Origin: Propioniciclava soli
GTDB lineage: Bacteria > Actinomycetota > Actinomycetes > Propionibacteriales > Propionibacteriaceae
NCBI RefSeq assembly: GCF_014858005.1
Contig: NZ_JACYOT010000001.1
Coordinates: forward strand, 186,001-250,000
DNA: 64,000 bases
Direction of reading: 5' to 3'
Position numbers and translations under genes: made by a program. Each line of letters begins with the position of its first letter. The first letter of the stretch is position 1. The notes below the pieces were generated by a model, which made no database searches, was not told the origin of the DNA, and worked only from the letters and a program-made list of their open reading frames with translations. Of the stretch, positions 1 to 64,000 are shown in pieces.

Positions 1-69
1 GCCGGCAGCGGCGTCCGTGTGTGTCGTTTCAACAGTAGGATGGGCGACTCACAGCGAGAAGGGGGCGTG

Positions 70-1074
70 ATGGAGCGCAGTCGTGAGCCGCGCCTGGGTG
101 ACGTCGCCGCACGCGCCGGGGTCTCGGTCGCCACCGTCTCCCGGGTGCTCAACAACCGCGGCTACCTCAGTCAGGCGACGCGCGAGCGGGTGTCCCAGGC
201 GATCGAGGAACTGGACTACCGCCCCAACCAGGTGGCCCGATCGCTGCTGAGCCGGCGCACCGGCACCGTCGGCCTCATCCTCCCCACGGTCGCCCTCCCG
301 TTCTTCGGCGAGGTGGCCGTCGCGGTGGAGAACGAGCTGGCCGAGCGCGGCCTGCGCCTGCTGTTGTGCAACAGCTTCGGACGCGCCGATCGCGAGCGCG
401 AGCACCTCGACCTGCTCGTCCGCAACCGCGTGGACGGCATCATCTCCGGAGCCCACAACGATCCGTTGGCCGAGTACGACACGATCCGTCAGCCCGCGGT
501 CACGATCGACCGCGAGCTGGCCCCGCACATCCCCAATGTGCGCGCCGACAACGAGGCCGGCGGTCGCCTCGCGACGCAGCACCTGCTGGAGCGCGGTGCG
601 CGGCGTCCGGTGTTCCTCACCTCGCGTTCGCACGAACGCAACCTGCGCGAGCGCGGGTACTGCGCGGTGCTGGCCGCCGCCGGCATCGAGCCGATCGTCG
701 TGACTGCGGAGTTCCACACCCCTGAGCCGGAGCGCAGCCAGCGCGTCCATGGCGCGCTGGATGCGCTCGCCGAGGTGGTGGACGCCGTCTTCGCCACCGA
801 CGACCTGCTCGCCGCGACCGCCCTGGAGTGGGCCGCCCTGCGCGGCCGGCGCGTCCCCGACGAGCTGCGGGTCATCGGCTTCGACGGCACGGCCACCATG
901 CGGAGCGCCCTGCCCGGGTTGACCACCATTCAGCAGCCGATCGCCGAGATCTGCCGCACCGCGGTGGCCGTGCTCGCCGAGCGGATCGGCACCCCGGACG
1001 CCGCGGCGGCCAGCTCGGACGCCGTCGCCGCGGTCGAGCTGCCGGTCACCCTCGTGGCCGGCCGCACCACCTGA
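70..1074 (+). CDS. LacI-family transcriptional regulator (probable sugar/sucrose regulator)
   Basis: A 334-residue DNA-binding repressor. The N-terminal LacI helix-turn-helix covers about residues 8-29 (RLGDVAARAGVSVATVSRVL) and is followed by a periplasmic-binding-protein-like effector domain to the C-terminus. The reading frame is open from position 19, but the ATG at 70 has a purine-rich AGAAGGGGG ribosome site just upstream and starts at the usual distance from the HTH. It ends 16 bases from the convergent PTS EIIBC gene. LacI proteins beside PTS sugar transporters usually control sugar uptake, so a sucrose-type effector is inferred from context only. Confidence 0.9.
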   Translation: MERSREPRLGDVAARAGVSVATVSRVLNNRGYLSQATRERVSQAIEELDYRPNQVARSLLSRRTGTVGLILPTVALPFFGEVAVAVENELAERGLRLLLCNSFGRADREREHLDLLVRNRVDGIISGAHNDPLAEYDTIRQPAVTIDRELAPHIPNVRADNEAGGRLATQHLLERGARRPVFLTSRSHERNLRERGYCAVLAAAGIEPIVVTAEFHTPEPERSQRVHGALDALAEVVDAVFATDDLLAATALEWAALRGRRVPDELRVIGFDGTATMRSALPGLTTIQQPIAEICRTAVAVLAERIGTPDAAAASSDAVAAVELPVTLVAGRTT

Positions 1075-1090
1075 CCCAGCACCACCTCAT

Positions 1091-2575
1091 TCAACGCCAC
1101 TCCACCGCGGCGGCCTCGGCCTCCCGCTCGGCCTGCTCGATCGACTCCCCGACGGCGGCGCTGGCCAGCGAAACCTTGCCGCGGGTCGAGCCGTAGACCA
1201 TCGCGGAGGTGAACGCCAGCACGACGGTGATGCCCTGGACGACCAGGAACAGGGGGATGTCCTGGGGCCGGATCGACAGGAAGCCGACCAGCCCGGCGGC
1301 GCCGAGCGCAATGCCGTTGATCTGGAACAGGGCCACCAGCGCGCCGCCGATCGCGGCGCAGCCGAGGCCGATGAAGAACGGCCACCGCAAGCGCAGGTTC
1401 ACACCGAAGATGGCGGGCTCGGTGATGCCGAACAGGGCGGACGCCGCCGAGGCACCCGAGATGCCCTTGAGCTTCGCGTCCCGCGCCAGGATGAAGACGG
1501 CCAGACACACGGCACCCTGGGCGACGTTGGCCATGGCGGCGATGGGGAAGATGAACGAACCGCCCTGCGCGATGAGCGGCAACTCGACGGCGGGGAACGA
1601 CTGGTGCAGGCCGGTCACCACGATCGGGGAGTACACCAGGCCGAACAGCAGGCCACCGAAGACGCCCGTGTTCGCGTACGTCCAGGCCAGGCCGTCGGTG
1701 ATGCCGGTGGACAGGATGCGGGTCAGGGGGCCGACGACCACGAAGGCCAGGAAACCCGTGAGCAGCAGGGTGAACAAGGGGGTGAGCAGGAAGTCGGCGG
1801 TGCCCCGGAAGATCGTGTGGAAACGCTTCTCGATCCACGCCAGCATGAACGAGACGAACAGCACGGGGATGACCTGGGCCTGGTAGCCGACCTGCTCCAC
1901 CGACAGGCCGAACAGCTGCCATGTCGGGATCGTCTCGCCGGCTTCCAGCATCGCGCCGTAGTCGTAAGCGTTGACGAGGCCGCTGCTCACCATCGCGGCG
2001 CCCATGGCCGCACCGAGGTACACGTTGCCGCCGAAGCGTTTCACGGCGGAGAAGCCGATGAGGACGGGAAGGAAGGCGAACGCGGCGGCGGAGATGAGGT
2101 TGATCAGCGCCGCGTAGTCGGCGATCGCGGGGAACATCTCGACGACGGACTGGTCGCCGAACAGGCCCTGGGCCGTCAGCACGTTGTTGAGCGCCATCAT
2201 CAGGCCGCCGGCGATGAGGGCGGGCAGGATCGGCACGAAGATGTCGGCGATCGTCTTGATCAGGCGCATCACGGGAGGGTCCTTCGCGGCCGCGACCTGT
2301 TTGGCCTCGTCCTTGCTGACCTCGCGGAGGCGCCCGGTGCCCACCAGGAAGTCGTGGACGATGTCGACGTCGCCGGGGCCGATGATGATCTGGTACATGC
2401 CGCCGGCCAGGAAGGTGCCCTTGACATCGGGGTCGTTGTCGAGGGACGCCTGGTCGACCTTGTCCTCGTCGGCCAGCACGAGGCGCAGGCGGGTGGCGCA
2501 GTGGGCGGCGGCGTTGATGTTGCCCGGGCCGCCGACGGCGGCCAGGACCCGGCGTGCGACGTCGGAATGATCCAT
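1091..2575 (-). CDS. PTS sugar transporter subunit EIIBC (sucrose/beta-glucoside class)
   Basis: A 494-residue membrane permease that imports and phosphorylates a sugar. The EIIB domain (residues 1 to about 90) carries the phosphocysteine in NAAAHCATRLR (Cys26). The EIIC domain follows with many membrane helices and the conserved GITEPAIFGV stretch. The start at 2575 is chosen because AGAGGAGA lies at the right spacing; an upstream ATG at 2644 would add an untypical leader. There is no EIIA domain in the protein, so a shared EIIA must donate phosphate. Overall sequence resembles sucrose-specific ScrA proteins, but specificity is inferred. Confidence 0.88.
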   Translation of the reverse strand: MDHSDVARRVLAAVGGPGNINAAAHCATRLRLVLADEDKVDQASLDNDPDVKGTFLAGGMYQIIIGPGDVDIVHDFLVGTGRLREVSKDEAKQVAAAKDPPVMRLIKTIADIFVPILPALIAGGLMMALNNVLTAQGLFGDQSVVEMFPAIADYAALINLISAAAFAFLPVLIGFSAVKRFGGNVYLGAAMGAAMVSSGLVNAYDYGAMLEAGETIPTWQLFGLSVEQVGYQAQVIPVLFVSFMLAWIEKRFHTIFRGTADFLLTPLFTLLLTGFLAFVVVGPLTRILSTGITDGLAWTYANTGVFGGLLFGLVYSPIVVTGLHQSFPAVELPLIAQGGSFIFPIAAMANVAQGAVCLAVFILARDAKLKGISGASAASALFGITEPAIFGVNLRLRWPFFIGLGCAAIGGALVALFQINGIALGAAGLVGFLSIRPQDIPLFLVVQGITVVLAFTSAMVYGSTRGKVSLASAAVGESIEQAEREAEAAAVEWR

Positions 2576-2740
2576 GCGAAAACCGGTCTCCTCTGATCCG
2601 GGTGCGTGCGCCCCCGCCGCCAGGCGGAGGCGCCGGTCCATCAACCGAGGAGCACACTAGGGGGCCGAGGCGCCGGTGTGAAGCTGCTCACCCGGGGCTT
2701 GCGCCGGTGTCGTCCGTGCGCTCACCCCGGGTGCCGTCGA

Positions 2741-5417
2741 TCACCGGCTGACCACCCGCCGCAGCACGACCTTCTCGATCTCCACGGCCACCATGACGGC
2801 CAGTCCGATCGCGCCGCACAACGCCCAGGCCTCCCAGCCCAGCGGCGTCGAGCCGAACCAGGCGTGCATGAAGGGGGCGTAGACGAACACCAGCTGGAGC
2901 GGGACGAGCAACGCGATGCAGATCCACACCACCCGGTTGTTGAACAGCACCGAGGGCTTGAGGCTGGAGCCGGTGAGCGACTTCACGTTGATGAGGTAGA
3001 ACACCTGGGCCAGCACGATGACGTTGACGGTCAGGGTGCGGGCTTCCTCGAGCGGCACGCCGGCGTCCATCTGTGTGAGGAACACCGTCAGCGCCGCGCC
3101 GCCGATCAGGGCGGAGACGAAGATCACCCGCCACAGGAAGACGCCGTCGAGGATGGGGCGTCCGGGTTCGCGGGGGGCGCGGGCCATGATGCCCTCCTCC
3201 GCGGGCTCGTAGGCCAGCGCGAACGCCAGCGTCACCGAGATGACCATGTTGACCCACAGGATCTGCAGCGGCGACATGGGCAGCGCGAAGCCCGCCAGGA
3301 TCGCGGCGACGATGACGAGCGCCTCGCCGCCGTTGGTGGGCAGCATGAACAGGATCGACTTGCGGAGGTTGTCGTAGATCGTGCGGCCCTGCTCGACGGC
3401 CCGCTCGATGGAGGAGAAGTTGTCGTCGGCCAGGACGACGTCGGCCGCCTCCTTGGTGACCTCGGTGCCCTTGATGCCCATGGCGACGCCGACGTCGGCG
3501 CAGGGCGGGGGCGTCGTTCACGCCGTCGCCGGTCATGGCGACCACCTGGTCGCGGCTCTGCAGGGCCTTCACCAGGCGGAGCTTGTGCTCCGGCGAGACC
3601 CGGGCGAACACGTTGTGCTTCTCGGCGACGTCGGGCAGTTCCTCATCCGACAGCTCCTCCAGCTCGGCGCCGGTGATCGTGGAGATCTCGTCGGCCAGGG
3701 CCAGCTCGCGGCCGATGGCCTCGGCGGTGCCCGCGTGGTCGCCGGTGATCATCTTGACGTCGATGCCGGCGCTGCGGCACAGCTTGATGGCCTCGATGGC
3801 TTCGGGACGCGGCGGGTCGACGATGCCGACGATGCCCTGGAAGGTGAAGCCCTCGCCCGGATCGTCGCCGAGATTGCCGTCCGCGGCGCGGCGGGCGGCG
3901 GCCAGGACGCGCAGGCCGTCGGCGGAGAGCTCGTCGATGACGCCCTCCCAGTGGGCGCGGTCGAGGTCGGCGGTGGCGTCCGGGTTGTCGGCGTCCGCCT
4001 GGTCGGCGCACAGGTCGAGGATCCGGTCGGGCGCGCCCTTGAGGAACACGATGTCGTCACCGTCCGGCGTCGTGGCCTGGACGGCCATGTATTTGTTGTC
4101 GGAGTTGAACGGGATGTCGTCGGTGCGCCGGTGGCCGTCGGCGTCGAAGTCGACCTTGGCGGCCAGCGTCACCAGGGCGCCCTCGGTGGGCTCGCCGCTG
4201 ATGGTCCAGCGCTGGTCCTCACGCCTCAGCTCGGTGTCGTTGGCCACGGCCATGGTGGTCACGAAGGCGCGGAGATCGGCGTGGTCGTCGAGGCGGATCT
4301 CGGCGCCGTCGAGCGTGACCTTGCCGTCGGGGGCATAGCCCTCGCCCGCCACCTCGTAGCGGTGGGTGGGCGTGACGACCGTGCGGGCGGTCATCTCGTT
4401 GGCGGTGAGCGTGCCCGTCTTGTCGGAGCAGATCGTGGTCACCGAACCAAGGGTCTCGATCGAGGTCATGGTGCGCGTGATGGCGTTGCGGTTCGCCATC
4501 GCCGAGACGCCGCGGGCCAGCGTGATCGTCAGGATCGCGGGCAGACCTTCGGGGATCGCGCCGACCGCGAAGCCGATGGAGGCCTGGAACAGCTCCTCCA
4601 GATCGGAACCGTGGAGCAGCCAGCCGAGCCCGAACAGGGCGGCGGCGGCCAACACGATGATGAGGCTCAGCACCTTGCCGAACGAATTCATCTGCTTGGT
4701 CAGCGGCGTCTCGAGGGTCTCGACCTCGCTCAGCATGTCGCTGATCCGGCCGATCTCGGTGTCCTGGCCGGTTGCGACGACGACGCAGCGGCCCGAGCCG
4801 CCGGCGACCATCGAGGAGGAGAACGCCATCGAGCGCCGGTCGCCGACGCCGGCGCCCGCGTCCACCGCATCGGTGGACTTCTCGGCGGCCTCGGACTCGC
4901 CGGTGAGCGCCGACTCCTCGATGCGCAAGCTGCTGGACTGCACGAGGCGCAGGTCGGCCGGCACCCGATCGCCGCTGCGGAGCCGGACGATGTCACCCGG
5001 CACGATCTCCTCGGCCTCGACCTCCGTCCACGACCCGTCGCGGCGCACCGTGGCGCTGGGGGAGAGCATGTCGCGGATGCCCTCGAGCGCCTTCTCCGCG
5101 CGGCCCCCCTGCACAAAGCCGATGACCGCATTGATCACCGCGACCGCCGCGATGACGATGGTGTCCACCCAGTGACCCATGAACGCCGTGATCACCGCCG
5201 CGACGAGGAGCACGTAGATGAGCACGTCGTTGAAGTGGTGCAGGAAGCGCAGCACCGGGTTCTGCTTCGGCGGCTCCGGCAGCGCGTTGCGCCCGTGCTC
5301 GTCGAGCCGCCGGGACGCCTCGTCTGCGGTCAGCCCGGCGTCCGCGTCGGTCTGCAGGGCGGCGAGGACGGCGTCCGGGGCTTCACTGTGGGCGCGTTCG
5401 AGTTCAGTGGAGGGCAT
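2741..5417 (-). pseudogene. Frameshifted Ca2+-type (P2A) cation-transporting P-type ATPase
   Basis: Two reading frames together encode a full-length (about 890 residues) cation pump. The N-terminal frame starts at ATG 5417 behind GAAAGG and carries TGES, PEGLPA and the phosphorylation motif SDKTGTLT (Asp332), then MTGDGVNDAPALR. At about 3497 the frame breaks, and the rest continues in another frame from MGIKGTEVTKEAADVV to the end, including the C-terminal membrane domain. Comparison with the family motif GDGVNDAPALxxADxGVAMG indicates that five bases are missing between ALR and the following Asp. This removes the C-terminal membrane helices from the first frame. It may be a true lesion or a sequence error in GC-rich DNA. 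Confidence 0.85.
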
Positions 5418-5612
5418 GGGATGCCTTTCACGACGATGGGGTTTCGCCCCCCATTCTAATGGCTGCGACAAGCCCTGTTGCTGCTCGGAGGGGTTTGCTG
5501 ACCGTGCCGAGCTGCGTGATCGAGGCCCGCGGCGGGAGCGGTGCCCGGGGCCGCGTCGGCAGGGTTGTGCGAGTGAGGACGCGGCGGCGCGCTGCGGGTG
5601 GGTGGGGACCAT

Positions 5613-5846
5613 CACGTGGCGCCCCGGGGCGCACGTGGCGCGTCTGATGGTCACGTGGCGCAGCGGGGCTCACGTGGCGGGCCTTGCACGGGCCTCCAGG
5701 TGAGCTGCGGTGCGCCAGGTGACGTGGGCTGCGCCACGTGGGGTGGGGATGCGCCACGTGGGGATGGAGGGTGCGCCACGTGGGGATGGAGGGTGCGCCG
5801 CGGTGGGGATGGGGGTGCGCCAGGTGACGTTGGGCTGCGCCGGGTG
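5613..5846. repeat. Mirrored CACGTGGCGC repeat cluster, copy 1
   Basis: Non-coding. Four forward units CACGTGGCG(C/G) begin at 5613, 5632, 5652 and 5671. A central GGGCCTTGCACGGGCC core lies at 5679-5694. Then come seven inverted units of the type GCGCCACGTG (5712, 5731, 5751, 5773, 5795, 5817, 5837; some with one or two changes). Unit spacing is irregular, about 19-23 bases. The same unit and almost the same core recur at 36798-37038. Confidence 0.85.
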
Positions 5847-6057
5847 GGCTCTCCGGACGCCCCGCGCGGCGCGGGCGACGCCCTGACGCCTCGGATGTGC
5901 AGGGGTGGGAAGACAACGACCAAGCGGGGCCTCGACGTTGACACCGGCGGGCCCTTTGCTCACACCGGCAGGGCTCATCCCGACGCAGACGGGGCCGTCT
6001 TCTCGGAGAATCGCCCGTCTGCTGCCGCCGACGCGATCACTCCCCTGCTGAACCGAC

Positions 6058-6325
6058 CGCCTCCCTGGCCGAGTGTTCGCCTCCCTGCCGGAGTGCCCAC
6101 CACCCCACCCCTTTCGCACCTCCCTGCTGGTGCAACAGCAGGGGGGTGGACTGGGGATGGGGTGGCGACGGCAACGCTAGGGAGGCGGGCCTTCGGGCAG
6201 GGTGGCGCGGTGAACGGCAGGGTGGCGCGGTGAACGGCAGGGTGGCGGTGGTGTTTGAGGGCAGGGTGGTGTCGGCAACGCCAGGGAGGCGGGCTCACCG
6301 GCAGGCTGTCGGCGTCGACGGCAGG
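6058..6325. repeat. Mirrored GCCTCCCTG / CAGGGWGGC repeat cluster with hairpin core
   Basis: Non-coding. Forward GCCTCCCTG units at 6059 and 6079 precede a hairpin at 6117-6148 (13-base arms with one mismatch, loop GTGCAA). Inverted units then follow: GGCAACGCTAGGGAGGCGGGC (6170-6190), two exact 20-base tandem copies of GGCAGGGTGGCGCGGTGAAC (6196-6215 and 6216-6235), a partial third copy at 6236, GGCAGGGTGG near 6260, GGCAACGCCAGGGAGGCGGGC (6274-6294, one change from the 6170 copy) and CGGCAGGGTCGC near 6319. The layout matches the CACGTGGCGC cluster although the unit differs. Confidence 0.75.
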
Positions 6326-6367
6326 GTCGCTGCGTTGATTGGGCCGGGTGGCGGCGTCAACGGCACG

Positions 6368-6850
6368 GATGAGGAGCTGGCGTCCGGCCCCGCGGCCGAA
6401 GCGCTGCCCGGTGCCGAGGACGTCACACTCACCACCTCCGACGGGCTCGAACTCAGTGCGTGATGGGTGCCGCCGACGGCAGCGGACCGGGAGGTCGCCG
6501 TGCTCGTCGCGCCCGGGAACGGCGGCAATCGCGGCGGTCGGGCCCCGCTGGCCCGGGTGTTGGCCGAGCGAGGGTTCAGCGTCCTGCTCATGGATGACCG
6601 CGGCTACGGCGGCAACCCCGGCCGCCCTCGGAGACCGGCATCACGCGGGACGCCCGCGCTGCGGCCGCGCTCGTCACCAGCCGCGGGTTCACCCCCGAGC
6701 GGACTCTCCATCTCGGCGAGTCACTCGGCACCGGCGTGGTCGCCCAGCTCGCGGCGTCCGGCCCGCCCGCGGGCGTCGTCCTGCGCTCGCCGTACACGTC
6801 GTTCGCCGATGTGGCGAAGGTGCCGTCGTCGCCTGAGACCGTGCGCGGGC
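6368..6850 (+). pseudogene. Degenerate alpha/beta hydrolase (BEM46-like)
   Basis: Remains of an alpha/beta hydrolase. The first frame reads a typical EDVTLTTSDGLEL entry strand, then meets an in-frame TGA at 6461-6463, after which the same frame gives VLVAPGNGGNRGG and LLMDDRGYGGNPGRP. A one-base loss in a C run near 6624 shifts the frame; the next part carries the nucleophile elbow GESLGTG and RSPYTSFADV. Homology then ends abruptly, so the C-terminal third with the Asp and His of the triad is missing. At least three lesions mark it as non-functional. The original start cannot be placed. Confidence 0.8.
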
Positions 6851-6896
6851 CGCAGGGAGGTAATGACGGACCCTCCCGCGGCGGCGGCGTCCGGCC

Positions 6897-6902
6897 TACC
6901 GT
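6897..6902 (+). promoter_or_regulatory. -10 element TACCGT of a leaderless promoter
   Basis: TACCGT followed by six bases and then the ATG of the aldo/keto reductase at 6909. This is the same spacing seen before many other starts in this window. Confidence 0.5.
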
Positions 6903-6908
6903 GGAGAC

Positions 6909-7805
6909 ATGACTGATGAACTGGTGCTGAACAATGGTGTGACGATGCCGTCGGTGGGGCTGGGGGTGTTCCAGAGCCCGCCGGAGGAGACGACCGCGGC
7001 CGTCGCCGAGGCGCTCAAGGTGGGCTAAGGGCACATCGACACCGCGGCGGCCTACGGCAACGAGCGCGAGGTGGGTGAGGGCATCCGCACGTCGGGGGTG
7101 GATCGCGACGAGGTGTTCATCGAGACGAAGGTCTGGGTGAGCGACTACGGCTTCGAGTCAACGCTGCACGCGTTCGAGAAGGCGAGCGCGAAGCTGGGGG
7201 TGCCGACGCTGGACCTGCTGATCCTGCACCAGCCCGGCACGGGCCGGTTCGCCGAGACGATCGAGGCGTACCGGGGCCTGGAGAAGCTGCTGGCCGACGG
7301 CAAGGTGCGCGCCATCGGTGTGAGCAACTTCATGCGCAGCCAGCTCGAGGAGCTGCTCGCGGCCACTGAGGTGGTGCCGGCGGTGAACCAGATCGAGCTG
7401 CACCCGTACTTCACCCAGCCCGATGTGCAGGCCGCCAACGCCGAGCACGGCATCCTCACGCAGGCGTGGTCGCCGATTGGCGGCATCACGTTCTACCCGG
7501 GCTTCGGGGACGACGATGGCGAGCGTCGCTCGGTCATGGACGACCCGTCGATCAAGGCGATCGCGGACGCCCACGGCAAGTCGGCGGCCCAGGTGATGAT
7601 CCGGTGGCACATTCAAGAGGGCCGTTCGGCGATCCCGAAGTCGACGAACCCGAAGCGCATCGCGCAGAACTTCGACGTGTTCGACTTCCAGCTCACCGAC
7701 GACGAGCTGGCGAAGCTGGACGGGCTCGACACGGGCGTCCGCGGCGGGCCCGACCCGCTGGAGTCGCAGGCGGCGTACTTCGAGCGGGAGATCCCGGAGG
7801 CCTGA
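6909..7805 (+). pseudogene. Aldo/keto reductase interrupted by a stop codon
   Basis: An NADPH-dependent aldo/keto reductase (AKR5-like, 2,5-diketo-gluconate reductase group) of about 298 codons. It begins MTDELVLNNGVTMPSVGLG at ATG 6909. A TAA at 7026-7028 stands exactly where the family has the Tyr of GYRHIDTA (here G-stop-G-HIDTA), so two neighbouring base changes turned Tyr-Arg into stop-Gly. Everything else is intact: catalytic Asp in HIDTA, Tyr in AAYGNE, Lys in ETKVW, His in LILHQP, and the C-terminal IPKS cofactor loop. An internal start at 7071 would lack the catalytic Asp. It could be a recent pseudogene or a sequence error. Confidence 0.85.
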
Positions 7806-7829
7806 GGTCCGGCGACGGCGTCCCGCGGT

Positions 7830-8993
7830 TCAGTTCTCGGACAGCGGGATGCCGTCGCGGCCGGAGTAGGTGACGACGATCTCGGCCGGGAGATCGCCGG
7901 TGTAACCGCGATGCACGGTGCCGACCGGTTCGCCGAACGCCTCGCCGCCACGCACGTGCAGCGTGCGCCCGCTGTCGCGCTCCTCAAGGGTGAACTCGCC
8001 CTCGATGACGTAGGCGGCGTTCGGGATCGGGTGCGTGTGCCACGGCAGGGAGCTGTGCGGGGGCACGCTGAACCGCATCACGGTGAGCTGCGGCACACCT
8101 TCGGGATAGCCGCTGTACGCGACGCCGTTCCAGGATTCGGTGGTCTGCAGCACCTGATCGGTGCGGACGCCCCCGCCGTCGGTGGAGGTGGTGGACGCCC
8201 CTTGGCTGAGGAAGGCCAGCAGGTGGCGGTTGAACGCCTGGGGCTCGTTCCAGTGTGGGGTGTGCCCGCTGTGGGCGTAGACGGTGAGGTGCGCGTCCGG
8301 GAGGTTGTCTACCAGCCACTGCATGGTCTGCGGGGGGTAGGCGAACGAGGACGCCCCCGTCGCCACCCAGGTCGGTACCGCCACCTGCGGCACCAGGTCG
8401 CGCCAGTCGGCCACGAAGTGATCGGCGACCAGGGCCGCGTGCGGACCGGCCATGAGGTCGGTGAGCGGGTACTGGTCGAGTAGCTCGCGGACGTGACTCG
8501 GCTTGGCCGGCTCCCGGCTGGCGTCTCCCAACGAGTGGCCTCCCGCGACATGATCTTCAACGCGATCCCACGTCATGCCCCAGAGCCCGAGCTGCCAGTT
8601 CGCGTCGTTGACGATGCGCGGCGACTGGTCGATCAGCACGATGCGCGCGATCGAGGCGGTGCCGCGCAGTGAGAGCAGCGCGAAGACGACCGAGACGCCC
8701 ATCGAGTGACCGACCAGCACCACGTCATCAAGCCGCTCGTGCTGCAACAGCTCGTGCAGGTCGGCGCCGAGGCGGCTGATGCGGTGCCCGGTCGGGGTCG
8801 CTGAGGACGCGCCATGGAAGCGCAGGTCGACGGCGATCACGCGGTAACCGGCCTCCAGCAGGGCCGGGCGTTGTAACGACCAGTGGTCCCCGCGGGAACC
8901 GAGCCCGTGCACCAGCACCACGGGTTGGCCGGACCCTTGGTCGTCATAGCTGATCGATGCCCCGTCGGCAGTGGTGAACGTTTTCGTGGCCAT
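7830..8993 (-). CDS. Alpha/beta hydrolase fused to a C-terminal cupin domain
   Basis: A 387-residue two-domain protein. Residues 1 to about 270 form an alpha/beta hydrolase with oxyanion region HGLG, nucleophile elbow GHSMG (Ser97) and a C-terminal His in SGHTPHWNEP. From about residue 280 a cupin domain follows, with metal-ligand-like PWHTHPIPN, then YVIEGEF and a second His in GTVHRGY. The start at 8993 follows GAGAGGA. It stands alone between two decayed genes and a repeat region. The fusion suggests hydrolysis linked to binding or conversion of a small metabolite, but no substrate can be deduced. Confidence 0.85.
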   Translation of the reverse strand: MATKTFTTADGASISYDDQGSGQPVVLVHGLGSRGDHWSLQRPALLEAGYRVIAVDLRFHGASSATPTGHRISRLGADLHELLQHERLDDVVLVGHSMGVSVVFALLSLRGTASIARIVLIDQSPRIVNDANWQLGLWGMTWDRVEDHVAGGHSLGDASREPAKPSHVRELLDQYPLTDLMAGPHAALVADHFVADWRDLVPQVAVPTWVATGASSFAYPPQTMQWLVDNLPDAHLTVYAHSGHTPHWNEPQAFNRHLLAFLSQGASTTSTDGGGVRTDQVLQTTESWNGVAYSGYPEGVPQLTVMRFSVPPHSSLPWHTHPIPNAAYVIEGEFTLEERDSGRTLHVRGGEAFGEPVGTVHRGYTGDLPAEIVVTYSGRDGIPLSEN

Positions 8994-8999
8994 GGGCGT

Positions 9000-9467
9000 C
9001 CTCTCGGGGTGAAAGCTGACGAACCGGTGCGGGGGTGCCGGCGACGAGGTGGTCCGCCGTCGATGGTCCCGCTCCTTGCTGCGCCAACGCTAGCGCGAAT
9101 CTACGCGGACGATGGGAGCGCGGGTGCGATCAGAATCGCGGGGGACAAGTCCGTGGTGGGGGAGGTGATGCAGGCCCTCGCCCGGACGCAGCAGGCCCGG
9201 TCAGATCCATGCCAAAGATGGGTGAGGGGATGCTGCGGCGGGTCGAGGTGCGCGCTGTTGACCTCCACGGTGCTCTGCATGAGGTGGTGTAGGGGATGCA
9301 TGAGGTGGTGAAGGGTCTGCATGGGGTGGTGAAGTGCGACCTGAACGTCTGCATCGGGTGGACCTGCGTAGAGAGTTTGAGAACCCCTGCCCAACCCTGA
9401 AAACCCCTATCTTTGCGCAGGTCACGCGGCTTCTACAAGCAGGACCGCCGTTCGTCGGGGGCCGACA
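9000..9467. other. Intergenic region with short tandem repeats
   Basis: No gene is supported. The part nearest 9000 must hold the promoter of the leftward hydrolase-cupin gene, but I cannot place its elements. A 21-base tandem repeat lies at 9276-9361. The rest shows no recognisable gene. Confidence 0.5.
9276..9361. repeat. 21-base tandem repeat TGCATGAGGTGGTGAAGGG
   Basis: Three adjacent 21-base units start at 9276, 9297 and 9318 (consensus TGCATGAGGTGGTGAAGGGnn, last unit diverged), and a fourth partial TGCATCGGGTGG starts at 9350. Because the period is a multiple of three it creates short open frames, but none has a credible start or composition. Confidence 0.75.
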
Positions 9468-9741
9468 GTGGCGGACTCGCGCGGTCGGATGGTGCGGTCA
9501 GTTGAGATGGCTCAAACCCTTCTGCTCCCCGAACAGGTCGACGATCTGGTGTCGGAGTATCGGTCGGGAGCGACGCTTGTGGAGCTGGCGGCGCAGTTCC
9601 GCGTGAACCGCCGAACTGTGGCCGCCCACTTGGTTCGTCGGGAGGTTCCGATCCGACGCGGGAGCTTCGACCCTTCCCGCATCCATGAAGCAGCCGACCT
9701 CTACCTCAGCGGACTGACGCTGGCAGAGGTCGGCGTAAAGG
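9468..9741 (+). pseudogene. HTH / resolvase C-terminal-like protein truncated by the IS element
   Basis: The frame encodes two consecutive helix-turn-helix repeats like those at the C-terminus of Hin/resolvase recombinases (SGATLVELAAQFRVNRRTVAAHL, then YLSGLTLAEVG). The second HTH is cut after LAEVG at 9741, exactly where the ISL3 terminal repeat begins, and the last residues come from IS DNA. The start may be 9468 or the ATG at 9507. No catalytic resolvase domain precedes it. The missing half does not reappear on the far side of the IS. Confidence 0.65.
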
Positions 9742-11212
9742 GGCTCTTCGGACATTCGGTGGGGATCACTGGGTGAGTCCGCCGGCGGCCAGGAGCATCC
9801 GGAGTCGGTAGTTCTCGAAGTTGCGGTAGCCGCGGGCCAGGCGGCGGTGGAGCTCGATGATGCCGTTGACGGCCTCGGTGCCACCGTTGGATGCCCGGGC
9901 GGTGGTGAAGTAGGCCAGGAACGCGTCCTTCCACTTGCGTAGCGTGCGGCCCAGGCGCGCGACCTCGGGGATCGGGCAGGTGTGGAAGACCTCGACGATC
10001 TTGGTCGCCGCTGCCAGCGCCTTCTTCGGGTTGGGCTGCTTGTAGGCGGCGCGCAGGTCCTGGGCGCAGCGCCAGGCGATGTAGACCTCCTCGTGGCGTT
10101 CGTCGGCGTTGATCGCCTCTTGCAGGCGTTGCAGCTGACGGTCGGTGAGGTTCTCCGCGCCGGCCCGCAGCATCGTCTGGATACCGAACAGTGGGTCGCC
10201 CTTGCGGCCCCGGTGACCGGTGGTGTCCTGCTGGACGCGGCGGCGTACCTCATCGACCACCGCGGTGCCGAGCTTGACGACATGGAAGCCGTCCAGGACT
10301 GCGACTGCGTCGGCGAACTGGTCATCGATCGCGGACTTGTAGCCGCCGAAGGGGTCCAGGGCCGCGACCCGATGCCCTCACGGAAGGCTGGCCCGCGTTC
10401 GGCGAGCCAGTCGGCGTAGGCCTTCTTCGAGCGTCCCGGCACCAGGTCCAGCAGCCTGGCGCGCACCACCCAGCGGCCACTCTTGTTGCGGTGGCGGGTC
10501 AGGTCGACCATCCCGGTCAGCTCCTTCGGGCCACGCTTCCTGGGGTCGACGTGGTGCCACAGGTGCTCATCGACGCCCAGGCTGAGCACGCCCTCGAAGC
10601 GTGTCTGGTCGGCGGCCAGGCCCTGCAGTCGGGGCTTGGTCGGGCGCCACAGCGTCTTCCAGGACGTCCCTAGCTGGCGGGCCAGACCGGCGAGGGTAGC
10701 GTGCTCACCACGGAGCTGCCCAATCGCCCAGGACACCGCCCGGACGGTGATCGAGCCGCGGGCGGCGACCAGGTCCGGGGCCTGCTCGGTGAACGTGGCG
10801 ACACCGCAGTCGGGATCGGGGCAGCGCCAGCGGCGTTGCCGCCACCGCAGCCGCACCAGGGTCTGCCCATGCGGGACATCGCGCAGCACCCGAACCCTGC
10901 GGCCCCGGCTGAGCGCGACCACCCCACACCCCGGGCATCCCATCAGCTGCCGTGGCGTCGAGACCGTCACAACGAGCAGATCAGCAGATCGCTCGACCGC
11001 CTCCACGTGCACGACGCCCAGGCCTAGCATCACGTCGCAGCGCGGGCACGGGTCAGAAGTAGTGGGTGCGGCAGCGCACCCCGTAACGTCAGGCACGTTG
11101 AGGTCCTCGAGACTGGATCAGTGGTTGGCGCTTCTGATCCTCGGGGACCTCGACCCCTACCCGCGCGCTACCGCGCCGTCAGCCCCGCTCCCCACCGGAT
11201 GTCCCTAGAGCC
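9742..11212. mobile_element. ISL3-family insertion sequence (about 1.47 kb)
   Basis: Bounded by imperfect terminal inverted repeats: GGCTCTTCGGACATTCGGTGGGG at 9742-9764, and at 11190-11212 a stretch whose reverse complement is GGCTCTAGGGACATCCGGTGGGG. It contains one transposase gene on the minus strand, frameshifted. ISL3 elements normally make an 8-base target duplication, but the flanks (CGTAAAGG on the left, GGATATCC on the right) do not match, and different genes are cut on each side. The junctions therefore probably arose by IS-mediated deletion or recombination rather than simple insertion. Confidence 0.88.
9766..11096 (-). pseudogene. ISL3-family transposase, frameshifted
   Basis: The N-terminal frame (from 11096) has zinc-finger cysteines (CPRC, CPGCG, a third Cys pair in CPDPDCG), a central HTH and the start of the DDE catalytic region (SLGVDEHLWHHVDPRKRG). 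After RGPAFREGI a single missing G near 10370 shifts the frame. The rest continues in the adjacent frame as VVDEVRRRVQQDTTGHRGRKGDPLFG through SNGGTEAVNGIIELHRRLARGYRNFENYRLR, containing the last catalytic Glu. Combined length is about 440 residues, normal for the family. I know of no programmed frameshift in ISL3 elements, so this copy is probably inactive unless the base was lost in sequencing. Confidence 0.88.
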
Positions 11213-11862
11213 GGATATCCGAGTTGATCGAGGGCGCTCTCAATGACCAGGTCGTACTTCGTGGTGAAGACTTGCGGCCTTGGCAGATTGACGCGACGAC
11301 TACGGATGATTCGGGAGAGGAACGTGCGGTGCGCAAGCAGTGGGTCGGAATCGAAGGGTGCGTCCAACGGCTTGCCGGGTTTCGGCAGGCGGCATGCTTC
11401 AGCGAGCGCCCGGTTGATCTGTTGTCGCAAGGCATCGACTTGCTTCTTCGGGTAGGACTTGGCATCCGCCCCCGAACCGAGCGTCACTGAGTCCTGGCCG
11501 GCTTGCGTCGCAAGCGATGCGGCAAGCTGGAGTCCGTTCAGGAGCTTTTCTAGATCACCGCTGTCGGTGGGATTGATCGTGGCAAGGAGCGATTGGTGTT
11601 CCTCCGTTGGCTCACCGCCAGCCTCCCTGATGAGCCCAAGTACCTGCTCATTGGTCAGGTCTCGCGTCTTTGGAGAGCCCAAGTGGAACGACGCGCCAGA
11701 GCCAAGAAGGACGACGAGGTTCTTCACTTGCAACAGCGAACCCAGATGCTCCCGGACCAATTTCGGCTCGGATGTCGTGATGATCTCTTTCACCGTGCCA
11801 CCGATAACGAGGAGGCCCTTGGCGTCATCCTCCGACTCCGTTTCGGCGTTCGTTGTTGTCAT
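11213..11862 (-). pseudogene. SIR2-domain protein, C-terminus removed by IS
   Basis: About 216 native residues remain. The SIR2-like NAD-binding signature VVLLGSGASFHLG sits near residues 50-62, and a second typical segment, TTKYDLVIESALDQLGYP, ends at the IS boundary. Translation then runs into IS sequence and stops at 11179. Bacterial SIR2-like proteins of this sort are NAD-degrading effectors in several anti-phage systems. The ATG at 11862 overlaps the stop of the upstream BrxL-like gene (ATGA), so the two formed one translationally coupled operon. As truncated it is unlikely to work. Confidence 0.75.
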
Positions 11863-12779
11863 CGGGCCCCCTCTTGCTCGTTGATGTAGGTGATGCCGAA
11901 CGCGAAGACCTGACGGAACTCCTGGCGGCGGGAGCCGAGGTCGAACTGGCTACCGGAACCCTTCTGGAAGATGTCGAGACCACGCCCGAGGAGGAGCTTC
12001 CAGCCGTGGTCGGTGCGGATCGACCGGTCGTGGATGGTTTCATCCCAGTTGACGGTGAACTGGATACCGACCGTAGCGGCGCTGTCCTGGATGTCCTTGA
12101 GCATGAGGAGGTGCTGCTGGGCATACTCGCCGCGGTCTTCCTTGGTCACCAGTGTCACCGCGATCTCGTCGGCGGGGTCCTTGGCCGCCGCTAGCAGGGC
12201 CAGCAGATCGACGAGGTTGCGTCCCTGGTGCGGGAGCCGGATGTAGGGATCGACGATGGTGATGTCCGTGGCGCCGTGCAAATAGGGCATGAGCAGCGTC
12301 TCGTACGAGACTCCACGCTGGTTCTCCTGGAACTCCCGGTGCCCTTCGAACAGGGGCGCCGCCACCTCGGGAGCAACTGGAGCCGCAACTGCGACCTCTG
12401 CTTGCGCGGACCCACGCTCCTCCGCCGACGCCTCTACTTCGCCCTCGGCCTCGGGGCGGCGAGCCTGGTAGTAGTCGGGGTACTCGTCCTCCTCAAGCGT
12501 GGTGACGCCACGCCAGGTGCCCGACTTGTCGGAGTAGCCGAAGTTGACGGCGGCCATTGTGGTGTCGATCCGAAGAATCTGGTCCTTGACGCGCTTGCGT
12601 CCTTCGACGGCGAAGCGCAGCAGTTCCTCGATCTCCTCTTGCGTGGCCTCGCCGCCCGGGTAGATGAGCTTCATCAGGCCAGAGAAGGTCTTGTGGATGC
12701 CGTCGCGGTCCCGAGTGGAGATGTCGGAGCCGAGCGTGAAGTGCTGCTGGTAGCGGTCGGAGTAGTCGATGTTGCGCAG
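11859..12779 (-). pseudogene. C-terminal fragment of a BrxL-like Lon protein with MIT_C-like domain
   Basis: The first residues match the C-terminal part of BREX Lon-like BrxL proteins (LRNIDYSDRYQQHF, LGSDISTRDRDGI, SGLMKLIYPGGE, then ELLRFAVEGRKRVKDQI). Homology starts sharply at 12779 with no start codon, so the AAA/Lon core is missing. After an acidic, Ala-rich linker comes a domain with DITIVDPYIRLPHQGRNLVDLL, resembling the MIT C-terminal (PLD-like) domain. An internal ATG at 12674 could still give a 271-residue protein. The family calls are from memory of motifs; BrxL is fairly clear and MIT_C is likely. Confidence 0.68.
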
Positions 12780-12832
12780 TGGCCTACATCGCTGCCTTCG
12801 ACGCGTCTCGGATGCATCCTGACGGTACCGGG

Positions 12833-13516
12833 CTATCGGGGTGTGGCGACGTGTTCGAGTGCATCAATGTCGAGGATGGAGACGTCTCGGCGTCCGTGGA
12901 GTTCGATGATGCCGGAGGTGGAGAGCGCGGCGAGGCGTCGGCTCAGGGTTTCGGGCGTGGTTCCGAGGTAGGCGGCGATGTCTTGTTTCGCCATCGGCAG
13001 CCTCACCGTGGGTACGCCTGCTCGCATGCTGCCGGGCAGATCTAGCAGGTAGGCCGCCACGCGGGCGTTGACGTCGCTGGAGGTGACGGCGCCCAGCAGT
13101 CGCTCGACTGAGGAGAGCCGGTCGGAGAGTGTCCGCAGCATCCGCTGACTGATGTCGGGGTAGTCGCGGAGCAGGGCCGAGAGGTCGGCGTGGTCGAAGA
13201 CGCACATCCGACTGTCTTCTAGCGCGACGACGAGGTCGACCGGGCGGTGGCCCGTCAGGAAGGCCCGTTCTCCCACGACATCACCGTCTGTCACCGTTCG
13301 CAGAATCTGTTCCTGACCATTGGCCGCCGTGTGGCTGACCTTGAGCTGTCCGCTGTGCATCACCAGCAGACGCGACACCGACTGTCCGGGGGAACAAACA
13401 ATATCCCCCTTGTGGACGCACACCGGGCGAACGAAGTCGGCGACGTGCAGCTGCTCCTGGCGCGTCAGTCCTTGGAAGATCGGTACGCGAGCTACGCACA
13501 GGTCATCCTCAGACAT
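12833..13516 (-). CDS. Crp/Fnr-family transcriptional regulator
   Basis: A 227-residue regulator with an N-terminal cyclic-nucleotide-binding-fold sensor domain (GDIVCSPGQSVSRLLVMHSGQLKV) and a C-terminal winged HTH (MAKQDIAAYLGTTPETLSRRLAAL). Cysteines at 7, 33 and 41 in the sensor domain are not spaced like the classical FNR iron-sulfur motif but could bind metal or thiol ligands. It is divergent from the chaperone and P1B ATPase operon, with a perfect TTGAC-N4-GTCAA site between them, so it very probably controls that operon. The inducing signal (metal, redox or nitric oxide) is not visible. Confidence 0.88.
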   Translation of the reverse strand: MSEDDLCVARVPIFQGLTRQEQLHVADFVRPVCVHKGDIVCSPGQSVSRLLVMHSGQLKVSHTAANGQEQILRTVTDGDVVGERAFLTGHRPVDLVVALEDSRMCVFDHADLSALLRDYPDISQRMLRTLSDRLSSVERLLGAVTSSDVNARVAAYLLDLPGSMRAGVPTVRLPMAKQDIAAYLGTTPETLSRRLAALSTSGIIELHGRRDVSILDIDALEHVATPR

Positions 13517-13594
13517 GCCTCAAGCCTACCGGAATCGGCGCGGGCGCCACCGTCCCAGATGCCCCAGGGGGCGCCTCGTACGGTGCCGTCCGGA

Positions 13595-13610
13595 CTTGAC
13601 CTGGGTCAAG
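13595..13610. promoter_or_regulatory. FNR/Crp-type operator CTTGACCTGGGTCAAG
   Basis: A perfect 16-base palindrome containing TTGAC-N4-GTCAA, the geometry of an FNR box. It sits between the divergent regulator (start 13516) and the copZ-like gene (start 13681). A possible -10 TATCGT at 13632-13637 would place the transcription start near 13644, putting the box centre at about -41.5, the classic class II activation position. That start site is inferred. Confidence 0.8.
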
Positions 13611-13680
13611 GAGTTCGCAGTGGCGCGAACCTATCGTGAAGGTGTCAATACGGAACACCACCAAGAAAAGGATTCTCACA

Positions 13681-13914
13681 ATGACTACCTCCACCGCCAC
13701 CCACACCCTTTTGAGGGCCGAGGGATTCTCCTGCCCGTCCTGCGTGGCGAAGATCGAAAAGCAGGTCGGCCGCCTCAAGGGTGTCGAGAACGTGAAGGTC
13801 CATTTCGCCTCATCCCGCATCGAGATCGACCACGACGCCGAGCGCGTCTCCGTGGATGACCTCGTGACTGCCGTGGCGAAGGCCGGCTATAAGGCCACTC
13901 CTTCAGCCTTCTGA
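13681..13914 (+). CDS. Heavy-metal-associated (HMA) domain chaperone, CopZ-like
   Basis: A 77-residue single HMA domain with the metal-binding GFSCPSC motif (Cys18, Cys21) and the ferredoxin-like pattern ending in AVAKAGYKA. It would carry a soft metal ion to the ATPase encoded next. An AAAAGGA site precedes the ATG. It is the first gene of the operon behind the FNR-type box, and 91 bases separate it from the ATPase. Copper is the usual cargo of such proteins, but the downstream ATPase has an odd metal motif, so the metal is uncertain. Confidence 0.88.
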   Translation: MTTSTATHTLLRAEGFSCPSCVAKIEKQVGRLKGVENVKVHFASSRIEIDHDAERVSVDDLVTAVAKAGYKATPSAF

Positions 13915-14005
13915 GGCACGCGGGCCCCTGTGGGGTCGCACATTTTTCGCTCATACCCGATCTGCCGGTCCGCTGGCACTCATCGCAGAAAGGTCGTACC
14001 CGAAA

Positions 14006-16006
14006 GTGAACAGGCTCCAGAAATGGGTCTATGGGAACTGGTCGGTCCCCGTCGTGTCCGGCGTACTCATCATCATCTCCTTCGCCGTTCAACGGCTGGC
14101 CGAGGGTGCGGCCAACCTCACCATCAGCCCCCAGTGGTGGCTCGATGCCGGCGCCCACGCCACCCATGCCACCGCGGTCTTCACCCTCGCGGATGCCTTC
14201 ATGGTCGCCGCCGCCGTGGTCGCCGGCTACGGGATCGTGATCAAGGCGGTTCGCGCGCTGATCGCCAAGGTCATCGGCATCGACCTGCTGGTGTCGGTGG
14301 CGGCCATCGGCGCGGTCATCATCGGCAACTTCTGGGAGGCCGCGGCGGTCACGTTCCTATTCGCCATCGGACACGCTCTGGAAGCGGCGACCCTGAACAG
14401 GACCCGCTCGGCCCTGGCCGAGCTGGTCGCCGTCGCCCCGGATTCCGCCGTCGTTGTGCGCGATGGTGAACAACAGGAGATCCCTGCCGGACAGGTGAGA
14501 ATGGGCGAGATCGTCCTGGTCAAGAACGGCTCGAAGGTCCCCGTGGACGGCCAGGTCGTCTCCGGCTCCGGCGCCATCAATGAGGCCTCCATCACCGGCG
14601 AATCGATCCCGGTGGAGAAATCCAAAGGTGACCAGGTGTTCGCCGGCACTGTCTCCCGCGGCGGCTTCCTGCAAGTGCTGGCTACCGGCATCGGCGCGGA
14701 TACCACCCTGGCCCGCATCATCCACCGGGTGGAGGAGGCCCAGGACGCCAAGGCCCGCACCCAGGCCTTCATGGACCGCTTCTCCCGCTGGTACACCCCC
14801 GCCGTCATGGTGCTGGCACTGGCGGCCGGACTGATCGCTGGTGATGTGGTCCTGGCGTTGACCCTGCTGGTCATCGGCTGCCCCGGCGCCCTGGTGATCT
14901 CCATTCCGGTCGCGATCGTGGCAGGCATCGGCCAGGCTGCCCGTAATGGCATCCTGATCAAGGGCGGCGAGTTCCTGGAGACCTCGGCCAAGATCTCGGC
15001 GGTCGCCGTGGACAAGACCGGCACCCTCACCGAGGGCCAACCTGTCCTCACCGATGTCGTGGTCCTGGATTCGGCACGGGACCGTGCCGACGTGCTGCGC
15101 TGGGCCGCGGCCGCCGAGGCTGGTTCGGAGCACCCGCTGGCCCGTCCCATCCTTCAGACGGCGCGCGATGAGGGGGTGGCCCCCGAGGGGGTCCCCGGCA
15201 CCGTCACCCCGGTCCCCGGTAAGGGCATCGTGTCCGACGTTGCCGGCCAACGGGTGCTCATCGGCAACCCGCCGCTGCTGGACCAGTACGGCGTTCCCGA
15301 CGACGGCAGCGCCGCTCGGGCGGCGGAAACGCTGGCCTCCGATGGAAAGACGCCGATGATCGTGGCCGTCGACGACCAGGTGATCGGCGTCGTCGCCGTG
15401 GCCGATCAGATCCGGCAGGACGCCGCCGAGATGGTCGCCCGGCTCCACCGAGCCGGGGTCGAGGAGGTGGTCATGCTCACCGGTGACACCCGACTGGTGG
15501 CCGAAGCCGTCGGGAAGGCCACCGGGATCGACGAGATCCACGCCTCCCTGCTCCCCGAAGACAAGCTGGACGTGGTCGCACAGTTGCAACGCCAGGGCCA
15601 CACGATTGCCATGGTCGGGGACGGTGTCAACGACGCCCCCGCTTTGGCCACCGCGAACATCGGCGTGGCAATGGGCGCGGCCGGTTCAGCCGTGGCCGTG
15701 GAGACCGCGGACATCGCCCTGATGGGCGACAACCTGCTCAAACTGCCCGAAGCCATCGGTCTGGCCAAGCGGACCGTGTCCGTGATGCGGCAGAACATCG
15801 CGATCGCCCTGATCACCGTGGTGCTGCTGCTGGCCGGTGTTTTCGCCGGCGGGGTGACCATGTCCGTCGGCATGCTCGTCCACGAAGCCTCCGTACTGGT
15901 CGTCATCATCAACGCAATGCGACTGCTACGGAAGAGCCGCGGTTCGACCACGACGCCACCGGCCGAGAGGACCACGGAGAAGGGGGCACAGCAGGTAACC
16001 GCCTGA
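14006..16006 (+). CDS. P1B-type heavy-metal-translocating ATPase with CPG motif
   Basis: A 666-residue membrane pump from GTG 14006. Visible landmarks are the actuator TGES, phosphorylation site DKTGT (Asp336), nucleotide-domain HP (GSEHPLA) and hinge GDGVNDAP. It has no N-terminal HMA domain; that role falls to the separate chaperone upstream. The ion-binding motif in the sixth membrane helix is GCPGALVIS (Cys292-Pro-Gly) instead of CPC or SPC, and the last helices contain MLVHEASVLVVI, closer to the HEG-type of P1B-4 pumps than to copper pumps. Efflux of a transition metal is likely but its identity is open. Confidence 0.88.
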   Translation: MNRLQKWVYGNWSVPVVSGVLIIISFAVQRLAEGAANLTISPQWWLDAGAHATHATAVFTLADAFMVAAAVVAGYGIVIKAVRALIAKVIGIDLLVSVAAIGAVIIGNFWEAAAVTFLFAIGHALEAATLNRTRSALAELVAVAPDSAVVVRDGEQQEIPAGQVRMGEIVLVKNGSKVPVDGQVVSGSGAINEASITGESIPVEKSKGDQVFAGTVSRGGFLQVLATGIGADTTLARIIHRVEEAQDAKARTQAFMDRFSRWYTPAVMVLALAAGLIAGDVVLALTLLVIGCPGALVISIPVAIVAGIGQAARNGILIKGGEFLETSAKISAVAVDKTGTLTEGQPVLTDVVVLDSARDRADVLRWAAAAEAGSEHPLARPILQTARDEGVAPEGVPGTVTPVPGKGIVSDVAGQRVLIGNPPLLDQYGVPDDGSAARAAETLASDGKTPMIVAVDDQVIGVVAVADQIRQDAAEMVARLHRAGVEEVVMLTGDTRLVAEAVGKATGIDEIHASLLPEDKLDVVAQLQRQGHTIAMVGDGVNDAPALATANIGVAMGAAGSAVAVETADIALMGDNLLKLPEAIGLAKRTVSVMRQNIAIALITVVLLLAGVFAGGVTMSVGMLVHEASVLVVIINAMRLLRKSRGSTTTPPAERTTEKGAQQVTA

Positions 16007-16128
16007 CATCCAAATCCGCACCGGGGCCCTGGGGCCCGCACGCCTCCGGATCATCCCGAGGACGGATAAGCACGAAAACTCAGACAGCGACATAGAGACA
16101 GCCATACAGGAAGCAGAGGAGATCAGCC

Positions 16129-16554
16129 ATGACCGAGAAGAACTTCACCCTTGGAGACAACGTCGAGCACTTTACTATTGCGGACGTCGCCCGGGACAAT
16201 CCGGACTTCCGGAAGGTGCTGTGGACCGGCGAACACGCCCAGATCGTCGTCATGACGATTCCGCCCGGTGGTGAGATCGGGGACGAGGTCCACGAACACA
16301 CCGACCAGATCCTGACCTTTGTCTCCGGTATCGGCGAGGCGGACCTCAACGGTCACACCCACCCCATCGAGGCAGGCGACCAGTGCGCGGTTCCTGCCGG
16401 CGCCCAGCATAACTTCCGCAACACCGGCGAGGAGTCGCTGGTGCTCTACACCGTCTACAGCCCGCCGGAACACGCCGCCGGTGTCGCCTTCGCCACAAAG
16501 GGCGAAGCCGACGCTGCCGAGGCCGCCGGCCGAGACGAACCGCCGCGGCACTGA
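16129..16554 (+). CDS. Cupin-domain protein
   Basis: A 141-residue small cupin. Probable metal ligands lie in EVHEHTDQILTFVSG and, further on, in PAGAQHNFRNTG. AGGAG precedes the ATG. It is the third gene of the FNR-box operon, 122 bases after the ATPase. Cupins of this size are often oxidoreductases or small-molecule sensors; placement between a metal pump and a quinone reductase suggests a role in redox or metal stress, but no reaction can be assigned. Confidence 0.85.
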   Translation: MTEKNFTLGDNVEHFTIADVARDNPDFRKVLWTGEHAQIVVMTIPPGGEIGDEVHEHTDQILTFVSGIGEADLNGHTHPIEAGDQCAVPAGAQHNFRNTGEESLVLYTVYSPPEHAAGVAFATKGEADAAEAAGRDEPPRH

Positions 16555-16615
16555 ACAACGCCGTTCTGGCGAACCCACTGGGACGCCGAATCGAAACCAC
16601 TGAGAAGGAGATCCC

Positions 16616-17521
16616 ATGTCCAAGGTCTATGTGTTCAACGACTACGGCGGGCCCGAGACCCAGCAGCTGATCGACCGGCCTGTTCCCGTGCCCGGGCCCG
16701 CAGAGCTGGCCATCGAGGTACGGGCCGCCGGAGTGAACCCAGCCGACTGGAAGATCCGCGAGGGCCAGCTGGGCCATCACTGGAGCCTGCCGGCACCGAT
16801 GGGACGCGAGGCCGCCGGCGTGATCACCCAGCTCGGCGACGGGATCGAGGAATTCACCGTGGGCGACGAAGTGCTCGGTCTGGTGGCACCCGGACACGGT
16901 GGGCTGGCCGAACACACACTGTTGCGCGCCGCCACGACCGTGGCCAAGCCCGAGGAGATCTCCTTCACCGACGCCGCCACCATCCCGGTGGCCGCGGCCA
17001 CGGCCTATGACGCCACACACCAGATCGAACTCGAACCGGGCCAGACAATGCTGCTGCTGGGCGCGGGCGGTGGGGTGGGACTGATGGCCGCACAGATCGG
17101 CCGGGTGCACGAGTTCAGGGTCATCGGTGTGGCCAGCTCAGCTAAGCGGAGCCTGGTCGAGTCCACCGGTGCCATCTTCGTCGAATCCGGTCCGAACCTG
17201 CCCGAACGGGTGCGTCAGATCGCCCCCGACGGGGCAGATCTGATTGTCGACCTCGTCGGTGGGGATGCGCTGCGCGCCGTCGCGGACCTGGTGCCCGACC
17301 GGACCCGGATCATCTCAGCGGCTGATCCGGACACCGCCGCCGAGCTGGGCGGCCTGGCCCTGGCACGCACGAGTGAGGCCATGGGGAAGATCACCGAGGT
17401 GATCCAATACGGGCTGGTCGATCCGCACGTGGACGCCCAGTTCGGCCTGGATGAAGCAGGTCAGGCGATTGCCGCAGTCGAGACCAGACATGCGGCCGGA
17501 AAGATCGTCGTGGTGCCCTGA
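16616..17521 (+). CDS. NADP-dependent quinone oxidoreductase (MDR superfamily, zinc-free)
   Basis: A 301-residue medium-chain reductase. The N-terminal GroES-like fold includes AAGVNPADWKIREG and MGREAAGVI. The Rossmann domain has the dinucleotide motif LLLGAGGGVG. The catalytic-zinc Cys/His pattern of alcohol dehydrogenases is absent, as in quinone oxidoreductases. GAGAAGGAGA precedes the ATG, and the gene closes the operon begun by the HMA chaperone. It could reduce quinones or enals produced under metal or oxidative stress; the substrate is inferred. Confidence 0.87.
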   Translation: MSKVYVFNDYGGPETQQLIDRPVPVPGPAELAIEVRAAGVNPADWKIREGQLGHHWSLPAPMGREAAGVITQLGDGIEEFTVGDEVLGLVAPGHGGLAEHTLLRAATTVAKPEEISFTDAATIPVAAATAYDATHQIELEPGQTMLLLGAGGGVGLMAAQIGRVHEFRVIGVASSAKRSLVESTGAIFVESGPNLPERVRQIAPDGADLIVDLVGGDALRAVADLVPDRTRIISAADPDTAAELGGLALARTSEAMGKITEVIQYGLVDPHVDAQFGLDEAGQAIAAVETRHAAGKIVVVP

Positions 17522-17658
17522 GGCGAGCCCACCGAGGCCGGACGGGGCGCGGTGAGCATGCGTTTTTCATTCGGGGCGGGCACGCTCCACTGCATTGCTC
17601 CTGAACAGGGGCTCAGCTCGACGTGCCCGGATGAGCCGAGAGGGTGGGGAGGGTCCCG

Positions 17659-17925
17659 ATGTCGATCGTACCGCGATATGTGCTGGAGACGCGCGCTCCG
17701 CAGCCGCGTGCGGGTGCATGTGTCGGCATCAGTGCGGTCACCGCTGGCGGCGTTGCTTCCATCACCTTCGGCACGGTCGTACTCGCTGCTGTACTGCTCT
17801 GTGGATGCAGCCAGCAAGGCGCACGTCTGCTGGACGTGCATGGACCGGGCGACGCCTCGGCTCCGGGTCATCCACAGACCGTCGCAACGACGGGCGACGG
17901 CGACCCGGACGGTGCGGGCGCGTGA
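17659..17925 (+). CDS. Small putative membrane/lipoprotein of unknown function
   Basis: An 88-codon frame with a good GGGGAGGG ribosome site before ATG 17659. It has a hydrophobic stretch ending LAAVLLCGCSQQ, which looks like a membrane segment or a late lipobox, and then a Gly/Asp/Pro-rich tail. It stops four bases before the AraC start, suggesting coupling. I do not recognise a family, and the hydrophobic segment lies unusually far (about 25 residues) from the N-terminus for a signal peptide. It may be spurious. Confidence 0.4.
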   Translation: MSIVPRYVLETRAPQPRAGACVGISAVTAGGVASITFGTVVLAAVLLCGCSQQGARLLDVHGPGDASAPGHPQTVATTGDGDPDGAGA

Positions 17926-17929
17926 CGGC

Positions 17930-18838
17930 ATGCCCGTCGGACGTTTCTCCCCGGTGCTTGCCCGCACACGCTCCATCCATGCTCCGATTTCCCCCATCGC
18001 CTACGACTGCGTCAAGTTGATCTTTGTGCGTTCGGGCTCCGCGGTCCTGCTCAGCGAGTTCGGTGAGAAGCCGGTCGCCGTCGGCGATGTCGTGGCGTTG
18101 GGGGCAAACACTCTGTGCGGGAGCGAGCCCGAGGGCTGGGTCACGGTCACCACGCTGTACCTGGATCGTGACTACGTCATTGATCAGGTGTTCTGGCAGC
18201 ACGCAGCGTTGCTGGCCGATCGGTGGGATGCCCAGGGCTTCGCCGACGAGCTGTACTCCGAGCCTGCACAAATATTGCTCCTGGGTGAGGACCGCGTGGG
18301 GATGCTGATGCCCTGGCTGGACGAGATGGTCGCGCTCAGTATCGACGGACCCGCAGCGGAGAGTTTCTACCGGCTCCAGGCGCTGCTGTTCGCGGTGCTG
18401 GATGTGATCGCCCCTTTCGTCAAGACGACTCCGGTACGACGGACACACTCCCAACGGTTGGCAACGTGGCCCGGCTTGCCCCACCACCGCCGGTTCGCGC
18501 CCTTGCGCGCCGAAGCCCGCGAGGCCGCTGGACTCCTTCGCACCGCGACAGCACGTCGATGGACACTGCCCGAGCTTGCCAAGGCAGTGCATCTCTCGCC
18601 GTCCCAGCTGGGCCGGGTCTTCGTCGACGCCTACGGGAAAACACCGATGACGTACCTGGCGACATTGCGCGCCCAGGAGTTGGCGCGTCTGCTGCGTGAG
18701 ACCAATCTGCCGATCGAGGTCGCGATGCGTGAGGTCGGGTGGCACAGCCGCGGTCACGCCGCGCGACTATTCCGCCAGTGTGTCGGAGCAAGCCCGACGC
18801 GCTACCGCCAGCTCGTCCGGCAGAAGGCCGCCAGCTGA
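17930..18838 (+). CDS. AraC-family transcriptional regulator
   Basis: A 302-residue regulator with a cupin-like ligand domain (VKLIFVRSGSAVLL, VAVGDVVALG) and a C-terminal AraC double HTH over about the last 100 residues (LPELAKAVHLSPSQLGRVFVDAYGKTPMTYL, then REVGWHSRGHAARLFRQ). The frame is open from 17552, but that upstream part is Cys/Trp/Arg-rich and not regulator-like, so ATG 17930 is preferred; it lies four bases after a small upstream frame. Its target is unknown; no partner gene lies next to it. Confidence 0.85.
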   Translation: MPVGRFSPVLARTRSIHAPISPIAYDCVKLIFVRSGSAVLLSEFGEKPVAVGDVVALGANTLCGSEPEGWVTVTTLYLDRDYVIDQVFWQHAALLADRWDAQGFADELYSEPAQILLLGEDRVGMLMPWLDEMVALSIDGPAAESFYRLQALLFAVLDVIAPFVKTTPVRRTHSQRLATWPGLPHHRRFAPLRAEAREAAGLLRTATARRWTLPELAKAVHLSPSQLGRVFVDAYGKTPMTYLATLRAQELARLLRETNLPIEVAMREVGWHSRGHAARLFRQCVGASPTRYRQLVRQKAAS

Positions 18839-19069
18839 CGACTCGGTGCACATAGGAGCATCTGCGATACGGGAATCCGCATCATCACCCGATCCGGCGC
18901 GTTCTTCGCCTGACGGGCTGGTAGTCCGGTAGATCTCGTCGGTTCCACCGCCGCTCCCGACCGGTCGCATCCTCGTCCGTTTCGTGGCATTGGTGCTCCC
19001 GGCGCACCTGATGGTCACCGAGCTCGATCGGCCCGGTGCTCAGGGTATCGGGAGGAGACAGCGACGATG
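18839..19069. other. Intergenic stretch without genes
   Basis: About 230 bases between the AraC gene and the methyltransferase fragment. I see no gene, promoter or repeat that I can support. Confidence 0.4.
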
Positions 19070-19263
19070 GCCACGACACGAGAGGAAGTCCTCCTCCTCA
19101 CGGACTCCCTCGTTAATGAGGCTTCGTATCTTCGCGCGGCCCGCCCGGCTGAATGGCTGGCAGGGTGGCCCTCCCGCGACAAGATCAATCCCAAGCGGCT
19201 GGAGCCTCTCGATGAGAGCCGCCACTTGGTCTTGGTCGGACATGTCCACATCGAGGGCAAGCC
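19070..19263 (-). pseudogene. DNA (cytosine-5) methyltransferase fragment
   Basis: About 60 residues of a C5 methyltransferase, read leftward: LALDVDMSDQDQVAALIERL, then the unmistakable motif IV GGPPCQPFSRAG with the catalytic Cys, then RAKIRSLINEGVREEEDFLS. Similarity begins abruptly at about 19263 and fades at about 19080. There is no start codon, no SAM-binding motif I and no target-recognition domain. It is a relic of a restriction-modification system. The break at 19263 is also where the DUF4913-like frame on the opposite strand begins. Confidence 0.75.
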
Positions 19264-19278
19264 CGCGGAACCGTCGCG

Positions 19279-19644
19279 GTGGTGCCGCCGTTCTGGCACC
19301 ACCACCCGGAGATGGTCTGGGAGCTGTCGGCGCTGCACCTGCATTGGCTGGGGGCCTACGACCCCGAGCAGAACGCATCCGCGCCGCTCGGCTGGCACCG
19401 CGACTTCGCCGACGCACGAGAGCGCCTTCGCTACTGGGTCACCGCCTGCGGCACGCGTGGCGATCGTGACCGCCCGACCCGGCAAGCTTCTTGGCCCGGT
19501 GAGGACCCGGCACCCGCGATCCAGGACTTCACCTTCACCGACCGGGACACCGAGTTCGCCGAGTTCGTCATCGCCCAAGTCCGCAAGCGCCAGGAGGCCG
19601 AAGACGAGTTCTACGCCAGCCTGGCTGACGACGAAGCGCAGTAG
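19279..19644 (+). CDS. DUF4913-like protein, probably 5'-truncated
   Basis: A 121-residue protein from GTG 19279 with the pattern VVPPFWHHHPEMVWELSALHLHWLG and WHRDFADARERL, which resembles the WC..WW.HPEA..RL..LW.AWE pattern of DUF4913, a family found on actinobacterial conjugative elements. The frame is open upstream to the methyltransferase break at about 19263 and has no good ribosome site, so the original N-terminus may be lost. It lies five bases before the next small gene, part of the recombinase module. Confidence 0.55.
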   Translation: MVPPFWHHHPEMVWELSALHLHWLGAYDPEQNASAPLGWHRDFADARERLRYWVTACGTRGDRDRPTRQASWPGEDPAPAIQDFTFTDRDTEFAEFVIAQVRKRQEAEDEFYASLADDEAQ

Positions 19645-19648
19645 ACCG

Positions 19649-19876
19649 ATGAGCCGCTACGCCAAGAAGACCGACCGTCGCCCGTACGAGGAGCGGTCGT
19701 TCTCCGTCCGGGCCGTCCACCGCGAACGTGCCGACCTGCACAAGCTCGCCGAGGTTCTCATCCGGCTGACATTGCAGGAGACCGGCGAGAACCGCGCGGC
19801 CCGCGCGGCCACTCTGGTACCCGACACCTACCGGGCGGCGACGGTTGACCTGGCCGCCTCTGAAGCCGCCCGGTAG
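19649..19876 (+). CDS. Small conserved-looking hypothetical protein of the recombinase module
   Basis: A 75-residue, strongly charged N-terminus (MSRYAKKTDRRPYEERSFSVRAVHRER) followed by a helical segment (LHKLAEVLIRLTLQE). It starts five bases after the DUF4913-like stop, so it is probably translationally coupled. I do not recognise a named family. Position directly before the integrase suggests a role in the mobile element. Confidence 0.6.
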   Translation: MSRYAKKTDRRPYEERSFSVRAVHRERADLHKLAEVLIRLTLQETGENRAARAATLVPDTYRAATVDLAASEAAR

Positions 19877-19891
19877 AATGAACCGTGCAAG

Positions 19892-19986
19892 CCTCGCGAT
19901 GCGGGGTGTTGTGGCCTAAACCTCGCCGCTCGGCGGGCAACACGCACCGAGACCATCGGGTCTCGCCCTACAGCCTTTACTGGCTG
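19892..19986 (+). ncRNA. Run of four hairpins in the recombinase leader
   Basis: Consecutive potential stem-loops lie between the small gene and the recombinase: CCTCGC/GCGGGG (19892-19906); GTGTTG/CAACAC (19906-19943) enclosing CGCCG/CGGCG; CGAGACC/GGTCTCG (19948-19965); and CAGCC/GGCTG (19971-19986). Such dense structure suggests a regulatory leader or an attachment-related region. No known RNA family is recognised. Confidence 0.4.
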
Positions 19987-20057
19987 CTCTCACGATCAAC
20001 ACCCCTCCCACGAACAGTTGGAGCGCGAGGGTGGAACCGCATGAGAGTGAGACCCCG

Positions 20058-21803
20058 ATGACCACCATTGCCGATGATCCGGCTGCCAGCATCATCGACC
20101 CGCCCAAGACAATGGCTGCCGCCGTGTCGTACCTGCGAGTCTCGACCCGCGAGCAGGCAGAGAAGGGCGGCACGGACGAGGGCTTCTCGATCCCGGCCCA
20201 GCGCGAGGCGACCCGGCGCAAGGCCGAACAGCTCGGCGCCAGTATCGTCGAGGAGTTCGTCGACGCGGGAGCCTCGGCCAAGTCGTCCGACCGGCCCGAG
20301 CTGATGCGGATGATCCAGTACGTCAAGGCCAACAAGGTCGCATACTGCATCGTCCACAAGGTCGACCGGCTCGCCAGAAACCGCGCCGACGACGTGAGCA
20401 TCCACCTCGCACTCCAACAGTGCGGGGTCATGCTCGTATCCGCGTCGGAGAACATCGACGAGACGCCCTCCGGGATGCTGTTGCACGGCATCATGTCCAC
20501 GATCGCCGAGTTCTACTCCCGCAACCTCGCCACCGAGGTCGCCAAGGGCATGACCCAGAAGGCCATCGGCGGTGGCACGAACGGGCGCGCGCCCATCGGG
20601 TACTTGAACGTACGCAAGCGCGACGAGCTCGGCCGCGAAGTCCGCACCATCGAGCTCGATCCCGAGCGAGCACCGATGATCGAGTGGGCGTTCAAGGCCT
20701 ACGCCTCGGGCAACTGGAGCGTCAGCCAACTGCACGATGAACTCACCTCGCGCGGGCTGCGCAGTCTGCCCACACCGAAGCGGCCGGCGAAATCGCTGGC
20801 GGTATCCACCATCCATCGGCTCCTGACAAACCCGTACTACAAGGGCGATGTCATCTACCGAGGCACCCGCTACAAGGGCAACCACCCAGCGCTCGTGCCT
20901 GCCGAGGTCTGGTATCAGGTCCAGTCCGTGCTCACCGCGCACCAGTGCGCCGTCGAGGCAACCCAAGTCCACGGCCACTACCTCAAAGGCACAATCCACT
21001 GCGGCCAGTGCGGCTCCCGGCTCATCGTGTCCAACGCGAAGAACCGCCACGGGAACGTGTACTGCTACTTCGTGTGCTCCGGTCGGCACTCCAAGCGCAC
21101 CGACTGCACGCGCCAGGCGATGCTCATCGAGGACGTCGAGAAGCTCGTCGAGGACTACTACACCCGTGTCCAGATCACGCCCGCCCAACAGGACGCACTA
21201 GCAGGGATGCTGCACCACGAGTTCGACCGGCTGATGGCCGCCGAAACCGAGGAACTGGAACGTCTCACCACCAACCGCGATCGGCTCGAAGGCGAGCAGG
21301 ACCGGCTCATGCAGGCGCATTACGCCGACGCGATCCCGCTCTCAGTGCTCAAGCGCGAGCAGGACCGCATCGTCGCCGAGCTCGACCAAGTGACCCGCCG
21401 CATACACGCCCACTTCGGTGACTACGCCGACGCCCGCGCCCACCTCGACGACGCCTTGGGCCTGCTCGCGAACTGCGCCGACATCTACGCCCGCTGCGAC
21501 GACACCAACCGGCGGCTGTGCAACCAGGCGTTCTTCACCAAGGTCTTCATCGACGAGGACAACGAGCTACGAGTCGAACACAACCGGCCCTTCGAGATGC
21601 TCCTCGATCCGCAGGTCAACGCCAACGCTCTGACCTGGGCCGCAGACGCGAACAAGGCCCGAACCTCGACCAACGTTTCCGTTGGCAAGGGTTCGAGCCT
21701 TGTGCGTTGGGTGGACCCAAGGGGACTCGAACCCCTAACCCCCTGCTTGCAAAGCAGGTGCGCTACCAATTGCGCCATGGGCCCCGGCAACGGCCCAGTC
21801 TAG
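20058..21803 (+). CDS. Large serine recombinase (integrase)
   Basis: A 581-residue serine integrase. The catalytic resolvase domain starts with AVSYLRVSTREQ (nucleophile Ser29), followed by IVHKVDRLARN. Next is the recombinase domain (GRAPIGYLNVRKRDE, LLTNPYYKGDVIYRG), a zinc ribbon (CGQCGSRL with CSGRHSKRTDC) and a coiled-coil (LERLTTNRDRLEGEQDRL). A GTG at 20031 is an alternative start. The last 40 or so codons run through a nested hairpin and across tRNA-Ala on the other strand, so the native stop was probably lost or altered at the integration junction. It is the likely motor of the 9.4-21.7 kb island. Confidence 0.9.
   Translation: MTTIADDPAASIIDPPKTMAAAVSYLRVSTREQAEKGGTDEGFSIPAQREATRRKAEQLGASIVEEFVDAGASAKSSDRPELMRMIQYVKANKVAYCIVHKVDRLARNRADDVSIHLALQQCGVMLVSASENIDETPSGMLLHGIMSTIAEFYSRNLATEVAKGMTQKAIGGGTNGRAPIGYLNVRKRDELGREVRTIELDPERAPMIEWAFKAYASGNWSVSQLHDELTSRGLRSLPTPKRPAKSLAVSTIHRLLTNPYYKGDVIYRGTRYKGNHPALVPAEVWYQVQSVLTAHQCAVEATQVHGHYLKGTIHCGQCGSRLIVSNAKNRHGNVYCYFVCSGRHSKRTDCTRQAMLIEDVEKLVEDYYTRVQITPAQQDALAGMLHHEFDRLMAAETEELERLTTNRDRLEGEQDRLMQAHYADAIPLSVLKREQDRIVAELDQVTRRIHAHFGDYADARAHLDDALGLLANCADIYARCDDTNRRLCNQAFFTKVFIDEDNELRVEHNRPFEMLLDPQVNANALTWAADANKARTSTNVSVGKGSSLVRWVDPRGLEPLTPCLQSRCATNCAMGPGNGPV
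21654..21701. terminator. Nested hairpin between recombinase and tRNA-Ala
   Basis: The outer stem AAGGC-C-CGAACC pairs with GGTTCG-A-GCCTT, and inside it CCAACG-TTTC-CGTTGG forms a second perfect stem. It lies 10 bases beyond the 3' end of the minus-strand tRNA, where a tRNA terminator is expected, although it lacks a T run. It could instead be, or overlap, the attachment core of the integrated element. Confidence 0.5.
21712..21784 (-). tRNA. tRNA-Ala (anticodon TGC)
   Basis: A 73-base cloverleaf on the minus strand: 5' acceptor GGGCCCA pairs with TGGGTCC (one G-U), D arm GCGC...GCGC, anticodon arm CCTGC-TTTGCAA-GCAGG giving anticodon TGC, variable loop, T arm AGGGG-TTCGAGT-CCCCT, discriminator A. 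CCA is not encoded (CCC follows). A TAGACT -10 element lies at 21797-21802 on the minus strand. It marks the right-hand edge of the accessory region. Confidence 0.95.
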
Positions 21804-21914
21804 CGGCCCCGACGGGCTGCTCGCGCCACGCCTCACCCCGGTTAGGTGACCCTTCAACCAAAACCACGGCAACCCGCTTCGGTGCCACAGGAGCCACCCG
21901 TACCATGGATCCCG

Positions 21915-22334
21915 ATGTGGTCCAAGCGCCAGGAGGTCGACTACGCCCTGCAGCGCCGGAGTGTGCTCCGCGCCGTGCAGGGACGCCAGCGCGCGCTCGC
22001 GAGGTTGGACGCGTGTGACGCGGACCCGCTGCTCGTGCGCACCGCCCGCCACCACGGCGAACCCCATCCCGAGGCCTGCCCGGTCTGCTCCAGTGATGAG
22101 ATGGTCCTGCTGCACTACGTGTTCGGCGACCAGCTTGGCCAGTACGCCGGACGCGTGAAGTCGCGCGCCGAGCTGGACGCGATGCAGAGCGAGTTCGGAG
22201 AATTCATGGTGCGCGTGGTGGAGGTCTGCCCCGCGTGCCGCTGGAACCACATGATCGCGGCGTACCTGCTCGGAGACGGCGTCACCCGCAAACCGCCCCG
22301 CCGGCAGAAGACTGTTGAGGACATCTATGGCTGA
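21915..22334 (+). CDS. DUF5318 family protein
   Basis: A 139-residue protein whose start MWSKRQEVDYALQRRSVLR, central HHGEPHPEACPVCSSDE and C-terminal VVEVCPACRWNHMIAAYLLG match the actinobacterial DUF5318 family. Two CxxC pairs (CPVC, CPAC) suggest a zinc ribbon. ATG 21915 is preferred over the upstream open frame at 21846, and TACCAT at 21901-21906 could be a leaderless -10. The stop overlaps the start of the penicillin-binding protein by eight bases, a pairing conserved in actinobacteria. Function is unknown; a link to cell-wall growth is inferred from the pairing. Confidence 0.85.
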   Translation: MWSKRQEVDYALQRRSVLRAVQGRQRALARLDACDADPLLVRTARHHGEPHPEACPVCSSDEMVLLHYVFGDQLGQYAGRVKSRAELDAMQSEFGEFMVRVVEVCPACRWNHMIAAYLLGDGVTRKPPRRQKTVEDIYG

Positions 22335-24771
22335 CGAGCCCACCCGCGCCCCCGGCGCCGACGACGACCTTCCGGGCGGTCACACCCAGCCGGACGCCGA
22401 CGCGCCCCCCGCCGCCGACGCGTCTCCCTACGCGGCCGCTGACGCGGATTTCGCCGCCCAGCAGGACGCCGACACCCCCGACGACATCTTCCGCGAGCCC
22501 GCCCCGGAGCCCGCGGCCCCCACTACTGAGGAGACCTCCGTGCCCCCTGCTTCGGGCGCCCCCGGCCGCGCCGCCGCCTCGGGCCGCGGCGGCTCCACCG
22601 CAGCCACCGGACGCGCCCTGCGGCGCAACGGCAAGCCGAAGCGACCGCTCGGCGTCCGCATTCTGGCGTGGGTCGTGGGCATCGTCGCCGCCCTCGCCGT
22701 GGCCGGTGCCATCGCGTTCGGCATCTTCTACGCGATGACGCCGATCCCCAACCCGAACGCCGACTTCCAGACCAACAACAGCCACGTCTACTACGCCGAC
22801 GGCACGACCGAGTTGGGCACCTTCGCGATCCAGAACCGCGAGACGGTCGCCTTTGACCAGATCTCCCAGCACGCCAAGGACGCCGTGGTGGCGTCGGAGA
22901 ACGCGACGTTCTGGGAGGACTCCGGCATCTCGATCCCCGGCATGCTGCGCGCGGTGCAGACGGCGTTGACGCCCGGTGAGGCCACGGTCGGCGGGTCGAC
23001 GATCACCCAGCAGTACGTCAAGGTGCTCTACCTAACGCAGGACCGGACGATCGCCCGCAAGCTCAACGAGATCGTGATCGCGCTCAAGGTGAGCCAGGAG
23101 GTCAGCAAGGAGGACATCCTGGCCGGCTACCTCAACACCGTGTACTTCGGACGCGGCGCCTACGGCATCGAGGCCGCCTCCCAGTCCTACTTCGGCGTCT
23201 CGGCGGCGGACCTCTCGCTGCCCCAGGCCATCGCGCTCACCGCCATCATCAATTCGCCGAACAACCTCGACCCCCACCGCGGCGAGCAGGCGGCGTCCGA
23301 CCTGCTCGAGCGCTACCAGTACACGATCAACCAGATGGTGGTCGAGGGTCACATGACCGAGGCCGAGCGCGACGAGATCTACACGACGCTGCCCGAGTTC
23401 CCCGATCTGCCCTCGGACTCCCGTTTCGGCGGCCCGAACGGCTTCCTGCTCAAGATGGTGCAGGACGAGCTCACCGCCGCCGGCCTGGAGGACTCCCAGA
23501 TCAGCGGCGGCGGCCTGCGCATCGTCACCACGGTGAACCCGGCCGCCCAGGCCGCGGCGATCGAGGCCGCGCAGAACCAGGCGCGACGCATCGCGTCCGC
23601 CCAGGGGCAGCAGCAGGACTACTACCACCCGGCCATCGCCTCCCTCGACACCGCCACCGGCGGCATCGTGGCGCTCTACGCCGGCCCGGACTACACGTCC
23701 ACCACCGACAGCCGCAACTGGGCCACCACCGCCCGCCCCACGGGCTCGACCTTCAAGCCTTGGGCCCTCGTCGCCGGCCTGCGGGACGGGGCGACGCTCC
23801 AGACCCGCCTCAACGGCAACGAGTTCACCCTCCCCGGTGAGAAGCAGCCCATCTCGAACGCCGGTGGGCGCAACTACGGCCCCGTGACACTGCAGCAGGC
23901 GACGACGTCGTCGATCAACTCCGCCTACATCGACCTCGTCGTGCAGATGGAGGACGGCCCCCAGAAGGTCATCCAGGCGGCCGAGGACGTCGGCATCCGC
24001 AACCCCGGCTGGCAGCCCTACCCCTCGATCGCGCTGGGCGTCGGCGAGGTGTCCCCCGTGGACGCCGCCCGCGGGCTGGCCACCCTCGTCAACGAGGGCC
24101 AGCGGACGACCCCACACATCGTCGCCGAGGTGACCGACCCGACCGGAGACGTCATCCACCGCGCCACGATCGCGCCGGAGCAGACCGTCGAGACCGAGGT
24201 GGCCCGCAACGCCGTCGCCGCGCTGACCGGGGTGGTCAACGACGGCACGGCACGTTCGGTCCGCGCCCTGGGCTACGAGGTCGCCGGCAAGACGGGCACG
24301 TACTACATCTCGGCGCTGCAGGAGACGCGTGCCACGTGGTTCATCGGTTCCACCAAGCAGATCTCCACCGCCTTCGTGCTCACCGCCGGGCCGGAGGGGC
24401 AGTCGAACCTGGGCCGCAACACCTACGGCTCGACGTACGCCGCCCAGGGCTGGCTGGAGTACATGCGCACCGCGATGGAGGGCCAGGAGCGTCTGACGTT
24501 CCCCGACGCCACCCGCACGCGCGCGAGCGGGAACTTCTCGGCGATCCCGGTGCCGCAGCCGACCCGGACGACGTCCGCGCCCGCCCCGGCTCCGACCACC
24601 GCCACTGCCACCGCCGAGCCGACACCGGAGGCCACCGATCCCACGACGGCCCCCACCGACGCGCCGCCTGCCGACGCCCCGCCCACCGCGGCGCCGACGA
24701 CGCCGCCCACCGAGGCGCCCGACGCCGGCACGGACGAGGGCACCGACGACGACACCGGCGGGAACGGCTGA
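22327..24771 (+). CDS. Class A penicillin-binding protein (bifunctional PBP1)
   Basis: An 814-residue bifunctional peptidoglycan synthase. An Ala/Pro-rich cytoplasmic segment (about 1-110) leads to one membrane helix (VVGIVAALAVAGAIAFGIF). The GT51 glycosyltransferase domain has ENATFWEDSG and GGSTITQQYVK. The transpeptidase domain has nucleophile Ser474 in STFK, SIN at 529-531 and KTG at 655-657. A Pro/Thr/Ala-rich tail of about 80 residues follows. The start overlaps the DUF5318 stop. It polymerises and cross-links cell-wall peptidoglycan outside the membrane. Confidence 0.93.
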   Translation: MADEPTRAPGADDDLPGGHTQPDADAPPAADASPYAAADADFAAQQDADTPDDIFREPAPEPAAPTTEETSVPPASGAPGRAAASGRGGSTAATGRALRRNGKPKRPLGVRILAWVVGIVAALAVAGAIAFGIFYAMTPIPNPNADFQTNNSHVYYADGTTELGTFAIQNRETVAFDQISQHAKDAVVASENATFWEDSGISIPGMLRAVQTALTPGEATVGGSTITQQYVKVLYLTQDRTIARKLNEIVIALKVSQEVSKEDILAGYLNTVYFGRGAYGIEAASQSYFGVSAADLSLPQAIALTAIINSPNNLDPHRGEQAASDLLERYQYTINQMVVEGHMTEAERDEIYTTLPEFPDLPSDSRFGGPNGFLLKMVQDELTAAGLEDSQISGGGLRIVTTVNPAAQAAAIEAAQNQARRIASAQGQQQDYYHPAIASLDTATGGIVALYAGPDYTSTTDSRNWATTARPTGSTFKPWALVAGLRDGATLQTRLNGNEFTLPGEKQPISNAGGRNYGPVTLQQATTSSINSAYIDLVVQMEDGPQKVIQAAEDVGIRNPGWQPYPSIALGVGEVSPVDAARGLATLVNEGQRTTPHIVAEVTDPTGDVIHRATIAPEQTVETEVARNAVAALTGVVNDGTARSVRALGYEVAGKTGTYYISALQETRATWFIGSTKQISTAFVLTAGPEGQSNLGRNTYGSTYAAQGWLEYMRTAMEGQERLTFPDATRTRASGNFSAIPVPQPTRTTSAPAPAPTTATATAEPTPEATDPTTAPTDAPPADAPPTAAPTTPPTEAPDAGTDEGTDDDTGGNG

Positions 24772-24809
24772 ACCGCGCACCGGGGCGGCGCCCCGGCCCG
24801 GCGCCCGCG

Positions 24810-24815
24810 TAGGCT
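24810..24815 (+). promoter_or_regulatory. -10 element TAGGCT of a leaderless promoter
   Basis: TAGGCT, six bases, then the ATG of the GT87-like gene at 24822. No ribosome-binding site separates them. Confidence 0.6.
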
Positions 24816-24821
24816 GACGCC

Positions 24822-26039
24822 ATGCGTGGACCCGGGCTGACCGCCGTGCTCGGCGGCCCGTTGGGGCGTCATGCGGAGCCCGCCGGCTGGACGCCCCGGG
24901 CCGGGTGGGTCCTGGCCCTGGCCACGCTCACCTGGGCGGTGCTGGTCGCGCGGCACACCCCCTGCGTCGAGGACGGCTCGGCGCAGTACCGGGCGCTGTG
25001 CTACTCCGACATCGCGGCCCTCTGGGGCCCGCGCGGCATTGACCGGGGCCTGCTGCCCTACCTGCAGACCGATCTGGAGTACCCCGTCCTCACCGGCGGC
25101 CTCATCGCAGCGACGCGGGCCCTGGCCGGGTGGCTGCCCTCCACTGGCCTGGCCACGAACTTCTTCGGCCTCACGGCGTTGGCGCTGTTCGCCTGCTTCC
25201 TCGGCCTCGTCGCGGTGCACCTGCGGCTGGACGCCCGCGGCGCGGCCCTGCTGGCCGGCAGCCCGCTGGTGCTGGCCGCCGGGCTGATCAACTGGGATCT
25301 CCTCGCCGTCCTCCTCACGTCGGCCGCCCTGCTCGCCTGGACGCGGAACCGGCCGGGGCTCGCCGGCGTCCTCCTGGGCCTGGGGCTCTCGGCCAAGTTT
25401 TACCCCGCTTTGCTGCTCGTGCCGCTGGCCGCGCTGTGCCTGCGCGACCGCTCCTGGCCGGCCCTGGCCCGTCTCGGGGCGGGCGCGGCCGGGGCGTTCG
25501 TGACCGTGAACCTCCCGGTGTACCTGCTGGCGCCCGAGGGCTGGCTGCACCAGTGGACGTTTCATGCCGGCCGCGGCGCCGACCTCGGTTCGCTGTGGTA
25601 CGTGCTGGAGCTGGCGGGGTGGACGCTGCCGGCCGCGGCCCTCTCCCGGACGCTGCTGCTGCTCGGCCTCGCGGGGGTGGCGGCGATCGCGCTCGCCGCG
25701 CCCCGGCGCCCCCCGGCCGCTGGCCTCGCCTTCCTCGTCGTGGTGCTGTTCTGCGGAGTGAACGTGGTGTACAGCCCCCAGTACGTGCTGTGGTTGCTGC
25801 CCCTGCTGCTGCTCACGCGGCCGGGGTGGCTGCGATTGGCGGCCTTCACGGGCGCCGAGCTGCTCTACTGGTGGGCCGTGTGGGCCTACCTCGATGGGCA
25901 GCTCTATGCCGGGGACGGCTCGGCCCGCCCCTACGCGGCAGCCGTCCTGCTCCGCCTGGGCGTCCAGGCCTGGCTCGCGGCGTCCGTGGTGGTGGACGCC
26001 CTGCGCCCGGCCCCCGCGACACCGCCGGCGCGCCCATGA
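24822..26039 (+). CDS. GT-C glycosyltransferase, DUF2029/GT87-like mannosyltransferase
   Basis: A 405-residue membrane protein with about ten hydrophobic helices. The first extracytoplasmic loop is acidic and aromatic-rich (YSDIAALWGPRGIDRGLLPYLQTDLEYP), as in polyprenyl-phosphate-mannose-dependent GT-C enzymes, where an acidic residue is catalytic. It starts directly after a -10 box and overlaps the next gene by four bases (ATGA). It probably adds mannose to a lipoglycan, glycolipid or protein on the outer face of the membrane; the acceptor is unknown. Confidence 0.8.
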   Translation: MRGPGLTAVLGGPLGRHAEPAGWTPRAGWVLALATLTWAVLVARHTPCVEDGSAQYRALCYSDIAALWGPRGIDRGLLPYLQTDLEYPVLTGGLIAATRALAGWLPSTGLATNFFGLTALALFACFLGLVAVHLRLDARGAALLAGSPLVLAAGLINWDLLAVLLTSAALLAWTRNRPGLAGVLLGLGLSAKFYPALLLVPLAALCLRDRSWPALARLGAGAAGAFVTVNLPVYLLAPEGWLHQWTFHAGRGADLGSLWYVLELAGWTLPAAALSRTLLLLGLAGVAAIALAAPRRPPAAGLAFLVVVLFCGVNVVYSPQYVLWLLPLLLLTRPGWLRLAAFTGAELLYWWAVWAYLDGQLYAGDGSARPYAAAVLLRLGVQAWLAASVVVDALRPAPATPPARP

Positions 26040-27166
26040 CCCGGGCCCGGTCGTCCACGCGGGCCCAGCGCGGGGACGCCCTGCTCGTTATGCAGGTGTG
26101 GCTCGCGACGCGGCTGATCTTCGCGCTGCTCGCGGTGTGGCTGGCCGTGCAGGGGCGGCGCTCGATCGAGTCGGTGGTGGTGCAGTGGGACGTCGCGCAC
26201 TTCCTCCTCATCGCCAACGAGGGGTACGCCAACCCCCAGGAGATGGCGTTCTTCCCCGGGTTGCCGCTGTTGCTGCGCGGGGCCACCGCGCTCGGGCTCT
26301 CCCCGGTGCTGGTCGGGTGCACGCTGGCGTTGGTCTGCTCCCTGGCGGCCGCCTTCGCGTTGCGACGCCTGTACGGCCCATGGGCCGCGATCGCCTGGCT
26401 GTTGGCCCCCACCGCCGTCTTCACCGCCGTGCCGTACACGGAGGCGCCGTTCTGCGCGGCGGCCTTCTGGGCCTGGGAGCGCGCCACCCAGCGCCGGTGG
26501 GGTGCCGCGGCCGCGCTGGCCGCGCTGGCCTGCACGTTGCGCGTCTCGGGGTTGTTCCTCATCGGCGCGTTGGTGATTCTCGCGCTTGCCCAGGCCTGGG
26601 ACGCCCGGCGCGCCACCTCGGCGCGCGCGCGCCGCGAGGGCGGGCTCGGCGTCCGCCTGGCGTGGCTCGTGCTGCCGGCGGCCGTCATCGCCGCCTACAT
26701 CACCTACCTCTACGGCCTGACCGGGTCGTGGACGGCGTGGTTCTCCGCGCAGGAGGCCGGCTGGCAGCGCGGGTTCCACTGGCCGTGGGAGGCGTTGGCC
26801 AACCACTGGGAGGTGCTGTGGCGCCCGACGCCCGACCACCCCGAGTGGGTGTGGGTGTTCCGCGCCGAGATGGTCGCGTGGCTGGTCGGCCTCGCCGTGA
26901 CGGTGGTCTGCCTCGCGCGCCGGCGGGTCGCCGAGGCCGCCTGGGTGGGCGTCCAGGTGCTCGCCTTCGCGCTGTCGTACTGGCTGATGAGCGTCACCCG
27001 GGCGCTGCTGCTGTGGTTCCCGCTGTGGGGGCTGCTGGGCGACGCCCTCAGCCAGCGGCGTCCCGGCCGTGTCGGCGTCGCCGCCGCGTGGATCGCCGGG
27101 CTGGTCGCCTGGGCCGCGCAGATCGTCTGGGCGTGGCTCTACCTCACCGGCCGGTGGAGCAGCTGA
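26036..27166 (+). CDS. PIG-V-like GT-C mannosyltransferase
   Basis: A 376-residue polytopic membrane protein resembling the PIG-V family. An early loop has VVQWDVAHFLLIANEGYANPQEMAFFPGLPLLLRG, containing the WD and the FFPxxP pattern of that family. The ATG overlaps the stop of the preceding GT87-like gene, so the two are co-translated and probably act on one glycan pathway using a polyprenyl-phosphate sugar. Its 3' end overlaps the convergent TetR gene by 23 bases. Confidence 0.85.
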   Translation: MTRARSSTRAQRGDALLVMQVWLATRLIFALLAVWLAVQGRRSIESVVVQWDVAHFLLIANEGYANPQEMAFFPGLPLLLRGATALGLSPVLVGCTLALVCSLAAAFALRRLYGPWAAIAWLLAPTAVFTAVPYTEAPFCAAAFWAWERATQRRWGAAAALAALACTLRVSGLFLIGALVILALAQAWDARRATSARARREGGLGVRLAWLVLPAAVIAAYITYLYGLTGSWTAWFSAQEAGWQRGFHWPWEALANHWEVLWRPTPDHPEWVWVFRAEMVAWLVGLAVTVVCLARRRVAEAAWVGVQVLAFALSYWLMSVTRALLLWFPLWGLLGDALSQRRPGRVGVAAAWIAGLVAWAAQIVWAWLYLTGRWSS

Positions 27167-27788
27167 CGCGGCTCACCGGACGCACCAACGAGCGCACGAC
27201 CTGGGTCAGCCGTTCGGTGCGCTGGGCGTTGTCGAGATGGTCGCCGTCGATCAGGGCCGTCACCTCGCCGTGGGTGAACACCGCGAACAGGATTCCCATG
27301 GCCTGGGTGGGGGAGGTGCTCAGCTCGTGTGCGAGCCCGGCGAGCGCGTCGGTCAGCACCCGGGCCACCGTGTCCAGCCCCCGGCGGTGCATCGCGGAGT
27401 ACGCCGGCGCGAACTCCGGCTCGCGGGCGGCGTAGAGCTGCAGCTCCTGGCTGACCAACACCGAGGTGCGATCGGACGGCTGGGTGGCGAGGAAGGTGCG
27501 CACCGCCCCGTCGACCAGCTCGTCGGTGGTCGTCGCCCCGGCGGCCAGGGCCACCGTGCCGGCCAGCGCCGCGAGGTTGCGCTGCAGCTGGCGCTCCATG
27601 ATCGCCACGCACAATTCATCGCGGGAGGAAAAGTTGGAGTAGAACGCACCCCGGGTGAAGCCGGCGGCGTCGCAGATCGCCTCCACGCTGGCGCCCAGCA
27701 CCCCCTTCTCGGCGATCACCTCCATCGCGGCGACGCACAGCTTCTCGCGCGTGACGGCGCGACGGGGGCTCACCGCCTCGGTACTCAT
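27144..27788 (-). CDS. TetR-family transcriptional regulator
   Basis: A 214-residue repressor with the N-terminal TetR HTH (TREKLCVAAMEVIAEKGVLGASVEAICDAAGFTRGAFYSNF, residues 14-53) and a helical ligand-binding C-terminus. It is divergent from the MMPL gene, with a promoter and direct repeats between, so it very likely represses the MMPL-YhgE operon. Confidence 0.88.
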   Translation of the reverse strand: MSTEAVSPRRAVTREKLCVAAMEVIAEKGVLGASVEAICDAAGFTRGAFYSNFSSRDELCVAIMERQLQRNLAALAGTVALAAGATTTDELVDGAVRTFLATQPSDRTSVLVSQELQLYAAREPEFAPAYSAMHRRGLDTVARVLTDALAGLAHELSTSPTQAMGILFAVFTHGEVTALIDGDHLDNAQRTERLTQVVRSLVRPVSRVSCSTGR

Positions 27789-27916
27789 GGCCCTCCTGGG
27801 GGAAAGTCTTCATCTGTGGCCCGCGGCCGCATCATGCCCCACCACCCTAGCCGTCCGGACCCCCACCCGCGCGGGGGATCCGCCGACGGCAACCGGCGAG
27901 CGGTTGGCCTGTGGGG

Positions 27917-27961
27917 TTGGGTGTGCCTGACGCTTCGAATACACTCGTGCATCGAATACAC
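27917..27961 (+). promoter_or_regulatory. MMPL operon promoter with TCGAATACAC direct repeats
   Basis: TTGGGT (27917-27922), 17 bases, TACACT (27940-27945) make a reasonable sigma-A promoter. The exact repeat TCGAATACAC occurs at 27935-27944 and 27952-27961, overlapping the -10 and the expected start site, where a TetR-type repressor would block transcription. Confidence 0.6.
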
Positions 27962-27979
27962 ATCTGTAGCGGAGGCGCG

Positions 27980-30670
27980 GTGTCCACGTTCATCCATCGG
28001 TTGGCCCTGGCGTCTTGGGCCGCGCGCAAGCGCGTCATCGGGGCCTGGCTGGCCGTGCTGGTCGTCCTCGGCGGCCTGGTGGCCTTGAGTGGCGCGCGGT
28101 TCGACAACGAGTTCCGCATCCCGGGGGCCGCGTCGCAGGAGGCCCTCGACCAGCTCCGCATGACGTTCCCCGAGGCGGCGATGAGCTCGGCCACGGTGGT
28201 GGTGCTCGCGCCGGAGGGCCAGCGAATCACCGACCCCGACGTCCGTGCCGAGCTCGAGGCGGCGGCGTCCGACATCGAGCAGGTCGCCTGGGTGGACACG
28301 GTGCAGCTGCCTTACAGCGAGTACGTCGAGGGCCTATTGAGCGAGGACGGGACGGCCGGCCTCATCACCGTCCGGGCCACCCCCGGGATCACGGGCTCCA
28401 CCATCACCGACGCCGACCGGGAGGAGCTCGTGGCCGCCGCGGACGCGCTGGCGGCGGCGGTGCCGGGCAGCGAGGTCCACGTCGGCGGCGACTTGTTCTC
28501 CGCGTCCCTGCCGCACCTGTCGGTCGTCGAGGTCATCGGCGTGGCCGTCGCGATCCTCGTGCTGTTCCTCACCCTGGGGTCGTTCGTGGCGGCGCTCATG
28601 CCGCTGGCCAGCGCGCTCGTGGGCGCCGGGCTGTCGACCCTGCTGATCATGGCGGCCTCGCACGTGTTCACCATCAACTCGACCACGCTGATGCTCGCCC
28701 TCATGCTCGCGCTGGCCGTGGGCATCGACTACAGCCTGCTCATCGTCTCGCGCCATCGCGACCAGCTGGCCACGGGCATGGACGCCCGGGAGTCGGCCGC
28801 CCGGGCCACGGCCACCGCGGGCTCGGCGGTGCTGTTCGCGGGCGTCACCGTGATCATCGCGTTGATCGGGCTCGGCATCGCCGGCATCCCCTTCCTGACC
28901 ACGATGGGCATCTTCGCCGCCCTGGCCGTGGCCCTCGAGGTCGCGCTCGCCGTCACGCTGCTGCCGGCCATGCTCGGTTTCGCGGGCGAGCGCCTGCGTC
29001 CGGCCGCACCCCGCGCGCGTCGGGGCTGGCTCGCCCGCCTGCCGCGGTTCAACGCCTCGGCGTGGTGGGTGGGGGTGGTCACCAAGGTGCCCGCCCTCAC
29101 GATCGCCGTCGTCGTGCTCGGGCTCGGGGCGCTGACCCTGCCGGCGCAGCACCTGCACCTGGCGCTGCCGAACTCCGGGCGTAACGACCCGGCGGCGGCC
29201 GACCGCGTCACGTTCGACGTCATCGCCGAGCGGTTCGGCGTGGGATTCAACGGGCCGCTCGTCGTCACCGGCTCGATCGTGGAGTCCGACGACCCGATGG
29301 GCGTCATCGGCACGATCCGCGACGACATCGAGGCGCTGCCCGGTGTCGAACTCGTCGCCGCCGCCGTGCCCAACCCGAACGTCGACACGATGATGATCCA
29401 GGTCATCCCCACCACCGGGCCGGACGACCCGGCCACCACCGAACTCGTCCAGCAACTTCGCGCGCTGGCGCCGCAGTGGGAGGCCGATCTCGGCGTCGCC
29501 ACGGCGGTGACCGGTTACACCGCCGTCGCCATCGACGTGTCCGATCAGTTGGGGGCCGCGCTGCTGCCGTTCGGCGTCTTCGTCATGGGGCTCTCGCTGA
29601 TCCTGCTGACGCTCGTCTTCCGCTCGGTGTGGGTGCCGGTGAAGGCGGCGCTGGGCTATCTGCTCAGCGTGGGCGCGGCGTTCGGCATCACGACGCTGGT
29701 GTTCAACGACGGCGTCGGACGCCAACTCATCAACCTGGCCGAGCCGCAGCCGATCATCTCGTTCCTCCCCATCATCCTCATGGGCATCCTGTTCGGCCTG
29801 GCGATGGACTACGAGGTGTTCCTCACCATGCGCATGCGCGAGGAGTACGTGCACGGCAACCACACCGACGCCGTCGAGCAGGGCTTCGTGCACTCGGCCA
29901 AGGTCGTCGTGGCGGCCGCGCTCATCATGGTGAGCGTCTTCGCGTTCTTCATTCCCGAGGGCGACGTCACGCTCAAGCCCATCGCGTTCGGCCTGGCCCT
30001 CGGCGTCGCGATCGACGCGTTCGTCGTCCGTATGACGCTCGGCCCCGCCGTGATGAAGCTGCTGGGCAACCACGCCTGGTGGCTGCCGCGCTGGCTCGAC
30101 CGGCGGCTGCCCGTGCTGGACGCCGAGGGTGAGGGCATCACCCACGCCCTGGCCCTGGCCGACTGGCCGGAAGGGTCGACCGCGGTGATCCACGGGGAGG
30201 GCCTGGGTGCGGCCACGCCGCGCGCGACCCTGTTCGACGGGGTCGACCTCGACGTGCAGCCCGGCCACAGCCTCGTCCTGACCGGCGAGCCCCGCGCCCG
30301 ACGGGCCCTGCTGCTCGCCCTGGCCGGACGCCTCACCCTCACCAGCGGCGATCTCAAGGTGCTCGGCCACGTGCTGCCCCAGCAGGCCGGGGCCCTGCGT
30401 CGCGACGCCACGTTCGTGGACGGCGCGGACGACGACGCCGCCCGCGCGCTCACCGATCCGGTCGGCGAGCTCGTCGTGATCGACGACGCCGACCGGCTCT
30501 CCTCGCCCGCTCGCGAGGCCCTCGCCGCGCTGCTGGCGCGTCCCGGCGACGCCGGCGATCCCGCCCCCACCCTCGTCCTCGGGGCGGCGGACGCCGACGG
30601 CGTCCGCGCCCTGCTCCCCACCCGCGTCCGCAGCACCGCGGACGCCGTCACCCTCGGAGGTGCCGCATGA
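27980..30670 (+). CDS. MMPL/RND-family transporter with degenerate ABC-ATPase-like C-terminus
   Basis: An 896-residue protein. GTG 27980 follows GGAGG; the open frame before it is not transporter-like. Two RND halves are visible: a helix, an extracytoplasmic domain, then helix bundles with GIDYSLLIVSRHRDQL in the first half and AMDYEVFLTMRMREEY in the second, the conserved MMPL GxDY/MDY signatures. From about residue 720 a soluble tail reads like an ABC nucleotide-binding domain: TGEPRARRALLLAL in the Walker A place (no GKS), then ELVVIDDADRLSSPAREAL resembling a Walker B and D-loop. The tail probably cannot hydrolyse ATP. It exports a lipid or drug, judged by family. Confidence 0.88.
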   Translation: MSTFIHRLALASWAARKRVIGAWLAVLVVLGGLVALSGARFDNEFRIPGAASQEALDQLRMTFPEAAMSSATVVVLAPEGQRITDPDVRAELEAAASDIEQVAWVDTVQLPYSEYVEGLLSEDGTAGLITVRATPGITGSTITDADREELVAAADALAAAVPGSEVHVGGDLFSASLPHLSVVEVIGVAVAILVLFLTLGSFVAALMPLASALVGAGLSTLLIMAASHVFTINSTTLMLALMLALAVGIDYSLLIVSRHRDQLATGMDARESAARATATAGSAVLFAGVTVIIALIGLGIAGIPFLTTMGIFAALAVALEVALAVTLLPAMLGFAGERLRPAAPRARRGWLARLPRFNASAWWVGVVTKVPALTIAVVVLGLGALTLPAQHLHLALPNSGRNDPAAADRVTFDVIAERFGVGFNGPLVVTGSIVESDDPMGVIGTIRDDIEALPGVELVAAAVPNPNVDTMMIQVIPTTGPDDPATTELVQQLRALAPQWEADLGVATAVTGYTAVAIDVSDQLGAALLPFGVFVMGLSLILLTLVFRSVWVPVKAALGYLLSVGAAFGITTLVFNDGVGRQLINLAEPQPIISFLPIILMGILFGLAMDYEVFLTMRMREEYVHGNHTDAVEQGFVHSAKVVVAAALIMVSVFAFFIPEGDVTLKPIAFGLALGVAIDAFVVRMTLGPAVMKLLGNHAWWLPRWLDRRLPVLDAEGEGITHALALADWPEGSTAVIHGEGLGAATPRATLFDGVDLDVQPGHSLVLTGEPRARRALLLALAGRLTLTSGDLKVLGHVLPQQAGALRRDATFVDGADDDAARALTDPVGELVVIDDADRLSSPAREALAALLARPGDAGDPAPTLVLGAADADGVRALLPTRVRSTADAVTLGGAA

Positions 30671-33222
30671 CCATCCGTTCCTTCCTCAGCGCCGGACGCT
30701 GGCGCACCGTGCTCGTGCTGCTGCTCGTGCCCGCCCTCGTCGCCGGCGGCGTCCTGTGGGGCACCTGGCACTCCGATGCCCGCCTCCGGCAGGTGCAGGC
30801 CGCCGTCGTCAACAACGACGAGATGGTCGAGATCGACGGCCAGCCCACGCCGCTCGGCCGCCAGCTCGCGGCCGAGATCGTCGATTCCGACCGCGCCCAG
30901 AACGTCACCTGGGTGCTCGCCGACACCGAGCACGCCCGCGCGGGCCTGGCCACCGGGGAATACGCCGCGGTGGTCACGATTCCGGAGGAGTTCTCGGCGG
31001 CGGCGACGTCGTTCGCCAAGCCGGTCGACGAGGCCGTCCAGGCGACGATCACGGTCGACACCTCGCCCGTGGCGACGCTGAGCGAAACCGCCGTCGGTCA
31101 GGCCGTCGCCTACGCCGCGGTGAACGCGCTCAACAACGTCCTCACCCGCGAGTACCTGACCAACGTGTACCTCGGCTTCGGCGAGCAGCGCACCCAGATG
31201 CTCGAGCTGGCCGACGGCACCCGGCAGCTCGCCGACGGCGCCGCCCAGCTCGCCGACGGCACGGACGCCTCCGCCGACGGCGCGCGCCAGTTGGCCGATG
31301 GGATGTCGTTGTCGGCCGACGGCGCGGCCCAGTTGGCCGCGGGGCTGGAGCAGGCGTCCGCCGCCTCCGGCGCGTTGCGCGATGGGGCCGGGCAGTCGGC
31401 CGCGGGTGCGGCGCAGCTGGCCACCGGCGCGGGCACGCTCGCCGACGGCACGCAGACCTGGGCCGCCGGCGCGCGGGCCTACGCCGACGGCGTCGGGCAG
31501 TACACCGGGGGCGTGGCGTCCTTGTCGGACGGGCTGGCGACGTACGCGGACGGCGTGGACACCTACGCCGACGGGGTCGCCGCCTATGCCGGGGGGATCA
31601 ACCAGGTGCTCTCTCCCGCCCGATCGGCGCTGCAGGCCCTGCCCGAGTGGGGCGGCTGGCTCACCGCCGCGGACGCCTGGGTCGCCCGGGCGCCGCAGGA
31701 GGCCGCGGCGCTCACCGGCCCGCTCACCGACCTCATCAGCCAGACGCGGGCCTTCGTCCAGCGGGTGGCCGGGCTCGCGGAGCAGGGTGACGGCGTGGCG
31801 GACGCCCTCACCGCCGCCCGGGGCGCAGCCGATGGGCTCGCGAACGGCGGGGTGACCTGCCCGACCGAGCTGGACGCCGACGCCTGCGCCGCCTACACCG
31901 CGGGCGCGATCGCCGCCGCGGAGCAGGTGCGCGACGGGTTGGCCGAGGTCGACGACGCCGACCTGGCCGAGGGGCTCGACGGGCTCGCCGCGCTCGCCCC
32001 GCAGATCCTGGCGGCGCTGGACGAGGCGCAGACGGCCGTCGACGGCCTGACCGGCTGGGCCGGTGAGCTGCAGGCCTCCTACGCGGAGGTCAAGGCCGCC
32101 CTTCCGGCCGGCACGCCACTGACGAAGGACGACACCCTGGCCGTGCTCGACCAGCTGGTGAGCGCCGGAGACCAGCTCACCTGGGGTGGGCAGCAGCTCG
32201 CCGGCGGGGCCGGTCAGCTCGCCGACGGCGCGGATGCGCTGGCGGGCAGCGGCGCCGCCCTGGCCGGCGGGGCAGGCGACCTGGCGGGCGGGGCGACCCA
32301 GCTCGCCGACGGCGCGGGGAGTCTCGCCGGCGGTACGCGGCAGGTCGCCTCCGGGCTCGGCCAGCTCGCCGGCGGTGTCAACGCCTACACCGGCGGGGTG
32401 GACGCCGCGGCGTCCGGCGCGGGTGAACTCTCGTCCGGGTTGGGGCGGCTCGACGAGGGCAGCCAGCAGCTCGCCGGGGGCCTCGACGCCCTCGCCGAGG
32501 GCGGGCAGCAGCTCGCCGACGGCACCGACGAGCTCGCCACCGGCGTCGCCGCGGGCATCGACCAGATCCCGAGTTACACCGACGACGAGGCGGCCACCAT
32601 GGCGTCCGTGGTGGCCGCCCCGGTGGACGCCGATCCGCTGGCGGGGCTGGCCCGCCCGGGCCTGGCGTACGCGAGCCTGCTGCTCATGCTGGCCCTGTGG
32701 CTGGGCGCGATGGCGACCTTCGCGGCGCTGCCGGCCCTGACGCCGCGGGCCCTCACGTCCCGGGCCAGCGACCTGCGGCTGCTGGCCGGTTCCTTGGTGC
32801 CCGGCGCGGCCGTCGTCGCGGTGCAGGCGTTGTTGCTGGGGGCCGTCGGAGCCGTGGTGCTCCGCCTGCCGCTGGGGGCGTCCGCCGCGCTCGTCGGGGT
32901 GTTGCTGGTGGCCGGGGCGGCGTTCGCGCTGGTCAACCACGCGCTGGCGTCCCTGCTCGGCAACGTCGGCCGGTTGATCGGCCTCGCCCTGGCGCTGGTG
33001 ACGCTCGTCGTCGCCTCCACCGCGGCACCCGGGGTGCTGGACGCCGCCGCCGTGCTCTCCCCGCTGACCCCGGCGCTGGACGCCGTCCGCTCCGTCGGGG
33101 TGGGCACCAGCCCCGTCATCGCGGCGATGACACTGCTCGGCTGGGCGGCCGTCGCCTTCGTCGGATCCTTGGCCGCCGTCCACCGGACGCGCACCGTGCC
33201 GCTGGCGGCGCTGGCCGCCTGA
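30667..33222 (+). CDS. YhgE/Pip domain membrane protein
   Basis: An 851-residue protein with one N-terminal helix, a long extracytoplasmic region and an ABC-2-type helix bundle in the last 200 residues. The middle is dominated by repeated LADGAxQLADG/LAGGAxQLAxG units typical of YhgE/Pip (phage infection protein) proteins, which form long coiled stalks. Its ATG overlaps the MMPL stop (ATGA), so the two make an operon under the divergent TetR. The family is linked to membrane transport, phage attachment and secretion; the exact role here is unknown. Confidence 0.88.
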   Translation: MTIRSFLSAGRWRTVLVLLLVPALVAGGVLWGTWHSDARLRQVQAAVVNNDEMVEIDGQPTPLGRQLAAEIVDSDRAQNVTWVLADTEHARAGLATGEYAAVVTIPEEFSAAATSFAKPVDEAVQATITVDTSPVATLSETAVGQAVAYAAVNALNNVLTREYLTNVYLGFGEQRTQMLELADGTRQLADGAAQLADGTDASADGARQLADGMSLSADGAAQLAAGLEQASAASGALRDGAGQSAAGAAQLATGAGTLADGTQTWAAGARAYADGVGQYTGGVASLSDGLATYADGVDTYADGVAAYAGGINQVLSPARSALQALPEWGGWLTAADAWVARAPQEAAALTGPLTDLISQTRAFVQRVAGLAEQGDGVADALTAARGAADGLANGGVTCPTELDADACAAYTAGAIAAAEQVRDGLAEVDDADLAEGLDGLAALAPQILAALDEAQTAVDGLTGWAGELQASYAEVKAALPAGTPLTKDDTLAVLDQLVSAGDQLTWGGQQLAGGAGQLADGADALAGSGAALAGGAGDLAGGATQLADGAGSLAGGTRQVASGLGQLAGGVNAYTGGVDAAASGAGELSSGLGRLDEGSQQLAGGLDALAEGGQQLADGTDELATGVAAGIDQIPSYTDDEAATMASVVAAPVDADPLAGLARPGLAYASLLLMLALWLGAMATFAALPALTPRALTSRASDLRLLAGSLVPGAAVVAVQALLLGAVGAVVLRLPLGASAALVGVLLVAGAAFALVNHALASLLGNVGRLIGLALALVTLVVASTAAPGVLDAAAVLSPLTPALDAVRSVGVGTSPVIAAMTLLGWAAVAFVGSLAAVHRTRTVPLAALAA

Positions 33223-33246
33223 GGGGCGGGCCGGCGGGGGGCCGGC

Positions 33247-34083
33247 TCAGGCCGGCGGGGCGTCCGTGCCGCCGGCCGGCTCGCCGGGGTGCGGATCCTG
33301 CAACGGCAGGGGCGGCTGCGGAGGCAGCGGCGGCAGCTCGACGTTGCGTGCCGCGGCCGCGCGCAGGGCGAGCTGGCGCTGGAAGTCGGCCTGGGTCGGC
33401 ATGCCGTAGGCGCGGGCCGTGGTGTCGTGCAGCTCCACGACCTTGTTGTAGAGCCGCTCGGTGTAGCGCGGGGCGGACTCACCGGGCAGCGCCCGCTGCG
33501 GGTTGCCGAACACAATGTGGACGGGTGGGCGTCCGGGCACCGGCAGGTTCTGGCCATAGGGCATCGCGGCGTACGCCCCGACGAGGGCGATGGGGAGAAC
33601 CGGCACGTCGTGTTGGATGCTCAGCGCCGCGACGCCGTTCTTGAACTTCGCCATGGCGCCCGTCCGGCTGCGGGTGCCCTCGGGGTAGATGAGCAGCGGC
33701 ACGCCCTCGTCCAGCAGCTTGCCGCTCATGCCCTGGTGCGCGCGCATGCCGCCGCGGTCGATCGGGTAGGCGTTGAAGAACAACCGGGTGGGCAGCGACT
33801 TGATCTTCTGCTTGAAGAAGTAGTCGGCCGCGGCACCGGCGGCCAGGTTGCGCGAGAGGCGGCGCGGCAGCGAGCCGAAGATCACCGTGGTGTCGACGTG
33901 GCTGGAGTGGTTGGCCACGATGATGAACGGCGCCTGCAGGTCGTCCAGGTGACGCTCGCCGTGCACGTTCACGCTCAGCGCCGACCACACGTACGGCTTC
34001 ATCACGAACTGCTGCGCGACCCGGCGGGCCAGGGCCTGGGGGGTGGCCGAGTACTTGCCGAGGTCGTCGGCGTCCTCAGGCAT
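33247..34083 (-). CDS. 1-acyl-sn-glycerol-3-phosphate acyltransferase family protein
   Basis: A 278-residue PlsC-type acyltransferase, probably forming phosphatidic acid at the membrane. Motif I NHSSHVDT (HxxxxD) and motif III YPEGTRSR are present, with the substrate-binding ALSIQHDVPVLPIALVG after them. A GGGAGGG ribosome site precedes the ATG. The C-terminus ends in a Pro-rich tail of about 25 residues. Single gene, convergent with the YhgE gene. Confidence 0.9.
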   Translation of the reverse strand: MPEDADDLGKYSATPQALARRVAQQFVMKPYVWSALSVNVHGERHLDDLQAPFIIVANHSSHVDTTVIFGSLPRRLSRNLAAGAAADYFFKQKIKSLPTRLFFNAYPIDRGGMRAHQGMSGKLLDEGVPLLIYPEGTRSRTGAMAKFKNGVAALSIQHDVPVLPIALVGAYAAMPYGQNLPVPGRPPVHIVFGNPQRALPGESAPRYTERLYNKVVELHDTTARAYGMPTQADFQRQLALRAAAARNVELPPLPPQPPLPLQDPHPGEPAGGTDAPPA

Positions 34084-34145
34084 CGATCCCTCCCCTCGTC
34101 ACCGGCCCCATTGTGCACCACCGGGCCGGGTGCGCGGGCACCGCG

Positions 34146-34922
34146 TCACGGGGTGCGCCGGCGACGGTCGCGACCGATCGCGCCCGAGAGGGCGCGCACC
34201 AGCGGACGCGGTGCGAGCTGCAGCGCGATCGCCATGGCCTTCCACCGCTTCGTCGGCAGCGAGACGACGCGGCCGGCGTCCGCGTGGGCCAGCGCCTCGC
34301 GGACGCAACGGTCGGCGTCCACCCAGACTGCGGTGGGGATGGCCGAGGTCTGAATGCTCGCGCGCTCGTGGAACTCGGTGGTGACCCAGCCCGGGCACAG
34401 CGCCGTGGCGGTCACGCCCGTGCCGCGCAGCTCGCCGGCGAGCGCCTCGTTGTAGAGCTTCACGAAGCTCTTGATGGCGGAGTACTCGCCCTGGGTCACC
34501 CAGGCCGACAGGGAGGCCACGTTCAGCACGCGGCCGTGCCCGCGGGTCACCATGGCGCGCGCGGCCGCGTTCGACAGCACGACCACCGCCTCGCCCATCA
34601 CGGCCCAGGCGCGGTCGTGCTCGCCGAGATCATCCAGGAGCGACGCGGTGGGGCCGAACCCGGCATTGTTCACCAGCAGGTCGACGCGCTTCTCGGCGCT
34701 GGCGACGCGCTCGGCGACCCGGTGGAGGTCATCGGCGTCGCTGAGATCGGCTTGCAGGGTCTCGACGGCGACGCCGTGGGTGGCCTGCAGCTCGGTGGCG
34801 ATCGTGGCCAGGCGGTCCGCGTCCCGGGCGACGAGGACGAGGTCGTCGCCGCGCGCGGCGAGCTGGCGGGCGAACGCGGCACCGATCCCGGCGGTCGCGC
34901 CGGTGACGAGGGCAGTGGACAT
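34146..34922 (-). CDS. Short-chain dehydrogenase/reductase
   Basis: A 258-residue NAD(P)-dependent SDR. Cofactor motif TGATAGIG begins at residue 7, LLVNNAG marks the central strand, the catalytic Ser is in NVASLSAW and the catalytic pair is YSAIK. The N-terminal extension of the open frame to 35081 is rejected because ATG 34922 lies seven bases after TAGGTT (34930-34935 on this strand), a leaderless start. It is divergent from a kinase-like gene. Substrate unknown. Confidence 0.9.
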   Translation of the reverse strand: MSTALVTGATAGIGAAFARQLAARGDDLVLVARDADRLATIATELQATHGVAVETLQADLSDADDLHRVAERVASAEKRVDLLVNNAGFGPTASLLDDLGEHDRAWAVMGEAVVVLSNAAARAMVTRGHGRVLNVASLSAWVTQGEYSAIKSFVKLYNEALAGELRGTGVTATALCPGWVTTEFHERASIQTSAIPTAVWVDADRCVREALAHADAGRVVSLPTKRWKAMAIALQLAPRPLVRALSGAIGRDRRRRTP

Positions 34923-34929
34923 GCCGCCC

Positions 34930-34968
34930 AACCTACCCGGCGGGCCCGGCCGGGGCGTGCCATAGGGT
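34930..34968. promoter_or_regulatory. Compact divergent pair of leaderless promoters
   Basis: On the minus strand TAGGTT at 34930-34935 lies seven bases before the SDR start (34922). On the plus strand TAGGGT at 34963-34968 lies six bases before the kinase-like gene start (34975). Both divergent genes are served within 52 bases. Confidence 0.6.
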
Positions 34969-34974
34969 GCGGCC

Positions 34975-35877
34975 ATGGGCGCGGAGAGGTCGGTGACGTG
35001 GGACGACGTGGCGGCCCAGGCGGAGCGGCGGTACGCCGCGTCCGGGGGCGTGCTCGGCTGGGCCGGAGACCTGCGGACCACCCTGACCCGGCTGGCGCGG
35101 GCGTGGGAGCTGCGGCCGCTGGAGCTCTACGACTCCGGGATCGGCCACCCCGTGGTGCGGGTCGCGTGGCCGGCGGGGGAGGCCGTCCTCAAGGTGGCGC
35201 CGCCGGACGATCTGCGGGCCCAGACGCTGGTGCTTGTGGCCGACGGTGGCCGGGCCTACGCGCGGGTGCTGGCGGTGGACGAGGCGGCGGTGCTGCTGGA
35301 ACGCTTGGGTGCTCCGCTGCACGCGGCGGTGCCCGACCCGCTGGAACAGCTGCGCATCCAGGCGCGGCTGCTCCGGCGGGCCTGGGAGGTGCCGCTGGCG
35401 GTGGGGGAGCGCGTCGGCTCGAAGGCTGCTGGGCTGCTGGGCATTCTGGATGCCCACGCGGGGCTCGGTGCGGAGGTGCCGCACGTGCTGGAGCGCGCTC
35501 GGGGGCTGGCCGAGGACCTGGCGGTGGGCGAGTGCGCCGAGGTGGTGTGCCACGGCGACGCCCATTCCGGCAACGTGCTGGCGCGGGGTGGCGGCTCGTT
35601 TGCGCTCGTGGACCCGGACGGCTTCGTCGGCGAGCGCGCCTACGACCTGGGCGTGACGATGCGCAGCTTCCTGCCCGAGGTGCACGTGGGTGGTGCCCGG
35701 TTCGTGGCCGACTGCGCCGCCGTGTTGGCCGAGGAGAGTGGTGTCGAGGCCGACCGCATCGAGGCCTGGGCGTTCGTCGAGCGGGTCACGACCGGGCTGT
35801 TCCTGCGCCTGCTCGGCCACGGGGACGAGGGCGCTGCCCAGCTGGCGTCCGCGGCGTTGCTGTGTGGGGCGCGGTGA
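34975..35877 (+). CDS. Aminoglycoside/hydroxyurea-type phosphotransferase family protein
   Basis: A 300-residue protein-kinase-like phosphotransferase related to the streptomycin 6-kinase (APH_6_hur) family. The catalytic loop VVCHGDAHSGNVL carries the base Asp and the metal-binding Asn, and LVDPDGFVGERAYDLG carries the second metal Asp. The start follows TAGGGT by six bases (leaderless). The physiological substrate of such chromosomal kinases is unknown, and antibiotic resistance should not be assumed. Confidence 0.85.
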   Translation: MGAERSVTWDDVAAQAERRYAASGGVLGWAGDLRTTLTRLARAWELRPLELYDSGIGHPVVRVAWPAGEAVLKVAPPDDLRAQTLVLVADGGRAYARVLAVDEAAVLLERLGAPLHAAVPDPLEQLRIQARLLRRAWEVPLAVGERVGSKAAGLLGILDAHAGLGAEVPHVLERARGLAEDLAVGECAEVVCHGDAHSGNVLARGGGSFALVDPDGFVGERAYDLGVTMRSFLPEVHVGGARFVADCAAVLAEESGVEADRIEAWAFVERVTTGLFLRLLGHGDEGAAQLASAALLCGAR

Positions 35878-35937
35878 CGCGTGGGGAGCCTGCGTCCCGA
35901 TGAGCCGGGACGCGCCTCGGCCAGCGGGCGCCGTCCC

Positions 35938-35943
35938 TAGGCT
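35938..35943 (+). promoter_or_regulatory. -10 element TAGGCT of a leaderless promoter
   Basis: TAGGCT followed by six bases and the ATG of the HAD protein at 35950. Confidence 0.6.
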
Positions 35944-35949
35944 GGGGTC

Positions 35950-36588
35950 ATGTACCGGCACGTGTTCTGGGATCTCGGCGGCACCTTGGTCGACACCTAT
36001 CCAGCGCTCGACGCGGCCCTCGCGGGGGTGGTGGCCGCGCGCGGCGGTCACGTCGGGGTCGCGGAGGTGGCGCGGTTGACGCGGCGCTCGACGGGCGAGG
36101 CGATCGAGGCGTTGGCCGCCCGCTTCGGCATCGACGCGGCGGCGTTTGAGCGGGCGAATGCGGAGCTCAAGGAGTCGTGGGAGCGGACGCCGCCGCCCGC
36201 CATGGCCGGGGCCGCCGACCTGCTCGCCGAGATCCGCGCTGCCGGCGGGCTGAACCTCGTGGTCACCCACCGCGACCGCGCCTCCGCCACCGCGCTGCTG
36301 AAGGGCCTGGGGCTCGAGGTCGACGACCTGGTCTCGACCTCCGACGGGCACCCCCGCAAGCCCGATCCGACGATGTACCGGCTGCTGGTGGAGCGCCACG
36401 GGCTCGACACGGGGGAGTGCCTGGCCGTGGGCGACCGGCCGCTCGACGCCACCGCCGCCCAGGCCGCCGGGATCGATGCGGTGATGCTGGAATCCCCCGA
36501 GGCGCCCGTCGACGACGACGCCCGCTATTCGGTCACCACTCTGGCCGGGGTCCGGCCGCTGCTGTTTCTGGCCGCCTCCCCCGCCTGA
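35950..36588 (+). CDS. HAD-superfamily hydrolase with altered DxD motif
   Basis: A 212-residue HAD IA protein (phosphoglycolate phosphatase/beta-phosphoglucomutase-like). Motif I reads FWDLGGTLVDT: the nucleophile Asp8 is present, but the second Asp (general acid/base in phosphatases) is Gly10. Motif II is VVTHRDR with Thr in place, motif III Lys is in RKPDP, and motif IV is VGDRPLD. The cap domain spans about residues 15-80. The missing Asp suggests weak or no phosphatase activity, or another reaction. Confidence 0.85.
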   Translation: MYRHVFWDLGGTLVDTYPALDAALAGVVAARGGHVGVAEVARLTRRSTGEAIEALAARFGIDAAAFERANAELKESWERTPPPAMAGAADLLAEIRAAGGLNLVVTHRDRASATALLKGLGLEVDDLVSTSDGHPRKPDPTMYRLLVERHGLDTGECLAVGDRPLDATAAQAAGIDAVMLESPEAPVDDDARYSVTTLAGVRPLLFLAASPA

Positions 36589-36640
36589 TCCGACGACGTC
36601 CTGCATCGGACCGGCCGCACCCGTGCCGGGCACGGGGATC

Positions 36641-36743
36641 CGCGACGGTTTCGTGACACTCGATTTCGGAGCGCTGCAAGAAACCCCAGTGGGACTGGAG
36701 AAGTGAAGGGTCAATCAAAATCGAGTGTCATGAAACCGTCGCG
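36641..36743. repeat. Long inverted repeat, 26-base arms
   Basis: CGCGACGGTTTCGTGACACTCGATTT (36641-36666) is complementary to 36718-36743 with a single mismatch, which is a G-U pair in one RNA strand. The loop of about 51 bases contains a small CCAGT/ACTGG hairpin. It could be a structured RNA, a strong terminator-like element or a miniature transposable element; no clear target duplication flanks it. Confidence 0.75.
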
Positions 36744-36797
36744 ATGTCTCGGAGAGGGCGGCCGAGGGCGGTCGGTGCACCTTGGTGCCGCGCTCCT

Positions 36798-37038
36798 CAC
36801 GTGGCACTTCACCTCACGTGGCACCTCACCTCACGTGGCGCACTGGGCCTCCAAGTGGCACCTCACCTCACGTGGCGCACTGAGCCCTCACGTGGCGCAC
36901 TGAGCCTTCACGTGGCGCACCTTCCCCTCACGTGGCGCAGCGCGGCTCACGTGGAGGGCCTTGGACGGGCCGCCACGTGAGCTCAGCTGCGCCAAGAGAC
37001 AGCGCAGTGCGCCACGTGGAACCACGGTGCGCCAAGTG
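36798..37038. repeat. Mirrored CACGTGGCGC repeat cluster, copy 2
   Basis: Nine forward units (CACGTGGCRC and close variants) start at 36798, 36815, 36832, 36852, 36869, 36889, 36909, 36929 and 36948. They are followed by core GGGCCTTGGACGGGCC at 36956-36971, then inverted units at 36972, 36989, 37009 and 37029 with increasing divergence. The core and the following bases (GCCACGTGAGCT) closely match copy 1 (5679 onward). Confidence 0.85.
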
Positions 37039-37193
37039 GTGCGTCAAGAGATCTGGTGCGCTGAGGGAGAGCGCCCTCTGACAAGGGCGGAACGCCAGGT
37101 GACCCCAGGCCGCTGGAACACCCATCCCAGCGCCCGGAGGAGGCGTCACAAACACGCCCCTGTCACCGGCTCACCGGGACAGCCCCGAAAACC
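37039..37193. other. Remainder of the HAD-ackA intergenic region
   Basis: About 150 bases downstream of the repeat cluster and of ackA. No gene is seen. A clear terminator for ackA was not found; the repeat cluster next to it may serve that role. Confidence 0.4.
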
Positions 37194-38381
37194 TCAGCCC
37201 GCGATGACTGCGGAGACCTCCCGGGCCATCTGGAGCTCCTCGTTGGTCGGCACGACGAGCACGGTCACCGGCGAGTCGTCGGTGGAGATCACCCGTGGCT
37301 GCGAGCTGCGCTCGGCGTTGCGCTCCGGGTCGAGTTTCACGCCCAGCCCAGCGAGGCGTTCGCAGACGCGGGCCCGGATCACCGGGTCGTTCTCCCCGAC
37401 GCCGGCGGTGAACGTGATCGTGTCGACGCCGCCCAGGATGGCCATGTAGGCGCCGATGTAGTGCAGCAGCCGGTGGATGTAGACGTCCAACGCGATCTTC
37501 GCCCGCTCGTCGCCGGCCTCGATCTTCGCCGAGATGTCGCGGAAGTCCGAGGCCCCGGCGAGCCCGATCATGCCCGACTTCTTGTTCAGCAGGTTGTCGA
37601 TCGCATCGACGCTGAAGCCGGCCTCGCGGTGCAGGTAGAAGATCAGCCCGGGATCGACGTCGCCGGAGCGCGTCCCCATCACCAGGCCCTGCAGCGGGGT
37701 GAGGCCCATCGAGGTGTCGACGGCCACGCCGTGGTCGATCGCCGAGATCGACGCCCCGTTGCCCAGGTGGCAGACGATCTGCTTCAACGACTCATAGTCG
37801 ACGCCCAGCGTCTCGGCCACCGTGTGCGACACGTAGTTGTGCGACGTGCCGTGGAAGCCGTACCGCCGCACGGAGTACTGCTCGGCGATGCCGGTCGGCA
37901 CCGCGTAGGTGTAGGCCTCCGGCGGCAGCGAGCTGAAGAAGGCGGTGTCGAAGACGGCCACGTGGGGCACGTTGGGCAGCGCCCGACGCGCGCCGCGGAT
38001 GCCGGCGATGCCGGGCGGGTTGTGCAGCGGGGCGAGCGGCGACAACTCCTCCAGCGTCTCGATCACGTGGTCGTCGATGACCGTGCTGTGGGTGAGCTTG
38101 TCCCCGCCGTGCACGGTGCGGTGGCCGACGGCCTTCACCTGGTCGAGCGCGGGGCCGTGCTCCTCGAACATCGTCACCATGGCGGCGAGCGCTACGGTGT
38201 GGTTCGGGTACGACTCCTCCTCGGTGAACGTCTCGTCACCGACGGTGTGCTTGATGCGGCTCAGCTCCTGGCCTATCCGCTCGATCAGGCCGGTGGCCAG
38301 GACGCGCTCGTCGTCGGCGTCGATCACCTGGTACTTGATGGAGCTAGAGCCGGCGTTCAGCAGCAGGATGGGCGTGGACAC
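37194..38381 (-). CDS. ackA: Acetate kinase
   Basis: A 395-residue acetate kinase converting acetyl phosphate and ADP to acetate and ATP. N-terminal LLLNAGSSSIKY, the central YGFHGTSHNYV with catalytic His, HLGNGASI and FTAGVGEND near the C-terminus are all present, and the length is standard. GTG 38381 follows AGGAG. It is the second gene of the pta-ackA operon, 29 bases after pta. Confidence 0.97.
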   Translation of the reverse strand: MSTPILLLNAGSSSIKYQVIDADDERVLATGLIERIGQELSRIKHTVGDETFTEEESYPNHTVALAAMVTMFEEHGPALDQVKAVGHRTVHGGDKLTHSTVIDDHVIETLEELSPLAPLHNPPGIAGIRGARRALPNVPHVAVFDTAFFSSLPPEAYTYAVPTGIAEQYSVRRYGFHGTSHNYVSHTVAETLGVDYESLKQIVCHLGNGASISAIDHGVAVDTSMGLTPLQGLVMGTRSGDVDPGLIFYLHREAGFSVDAIDNLLNKKSGMIGLAGASDFRDISAKIEAGDERAKIALDVYIHRLLHYIGAYMAILGGVDTITFTAGVGENDPVIRARVCERLAGLGVKLDPERNAERSSQPRVISTDDSPVTVLVVPTNEELQMAREVSAVIAG

Positions 38382-38410
38382 GAGTTCTCCTCAGGTCGGC
38401 AGGTCGGGGG

Positions 38411-40471
38411 TCAGCTGTGTTGGGCCTGGATGGCCGTGATGGCGATGGTGTTGACGATGTCGTCGACCAGGGCACCGCGCGACAGGTCGTTGACCGGCTT
38501 GTTCAGCCCCTGCAGCACGGGCCCGACCGCCAGCGCTCCCGCGGAGCGCTGGACCGCTTTGTACGTGTTGTTGCCCGTGTTGAGGTCGGGGAAGATGAAC
38601 ACCGTCGCCTGCCCCGCCACCTCCGAGCCCGGCATCTTCTTCGAGCCCACGGTCGGGTCGACGGCGGCGTCGAACTGGATCGGCCCCTCGACCTTCAGCT
38701 CCGGCGCCCGCTGCTTCACCAGCTCCGTGGCCGCGCGCACCTTGTCGACGTCGGCGCCCGAGCCGGACTCACCGGTGGAGTACGACAGCATCGCCACGCG
38801 CGGCGTGATGCCGAACGCGACGGCCGTCTCGGCCGAGGAGATCGCGATGTCGGCGAGCTGCTCCGCGCTCGGGTCGGGGTTGACGGCGCAGTCGCCGTAG
38901 ACGTCCACCCGGTCGGCCATGCACATGAGGAACGACGAACTCACCACCGACACCCCGGGGCGCGTCTTGATGAACTCCAGCGACGGCCGGATCGTGTTGG
39001 CCGTGGTGTTCACCGCGCCCGACACCATGCCGTCGGCCATTCCCAGGTGCACCATCATCGTGCCGAAGTAGCTCGGGTCGGTCATCTTCTCCCGCGCCTG
39101 CTCCACCGTGACGCCCTTCTTGGCGCGCAGCGTCGCGTACTCCTGCGAGAACCGTTCCACGAGCTCCGGGGAGCCCAGCGACACGATCTCGGCGCCCTCC
39201 AGGGAGAACCCGAGCCCGCTCGCGCGGTTCTTGATCTCGGTGGCGTCGCCGAGCAGCACGATGTCGGCCGTGCCGCGGCGCAGCACGAGGGACGCCGCCT
39301 CCAGAATCCGGTCGTCGCCCGACTCGGGCAGCACGATTTTCCGCTTGTCCTTGCGGGCCATCTCGGTGAGCTGGTACTCGAACATCAGTGGCGTCCGGAT
39401 GTTCGACGGCGCGACGTCCATCGCGGCCAGGAGCGCGGCGGCGTCCACGTTCTCGTCGAACAGCCGACGCCCGAGCTCGAGCTTGCGGGGCGAACTCGTC
39501 ATCGTGCCCTCGAGGTTGAACAGCCGCTCGGCGGTCGTGTAGGTGCCGAGGTCGGTGAGCGCGATCGGCAGCTCGTGGTGCACCGTGTCGATGAGCGCGC
39601 TGACCGTGGCGGGGATCTCGTAGCCGCCCACCAGGATCATGCCCGTCAGCTGCGGGAACGCCCCCGAGGTGTGCGCCAGCAGCACGCCCGGGATCAGCTC
39701 GGAGCGGTCGCTGGGCACGACCACCGTCGAATCCGGCTGGAGCCGCGCCAGCACGTTGGGCAGCGTCATGCCGCACACGAGGACGCTCTGGCTCTCCAGC
39801 TCGATCTTCTCCGGACGCCCGTGCAGCACGCGACCGTCGACCGCGGCCACCTGGTCGTCGAACGACGGGGCCGTCAGCAGCGGGTGGCCCTGCAGCGCGC
39901 CGACCACCAGGCCCGGCAGCGCCTCGCCGAGGGCCGCGGCGTAGGCGTCCTCCTCGCCCACCGGCACGCGGGTGGCGAACACGCCGATGACGCCGGCGTG
40001 CTGGTGGCGGAACTCGGCCACCGAGGTCTGCGCGAGCTGGACGACCTGCTCCGGCGTCCGCTCCTGCCCCGAGACGGCGAGGGCGACCGGTGCGTTGAGG
40101 TTGGCCGCGATGCGGGCGTTGAAGGTGAGCTCGGTGGAGCCGATGACGTCGGTGTAGTCCGACCCGACGATGACGACGGTGTCGCGGCGTTCCGACAGCT
40201 CGCCGTACTTGTGGACGATCGTCGCCAGCGCGTCGTCGGCGTCGGCGCGGACGTCGGCGTAGGTCACCCCGACGGCTTCGGAGTAGGAGAGCTCGACGGC
40301 GGGCTGGGCGAGCAGCGCCTCGGCGACGCCGTCGCGTCCCTCCGACGTCACGAGCGGGCGGAACACGGCCACCGAGCCGAGGTTCCGGGTGAGGGCGTCG
40401 ATGACGCCCAGGGCGACGATGGACTTACCGGTCTGGCCTTCGGGGGCCACCACGTAGATGCTCCGAGTCAC
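38411..40471 (-). CDS. pta: Phosphate acetyltransferase (long form with BioD-like and DRTGG domains)
   Basis: A 686-residue enzyme interconverting acetyl-CoA and acetyl phosphate. The N-terminal P-loop-like region (APEGQTGKS) and the DRTGG-type middle domain are regulatory; the catalytic PTA_PTB domain fills about residues 370-686 (IVLPESGDDRILEAA, MVHLGMADGMVSGA, VNDLSRGA). GTG 40471 lies exactly six bases after TAGCCT (40478-40483 on this strand) and has no ribosome site, so the mRNA is probably leaderless. Operon with ackA. Confidence 0.97.
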   Translation of the reverse strand: MTRSIYVVAPEGQTGKSIVALGVIDALTRNLGSVAVFRPLVTSEGRDGVAEALLAQPAVELSYSEAVGVTYADVRADADDALATIVHKYGELSERRDTVVIVGSDYTDVIGSTELTFNARIAANLNAPVALAVSGQERTPEQVVQLAQTSVAEFRHQHAGVIGVFATRVPVGEEDAYAAALGEALPGLVVGALQGHPLLTAPSFDDQVAAVDGRVLHGRPEKIELESQSVLVCGMTLPNVLARLQPDSTVVVPSDRSELIPGVLLAHTSGAFPQLTGMILVGGYEIPATVSALIDTVHHELPIALTDLGTYTTAERLFNLEGTMTSSPRKLELGRRLFDENVDAAALLAAMDVAPSNIRTPLMFEYQLTEMARKDKRKIVLPESGDDRILEAASLVLRRGTADIVLLGDATEIKNRASGLGFSLEGAEIVSLGSPELVERFSQEYATLRAKKGVTVEQAREKMTDPSYFGTMMVHLGMADGMVSGAVNTTANTIRPSLEFIKTRPGVSVVSSSFLMCMADRVDVYGDCAVNPDPSAEQLADIAISSAETAVAFGITPRVAMLSYSTGESGSGADVDKVRAATELVKQRAPELKVEGPIQFDAAVDPTVGSKKMPGSEVAGQATVFIFPDLNTGNNTYKAVQRSAGALAVGPVLQGLNKPVNDLSRGALVDDIVNTIAITAIQAQHS

Positions 40472-40477
40472 CGTTTC

Positions 40478-40483
40478 AGGCTA
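40478..40483 (-). promoter_or_regulatory. -10 element TAGCCT of the leaderless pta promoter
   Basis: Minus-strand TAGCCT, six bases, then GTG of pta at 40471. Confidence 0.6.
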
Positions 40484-40515
40484 TCGCGTCCGCCCCCGCC
40501 CCGGTGCGGGCCGGC

Positions 40516-41334
40516 TCAGAGGCGCTCGCGCACCCAGGCGATCTGCGCGGGGTGGGGGACGGCGTCGGAGGTCTCGAGGATCACCGGGGCGCCGGCGTCC
40601 CGCGCGATGGCGGCCAGCGCGTCCGGGTCGATCTGGCCGCGGCCGAGGATCTCGTGGCGGTCGGCGCCCGAATCGGCCGGGTCGCGGGAGTCGTTGAGGT
40701 GCACCAGGTCGATGCGGCCGGTGATGGCGCGGACGTCCGCGACGACCGTCGCCAGGTCGAGCCCGCCGGCGTGCGCGTGGCACGTGTCGAGGCAGAACCC
40801 GACGTTCTCCGCACCGTCGGCCGCCTGGACGGCCTCCCACAGCCGCGCGATGCGCTCCAGGTGGCGGGCCATGGCGTTGGTGCCGCCCGCGGTGTTCTCG
40901 ATGAGAATCGGCACGGTCAGCTCGAGCCCCTCGACGGCCTTGCGCCAGTTGTCGAAGCCGACCTCCGGGTCGTCCTTCGCGCCGAGGTGGCCGCCGTGCA
41001 CGATGACGCCGCGCGCGCCGATCTCCGTGGCCATCCGCACCTGCTTGGCGAGGATCTGCCGGCTCGGGATGCGCACGCGGTTGTTCGTGGTGGCCACGTT
41101 GACGATGTATGGCGCGTGCACGAACACCCCGACGCCCGCGGCCTCCGCCTCCGCGCGGAACCCGGCCGCGCCGTCGGCGTGCGGCACGGCGTGCCCCTTG
41201 AACGCCTGCGGGTCACCCAGGAACGTCTGCACGATGTCGAGCCCCTGGGCGGACGCCCTCGCGATCGCGTCCGCGCCCAGGTGTGCGCCGAACTCCAGAT
41301 TCACGACAGCGCCGTTCAACCCAACCCCCGTCAT
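40516..41334 (-). CDS. nfo: Deoxyribonuclease IV (AP endonuclease IV)
   Basis: A 272-residue TIM-barrel endonuclease that cuts abasic sites in base-excision repair. Metal-binding segments of the family are visible in order: FVHAPYIVN, VIVHGGH, ILIENTAGG, GFCLDTCHAHAGG, VHLNDSRD, DRHEILGRGQI and ILETSD. ATG 41334 overlaps the stop of the ACT-domain gene (ATGA), so the two are co-translated. Confidence 0.92.
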   Translation of the reverse strand: MTGVGLNGAVVNLEFGAHLGADAIARASAQGLDIVQTFLGDPQAFKGHAVPHADGAAGFRAEAEAAGVGVFVHAPYIVNVATTNNRVRIPSRQILAKQVRMATEIGARGVIVHGGHLGAKDDPEVGFDNWRKAVEGLELTVPILIENTAGGTNAMARHLERIARLWEAVQAADGAENVGFCLDTCHAHAGGLDLATVVADVRAITGRIDLVHLNDSRDPADSGADRHEILGRGQIDPDALAAIARDAGAPVILETSDAVPHPAQIAWVRERL

Positions 41335-41711
41335 TCCAGACCGCCCAGCACATCGACGGCCGCCGCGACGTCCTCGACCGGCACGAGCAGGTGGTCGTGG
41401 TAGTAGCCGGCGATCACGTTGCACGAGATGCCGACGCGGGCGAGCGCGTTCGTCACCGCGGCGGTCAGCCCCACGGACTCCAGCGAGGAGTGCACCTGCA
41501 GCGTGATCCAGCCGAACTCGGCGTCGTAGGCGAGGCCCAGCTCGTCGGCCGCGTCCCGGTCCACCACCAATGTCGTGCCCTCGTCCTCGGTGATGCGCGC
41601 GTGGGCGATCACGTCGGGCGGGGTGGGGGTGGTCGTGAACACGTAGCTCCCCGGGCGGACGCGCGGTCGCAGCGCGCCGAGGATCTCGTGGAGGTTGGTC
41701 AGGCCGGCCAT
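41331..41711 (-). CDS. ACT-domain-containing protein
   Basis: A 126-residue protein with paired ACT-like halves. The N-terminal part holds PGSYVFTTTPTP and a second part SLESVGLTAAVTNALARVGISCNVIAGYYHDHLLVP, the typical ACT beta-alpha-beta pattern that binds amino acids. It is leaderless: minus-strand TAGACT at 41718-41723, six bases, ATG. First gene of a two-gene operon with nfo. Its role beside a repair enzyme is unexplained. Confidence 0.85.
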   Translation of the reverse strand: MAGLTNLHEILGALRPRVRPGSYVFTTTPTPPDVIAHARITEDEGTTLVVDRDAADELGLAYDAEFGWITLQVHSSLESVGLTAAVTNALARVGISCNVIAGYYHDHLLVPVEDVAAAVDVLGGLE

Positions 41712-41717
41712 GGGGTG

Positions 41718-41723
41718 AGTCTA
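41718..41723 (-). promoter_or_regulatory. -10 element TAGACT of a leaderless promoter
   Basis: Minus-strand TAGACT followed by six bases and the ATG of the ACT-domain gene at 41711. Confidence 0.6.
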
Positions 41724-41753
41724 CGAGCCGCGACCGGCCGCGGTGCGAGGCCG

Positions 41754-42692
41754 TCAGGACGCGAACGCCTTGGCCAGCGCGATCATGCGGGCCCGGAACG
41801 CGTCGGACGCCGGCGCGTGGGCGGCGGCGTCCACGGCGTTGAGGACGAGGCGGACGTGGGTCCAGGCGCGCACGCGGTCCTCGTCGAGGCCGGCCACGTC
41901 GGTGACGATGTCGGCGCGCAACCGCAGGTGGGCGCGCAGGCTGTGGGCGCGGGCGGCCTCGTCCGCGCGGTTCCACACGATCGGCGCGACCGCGAAGGCC
42001 CACTCGGTGGCCAGGGGCTTGGGATCGATGGCCACCCAGGCACCGCGGCCGGCGTCCAGCGGGGCCAGCACGTCGGCGTCGTGCAGGTCGGTGTGGACGA
42101 GCCGGTTCGTTGGGGGGTCAACGAGCAACGAGGCCAGCTCGGACGCCGCCTGCTGCGTCATCCGGCGGGGCACCAGGGGAGTCCCGGCCAGCAGGTCACG
42201 CCGCCAACGCTCGGTGTGGCTGGCCGCGGTGGTGAATTGCGGCGCCGCCGGTCGATCCAGCCGGGTGAACAGCGTGCCGATCTCCTCGCAGGCCTCCAGC
42301 ACGCTGACGCCGCGCAGGTCGCGGTCGCCGTCGAGCCGCTCCAGCAGCAGGGCCCAGGAGGCGGGGTCGGCGGCGAGCAGCCGCACCGCACCGTCGCCGT
42401 CCCAGTGCCGTAGCGCCAGGTGCTCCAGCGCCGCCTCGGCGTGCGGCCAGGTGAGCTTCAGCGCGGCCCGCTCACCGGAGGCACGGCGCACCGGCACCAC
42501 CAGCGCACACTCGCCGTGCCACGCGTCGCCGTCGGGGGCCAGCTCCCACGCCGCCAGCCGATCGGCCAGGAGCGACGGCAGGCGGGCGAGCCACGCGTCC
42601 CCGCTCACCGGGCCCCCGGGGCCGGCGCCGCGGGCGTCCGGCTTGCGCCCGGCCACGGTGGCGCGGAAGGACTCCGGGATCGGCGTGCTCAC
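41754..42692 (-). CDS. Streptomycin-6-kinase-like phosphotransferase
   Basis: A 312-residue kinase-fold protein of the APH_6_hur group. GTG 42692 follows GGGGAGG at good spacing; the open frame to 42842 is rejected. The catalytic loop reads VHTDLHDADVL and the following metal site AIDPKP. The usual Asn of HGDLHxxN is Asp here, and the Gly after the first His is Thr, so activity may be altered. It is divergent from the acyl-CoA ligase. Substrate unknown. Confidence 0.82.
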   Translation of the reverse strand: MSTPIPESFRATVAGRKPDARGAGPGGPVSGDAWLARLPSLLADRLAAWELAPDGDAWHGECALVVPVRRASGERAALKLTWPHAEAALEHLALRHWDGDGAVRLLAADPASWALLLERLDGDRDLRGVSVLEACEEIGTLFTRLDRPAAPQFTTAASHTERWRRDLLAGTPLVPRRMTQQAASELASLLVDPPTNRLVHTDLHDADVLAPLDAGRGAWVAIDPKPLATEWAFAVAPIVWNRADEAARAHSLRAHLRLRADIVTDVAGLDEDRVRAWTHVRLVLNAVDAAAHAPASDAFRARMIALAKAFAS

Positions 42693-42726
42693 CGGGCCAT
42701 CCTCCCCGGGGCCGCAAGCGCGCGGG

Positions 42727-42756
42727 ATGACCCCGGCACCTACGGAACGGTAACCT
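42727..42756 (+). promoter_or_regulatory. Probable promoter of the acyl-CoA ligase
   Basis: ATGACC (42727-42732), 18 bases, TAACCT (42751-42756). The start would be near 42763, about 50 bases before the ATG, which has its own AGGGAG site. Confidence 0.45.
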
Positions 42757-42813
42757 CGGGCAGGGAGAGCGGCCGCGGGGGCGATCGCGGCGCCACGACA
42801 AGGGAGTTCACGC

Positions 42814-44622
<1,809 letters not shown>

Positions 44623-44697
44623 TCGCGCCCGACCACGCTGCAACGCCGCGTGGCCCGCACGCGTGGGACGGGTGTGACGCTGGAGGTGGCCCGGGAC

Positions 44698-45210
44698 ATG
44701 GAACCCGACGAGCGGGCGGTTGAGCCGCAGACGTTCGACGCCTACGTGCGGGAACGCTCCGTCGCGCTCCAGCGCTTCGCCTACCTGGTGACGCGGCACC
44801 CCGAGGACGCCCGCGACGCCGTGCAGGACGCACTGGTCGGGCTGTTCCCGCGGTACGCGCAGGTCGCGGCGGCGGGCTCGGTGGACGCCTACGTGCACCG
44901 CTCGATCGCCAATGCCGCGGTGTCGCGGTGGCGCAAGGGGGGTCGCCTCGTCCCGGTCGCCGAGCCGGAGGACGTCCGTGCCGACGGGCGTCCGCTGGAG
45001 GAGGCCGTGACCGACGCCGAGGTCGCCTGGGATCTCATCGGGGAACTCCCGCCGGCCCAGCGCACCGCCGTGGTGCTGCGCTATTGGTCGGACGCCACCT
45101 TCGCCGACATCGGCGCGGCCCTCGGTTGCCCCGAGGCCACCGCGCGTTCACACGTGCACCGGGCGCTCGCCCGGTTGCGCGCCCACCTGGGGGAGGATGA
45201 CCATGCCTGA
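44698..45210 (+). CDS. ECF RNA polymerase sigma factor (SigE/SAM-type)
   Basis: A 170-residue ECF sigma factor. Region 2 spans about residues 25-85 (RFAYLVTRHPEDARDAVQDALVGLF) and region 4 the last 60 (ELPPAQRTAVVLRYWSDATFADIGAALGCPEATARSHVHRAL). ATG 44698 follows GGAGG at a slightly long spacing. The stop overlaps the start of the next gene, which encodes a membrane protein and is probably its regulator or partner. Confidence 0.88.
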   Translation: MEPDERAVEPQTFDAYVRERSVALQRFAYLVTRHPEDARDAVQDALVGLFPRYAQVAAAGSVDAYVHRSIANAAVSRWRKGGRLVPVAEPEDVRADGRPLEEAVTDAEVAWDLIGELPPAQRTAVVLRYWSDATFADIGAALGCPEATARSHVHRALARLRAHLGEDDHA

Positions 45211-45973
45211 CCACCTGCGGCTCGTCGGCGACGCCCGCGACGGGGGGACCGACCGCGCCGAGGAGGCGTTGCGCGCTGCGTTGGCGTCCCGGGCCGCCGA
45301 CGTCGACGCCGCTCCGCTCGACCCGGACGACCTGCGGGCGCAAGCGGTGCGTCCGGTCGACCTGGGCGCCCGCCGCCGGCGTCGCATCCTGCTCGCCGCC
45401 GCGGCCGCCGCCGTCGTGCTGGTGGTGCCCGCCGGGTTCCTGCTGCAGGGGGGCGACCGCTTCAGCGCGGTGCCCGGGGACTCCTCCGCCCGATCGGAAT
45501 CCGCAGTCGCCGCGGGGGGTGCACCGACGCAGGACGACGCCGAGGCCAGCGACGACGCTGGCACCGGGGTGGATTCCGCGGACGCATCGCAGGGCGACGT
45601 CACCGCGTCGGGCGACACCGGGGCCTCCGAACCCGTCGCCTGCCCGACGGCGGGGCCACCGGTGGGGGGCATCGTCGACTTCGTTGCCGTGCTGGAGTGG
45701 CACGGGCGCACCTACGCGTGGGCTGCGGACGAGCCGGTGGCCGGGTTGGGGGCGGTGCTGGGTGAGGTGCGGTGTTCGATCATCGAGATCTCCGAGGACG
45801 GCACGCGCACGGTGCCCGGCCCCTGGCCGGACGGCACCGCGACATTCCTGCCCGTCGGGGCGACCATCCACGAGGTGCCGGGCTTCGACCCGCGCTGCGC
45901 CGTGGGCGTCCGCTTCAACGACGCCGACACCCTCCTGCGCGCCATGGACACCCCCGGCTGCCCCTCCTCCTGA
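45203..45973 (+). CDS. Membrane-anchored protein paired with the ECF sigma factor
   Basis: A 256-residue protein: about 55 cytoplasmic residues, an RRRRR stop-transfer-like stretch and one membrane helix (ILLAAAAAAVVLVVPAGFLL), then a low-complexity Ala/Asp/Ser linker and a small extracytoplasmic domain with Cys residues (VACPTAG, VRCSII, DPRCAV, TPGCPSS). ATG 45203 is chosen over 45197 because GGGAGG lies six bases before it. Overlap with the sigma gene suggests an anti-sigma or sensor role, but no known anti-sigma domain is seen. Confidence 0.8.
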   Translation: MPDHLRLVGDARDGGTDRAEEALRAALASRAADVDAAPLDPDDLRAQAVRPVDLGARRRRRILLAAAAAAVVLVVPAGFLLQGGDRFSAVPGDSSARSESAVAAGGAPTQDDAEASDDAGTGVDSADASQGDVTASGDTGASEPVACPTAGPPVGGIVDFVAVLEWHGRTYAWAADEPVAGLGAVLGEVRCSIIEISEDGTRTVPGPWPDGTATFLPVGATIHEVPGFDPRCAVGVRFNDADTLLRAMDTPGCPSS

Positions 45974-46036
45974 CGCCGGCCCCGACTGGTCCGCCGCGCC
46001 CGGTCTCGCCCACGGGGGCCCACGCCCTGGGGACAT

Positions 46037-46229
46037 CACTTCGCTCCTTGGCCGTAGCGGGGCTCTTCGTGCACGAAGAGCCCTGCTACGGCAGGGGAGC
46101 GAAGTGCTTGGCGCATGAGAGCAGCGCTATGTCCGGAGAGCACCGCCACGTTCGGGGAGCGAAGTGGCCCAGGACGACGAGGAGCGCGGCTCCGTGCGGG
46201 GAGCCCGGCCAGGGAACAGGAGCGAAGTA
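46037..46229. repeat. 70-base palindrome plus GGAGCGAAGTG units
   Basis: Positions 46037-46106 form a near-perfect palindrome: 35-base arms with four mismatches, centred on GTG|CAC at 46071/46072. The outermost arm sequence GGAGCGAAGTG (end of the palindrome) recurs downstream at 46156-46166 and as GGAGCGAAGTA at 46219-46229, in the same orientation as the right arm. This is hairpin core plus satellite copies, the same logic as the other mirrored clusters. Confidence 0.85.
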
Positions 46230-46270
46230 CGCCGGACGTGGGCGGCTCACGGCTCTCGCGCCCGCTGCCC

Positions 46271-46357
46271 GTGCCCAGGACGCCTACGGCTCGTGCCCAG
46301 GACGCCTACGGCGCAGCCTTGGACGCCCGCGGCTCAGCCCCCGGACGCCTGTGGCTC
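46271..46357. repeat. About 22-base tandem repeat GTGCCCAGGACGCCTACGGCTC
   Basis: Four head-to-tail copies start at 46271, 46293, 46315 and 46336. The first two differ by one base and the last two are diverged (about 21-22 bases each). The array runs into the stop codon of the globin gene, so it occupies the globin 3' untranslated region. Confidence 0.75.
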
Positions 46358-46754
46358 AGGCTTCGGGGTCGTCCGGGGTGTTCACCAGGAAGTGCGCGGC
46401 GCGCACCAAATATTCGCGGAGTTCGGCGTCCTCAGCCGCGGGCAGTTCGAGGCTGTCGACGGCGGCCAGCATGTGGAATAGCCAGCGGTCCCGCTGGGTG
46501 GGCGTCACGGCGAACGGGCCGTGGCGCAGCCGCAAACGGGGGTGGCCCCGGGTCTCGCCATAGGTCTTCGGGCCGCCCCAGTACTGCTCGAGGAACATGC
46601 GCAGCCGGGCGGCGGCCGGGCCCAGGTCCTCCTCCGGGTAGAGCGCGCGCAGCGGCGGGTCGTCGGCCACCCCGGCATAGAAGCGGTCGACGAGGGCCAC
46701 GAAGGTCGCGTGGCCGCCGACCCGGTCGTAGAACGATGCCGTCACGGCGTCCAT
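46356..46754 (-). CDS. Truncated hemoglobin (group II, trHbO-like)
   Basis: A 132-residue 2-over-2 globin binding heme and small gases. [20 protein letters not shown] starts the fold, YWGGPKTY and [12 protein letters not shown] carry the family signature with the proximal His in the RHGPF segment. ATG 46754 is preferred to the longer open frame. It lies 40 bases after the AbgT gene and may be co-transcribed with it. Confidence 0.9.
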
Positions 46755-46794
46755 GGTGGCAGACGCCCCATTCCCACCCCCGCCGGCGGTCGCG

Positions 46795-48426
46795 TCAACG
46801 ACGCAACTCCTCGATGAAGATGTCATTGCCCGGCCCGAGCGGCAGGCCGAGGGAGTAGAAGACGAACAGCAGGGCCAGCCAGCCCAACCAGAACGGCACG
46901 ACGAACGGGACCATGCCCGACATCAGCGAACCGAACCCGGCCTGCGGGGTGTACCTCCGCAGGTAGGTGAGCAGCACGATCATGTACGGGTTCATGGGTG
47001 TGATGACCTGGGTGGCGGAGTCGCCGATGCGGAACGCGGCCTGCACGAACGCCGGTTCGAAGCCCACCAGCCCGAACATGGGCACGAAGACCGCGGCCAT
47101 GATTGTCCACATCGCCGACCCGGAGATGATGAACAGGTTCAGCAGCGAGCACAGCAGGATGAACAGCACGATGACGCCGAAACCGGTGAGCCCGGTGGCC
47201 TCGAGGCCGTCCGCGCCAGCCACGGCGATCCACGAGCCGATGCCCGACCAGTTGAACAGCGCGATGAACTGGCCCATCACGAAGGCGAGCACCAGGAACG
47301 GGATCATGTCCTTCAACGCCAGGCCCATCAGGCGCGGCACGTCGTTGAAGCCCTCGATGGTGCGCGCGCTGCGGCCGTAGACGTAGCCGCCGACGGCGAA
47401 GAGCGTGAACACGATGAACACGATCGAGCTCAGCAGCGGCGAGCGCGGCAGGAAGCCGCCGGCCTCGTTGCGCCACGGGGAGAACGGGACCAGCGTGGCG
47501 GCCAGCATCACGACGCCGACGCCCAGGACCGCGAGCCCGCCCATCACCAGCCCGCGGCGTTCGTCGGCGGTGAGGGCGTGGTTGACCTCCGCCGCGGTGT
47601 CGACGACGACCTCGTTGCCCTCGTCGTCGATCGTGTGGGTGGTGGGCGCGCCCGGGTCGGACGCCTGCGGCGTGGTGGGGACGCCGGTGCGGACGAGACG
47701 CGGCTCGATCACCTTGTCGATGATGAACCCGGCGATGAGGCTGAGCAGCAGGGCGGCGACGATGTTGAAGTAGTAGTTCGACACGGGGTTCACCGGGGCG
47801 GCGGCAGCCTCGACGGTCGGGACGGTCGGCAGCACCGCGTTGGTGATGCCGGCGAACAGGGCATCCAGCGAGGTCGGGAAGATCGACGTCGAGTAGCCGG
47901 CGCCGGCCGCCGCGAACCCGCCGAGCAGCCCGGCGACGGGGTGGCGTCCGACCGCCGCGAACGCCAGCGCGGCCAGCGGCGGCAGGATGACGAACACCGA
48001 GTCGGCCATGATCGAGCCGACGACGCCGAGGAAGCCAACCATGTAGGGCAGCAGCCAGCGCGGCGCCGAGCCGATGGCCGCCCGGATCGCCGCGGAGAGG
48101 AAGCCGGTCTTCTCCGCGATGCCGATGGCGAGCAGGATCGGCAGCACTGTGACCAGCGGCGGGAAGCCGAGGTAGTTCGGCCCGAGGTTGGCCGTGAACC
48201 ACGCCAGCCCCTCGCCGGTGAACAGCCCGCGGACGGGCGTGACCTCCTCGGCCCCGGGCACCTGGACGCTCACGCCCGCCCACGCCGCGATCGTGCCGAC
48301 GACGCCGACGATGCCGAACAGCCACAGGAACAGGTTGAAGGGCTGCGGCAGCTTGTTGCCTGCCGCCTCGAGCCCGGAGAGGAAGCGGTCGCTGAGCGCG
48401 CGCTTCTCGACGGTGCCGTGGGTCAT
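46795..48426 (-). CDS. AbgT-family transporter (p-aminobenzoyl-glutamate/sulfonamide type)
   Basis: A 543-residue polytopic membrane protein of the AbgT family, with the paired segments [20 protein letters not shown] and, near the C-terminus, [22 protein letters not shown]. An AGGAGG site precedes the ATG. Family members move p-aminobenzoyl-glutamate or export sulfonamides using ion gradients. The M20 amidohydrolase 46 bases upstream supports a folate-catabolite salvage role. Confidence 0.9.
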
Positions 48427-48472
48427 GGGGGCCTCCTCGGTCGGTGGGGGGATCAGGGGGGACGGATGGGGC

Positions 48473-49822
48473 TCAGGTCAGGTCGTCGAACAGGTGCTCG
48501 ACGTCGACGACACCACCTGCGGCGGCGAAGTCCTCGGCCACGGCGGCGGCCAGGGCGTCGTCGGTGAGGAAGTCCAGCGCGGTCGCAGCGAGCCCGTAGG
48601 CGCCGTCGGCCACGGCGTCCTGCGCGGCGTCCGAGCCGGCGGCGTCGGCGAACGCGCGGGTGTGGAGGGCGACCGAGGAGTCGGCGATCTTGAGCAGCGG
48701 GTGGATGCCGGGGACGCGCAGGCTCACGTTGCCGAAATCGGTGGACGCGGCGAGCGTCTCGGGCACGACGCCGAACGGCAGCGCCTGGCGTCCGCGCCGC
48801 GCCTGGGCTTGGGCCCACCGCCCGGTGAGCGGGCCGTTGCTGCGGACGGGGAGCGAGGGCGGGTGGGAGTCCCATTCGAGCTGGACGCCCACGCCGGCCA
48901 TGAGCGCTGCGCCGTGCGCGAGGTCGTTGACGCGGGCGGACAGATCGACGAGGCTCTCGGTGTACTTGGAGCGAACGTAGAGCTGCAGCGAGGCCGTCTC
49001 GGGGATGATGGACGGCCGCGTGCCACCGTCGGTGATGACGGCGTGGACGCGGTCCACCGGCAGCATCTGCTGCCGCAGCAACCCGAGCCCGGTGTAGAAG
49101 AGCGTGGCGGCGTCCAGCGCGTTGCGGCCCATGAACGGCTCGGCGGAGGCGTGGGCCGTCACCCCGGTGAACGTGAGCCGGGCGGTGCGGCGTCCGAGCC
49201 AGGCCTGGTCGGCCAGGTCGTAGCCGTAGGGATGCAGCATGATCGCGGCGTCGAGCCCGTCGAAGGCGCCCTCGCGGGCGAGGTACTCCTTGCCGGTGTG
49301 GCCCTCCTCGGCCGGCGTGCCGAGCAGCACGACGCGGCCACGGACGGCGTCCGGGTGGGCCTCGGCGAGCCGCCGCAGCGCCAGGAACGCACCCACGGCC
49401 GCCCCGGCGATGACGTTGTGGCCGCAGGCGTGGCCGATCTCGGGCAGGGCGTCGTACTCGGCGAGCAGCGCCACGGTCCGCCCGCCCTCGCCAGCGGTGA
49501 ACTCGGCCCGCAGTGCGGTGTCGAGGCCGTGGACGCCCACGCTGGCCGCCTGGCCCTCGCGCTCGAGCAGGTCGGCGATCCGGGCGACGCTGCGGTGCTC
49601 GGCGAACGCGGTCTCGGGGTCGGCGTGCAGGGCGGCGGCCAGCTCGGCCACGGCCGGGTGGACGTCGGCGACGGCGCGCTCAAGTGCGGCGTGGGCGTCC
49701 TCGGGGGCGCCGGCGAAGTCGGACGTGAGCCGGCCGGCGGCGCAGCGTCGATCCTCGGTCTCCCGGGCGGTCTGCTCGGAGTAGAAGGCGGACGGGGTGC
49801 TCGGCGTCGTGGGGGAACTCAC
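48473..49822 (-). CDS. M20-family amidohydrolase (AbgB-like)
   Basis: A 449-residue metallo-amidohydrolase. The zinc-site motif GHACGHN, catalytic GTPAEEG and dimerisation domain beginning TGVTAHASAEPF are in family order. GTG 49822 is preferred to the much longer open frame; minus-strand TAGGGT (49831-49836) lies eight bases before it, so translation may be leaderless. Operon with the AbgT transporter, consistent with cleavage of p-aminobenzoyl-glutamate or similar amides. Confidence 0.87.
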   Translation of the reverse strand: MSSPTTPSTPSAFYSEQTARETEDRRCAAGRLTSDFAGAPEDAHAALERAVADVHPAVAELAAALHADPETAFAEHRSVARIADLLEREGQAASVGVHGLDTALRAEFTAGEGGRTVALLAEYDALPEIGHACGHNVIAGAAVGAFLALRRLAEAHPDAVRGRVVLLGTPAEEGHTGKEYLAREGAFDGLDAAIMLHPYGYDLADQAWLGRRTARLTFTGVTAHASAEPFMGRNALDAATLFYTGLGLLRQQMLPVDRVHAVITDGGTRPSIIPETASLQLYVRSKYTESLVDLSARVNDLAHGAALMAGVGVQLEWDSHPPSLPVRSNGPLTGRWAQAQARRGRQALPFGVVPETLAASTDFGNVSLRVPGIHPLLKIADSSVALHTRAFADAAGSDAAQDAVADGAYGLAATALDFLTDDALAAAVAEDFAAAGGVVDVEHLFDDLT

Positions 49823-49906
49823 GGAAAGGCACCCTAGCCAGATCGGGGTGCGCGGGGTGTTGCGATCATGTGAACCCGGGGCGGCGTCACGTGGTGGGGC
49901 GCCGAT

Positions 49907-49936
49907 TGGCCCGCCCTCCGGAGCGTGGAGTAACAT
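49907..49936 (+). promoter_or_regulatory. Probable promoter of the rpsF operon
   Basis: TTGGCC (49907-49912), 18 bases, TAACAT (49931-49936). This leaves a leader of about 90 bases before rpsF, including a possible GGAGGCAT/ATGCCCTCC stem. rpsF leaders in some bacteria bind the S6-S18 complex; I cannot confirm that here. Confidence 0.45.
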
Positions 49937-50032
49937 GGGCCGTTGGTGCGTCCTTCGGGAGGCATCGGCATATGCCCTCCTGCCCCGGGAAGTCCCCGTG
50001 GCCGCCAGACCAGAGGAGGTGGGGATACACGT

Positions 50033-50326
50033 ATGCGTTCCTACGAGATCATGGTGATCGTGCACCCCGACGTCGATGACCGCCAGGTCGCCGGCGTCGT
50101 CGAGAAGCCGCTCGAAGGCCTGAAGGCCGCGGGTGGCACGGTGGACAACATCGAGCACTGGGGCCGTCGCCGGCTGGCGTACGACATCCAGAAGAAGTCC
50201 GAAGGCGTCTACTCGGTCATCAACGTGACCGCCGAGCCGGACGTCGTCAAGGAGCTCGATCGCCAGTACACGCTGAACGAGCAGATCATGCGCACGAAGG
50301 TGCTGCGCCCCGATCTGCACCACTGA
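50033..50326 (+). CDS. rpsF: 30S ribosomal protein S6
   Basis: A 97-residue S6 (MRSYEIMVIVHPDVDDRQV, WGRRRLAYDIQKKSEGVY). AGAGGAGGTGGGG precedes ATG 50033. First gene of rpsF-ssb-rpsR-rplI, the canonical bacterial order. S6 pairs with S18 in the 30S platform. Confidence 0.96.
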   Translation: MRSYEIMVIVHPDVDDRQVAGVVEKPLEGLKAAGGTVDNIEHWGRRRLAYDIQKKSEGVYSVINVTAEPDVVKELDRQYTLNEQIMRTKVLRPDLHH

Positions 50327-50429
50327 CGCGAGTTCTCCACAGGGTTGGTCGCGGACGCTACCGCCGCCTCGGCGGGGCCTGCGAGACTGACCCAGAACTC
50401 ACTCATCACGACCGATTTCGGAGACATCC

Positions 50430-50972
50430 ATGGCAGGCGAAACCACCATCACGCTCGTCGGCAATCTGACCGCCGATCCTGAGCTGCGCTTCACCCCGTC
50501 CGGGGCTCCGGTCGCCAACTTCACGGTGGCGTCCACCCCCCGCACGTTCGATCGCCAGACGAACGAGTGGAAGGACGGCGACGCCATGTTCCTCAACTGC
50601 GCTGTGTGGCGCCAGGCCGCCGAGAACGTGGCCGAGACGCTCACCAAGGGCATGCGGGTGATCGTGCAGGGCCGGCTGAAGAGCCGCTCCTACGAGACCC
50701 GCGAGGGCGAGCGCCGCACGGTGTTCGAGGTGGACGTCGACGAGATCGGCCCCTCCCTGCGCTACGCGACGGCCAAGGTCAACCGCACCAGCGGTGGCGG
50801 CGGCGGTGGCTACAGCCAGGGCGGCTCCGGTGGGGGCGGCGACTCCTGGTCGTCGTCCAACAACAGCCAGGGCCAGGGTGGCTCCGGGGGCGGCGGTTAC
50901 AGCAACAACCGTCCCCAGCAGCCGCAGAACGACCCGTGGGCCAGCGCGCAGAGCGACGAGCCCCCGTTCTGA
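50430..50972 (+). CDS. ssb: Single-stranded DNA-binding protein
   Basis: A 180-residue SSB. The OB fold covers about residues 1-115 ([39 protein letters not shown]). A Gly/Ser/Gln-rich linker and the acidic partner-binding tip ending DEPPF follow. It coats single-stranded DNA and recruits repair and replication proteins. Second gene of the rpsF operon; a perfect 18-base palindrome (50982-50999) lies just after its stop. Confidence 0.96.
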
Positions 50973-51069
50973 TCGGCGGTTCGGACGCCGCGGCGTCCGG
51001 TCGGCCACCCGTTCATCCACACCCACGTCATTCCGGCCCCGTGCCGGGCTCGCTTGAAGGAGCACCACA

Positions 51070-51306
51070 ATGGCTGCACAGCGTAAGCCTGTGAACAAGA
51101 AGAAGATCGCCCCGGCGAAGTCGATCAAGATCGGACACGTCGACTACAAGGACACCGCGACCCTGCGGAAGTTCATCTCCGAGCGCGGGAAGATCCGCGC
51201 CCGCCGCGTGACCGGCCTCTCCGTGCAGGAGCAGCGCAAGGTCGCCATCGCCATCAAGAACGCGCGCGAGGTGGCCCTGCTGCCCTACGCGTCGACCGCT
51301 CGCTGA
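51070..51306 (+). CDS. rpsR: 30S ribosomal protein S18 (cysteine-free form)
   Basis: A 78-residue S18 with the conserved [25 protein letters not shown] core. It contains no cysteine at all, whereas zinc-binding S18 forms have CxxC in the N-terminal part. It is therefore the zinc-independent type although it sits in the main ribosomal operon. AAGGAG precedes the ATG. Confidence 0.96.
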
Positions 51307-51321
51307 GAAAGGACGTCGGAC

Positions 51322-51768
51322 ATGAAGCTCATCCTGACTGCCGCCGTCGACCACCTCGGCATCGCCGGTGACATCGTCGAGGTCAAGGACGGCTACGGCC
51401 GCAACTACCTCCTGCCCCGGGGCTACGCGATCCGCTGGACGCGCGGCGCCGAGAAGCAGATCGAGGGCATCAGCCGGGCCCGCGAGGCCCGCACCGTGCG
51501 TGACAACAGCCACGCCCTGGAGCTGCGCGGTCAGCTCGAGGACCTGTCGGTCGAGCTGTCGGCCCGCGCCGCCGGCGAGGGTCGGCTGTTCGGTGCGATC
51601 ACGGCCGCCGACGTGGCCGCCGCGATCAAGAAGGCCGGCGGCCCCGCCGTCGACAAGCGCGCCGTGCAGATCGCCAAGCCGATCAAGACGGTCGGCGAGC
51701 ACAAGGTCGGCGTCAAGCTGACCGAGGCCGTCACCGCGCACCTGCCGGTGAAGGTCGTCGCCGCCTGA
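51322..51768 (+). CDS. rplI: 50S ribosomal protein L9
   Basis: A 148-residue L9 with N-terminal MKLILTAAVDHLGIAGDIVEVKDGYGRNYLLPRG and a normal C-terminal domain (LFGAITAADVAAAIKK). It starts 15 bases after rpsR and ends the operon before a strong hairpin terminator. Confidence 0.96.
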   Translation: MKLILTAAVDHLGIAGDIVEVKDGYGRNYLLPRGYAIRWTRGAEKQIEGISRAREARTVRDNSHALELRGQLEDLSVELSARAAGEGRLFGAITAADVAAAIKKAGGPAVDKRAVQIAKPIKTVGEHKVGVKLTEAVTAHLPVKVVAA

Positions 51769-51795
51769 GGCGTCGAGCAACGCAACGCACCGCGC

Positions 51796-51828
51796 ACGCC
51801 GGTCGGATCCCCGGGATCCGGCCGGCGT
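51796..51828 (+). terminator. Terminator hairpin after rplI
   Basis: ACGCCGGTCGGATCC (51796-51810), loop CCG, GGATCCGGCCGGCGT (51814-51828): a 15-base stem with a single G-T mismatch, followed by only a short pyrimidine stretch. Placed 27 bases after rplI. Confidence 0.8.
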
Positions 51829-51833
51829 TCGCC

Positions 51834-51839
51834 TATCCT
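51834..51839 (+). promoter_or_regulatory. -10 element TATCCT of a leaderless promoter
   Basis: TATCCT, six bases, ATG at 51846. Confidence 0.6.
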
Positions 51840-51845
51840 GACGCC

Positions 51846-52673
51846 ATGACCGACGCCCCCGAACCCGACGTCGAGGCCCTGGACGAAGGTCCGCACGACG
51901 CCGGCGGCCCGGTCATCGGGCCGACCGAGCGCGTGGTGGGCCTGGCGGCGTTGGCCGCAGTGCTGGTGGCGGCCGGGTTCGGGCTCCAGGCGGTGCGTGG
52001 CGCGGCGTCCGACGCGGTATCACCCGCCCCGGCGCCGGCACCGACCTACACCCCCGTCGCGATCCCCGACGAGGCCCGCACCACGGTGTACCGCTCCGAC
52101 GTGACGGCCACCGGTGAGTTCGCGGGCGCGAGCCTCACCATCGACCCGGTGACGGCGGGGGAGTCCACGAACGCCTACGCCCTGCAGGTCGAGACCGGGA
52201 CGAACATCGACCCGGACGCCGCGGCCCGCGCCGTCCAGGCGGCGCTGGACGACCCGCGCGGCTGGGCCGGGTTCGGCCGCAACGACTTCCGGCTCGTGCC
52301 GTTCGGGTCGGCGCCGATGGCCGGCGCCACCGCCCAGAGCGACGCGGCGGCGTCCGGCCTCGCCTTCGTGGTCACGATCGCGTCGCCGACCACTGCGGAC
52401 ACCCTGTGCGGCGAGGATGCCGCGACCGAGGGCCTGTGGAGCTGCACGGTCGGCCAGCACATCGTGCTCAACAGCGACCGGTGGCACTACATGGTGCCGA
52501 CCTTCAACAACCTCGACGAGTACCGCGCCTATCTCGTCAATCACCAGGTCGGATTGTTCCTGGGCCAGGCGGTCGGCTTCTGCACGACGCCGGGCGAGCC
52601 CGCCCCGGTGATGGCTGAGCAGGAGAAGGACCTCGCCGGCTGCCTCCCGAACGCCTGGCCCCACCTCACCTGA
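51846..52673 (+). CDS. Hypothetical membrane-anchored extracytoplasmic protein
   Basis: A 275-residue protein: about 30 cytoplasmic acidic residues, one membrane helix (VVGLAALAAVLVAAGFGLQAV), and an extracytoplasmic domain of about 210 residues with several Cys (TLCGEDA, LWSCTVGQ, GFCTTPGE, LAGCLPN). The pattern WSCTVGQHIVLNSDRW followed by YRAYLVNHQVGLFLGQ resembles DUF3152-type zinc-metallopeptidase-like proteins of actinobacteria, which carry an NHExxH-like helix; here it reads NHQVGLFLG, so catalytic residues are missing. Leaderless start. Confidence 0.7.
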   Translation: MTDAPEPDVEALDEGPHDAGGPVIGPTERVVGLAALAAVLVAAGFGLQAVRGAASDAVSPAPAPAPTYTPVAIPDEARTTVYRSDVTATGEFAGASLTIDPVTAGESTNAYALQVETGTNIDPDAAARAVQAALDDPRGWAGFGRNDFRLVPFGSAPMAGATAQSDAAASGLAFVVTIASPTTADTLCGEDAATEGLWSCTVGQHIVLNSDRWHYMVPTFNNLDEYRAYLVNHQVGLFLGQAVGFCTTPGEPAPVMAEQEKDLAGCLPNAWPHLT

Positions 52674-52764
52674 CCCACCCCGTGGCAGCGCCCGTGCCCG
52701 ACTCGTGACCGATTCGTGACCGCACCGGCCGCCACGAACCGGGCGGGTGGCGCGTGGGGCAGTC

Positions 52765-53715
52765 ATGGACACCTTGCCACTGCCCCGGGCCCTCGGCGCC
52801 CTGGCCGCCGCCCTGATGCTGCTTGCCGGTTGTTCGAGCCCGGCAGGCACCGACACCGCCGCCTCCCAGCCGGCGCTACCGAGTGTCGGCGAGGTGTATC
52901 CCGGCGACGCCGCCGACGCGTCCGGCGCCGAGGAGGGCAGCGGCGGGGCACCCGTCGGGGCCGGGGACGAGCGTGCCCAGCGGCAAGTGGCGCGGTCGGC
53001 GTCCGTCACCGTGGCGACGCCGGACGCGGCGGCCGCGGCGCAGCGCGTCCGCGACATCGCGGCCCACCGCTCCGGCTGGATCGCCAGTGAGTACCTCGGC
53101 ATGCAGCAGGACGGCACGCGGCCGAGTGAGGCCCACCTGACGCTGTCGGTGCCCGCCGACGCCTTGGACGCCACCCTCGACGACCTCGCCACGGTCGGCA
53201 CCCTGCTGAACCGATCGATCCTGGCCGCCGACGTGACCGACATGGTCGTTGACGTCGATGCCCGCATCCGGAGCCTCGAGGCCTCCATCGCCCGCGTGGA
53301 GGCGCTGATGGAGCGGGCCGGCACGGTGGCGGAGATCGCGACGGTGGAGAAGGAGCTCGCCAGCCGCCAGTCGGAGCTTGAGGTGCTGCGCTCCCAGCAG
53401 GCGTACTACGCGTCGATCACGCAGCGGGCCAGCGTCGACGTGGCGCTCACCGCCCCCGCCACGGCGTCGGCCAACCCGCTGTGGGCCGGCCTGCTCGGTG
53501 GCTGGGACGCCCTCGGCGCCTCCGCCCGGCTGCTGCTCGTCGTCGTCGGCGCGCTGCTGCCGTTCGCGGTGGTGGCGCTGCTCATCGCGGCGCCGGTGGT
53601 CTGGTTCGTACGCCGCCGCCGGACGCGCCGGGACGCCGCTGCCGCCGCCACCGCACCCGGGGAGGCCGAGGCGTCGGGAGAGACATCCGGGGCCAGCTCC
53701 GTCACTCAGGGCTGA
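52765..53715 (+). CDS. DUF4349-domain lipoprotein
   Basis: A 316-residue lipoprotein. The signal peptide ends in lipobox LLAGCSS (Cys about residue 23). The DUF4349 body has RSASVTVATPDAAAAAQRVRDIAAHRSGWI, then a coiled-coil (SLEASIARVEALMERAGTVAEIATVEKELASRQSELEVL) and a C-terminal membrane helix (LLLVVVGALLPFAVVALLIAAPVVWF) with a basic tail. The 3' end overlaps the convergent antiporter gene by 10 bases. Function unknown. Confidence 0.85.
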   Translation: MDTLPLPRALGALAAALMLLAGCSSPAGTDTAASQPALPSVGEVYPGDAADASGAEEGSGGAPVGAGDERAQRQVARSASVTVATPDAAAAAQRVRDIAAHRSGWIASEYLGMQQDGTRPSEAHLTLSVPADALDATLDDLATVGTLLNRSILAADVTDMVVDVDARIRSLEASIARVEALMERAGTVAEIATVEKELASRQSELEVLRSQQAYYASITQRASVDVALTAPATASANPLWAGLLGGWDALGASARLLLVVVGALLPFAVVALLIAAPVVWFVRRRRTRRDAAAAATAPGEAEASGETSGASSVTQG

Positions 53716-55112
53716 GGCGACGCGACGGCCTCGGGCGGCTGGTGGCTCCGGGCCACCCAGACAGCCCGGGCCACGAGCGCCAAGGTCAGCACCACGCCGA
53801 CGATGCGCCACACGAGGCCCTCGGCGATGAACAGGCACACGAGCGCGGTCAGGGTGGGGACGAGGAAGACGAACGTCCAGCGCACGTAGCCGGCGAAGCT
53901 CGGCATCCGGACGCCGGCGGCGTCCGCCACGGACTTCGTCATGAAGTTCGGGCCGTTGCCGATGTAGGTGATCGCCCCGCACAGCACGGCGCCCAGCGAG
54001 ATGGCGACCAGGTAGGCCTCGGGCACGTCGGCGACGCGCGGCTCCCCAGGCAGCTGGGCGGCCATCTCGAAGAAGGTGGCATAGGTGGGCGCGTTGTCGA
54101 GCACCGCCGAGAGCCCGCCGGAGAACACGAAGAACGTCACCCGGTTCAGCGGCAGCGACGGCGCGACCTGAGCGAGGTAGATCAGGGCGGGCACCATCGT
54201 GACGAAGATGCCGACGAACAGGGCGGCGACCTCGCCGATGGGGCCCCAGGTGAATTGATTGAGCCGGAACCGCACGTCGGAGTCGCCGAGCACGAACGAG
54301 AGGGCCGCCGCTGTCAGGAACATCAACTCGCGCCACGGCACCCATGCCGTCCAGGCGGCGTGGCCGGCGTCGATGGCGTGCAGGTCGACCGACGGCACGA
54401 ACGCCACCGCCACGATGATCAGGGCGAAGAAGGCGAAGTTCAGGCCCCCGGCGATGCCCAGCGGACGCTGCGCGCTGGCGTCCCACGCGAGGGCCTCGGG
54501 GGTCTCGCGGGCGTACTCACGGCGGTCGAGGGCGTAGTAGGTGAGCAGCAGCAGTCCGTTGACGAAGAGCCACTCGGGGAACAGGGAGAGGGTCCAGGTG
54601 AAGGGGACGCCGCGTAGGAACCCCAGGAACAGCGGCGGGTCACCGAGCGGCGTCAACAGCCCGCCGCAGTTCGCCACGATGAGAATGGTGAACACGACGG
54701 TGTGGATACGGTGGGCCCGCTCGCGGTTCGTGTTCAGCAGCGGCCGGATCAGCAGCATCGCCGCCCCCGTCGTCCCGATGAAGGACGCGAGCACGGCGCC
54801 GACCGCCAGGAAGAGGGTGTTGTTGCGTGGGGTGGCGCGGATGTCGCCGAGCAGGAAGATGCCGCCCGACACGACGAACAGGGCGAGGAGCAGGGTGATG
54901 AACTGCACGTACTCCACCAGCGCGTGGGCGATCTCGGTGCCGTGACCGGCCAGCACGAACCAGGCGGCGACGGGGAGGGCGAGCACGAGCGCCACCGTCA
55001 GCTTCGTCGTGTTGCGCTCCCACACGTGCTCGGTGGCCGGCACCAGCGGCAGGATGGCGATGGCCGCGAGCAGCAGCGCGAACGGGATGATGCTCCACCA
55101 TTCGACGACCAT
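53706..55112 (-). CDS. Sodium:proton antiporter / CitMHS-type ion transporter
   Basis: A 468-residue ion-transporter-superfamily protein with about 12 helices. ASFIGTTGAAMLLIRPLL, FTILIVANCGGLLTPLGDPPLFLGFL and the second-repeat GGLSAVLDNAPTYATFFEMA plus AITYIGNGPNFM are hallmarks of NhaD-like Na+/H+ antiporters. A GAGGAG site precedes ATG 55112. Single gene. Probably exchanges Na+ for H+. Confidence 0.85.
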   Translation of the reverse strand: MVVEWWSIIPFALLLAAIAILPLVPATEHVWERNTTKLTVALVLALPVAAWFVLAGHGTEIAHALVEYVQFITLLLALFVVSGGIFLLGDIRATPRNNTLFLAVGAVLASFIGTTGAAMLLIRPLLNTNRERAHRIHTVVFTILIVANCGGLLTPLGDPPLFLGFLRGVPFTWTLSLFPEWLFVNGLLLLTYYALDRREYARETPEALAWDASAQRPLGIAGGLNFAFFALIIVAVAFVPSVDLHAIDAGHAAWTAWVPWRELMFLTAAALSFVLGDSDVRFRLNQFTWGPIGEVAALFVGIFVTMVPALIYLAQVAPSLPLNRVTFFVFSGGLSAVLDNAPTYATFFEMAAQLPGEPRVADVPEAYLVAISLGAVLCGAITYIGNGPNFMTKSVADAAGVRMPSFAGYVRWTFVFLVPTLTALVCLFIAEGLVWRIVGVVLTLALVARAVWVARSHQPPEAVASPQP

Positions 55113-55205
55113 GATGCCGGGTCTCCTCGCGTAGGGGTGCGATGGAGCAAGTCTGGCAGGGCACGGACGCCGCCGCGGCCCGTTCCGCGGCCTGCAACAG
55201 GGCCG

Positions 55206-55454
55206 TTACGTCGCCGGGTCGTCCTTGGCAGCCGCCGCCCCGGTGGGCGACTCGAGCGGGGCAAACGTGAACGAGCCGAGCGCGGACGTCGGCGGCAGGT
55301 GACCCGGGCGGAACGCCTCCGGCTCGCTGCCGGGTGGCGGGGCCGTGGGATCCTCACCGGGCGTGAACGGGCGCGGGTTCTCACCGAGCGCAGCCTGGAT
55401 CGCGCGATCCAGGTCGTCGCGCGCCACCGGGTGGTGCTTGCGGGTCTCGGGCAT
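55206..55454 (-). CDS. Small hypothetical protein
   Basis: 82 residues, charged and Pro-rich (MPETRKHHPVARDDLDRAIQAALGENPRPF...), no membrane segment or known motif. Its credibility comes from a leaderless start identical to other genes here: minus-strand TAGGAT (55461-55466), six bases, ATG. No recognised family. Confidence 0.6.
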   Translation of the reverse strand: MPETRKHHPVARDDLDRAIQAALGENPRPFTPGEDPTAPPPGSEPEAFRPGHLPPTSALGSFTFAPLESPTGAAAAKDDPAT

Positions 55455-55460
55455 GCCCGA

Positions 55461-55466
55461 ATCCTA
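55461..55466 (-). promoter_or_regulatory. -10 element TAGGAT of a leaderless promoter
   Basis: Minus-strand TAGGAT, six bases, ATG at 55454. Confidence 0.5.
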
Positions 55467-55490
55467 GCCCGGGCGCCCCCGTCGACCCGG

Positions 55491-57074
55491 CTACGGCGTG
55501 GGGGTGGCCGAGGCGGTCGGCGTGGCCGACGCGGTCGGGGTCGCCGAGTTGGACGGGGTGGCGGTGGCAGAGGGGCTCGCGGAGGCACTCCGCAAGGCCG
55601 GTGCGAGGGCGGTCGGAGTCACCGGAGCAGCGGAGGCGTCCGAGCTCGGCGACGCCGAGGGCGTCGGGGTCGGGTCGGGGCTGGGCTCCGGCGTCGGCTC
55701 CGGCGTGGGCTCGGGAGTCGGGTCCGGCGTCGGCTCCGGCGTGGGCTCGGGAGTCGGGTCCGGCGTCGGCGTTGAGCCGTCGGTGGGCGGGGTCGGCTCA
55801 CCGGAGGGATCCGGGACCGGCGTGCAGGTGGGCTGCGGCGCCGGGACGTTCTCACCGGGGGCACCCGGGTCGGCGGGATCGGTCGGAGGCGCGGGATCGG
55901 TGGGCGTGGGTTCCGGGGGGCATGGCGGCAATGGGTCGCCCGGCTGCGCCGGATCGGGCGTGGGCGTCGGCGTGGGGCTGGGCGTCACCGGCGCGCCCGG
56001 GTCGGGCGTGGGGGTGGGGGTGGCGGGATCGGGCGTCACGTCCGCTCCCGGGGCCGGCACCGGGGCGGCCGGCTGCGGCGTCACGACCGGCGTGGGCAGC
56101 GAGCTGGACGGCGCCCTCGGCGGGGTGACCCGCGTGGTCGGGAGCTGCGTCAGGGTGGCGGTGGTGGGCACCGAGCGGCGCGCCATGCCCATCAGCTGCG
56201 CGTGCGGGGCGCCCGCGAGCACACCGGCGGGGTCGACGAAGTGCCCGTTGATGAGCACCTCGAAGTGCAGGTGGCAGGCGGTGGACAGCCCGGTGGTGCC
56301 AGAGAGGCCGATCACCTGCCCGCGCGTGACGCGGTCACCCACCGCGGCGCCGAGCACCGACAGGTGGGCATAGCGCGTGGTGAGACGGTCCTCGTCCACC
56401 GTGCCGTGGTCGATCTCGACGAGGTTGCCGTAACCGCCGGCGGACGCCGAGCGCGTCACCGTGCCGTCGGCCATGGCGACGACGGGGGTGCCGCAGGCGG
56501 CGGTCATGTCCGAGCCGTTGTGCATGCGGGAGTACTTCAGGATGGGGTGGAACCGCATGCCGTAGGCCGAGGTGATCGGCCCGGGCACCGGGGACATGTA
56601 GCGGGCCAGGGCCAACGGGTTGGCGGTACCGAAGTACCGGGCGGCGGCATCACCGGTGAGCAGCGTCCCGGTCGTCGGGTCGAACACGCTCAGCGACGGC
56701 ACGCCTCCCAGCAGCATCCCGGCGGGCCGCGGCAGCCCGCTCGCGCCCGTGGCCACGAAGCCGTCGGCCATGCTCAGGTCGCCCGAACCACCCGTCAGCG
56801 GCAGGGCGCGTTGGGAGGCCAGGAGCTGTGCGGCGTAGGAGTCGACCTCGGCGTAGCTGGCCCGCAACGGCGTGCTCGACGTGCCGGGGGTGGCACGCTC
56901 AGCCACCGGACGCGGCGCCGGCGCCGCCACCGAGGGGGTCCCGGTGGCCGCAGCGGCCAGGGGCGCCAGCAGAAGGCTGGACGCGGCGATGACGGAGACG
57001 GCGAGAGCAGGGCGAACAGCAGCGACGCGCCGGGGTGGCACTTCTCGCCGTGAGCGAGCGTGAACGCGTGACAT
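55491..57074 (-). CDS. Secreted M23-family metallopeptidase with Pro-Thr repeat tail
   Basis: A 527-residue exported cell-wall endopeptidase. A signal peptide (VSVIAASSLLLAPLAAAATG) is followed by the LytM domain with MHNGSDMTA (HxxxD zinc ligands), AMADGTV and HLHFEVLING (final HxH). The last 200 residues are Pro/Thr/Asp/Glu-rich repeats (PTPEPTPEPTPD) ending in Ser/Thr/Ala repeats, a wall-spanning linker. AAGGAAG precedes the ATG. It should cleave peptidoglycan cross-bridges. Confidence 0.9.
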   Translation of the reverse strand: MSRVHARSRREVPPRRVAAVRPALAVSVIAASSLLLAPLAAAATGTPSVAAPAPRPVAERATPGTSSTPLRASYAEVDSYAAQLLASQRALPLTGGSGDLSMADGFVATGASGLPRPAGMLLGGVPSLSVFDPTTGTLLTGDAAARYFGTANPLALARYMSPVPGPITSAYGMRFHPILKYSRMHNGSDMTAACGTPVVAMADGTVTRSASAGGYGNLVEIDHGTVDEDRLTTRYAHLSVLGAAVGDRVTRGQVIGLSGTTGLSTACHLHFEVLINGHFVDPAGVLAGAPHAQLMGMARRSVPTTATLTQLPTTRVTPPRAPSSSLPTPVVTPQPAAPVPAPGADVTPDPATPTPTPDPGAPVTPSPTPTPTPDPAQPGDPLPPCPPEPTPTDPAPPTDPADPGAPGENVPAPQPTCTPVPDPSGEPTPPTDGSTPTPDPTPEPTPEPTPDPTPEPTPEPTPEPSPDPTPTPSASPSSDASAAPVTPTALAPALRSASASPSATATPSNSATPTASATPTASATPTP

Positions 57075-57423
57075 GGCTTCCTTGGGCTAGGCCGGGCGGG
57101 GGGGAAGGCCCCGGACGGAACTGCTGCTCGAAGCTTCCCTCACCGGGCCCCAGAAGTCCAGTCCCCCGAGGGGGACGCAATTCAATCTTCCGCGGCCCTC
57201 GGACCCTGCCGAGGCGGGCTGGGAGGGGGTTCGGCCGGGGGCCCGTCCGCCCGGAGGGGTGGAACTGGCCGTTGGCTAGCCGCGAAATCGCACGGAGCGG
57301 GGTGCCCGGCGGTGTAGACTCTTGGCAGGTTGATGTTTGGCCGCACGTGTGTGCTTCAGCGTCGAGCTCATCCTGGACCCCCTGTCCCATGGGGAGTCAC
57401 GCAACACAACGAAAGCAGGATCC
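57075..57423. other. Divergent intergenic region between M23 peptidase and cspA
   Basis: About 350 bases holding both promoters. It includes a perfect GTCCCCC/GGGGGAC hairpin (57161-57176) and a CCTCGG/CCGAGG hairpin (57197-57214), which would lie in the peptidase leader. TAGACT at 57315-57320 may be the cspA -10, leaving a leader of about 95 bases, as is common for cold-shock mRNAs. No riboswitch family was recognised. Confidence 0.45.
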
Positions 57424-57627
57424 ATGGCAACCGGAACCGTGAAGTGGTTCAACCCGGACAAGGGCTACGGCTTCATCTCCCCCGACGACGGCTCGGCCGA
57501 CGTCTTCGCGCACTTCACCGCCATCAACTCGCGCGGCTTCCGCTCGCTCAACGAGGGTGACAAGGTGGAGTTCGACACCGAGCAGGGTGCGAAGGGGCTT
57601 CAGGCCAGCAACATCACGCCCCTCTGA
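57424..57627 (+). CDS. Cold-shock protein, CspA family
   Basis: A 67-residue cold-shock domain with RNP1 KGYGFI and RNP2 VFAHF and the usual start [14 protein letters not shown]. It binds single-stranded RNA/DNA. AAAGCAGGA precedes ATG 57424. A strong hairpin follows the stop. Confidence 0.96.
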
Positions 57628-57640
57628 GCTGACCTCAGAA

Positions 57641-57671
57641 GAACGCCGCGGCCCGTGGGGCCGCGGCGTTC
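57641..57671. terminator. Bidirectional terminator hairpin
   Basis: A perfect 13-base stem GAACGCCGCGGCC / GGCCGCGGCGTTC with a five-base loop, between convergent cspA and the LacI gene. No strong T run follows. Confidence 0.85.
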
Positions 57672-57692
57672 CGCATTCTCGGGCCGGTCGTC

Positions 57693-58676
57693 TCAGGCGG
57701 AGGCCCGCACCACGACCCGGAAGGGATCGCTGGGCGGCGGCGGATCGGTGGGGATGCCGAGCCCCGTCAGGATGGCGGCGGTGGCCCGGTCGATCCCCGA
57801 GTTGAGGTCGAGCGCGACACTGGTCAACGGCGGATGGGTGAGCGCCGCCAGGGGAATGTTGTCGATCCCGATCACCGCGAGATCGGTCGGGGCCGTGAGC
57901 CCGCTCAGCCGCAGCCCTGCCAGCACCGCGATCGCGTACTCGTCGTTGTAGGCCGCCACGCCCGTGACGCCCGCCCCGCGCAACGCCGCGACGGCCGCGA
58001 CGGCGTCCTCACCGGTGAGCCCGAGCTCCACCTCGACGGGCTCGGCCAGCCCGCGTTCGGCACAGCGCCGTCGGACGCCCTCGGCGCGCGGCTCGGCGTA
58101 CACGGTGAACTGGGCCGAGCGGGGCCGGGCGAAGCCGATGCGCCGGTGGCCCGCGTCGGCCAGGTGGTCCACCTGCCGCATCGCCATCGCGTCGTGCGCG
58201 TAGGAGGTTTCGCCCAGGGCCCCGCCGGGCCCCTCACCGAGCAGCACGATCGGCAGGGACGGTGCCGACGCCCAGCCCTCGTCCTCCGGGCCGAGCTCGC
58301 CCAGGCACAGCACGGCGGCGGGGCCGATCTCGGCGACGAGGTGCCCCATGTCCTGCCCGGTGCGCTTGCGCCGCGAGACAGCCAGGAAGCCGTGGGCGTC
58401 CATGGCGTCGGTGAAGCGCTCGGTCATGCGGGCCAGGTTCTCGCCGACGGGGGCGTCCGGCAGCAGGAGCAGGACGAGATCGGAGCGGCCCGAGCGCAGG
58501 GCGCGTGCGGTGCGCGACGGGGTGTAGCCGAGGTCGCGGGCGGCTTCGCGGACGCGCTCCTGCGTGGCTGGGGTGATGGTCTGCCCGGCGGTCTCGTTGA
58601 GGACGTAGCTGACCGTGGCCTGGGAGACCCCGGCGCGCTTGGCCACGTCCTTCACGGTGACGCGGCGCTCAACCAT
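57693..58676 (-). CDS. LacI-family transcriptional regulator
   Basis: A 327-residue repressor. The HTH is at residues 5-27 (RVTVKDVAKRAGVSQATVSYVL), followed by a sugar-binding domain with the C-terminal VIGIDNIPLAALTHPPLTSV pattern. ATG 58676 follows GGGAGG; the open frame to 58790 is not used. It stands alone without a sugar transporter next to it, so its regulon is elsewhere. Confidence 0.9.
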   Translation of the reverse strand: MVERRVTVKDVAKRAGVSQATVSYVLNETAGQTITPATQERVREAARDLGYTPSRTARALRSGRSDLVLLLLPDAPVGENLARMTERFTDAMDAHGFLAVSRRKRTGQDMGHLVAEIGPAAVLCLGELGPEDEGWASAPSLPIVLLGEGPGGALGETSYAHDAMAMRQVDHLADAGHRRIGFARPRSAQFTVYAEPRAEGVRRRCAERGLAEPVEVELGLTGEDAVAAVAALRGAGVTGVAAYNDEYAIAVLAGLRLSGLTAPTDLAVIGIDNIPLAALTHPPLTSVALDLNSGIDRATAAILTGLGIPTDPPPPSDPFRVVVRASA

Positions 58677-58805
58677 GGCAAGCCTCCCGGAGGTGTGACG
58701 ATTCAGGCGGAGCGTAGCGCGTCGCTCGACCCCGGGCCAGCGGACGCAGGACTCGGCGGGCAACTCGACCCCGCCGTCCTGGGGCCACACGTGTCGCCGG
58801 CCACC

Positions 58806-60143
58806 TCACACGCCGAGCCGCTGCCAGGCGACGCCCCGGGCCCGGACGCCCAGCGCGACACCGCGGCCGAGCATCGACACTCCGTAGGCCACCCACAGCC
58901 ACACCAGGCCGGCGCCCGCGGCGTCCACCGCCAGGGCGAGGGGCACGTACACGACCGTGACCGCCAGGCCGGCCAGCGCGAGGTAGCGGGTGTCCCCGGC
59001 GCCGATCAGGACGCCGTCGAGCACGTAGACCAGCCCCGCCAGCGGCAGCAGCGCCGCGAGCACGAGCGCGGTGCGGGCCACGAGGGCCACGACGGTGGGG
59101 TCGGGGCTGAAAAGCACCCCCAGCCACGGGCTCGCCGCGGCCAGCGCCAACCCCAGCAGCACCCCGAACCCGACGCCCCAGCGCACCATCATCGCGGTGA
59201 GAACGCGGACGGCCGAGGCGTCCCCGGCCCCGAGCCACCGGCCGATGATGGCTTGGGCCGCAATCGCGATGGCGTCGAGGGCAAACGCGAGAAACACCCA
59301 CAGAGAATTCACCACCTGGTGGGCGGCGAGCGTGGTCGTGCCCATGCGGGTGGCGATCACGGTCGTCACGGTCACGGACGCCTGCAGCGCGAGCGTCCGC
59401 ACCACCAGCCAGCCTCCCGACCGGGCCGCCCGCAGGACGCCCGCCCCACGCACCTGCAGCGGGACGCCCGACCGCCGGGCGCCGCGAACGACCACGCCCG
59501 CCAACAGCAGCGACGCCGCCGACTGCGCGAGCAGGGTGCCCCACGCCGCACCGCGGATGCCGAACCCGAAGCCGTGGACGAACGTGAGCGTGAGGGCCAC
59601 GTTGGTGAGGTTGAGCGCGACGACCACCACCAGCGGCGTCCGCGTGTCCTGCAGCCCGCGGAGCACGCCGGTGGCGGCCAGCATGATGAGCAGGAACGGG
59701 AACGCGAAGGTCACGACGCGCAGGTAGGCCACCGCCTGCAGCGCCACGGCGGGCGGGGCGCCGTAGAGGCCGACGACGGCGTCCAGGCCCAGTTGGAGCG
59801 CCAGCGTCAGCGCTGCGCCGATCAGCGCGGCGAGCGCCATGCCGTCGATGCCGCCTGCCAGCGCCCCGCGGTGGTCGCCGGCGCCGAGCCGGCGGGCCAC
59901 GGTCGCCGTGGTCGCGTAGGCGAGGAACACGCACAACCCGGTCAGCAGCCCCATGAGGCTGCCGGCGATGCCGAGCCCGGCGAGCTCCGCGGTGCCGAGG
60001 TGGCCGACGATGGCCGTGTCGGCCAGCAGGAGCAGCGGCTCGGCGACCAGCGTGGCGAACGCCGGCACGGCCAGGGCCAGCACCTCGCGGCGATGGGCGC
60101 GGGGGGTGCCCATCGGTGGGGGCGGGGCGGCGGGATCGGGCAC
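58806..60143 (-). CDS. MATE-family efflux transporter (DinF-like)
   Basis: A 445-residue 12-helix MATE exporter. REVLALAVPAFATLVAEPLLLLADTAIVGHLGTAELAGLGIAG is typical for DinF/NorM N-termini, with a matching second half beginning SGGWLVVRTLALQASV. GTG 60143 is preferred: minus-strand TACCCT (60152-60157) lies eight bases upstream, so the mRNA is probably leaderless; ATG 60113 is an alternative. It probably exports cationic compounds in exchange for Na+ or H+. Confidence 0.88.
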   Translation of the reverse strand: MPDPAAPPPPMGTPRAHRREVLALAVPAFATLVAEPLLLLADTAIVGHLGTAELAGLGIAGSLMGLLTGLCVFLAYATTATVARRLGAGDHRGALAGGIDGMALAALIGAALTLALQLGLDAVVGLYGAPPAVALQAVAYLRVVTFAFPFLLIMLAATGVLRGLQDTRTPLVVVVALNLTNVALTLTFVHGFGFGIRGAAWGTLLAQSAASLLLAGVVVRGARRSGVPLQVRGAGVLRAARSGGWLVVRTLALQASVTVTTVIATRMGTTTLAAHQVVNSLWVFLAFALDAIAIAAQAIIGRWLGAGDASAVRVLTAMMVRWGVGFGVLLGLALAAASPWLGVLFSPDPTVVALVARTALVLAALLPLAGLVYVLDGVLIGAGDTRYLALAGLAVTVVYVPLALAVDAAGAGLVWLWVAYGVSMLGRGVALGVRARGVAWQRLGV

Positions 60144-60216
60144 GGTGCCCAAGGGTAGGACCTCTACCGAAGGAGGGTTGCGCGCGGCAGGGCGGCGCGC
60201 GCACGCAGGCCCCGGC

Positions 60217-60222
60217 TACCGT
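60217..60222 (+). promoter_or_regulatory. -10 element TACCGT of a leaderless promoter
   Basis: TACCGT, six bases, GTG of the histidine kinase gene at 60229. Confidence 0.6.
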
Positions 60223-60228
60223 GGCCGT

Positions 60229-61452
60229 GTGACCCGGCCCACCTCCTCCGACGCCGCCCCGGCCGCCCCGGCCTGGTCGGCGGCGTGGTGGCTGCGGCTC
60301 GGCCAGGCCGTGCTGTTCGTCGGCCTGCTCGTGCTGGCCACGGCGTTGGCGGCCGGCCGCGGGGCCAGCTGGCCGGTGGTGGCCGCGTCCGGCGCGGTGC
60401 TGGCCGTGTTCGCGGTCGGCTTCGCCGGGCACGGGCGCCTTGGCGCCCGCGGCCGCGCCGTGTGGGTGGCCGTGCTGTTCGCCGGCGTTACCTGGCTGAT
60501 CCTGCACGCCCCCGAGTACCTGTGGGTGGCGTTCCCCCTGTGGCTGCTGGCGGCGGCCGTCCTGCCACTGCTGGGCGCCCTCCTGCTCACGGCCGTGACG
60601 CTCGCCGCCATCGTCACTGCGCTGGCCATGGCCGGCAACGACGCGCCCGCCGCCGTCCTCGGCCCGGTCATCGGCGCCCTCGTGGCGCTCGGCATCGCGC
60701 GCGGCGTCCTGCGCTTCGAACACGAGGCCGCCGAGCACCGCCGGCTCGTCGGTGAGGTGCTCGTGGCGCAGGAGGCGACGGCGGCCGCGCAGCGCGAGGC
60801 CGGCGTCCAGGCCGAGCGGGCGCGCCTCGCCCACGACATCCACGACACCCTGGCCCAGGGGTTCAGCTCGGTGATCCTGCTGGCCCGCGCGGCCGGGCGG
60901 GAGCCGGACGCCGCCCGCACCGCCGCTCTGATCGAGCGCATCGAGGCCACCGCGTCGCAGAACCTCGCCGACGCCCGCCGCGTCGTCTACGCCCTGGCCC
61001 CCGAGGAGACGAGCGCGGGTGGCCTGGCGGCCCCCTTGCGTCGGCTGGCCGGCGAGGCGGCGGACGCCGTCGGCGCGACCGCGTCGGTGACCATCGACCC
61101 CGACCTGCCTCGCCTCGGCACCGCCACCGAGGTCGCCCTCCTGCGCGTGGCGCAGGGGGCGCTGGCGAACGTCCGCGCCCACGCCCGCCCGGGACGCGTC
61201 GCCGTCGAGCTGAGCCGCAGCGGCGAGACCGTCCGGCTCGACGTCGTCGACGACGGCGTCGGGTTCGACCCGACCCGGCTGGGTGCGGCCACCCTCGAGG
61301 GGGGCTACGGCCTCCGGGCGCTGCGCGAGCGCCTCGTCGAGCTGGGCGGTGGCCTGGCGATCGAGAGCGAGCCGGGCGGCGGCACGGCCGTCTCGGCGCA
61401 CCTGCCATTGCCGGGGGATGCCCTGCCCTCCGGACAGGGGACGCGGCCGTGA
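60229..61452 (+). CDS. Sensor histidine kinase, NarL/HisKA_3 type
   Basis: A 407-residue kinase with five or six N-terminal membrane helices and no large sensor domain, then the HisKA_3 phospho-acceptor RLAHDIHDTLAQGFSSVI, and an ATP-binding domain with RVAQGALANVRAHA (N box) and DDGVGFDP plus GGYGLRALRERL (G boxes). The start is leaderless. It overlaps the response regulator by four bases (GTGA), so the two form a two-component pair. The signal is unknown but probably membrane-related. Confidence 0.92.
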   Translation: MTRPTSSDAAPAAPAWSAAWWLRLGQAVLFVGLLVLATALAAGRGASWPVVAASGAVLAVFAVGFAGHGRLGARGRAVWVAVLFAGVTWLILHAPEYLWVAFPLWLLAAAVLPLLGALLLTAVTLAAIVTALAMAGNDAPAAVLGPVIGALVALGIARGVLRFEHEAAEHRRLVGEVLVAQEATAAAQREAGVQAERARLAHDIHDTLAQGFSSVILLARAAGREPDAARTAALIERIEATASQNLADARRVVYALAPEETSAGGLAAPLRRLAGEAADAVGATASVTIDPDLPRLGTATEVALLRVAQGALANVRAHARPGRVAVELSRSGETVRLDVVDDGVGFDPTRLGAATLEGGYGLRALRERLVELGGGLAIESEPGGGTAVSAHLPLPGDALPSGQGTRP

Positions 61453-62072
61453 TCCGGGTGCTCGTGGTCGACGACCACCCCGTGGTGCGCTCGGGGCTGC
61501 AGGCGCTGCTCGCGTCCGAACCCGGCCTGAGCGTGGTGGGGGCGGCGGCGTCCGGGGAGGAGGCGCTGGCGCTGGTCGCCGCGCACACGCCCGACGTCGT
61601 CCTGTGCGACCTGCGCCTCGGCGAGGGACTCGACGGCGTCGGGGTGACGGCGGCGCTGCGGAAGGGCCCCGGCCCGGGCCCGGCCGTGTTGATCCTCACC
61701 ACCTACGACAACGACTCCGACATCGCGCGCGCCGTGCTGGCCGGCGCGGCCGGCTACCTGCTGAAGGACGCCGAGCCCGCGGCCATCGTGCGCGGCATCG
61801 CGGACGCCGCCGCCGGACGCCTTGTGCTCAGCCCCGAACTGGAGGGCCGCGTCGTCGACCGGATGGCCCGCGGCGTCCCGCAGCTGAGTGCCCGGGAGAT
61901 CGACGTGCTCCGCCTGGTGGCCGACGGCTTGGCGAACAAGGAGATCGCCCGGCGCCTGTTCATCTCCGAGGGCACGGTCAAGACCCATCTCGTCCACGCC
62001 TTCGGCAAGCTCGACGCGGACTCCCGCACCGCCGCCGTCGCGGCCGCGCGGCACCACGGCCTGCTCGGCTGA
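61449..62072 (+). CDS. LuxR/NarL-type response regulator
   Basis: A 207-residue regulator. The receiver domain has acidic DD at 8-9, phospho-acceptor Asp54 in LCDLRLG and Lys in LLKDAEP. The C-terminal LuxR HTH reads LSAREIDVLRLVADGLANKEIARRLFISEGTVKTHL. Starts inside the kinase stop codon region (GTGA), so it is the cognate partner. Confidence 0.94.
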   Translation: MIRVLVVDDHPVVRSGLQALLASEPGLSVVGAAASGEEALALVAAHTPDVVLCDLRLGEGLDGVGVTAALRKGPGPGPAVLILTTYDNDSDIARAVLAGAAGYLLKDAEPAAIVRGIADAAAGRLVLSPELEGRVVDRMARGVPQLSAREIDVLRLVADGLANKEIARRLFISEGTVKTHLVHAFGKLDADSRTAAVAAARHHGLLG

Positions 62073-62088
62073 GCGTCGGTCACCCCGA

Positions 62089-63513
62089 CTACTCGGACGC
62101 CGCCTCCTCGGCCGGCTCCACCGCCGGCGGTGTGGGGCTGCCGGGGAAGCGGGCGACGAACTCCGCCCCACCCTCGGCCGAGCGGCCGGCCTTCACCCAG
62201 CCGCCGTGCGCCTGGATGGTCTGGGCGACGATCGACAACCCGAGGCCCGAGCCGGGCGTGGTGCGGGCGTGCTGGGAGCGGTAGAAGCGTTCGAACACGT
62301 GGGGCAGGTCCTCCTCGGCGATGCCCGGGCCCTGGTCGGAGACGCGGAGGCGGTCGCCCTCGAGGTGGACGTGGATGGTGCCTCCGGGCGGGGAGAACTT
62401 CACCGCGTTGTCGAGCAGGTTGGTCACGGCCCGCTCGAGCGCGTCGGGCTCGCCCATCAGGTAGAGGGGGTCGAGCTCGACGTCCCACGTGATGCCCGGC
62501 CCGCGGCGCCGGACGCGTTCGAGGGCGTTCTCGACCACGTCGCGCAGGTCGACGGGTTCGGGTGCGGCCTGCACGGTCTCCTCGCGGGAAAGCTGCACGA
62601 GGTCACCCACCAGCGTGGTGAACTCCCCGAGCTGCCCGGCGACGTCGCGCAGGATGTCGGCCCGGGCGCCCTCGGGGAGCATGCCCTGGCGCTCGTCGGC
62701 CACCAGCAGTTCGACGTTGGTGCGCATCGAGGTCAGGGGCGTGCGGAGTTCGTGGCCGGCGTCCGCGATGAGCCGTCGCTGGCGCTCGCGCGAGCTGTCG
62801 AGGGCCTTGAGCATCCGGTTGAACGAGCGGCCGAGATCGGCCACCTCGTCGTCGCCCTGGATCTCGATGGGGGTGAGCTTGTTGGTCGCGGCGATGGAGG
62901 CCACGGCGTCCGACAACTTGCGGATGGGCTGGATGCCGGACTTGGCGATGCCGTAACCGGAGAGTGCGGCCACGGTGGCGCCGAGCCCGCCGAACAGCAC
63001 CAACGCGAACCCCGTGGTGCGCAGGATCGCCAGCGTCGGGTCGAGCGGGCGGCCGAGCACGAGGGCGTACTGGACGCCGGCGTCCACGAGGGGGACGGCC
63101 ACGATCCGCATGGGCGCTCCGGCAGTGTTGGGCCCGGTCCGCGACGACCAGCCCATGCCCGTACGGGCGATGGCCAGCTCGTCGGCGCCGGGCTCCAGCG
63201 TGGTCTGCCCGCCGGGCCCGGTGATGACGTGATTGTCGGCACGGACGAGCACGATGGTGGTGTTCGCGGCCTGCAGGGCTGCCGGATCGATGCCGCCCAT
63301 GTTCTCCAGGTCCTCCACCAGACGCCCGGAGAAGATCGAGGCGACGTCGACGAGCTCGTTGTCGAGCTGGTCGTAGACGGTCAGGAGGGTGAGGAAGTAG
63401 GCGGCGACGGCGGTGGTGGCCACGGCCCCCGCCACGGCGGACGCGATGAGGAGGGCGAGGCGCTGTTGCAGGGGGCGGTGGGCGTTGCTGAAGAGCCGGC
63501 GCAACCGGATCAC
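62089..63513 (-). CDS. HAMP-containing sensor histidine kinase, MprB-like
   Basis: A 474-residue kinase: membrane helix at about residues 20-42, an extracytoplasmic sensor domain, a second helix at about 168-190, HAMP, then HisKA with AGHELRTPLTSMRTNVELL and an HATPase domain with NLLDNAVKFSPPGG, DQGPGI, FERFYRS and GSGLGLSIV. Overall it resembles actinobacterial MprB, an envelope-stress sensor. It lies 13 bases after the OmpR-type regulator gene and convergent to the LuxR regulator. Confidence 0.92.
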   Translation of the reverse strand: MIRLRRLFSNAHRPLQQRLALLIASAVAGAVATTAVAAYFLTLLTVYDQLDNELVDVASIFSGRLVEDLENMGGIDPAALQAANTTIVLVRADNHVITGPGGQTTLEPGADELAIARTGMGWSSRTGPNTAGAPMRIVAVPLVDAGVQYALVLGRPLDPTLAILRTTGFALVLFGGLGATVAALSGYGIAKSGIQPIRKLSDAVASIAATNKLTPIEIQGDDEVADLGRSFNRMLKALDSSRERQRRLIADAGHELRTPLTSMRTNVELLVADERQGMLPEGARADILRDVAGQLGEFTTLVGDLVQLSREETVQAAPEPVDLRDVVENALERVRRRGPGITWDVELDPLYLMGEPDALERAVTNLLDNAVKFSPPGGTIHVHLEGDRLRVSDQGPGIAEEDLPHVFERFYRSQHARTTPGSGLGLSIVAQTIQAHGGWVKAGRSAEGGAEFVARFPGSPTPPAVEPAEEAASE

Positions 63514-63526
63514 GGTGGGGCCGCGC

Positions 63527-64000
63527 TCACGGCGCCGTCTCGCGCAGCACGTAGCCGATGCCGCGGACGGTGTGGATGAGCCGGGAACCGCCGTTCACCT
63601 CGGTCTTGCGCCGCAGGTAGCCGATGTAGACCTCGAGCGAGTTCGCGGTGGTCGGGAAGTCGTAGCCCCACACCTCGTTGAGGAGCCACGAGCGCTCGAG
63701 CACGCGGCGAGGGTGCTCGAGGAACGTCTGCAGCAGGGCGAACTCCGTGCGGGTGAGGGACACGCGCGCCTCGCCGCGCGTCACCTCGCGGCTGCCCAGG
63801 TCGAGCCGCAGGTCCTCGAACGTCAGCACCTGGCTGGACGCCGGCGCCGTGCCCGGCTCCTCGTTCTCCGGACGCGAGCGCCGCGTGAGGGCGCGGAGGC
63901 GGGCCATCAGCTCGTCGAGCGCGAAGGGCTTGGCCATGTAGTCGTCGGCGCCGGCGTCCAGGCCGTCGACGCGGTCGCCGACGGCGTCGCGCGCCGTCAG
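63527..64000 (-). CDS. OmpR-type response regulator, MprA-like (5' end outside the window)
   Basis: Only the last 157 codons lie in the window. The receiver end ([22 protein letters not shown], with the conserved Lys-Pro) and the whole winged-helix domain ([56 protein letters not shown]) are visible. It is the partner of the MprB-like kinase immediately downstream. The start and phospho-acceptor Asp are beyond the edge. Confidence 0.93.

Follow-up and report, generated by a model that had tools for sequence, protein, structure and literature searches.

Self-splitting integrases were described in a 2021 review as exclusively archaeal and of the tyrosine type. The SSV-type (suicidal) archaeal integrases, among them those of SSV1, pTN3 and pT26-2 (PMC8371274), are tyrosine recombinases whose gene contains the recombination site and is split upon integration; both halves are called inactive after the split (PMC8371274), and rescue by another copy is conceivable. 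Among serine recombinases, integration at tRNA genes is rare according to Ghinet et al. (PMC3218068), the examples being Mycobacterium AICEs in tRNA-Leu and phage phiRSM1 in tRNA-Ser. The Mycobacterium AICEs use one tRNA per group, and no split gene is mentioned in the relevant sections of that paper. Serine integrases of the phiC31 / A118-LI type are not known to carry attP inside the integrase gene. According to Rutherford et al. (PMC3783163), attP and attB sites differ by 5 bp in the position of the zinc-ribbon motif.

The locus analyzed here is very likely the right end of a decayed ICE with a serine integrase that reads tRNA and tmRNA ends and whose attP lies within the integrase gene. 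Akin to the SSV type, the recombination site is located within the integrase gene, the gene is split on integration and rescue by another copy is conceivable. However, the present enzyme is a bacterial serine recombinase that keeps the whole recombinase part and loses only a tandem helix-turn-helix (HTH) tail. With the Mycobacterium AICEs and phiRSM1 it has in common a serine recombinase at a tRNA gene, and with the former also the occurrence in Actinobacteria. In contrast to the Mycobacterium AICEs, near-identical integrases are found here at several tRNA isotypes and the wider family also uses tmRNA; whether both belong to one family was not tested. The domain order is shared with the phiC31 / A118-LI type, as is, for the P' arm against the tRNA side only, a 5-bp outer-motif shift between attP and attB; phiC31 itself is only weakly similar in sequence (E 4e-6). 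No bacterial or serine self-splitting integrase was recognised in the open-access literature searched, subscription papers and preprints being largely outside its scope. As far as this search reaches, a self-splitting integrase is new for bacteria and for the serine family, and a different part is cut off.

The decayed element and its integrase

The window, a stretch of 64,000 nucleotides (G000:C1:186001-250000) from a host genome of 3.8 Mb, contains an integrase frame at 20031-21803 (590 aa), in which Pfam recognised Resolvase, Recombinase and Zn_ribbon_recom domains. Thus, the domain criterion for large serine recombinase integrases (N-terminal Resolvase, Recombinase and zinc ribbon) is met. 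In serine recombinases the usual active-site serine motif is R-V-S-T; it is visible by eye in the integrase sequence, and catalysis is inferred without an assay. The start is likely the ATG at 20058, common to the relatives, rather than the start of the frame. The sole tRNA that ARAGORN detected within the window is a tRNA-Ala(tgc) on the opposite strand, and the hairpin next to it folds at -39.5 kcal/mol (z about -7 versus mononucleotide shuffles). The 9-bp direct repeat GGGTGGACC flanks a decayed element of 12.35 kb (Table 1).

The initial annotation had described a recombinase frame crossing a hairpin and an intact tRNA-Ala on the opposite strand, which was confirmed by ARAGORN, folding and Pfam. 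It had further proposed that an integrated mobile element has its edge here and that the integrase gene had its native 3' end exchanged at the attachment site. Both parts are supported; the left end and the direct repeat were located, as was the native continuation in relatives (see below). A repeat had been expected near 9.0-9.5 kb, and the left end is found at 9358, as suggested. Homologues elsewhere with the same C-terminal residues would have refuted the proposal; instead, the residues elsewhere differ and are set by the tRNA. As the last residues of the window integrase are the host tRNA read backwards, they are not native. A DUF4913-like gene, said to precede the integrase, was not supported: neither the small gene at this place nor its intact homologue in locus L019 matched any Pfam family, including DUF4913. 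The small gene is truncated, with homology to other elements starting abruptly at 19270-19273.

Table 1. Features of the element in the window (window coordinates) and integrase frames contiguous with a tail in other genomes
Feature	Position	Strand	Basis or remark
attL core, GGGTGGACC, left copy of direct repeat	9356-9364		left-end homology of other elements starts at 9357/9358
Detached integrase C-terminal tail (linker and HTH), frameshifted, interrupted by an insertion sequence	9358-9741	+	tblastn, nhmmer, genome search
GAACC motif of P' arm, 5 bp farther from core than the tRNA T-arm motif	9381-9385	+	
ISL3-type insertion sequence within tail	9742-11212	-	Pfam HTH_Tnp_ISL3, Zn_ribbon_ISL3; transposase frame 9498-11096
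Cargo absent from other elements	11213-19269		Pfam; no homology to other elements
Conserved ICE segment upstream of integrase, with truncated small gene	19270-20030	+	85-95% identity to closest elements
Large serine integrase, element-derived part up to crossover	20058-21711	+	Pfam, relatives
Strong hairpin directly 3' of tRNA, integrated state	21648-21707	-	
GTTC of left P arm	21691-21694	+	fixed core distance in non-His right ends compared
attR core, GGGTGGACC, right copy of direct repeat; crossover within tRNA nt 71-74	21709-21717		
tRNA-Ala(TGC), intact target gene	21710-21784	-	ARAGORN
Host-derived read-through end of integrase frame (antisense tRNA-Ala)	21712-21803	+	differs with host tRNA in relatives
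Contiguous integrase-tail ORFs of 776, 773, 706 and 685 aa, respectively	G407:C57, G254:C1, G262:C6, G014:C354		

Homology of the window element to other elements is confined to the tail and to 19270-21712. The ICE genes are gone; no coupling protein or transfer genes were found in the window element, in which the homologous stretch is missing. The tail is frameshifted and cut at 9742 by the ISL3-type insertion sequence, a block with homologues in unrelated places. Pfam assigned the cargo to a BrxL/MIT_C fragment, a Crp-type regulator, a P-type ATPase, a cupin, a zinc alcohol dehydrogenase and an AraC regulator. The BrxL/MIT_C fragment (11859-12674, minus strand) carries the last part of a BrxL ATPase domain together with a phospholipase D-like MIT_C domain and may be a defence remnant within the island. 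Three imperfect 21-bp tandem repeats (9276-9338) lie immediately left of attL. A second copy of the tRNA 3' end with at most three mismatches is not present in the window, the direct repeat being only 9 bp, and a regular-expression search for the P' arm gave nothing but noise; the left end was located via the protein tail instead. In congeners, the DNA left of the same tRNA-Ala varies between genomes (L126 852-4991, L119, L120), which marks this flank as a hot spot. Two further integrases of this kind occur in the window genome. One is at tRNA-His (C34); the other, at tRNA-Phe (C54), is truncated, and its tail lies 50.3 kb upstream.

Target genes and the crossover site

Eighty relatives were taken from species genomes. 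In the closest ones the DNA is approximately 90-95% conserved up to GTGCG..GGTGG and is then followed by the host tRNA; integrated forms retain a complete recombinase part, conserved to about 95% among these closest relatives. Their targets are tRNA-Ala (three anticodons), tRNA-Val and tRNA-Lys, such near-identical integrases (~95%) occurring at these genes in many genera, and tRNA-Leu and tRNA-Arg follow at 76-80% integrase identity. The 3' end of a tRNA or tmRNA of many kinds adjoins 133 of the 149 integrase 3' ends: 131 of these junctions carry a tRNA on the other strand, to which L069 (tRNA-His) and L215 (tmRNA) are added. The remaining 16 are off the contig (5), at element-type junctions (5) or at broken or partial tRNAs (6, one of them entered twice). 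Because the same organism appears under two loci in several cases (e.g. L018/L128, L020/L133, L024/L135, L030/L136), the 149 right ends are not all independent; L237 yielded no 3' part. A sample of the order contained the integrase in at least 74 of 391 genomes, a lower bound since at most three candidates per genome were scored. In a class-wide sample it was found in 17 of 394 genomes, with 19 of 20 right ends at a tRNA or tmRNA (17 tRNA, L350 at tRNA-Leu, L351 at tmRNA) and L348 at neither; the phases of this sample were set aside because the core had been placed by a loose pattern. Hence, the initial view that a site next to a tRNA would be unusual failed for this integrase family, where it is the rule. 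Strains lacking the island had been suggested as a source of attB, and an empty site for the window itself was not found, its congeners differing in the left flank.

The relatives are ICEs, mostly of 9-70 kb. Among eight frames near the integrase of L019, Pfam identified T4SS-DNA_transf/TraG-D_C (a TraG/VirD4-type coupling protein) and SSB upstream of the integrase gene, which for this relative satisfies the criterion of an ICE with type IV secretion. Plasmid records gave no match at E 1e-50, phage records gave 8 weak matches (<60% identity), and viral contigs contained four integrase relatives and no integrase-tail junction. Two loci without a tRNA (L033 and L059) were at first taken for attP, as they are mutually similar, and were rejected; by eye they resemble ends of insertion sequences inserted into the tRNA. 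Broken tRNAs are also present in L029 and L054, and none is recognisable in L057. In L029, L033, L054 and L059 the junction tRNA was broken by further insertions or deletions, thus the occupied tRNA copy can be lost. In L084 (10588-10760), about 80-90 bp with a second core copy separate the integrase core from an intact tRNA-His.

The part common to attL and attR of one element is at least GTG(G/C) for group A; for the His group it is at least GGGT (G280). Both correspond to tRNA nt 71-74 (numbering from the T-arm). These pairs limit the overlap dinucleotide to the four positions; group A attP reads GGT-GG-ACC, and symmetry favours 71/72, leaving the exact dinucleotide unresolved. The GAACC of the tRNA T-arm is nearly invariant and recurs on the P' arm 5 bp farther out than on the tRNA side. 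The left P arm resembles a T-arm copy (GGTTCGA), and its TT at -20/-19 is invariant over 73 distinct right ends. Taking nt 73/74 as the centre gives its motif attB-arm spacing; with 71/72 as the centre the motif deviates from symmetry by 1 bp. A 5-bp shift of the outer (ZD) motif, away from the centre in attP relative to attB, fits for the P' arm versus the tRNA side, and the left P arm is attB-like or 1 bp off depending on the centre chosen. In the host DNA left of attL no position from -30 to -2 exceeds 0.28 bit. The invariance of GTG in this comparison is by construction, as the search pattern required it; the comparison also includes some duplicate rows, L261 (really an integrase 3' end) and one spurious L179 row. 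Our inference is that recognition by the enzyme rests on the T-arm half, a feature that nearly every tRNA gene has, with any sequence accepted on the other side. The use of tmRNA, with its tRNA-like end, as a target (L215, L351) agrees with T-arm reading.

An empty site was obtained for the 38.6-kb element of G276 in tRNA-Leu: in both G157 and G411 its two flanks adjoin each other, the left gene matching at 81-83% over 690-698 bp and the tRNA at 92-93%. The right flank matches at 76% over 499 bp in G157 and at 77% over 112 bp in G411. No clean empty site was found around G198, G142, G164 or the window flank, so that G276 remains the only case.

A hairpin beside the tRNA recurs among the right ends. 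The 60 bases after the tRNA fold at a mean of -40 kcal/mol in group A, -37 in the His group and -28 in divergent members, against about -14 to -26 kcal/mol elsewhere in the last 260 bases of the gene. A z below -2 was obtained for 35/35, 26/26 and 21/28 right ends, respectively. The hairpin sequences differ between groups, hence it is the shape that is kept. In G142 and G164, the host flank of attL terminates in a hairpin, which by eye resembles the tRNA's own terminator. The element hairpin may replace this terminator, displaced to the left end, although this is an inference. Strand asymmetry of hairpin stability was not kept as support for a function at the RNA level, as the same bias was seen in two of the three control windows within the gene.

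The native 3' end of the integrase gene

In three loci without a tRNA (L138, L032 and L039) the integrase frame runs on for approximately 140-155 residues. The continuation of L138 and L032 recurs at left ends, each time starting at the core (G276, G015, G142, L053, L054, L084 and the window at 9358). The tail of L039 is unrelated in sequence to this common tail. An integrase-type junction is present there as well (11690-12112), and it is possible that tails are exchanged between elements. A search with the 156-aa tail yielded hits in 67/391 order genomes and 17/394 class genomes. On contigs carrying both, 37 of 50 tails precede an integrase of the same orientation by 3-79 kb (mostly 9-70). 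The others are contiguous (5), 4 kb downstream (1), on the opposite strand (1) or without a listed integrase within 110 kb (6); the left side of the downstream tail (L182) resembles another integrase end. A single ORF spans the integrase and tail matches in four of the five contiguous cases (Table 1), while in G336:C81 the ORF lengths of the two matches differ. G254 and G262 are tandem elements, as a second integrase is found at a tRNA ~74 and 92 kb further on; at such a junction, the left end of an element directly follows the 3' end of its predecessor's integrase. The tail, about 155 aa with tandem HTHs, is carried detached at the far end by integrated elements. Pfam matched it to HTH families in two places (HTH_23, HTH_7 of resolvases and Sigma70_r4), and AlphaFold predicts two three-helix units with moderate confidence (pLDDT 75, pTM 0.42).

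A chance recombination of co-resident elements could have joined tail and integrase, tandem junctions then being derived and attP normally lying elsewhere. In favor of this, attP-like junctions are mostly tandem, some of them between different subfamilies. However, single elements also have this P' arm at their left ends, with the same first base, and it is the same core at which they pair with right ends; one empty site joins the flanks exactly there. We therefore regard this possibility as very unlikely.

If integrase and tail are one gene, the core has to agree in frame. The T of the core GTG is at codon position 2 in 91 of 92 non-His right ends and at codon position 1 in 36 of 39 tRNA-His right ends; the out-of-phase His rows likely stem from a core misplaced by the script (L077, L085) and from an insertion (L084). 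Tails follow the same rule: 32/35 A-type tails share the non-His integrase phase and 13/13 His-type tails the His phase, the other three A-type tails being frameshifted like that of the window. In most members of the His group the tRNA supplies TGA at the core, and hence the integrated integrase stops exactly there. The linker (codons 11-46, 12 tails) has a pN/pS of 0.51 in frame versus 1.05 and 1.58 in the other frames and no in-frame stop in any of the 12 tails; tail and linker together reach ~0.5. A conserved tail start was not found, codon 47 being ATG, ACG or AAG. Because the core frame agrees and the linker evolves as protein, we place attP within the integrase gene, so that integration takes the HTH tail away.

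Two further explanations have to be considered. The tail could be a separate regulator gene that starts either with the core GTG or with an ATG further on and shares the integrase frame in attP only by chance; in A-type tails the core GTG is indeed an in-frame codon, and codon 47 of several tails is ATG. Speaking against this, His-type tails lack an in-frame GTG at the core, codon 47 varies, the core frame follows the subfamily in integrase and tail alike, and constraint at the protein level already acts on the linker before codon 47, making a separate gene unlikely. Alternatively, the integrase might functionally end near the core, with the continuation into tRNA or tail being neutral read-through and the tail a by-product of the attP position. 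The completeness and conservation of the recombinase part in integrated forms are compatible with this, as is the decay of tails in some integrated copies (window, L180, L182, L202). Yet the pN/pS of tail and linker, the retention of both HTHs at 40-86% identity and the invariant frame at the core argue otherwise, and we consider this reading unlikely too. With the tail as part of the integrase, the criterion of the SSV type is met, namely attP within the integrase gene and a gene split by integration. According to Pfam the enzyme is not a tyrosine recombinase. All three recombinase domains precede the core, and the split does not remove or inactivate the catalytic part.

Proposed mechanism and implications

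We propose that the integrase would recognise tRNA (and tmRNA) genes by their T-arm and acceptor end, with an attP located inside its own gene, between the recombinase part and the C-terminal tail. Comparison shows what insertion does: the recombinase part becomes linked to the tRNA 3' end, the tRNA stays intact, and the tail, detached from its start, remains at the other end. It also shows that two elements in tandem rebuild the full integrase-tail frame. In the absence of expression data we infer that the free circle and tandem junctions would give rise to the full protein and the integrated state to the tail-less one. Loss of the tail would then mark, and perhaps switch, the state of the element; the function of the tail is likewise inferred. 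A free circle was not seen, the attP-like junctions being tandem elements or at contig ends.

A bolder reading, which taken as a whole we put forward tentatively and would not yet favor, is that the free element makes an integrase with a DNA-binding tail, that integration cuts this tail off, and that a tandem or superinfecting element restores it. The two states, integrated and excised, would be distinguishable by the form of the integrase, which may also determine direction or superinfection exclusion, with or without an RDF. In the same reading, any gene with a tRNA-like T-arm would serve as attB for one serine integrase family throughout Actinobacteria.

For annotation, the C-termini of such integrases in integrated copies have to be treated with caution, as they are antisense tRNA. 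A serine integrase that needs little beyond a T-arm would represent a new targeting principle. The family would constitute a widespread bacterial serine self-splitting integrase in which the part removed is the DNA-binding tail and not the catalytic core, and it may thus offer a direct handle on direction control in serine integrases.
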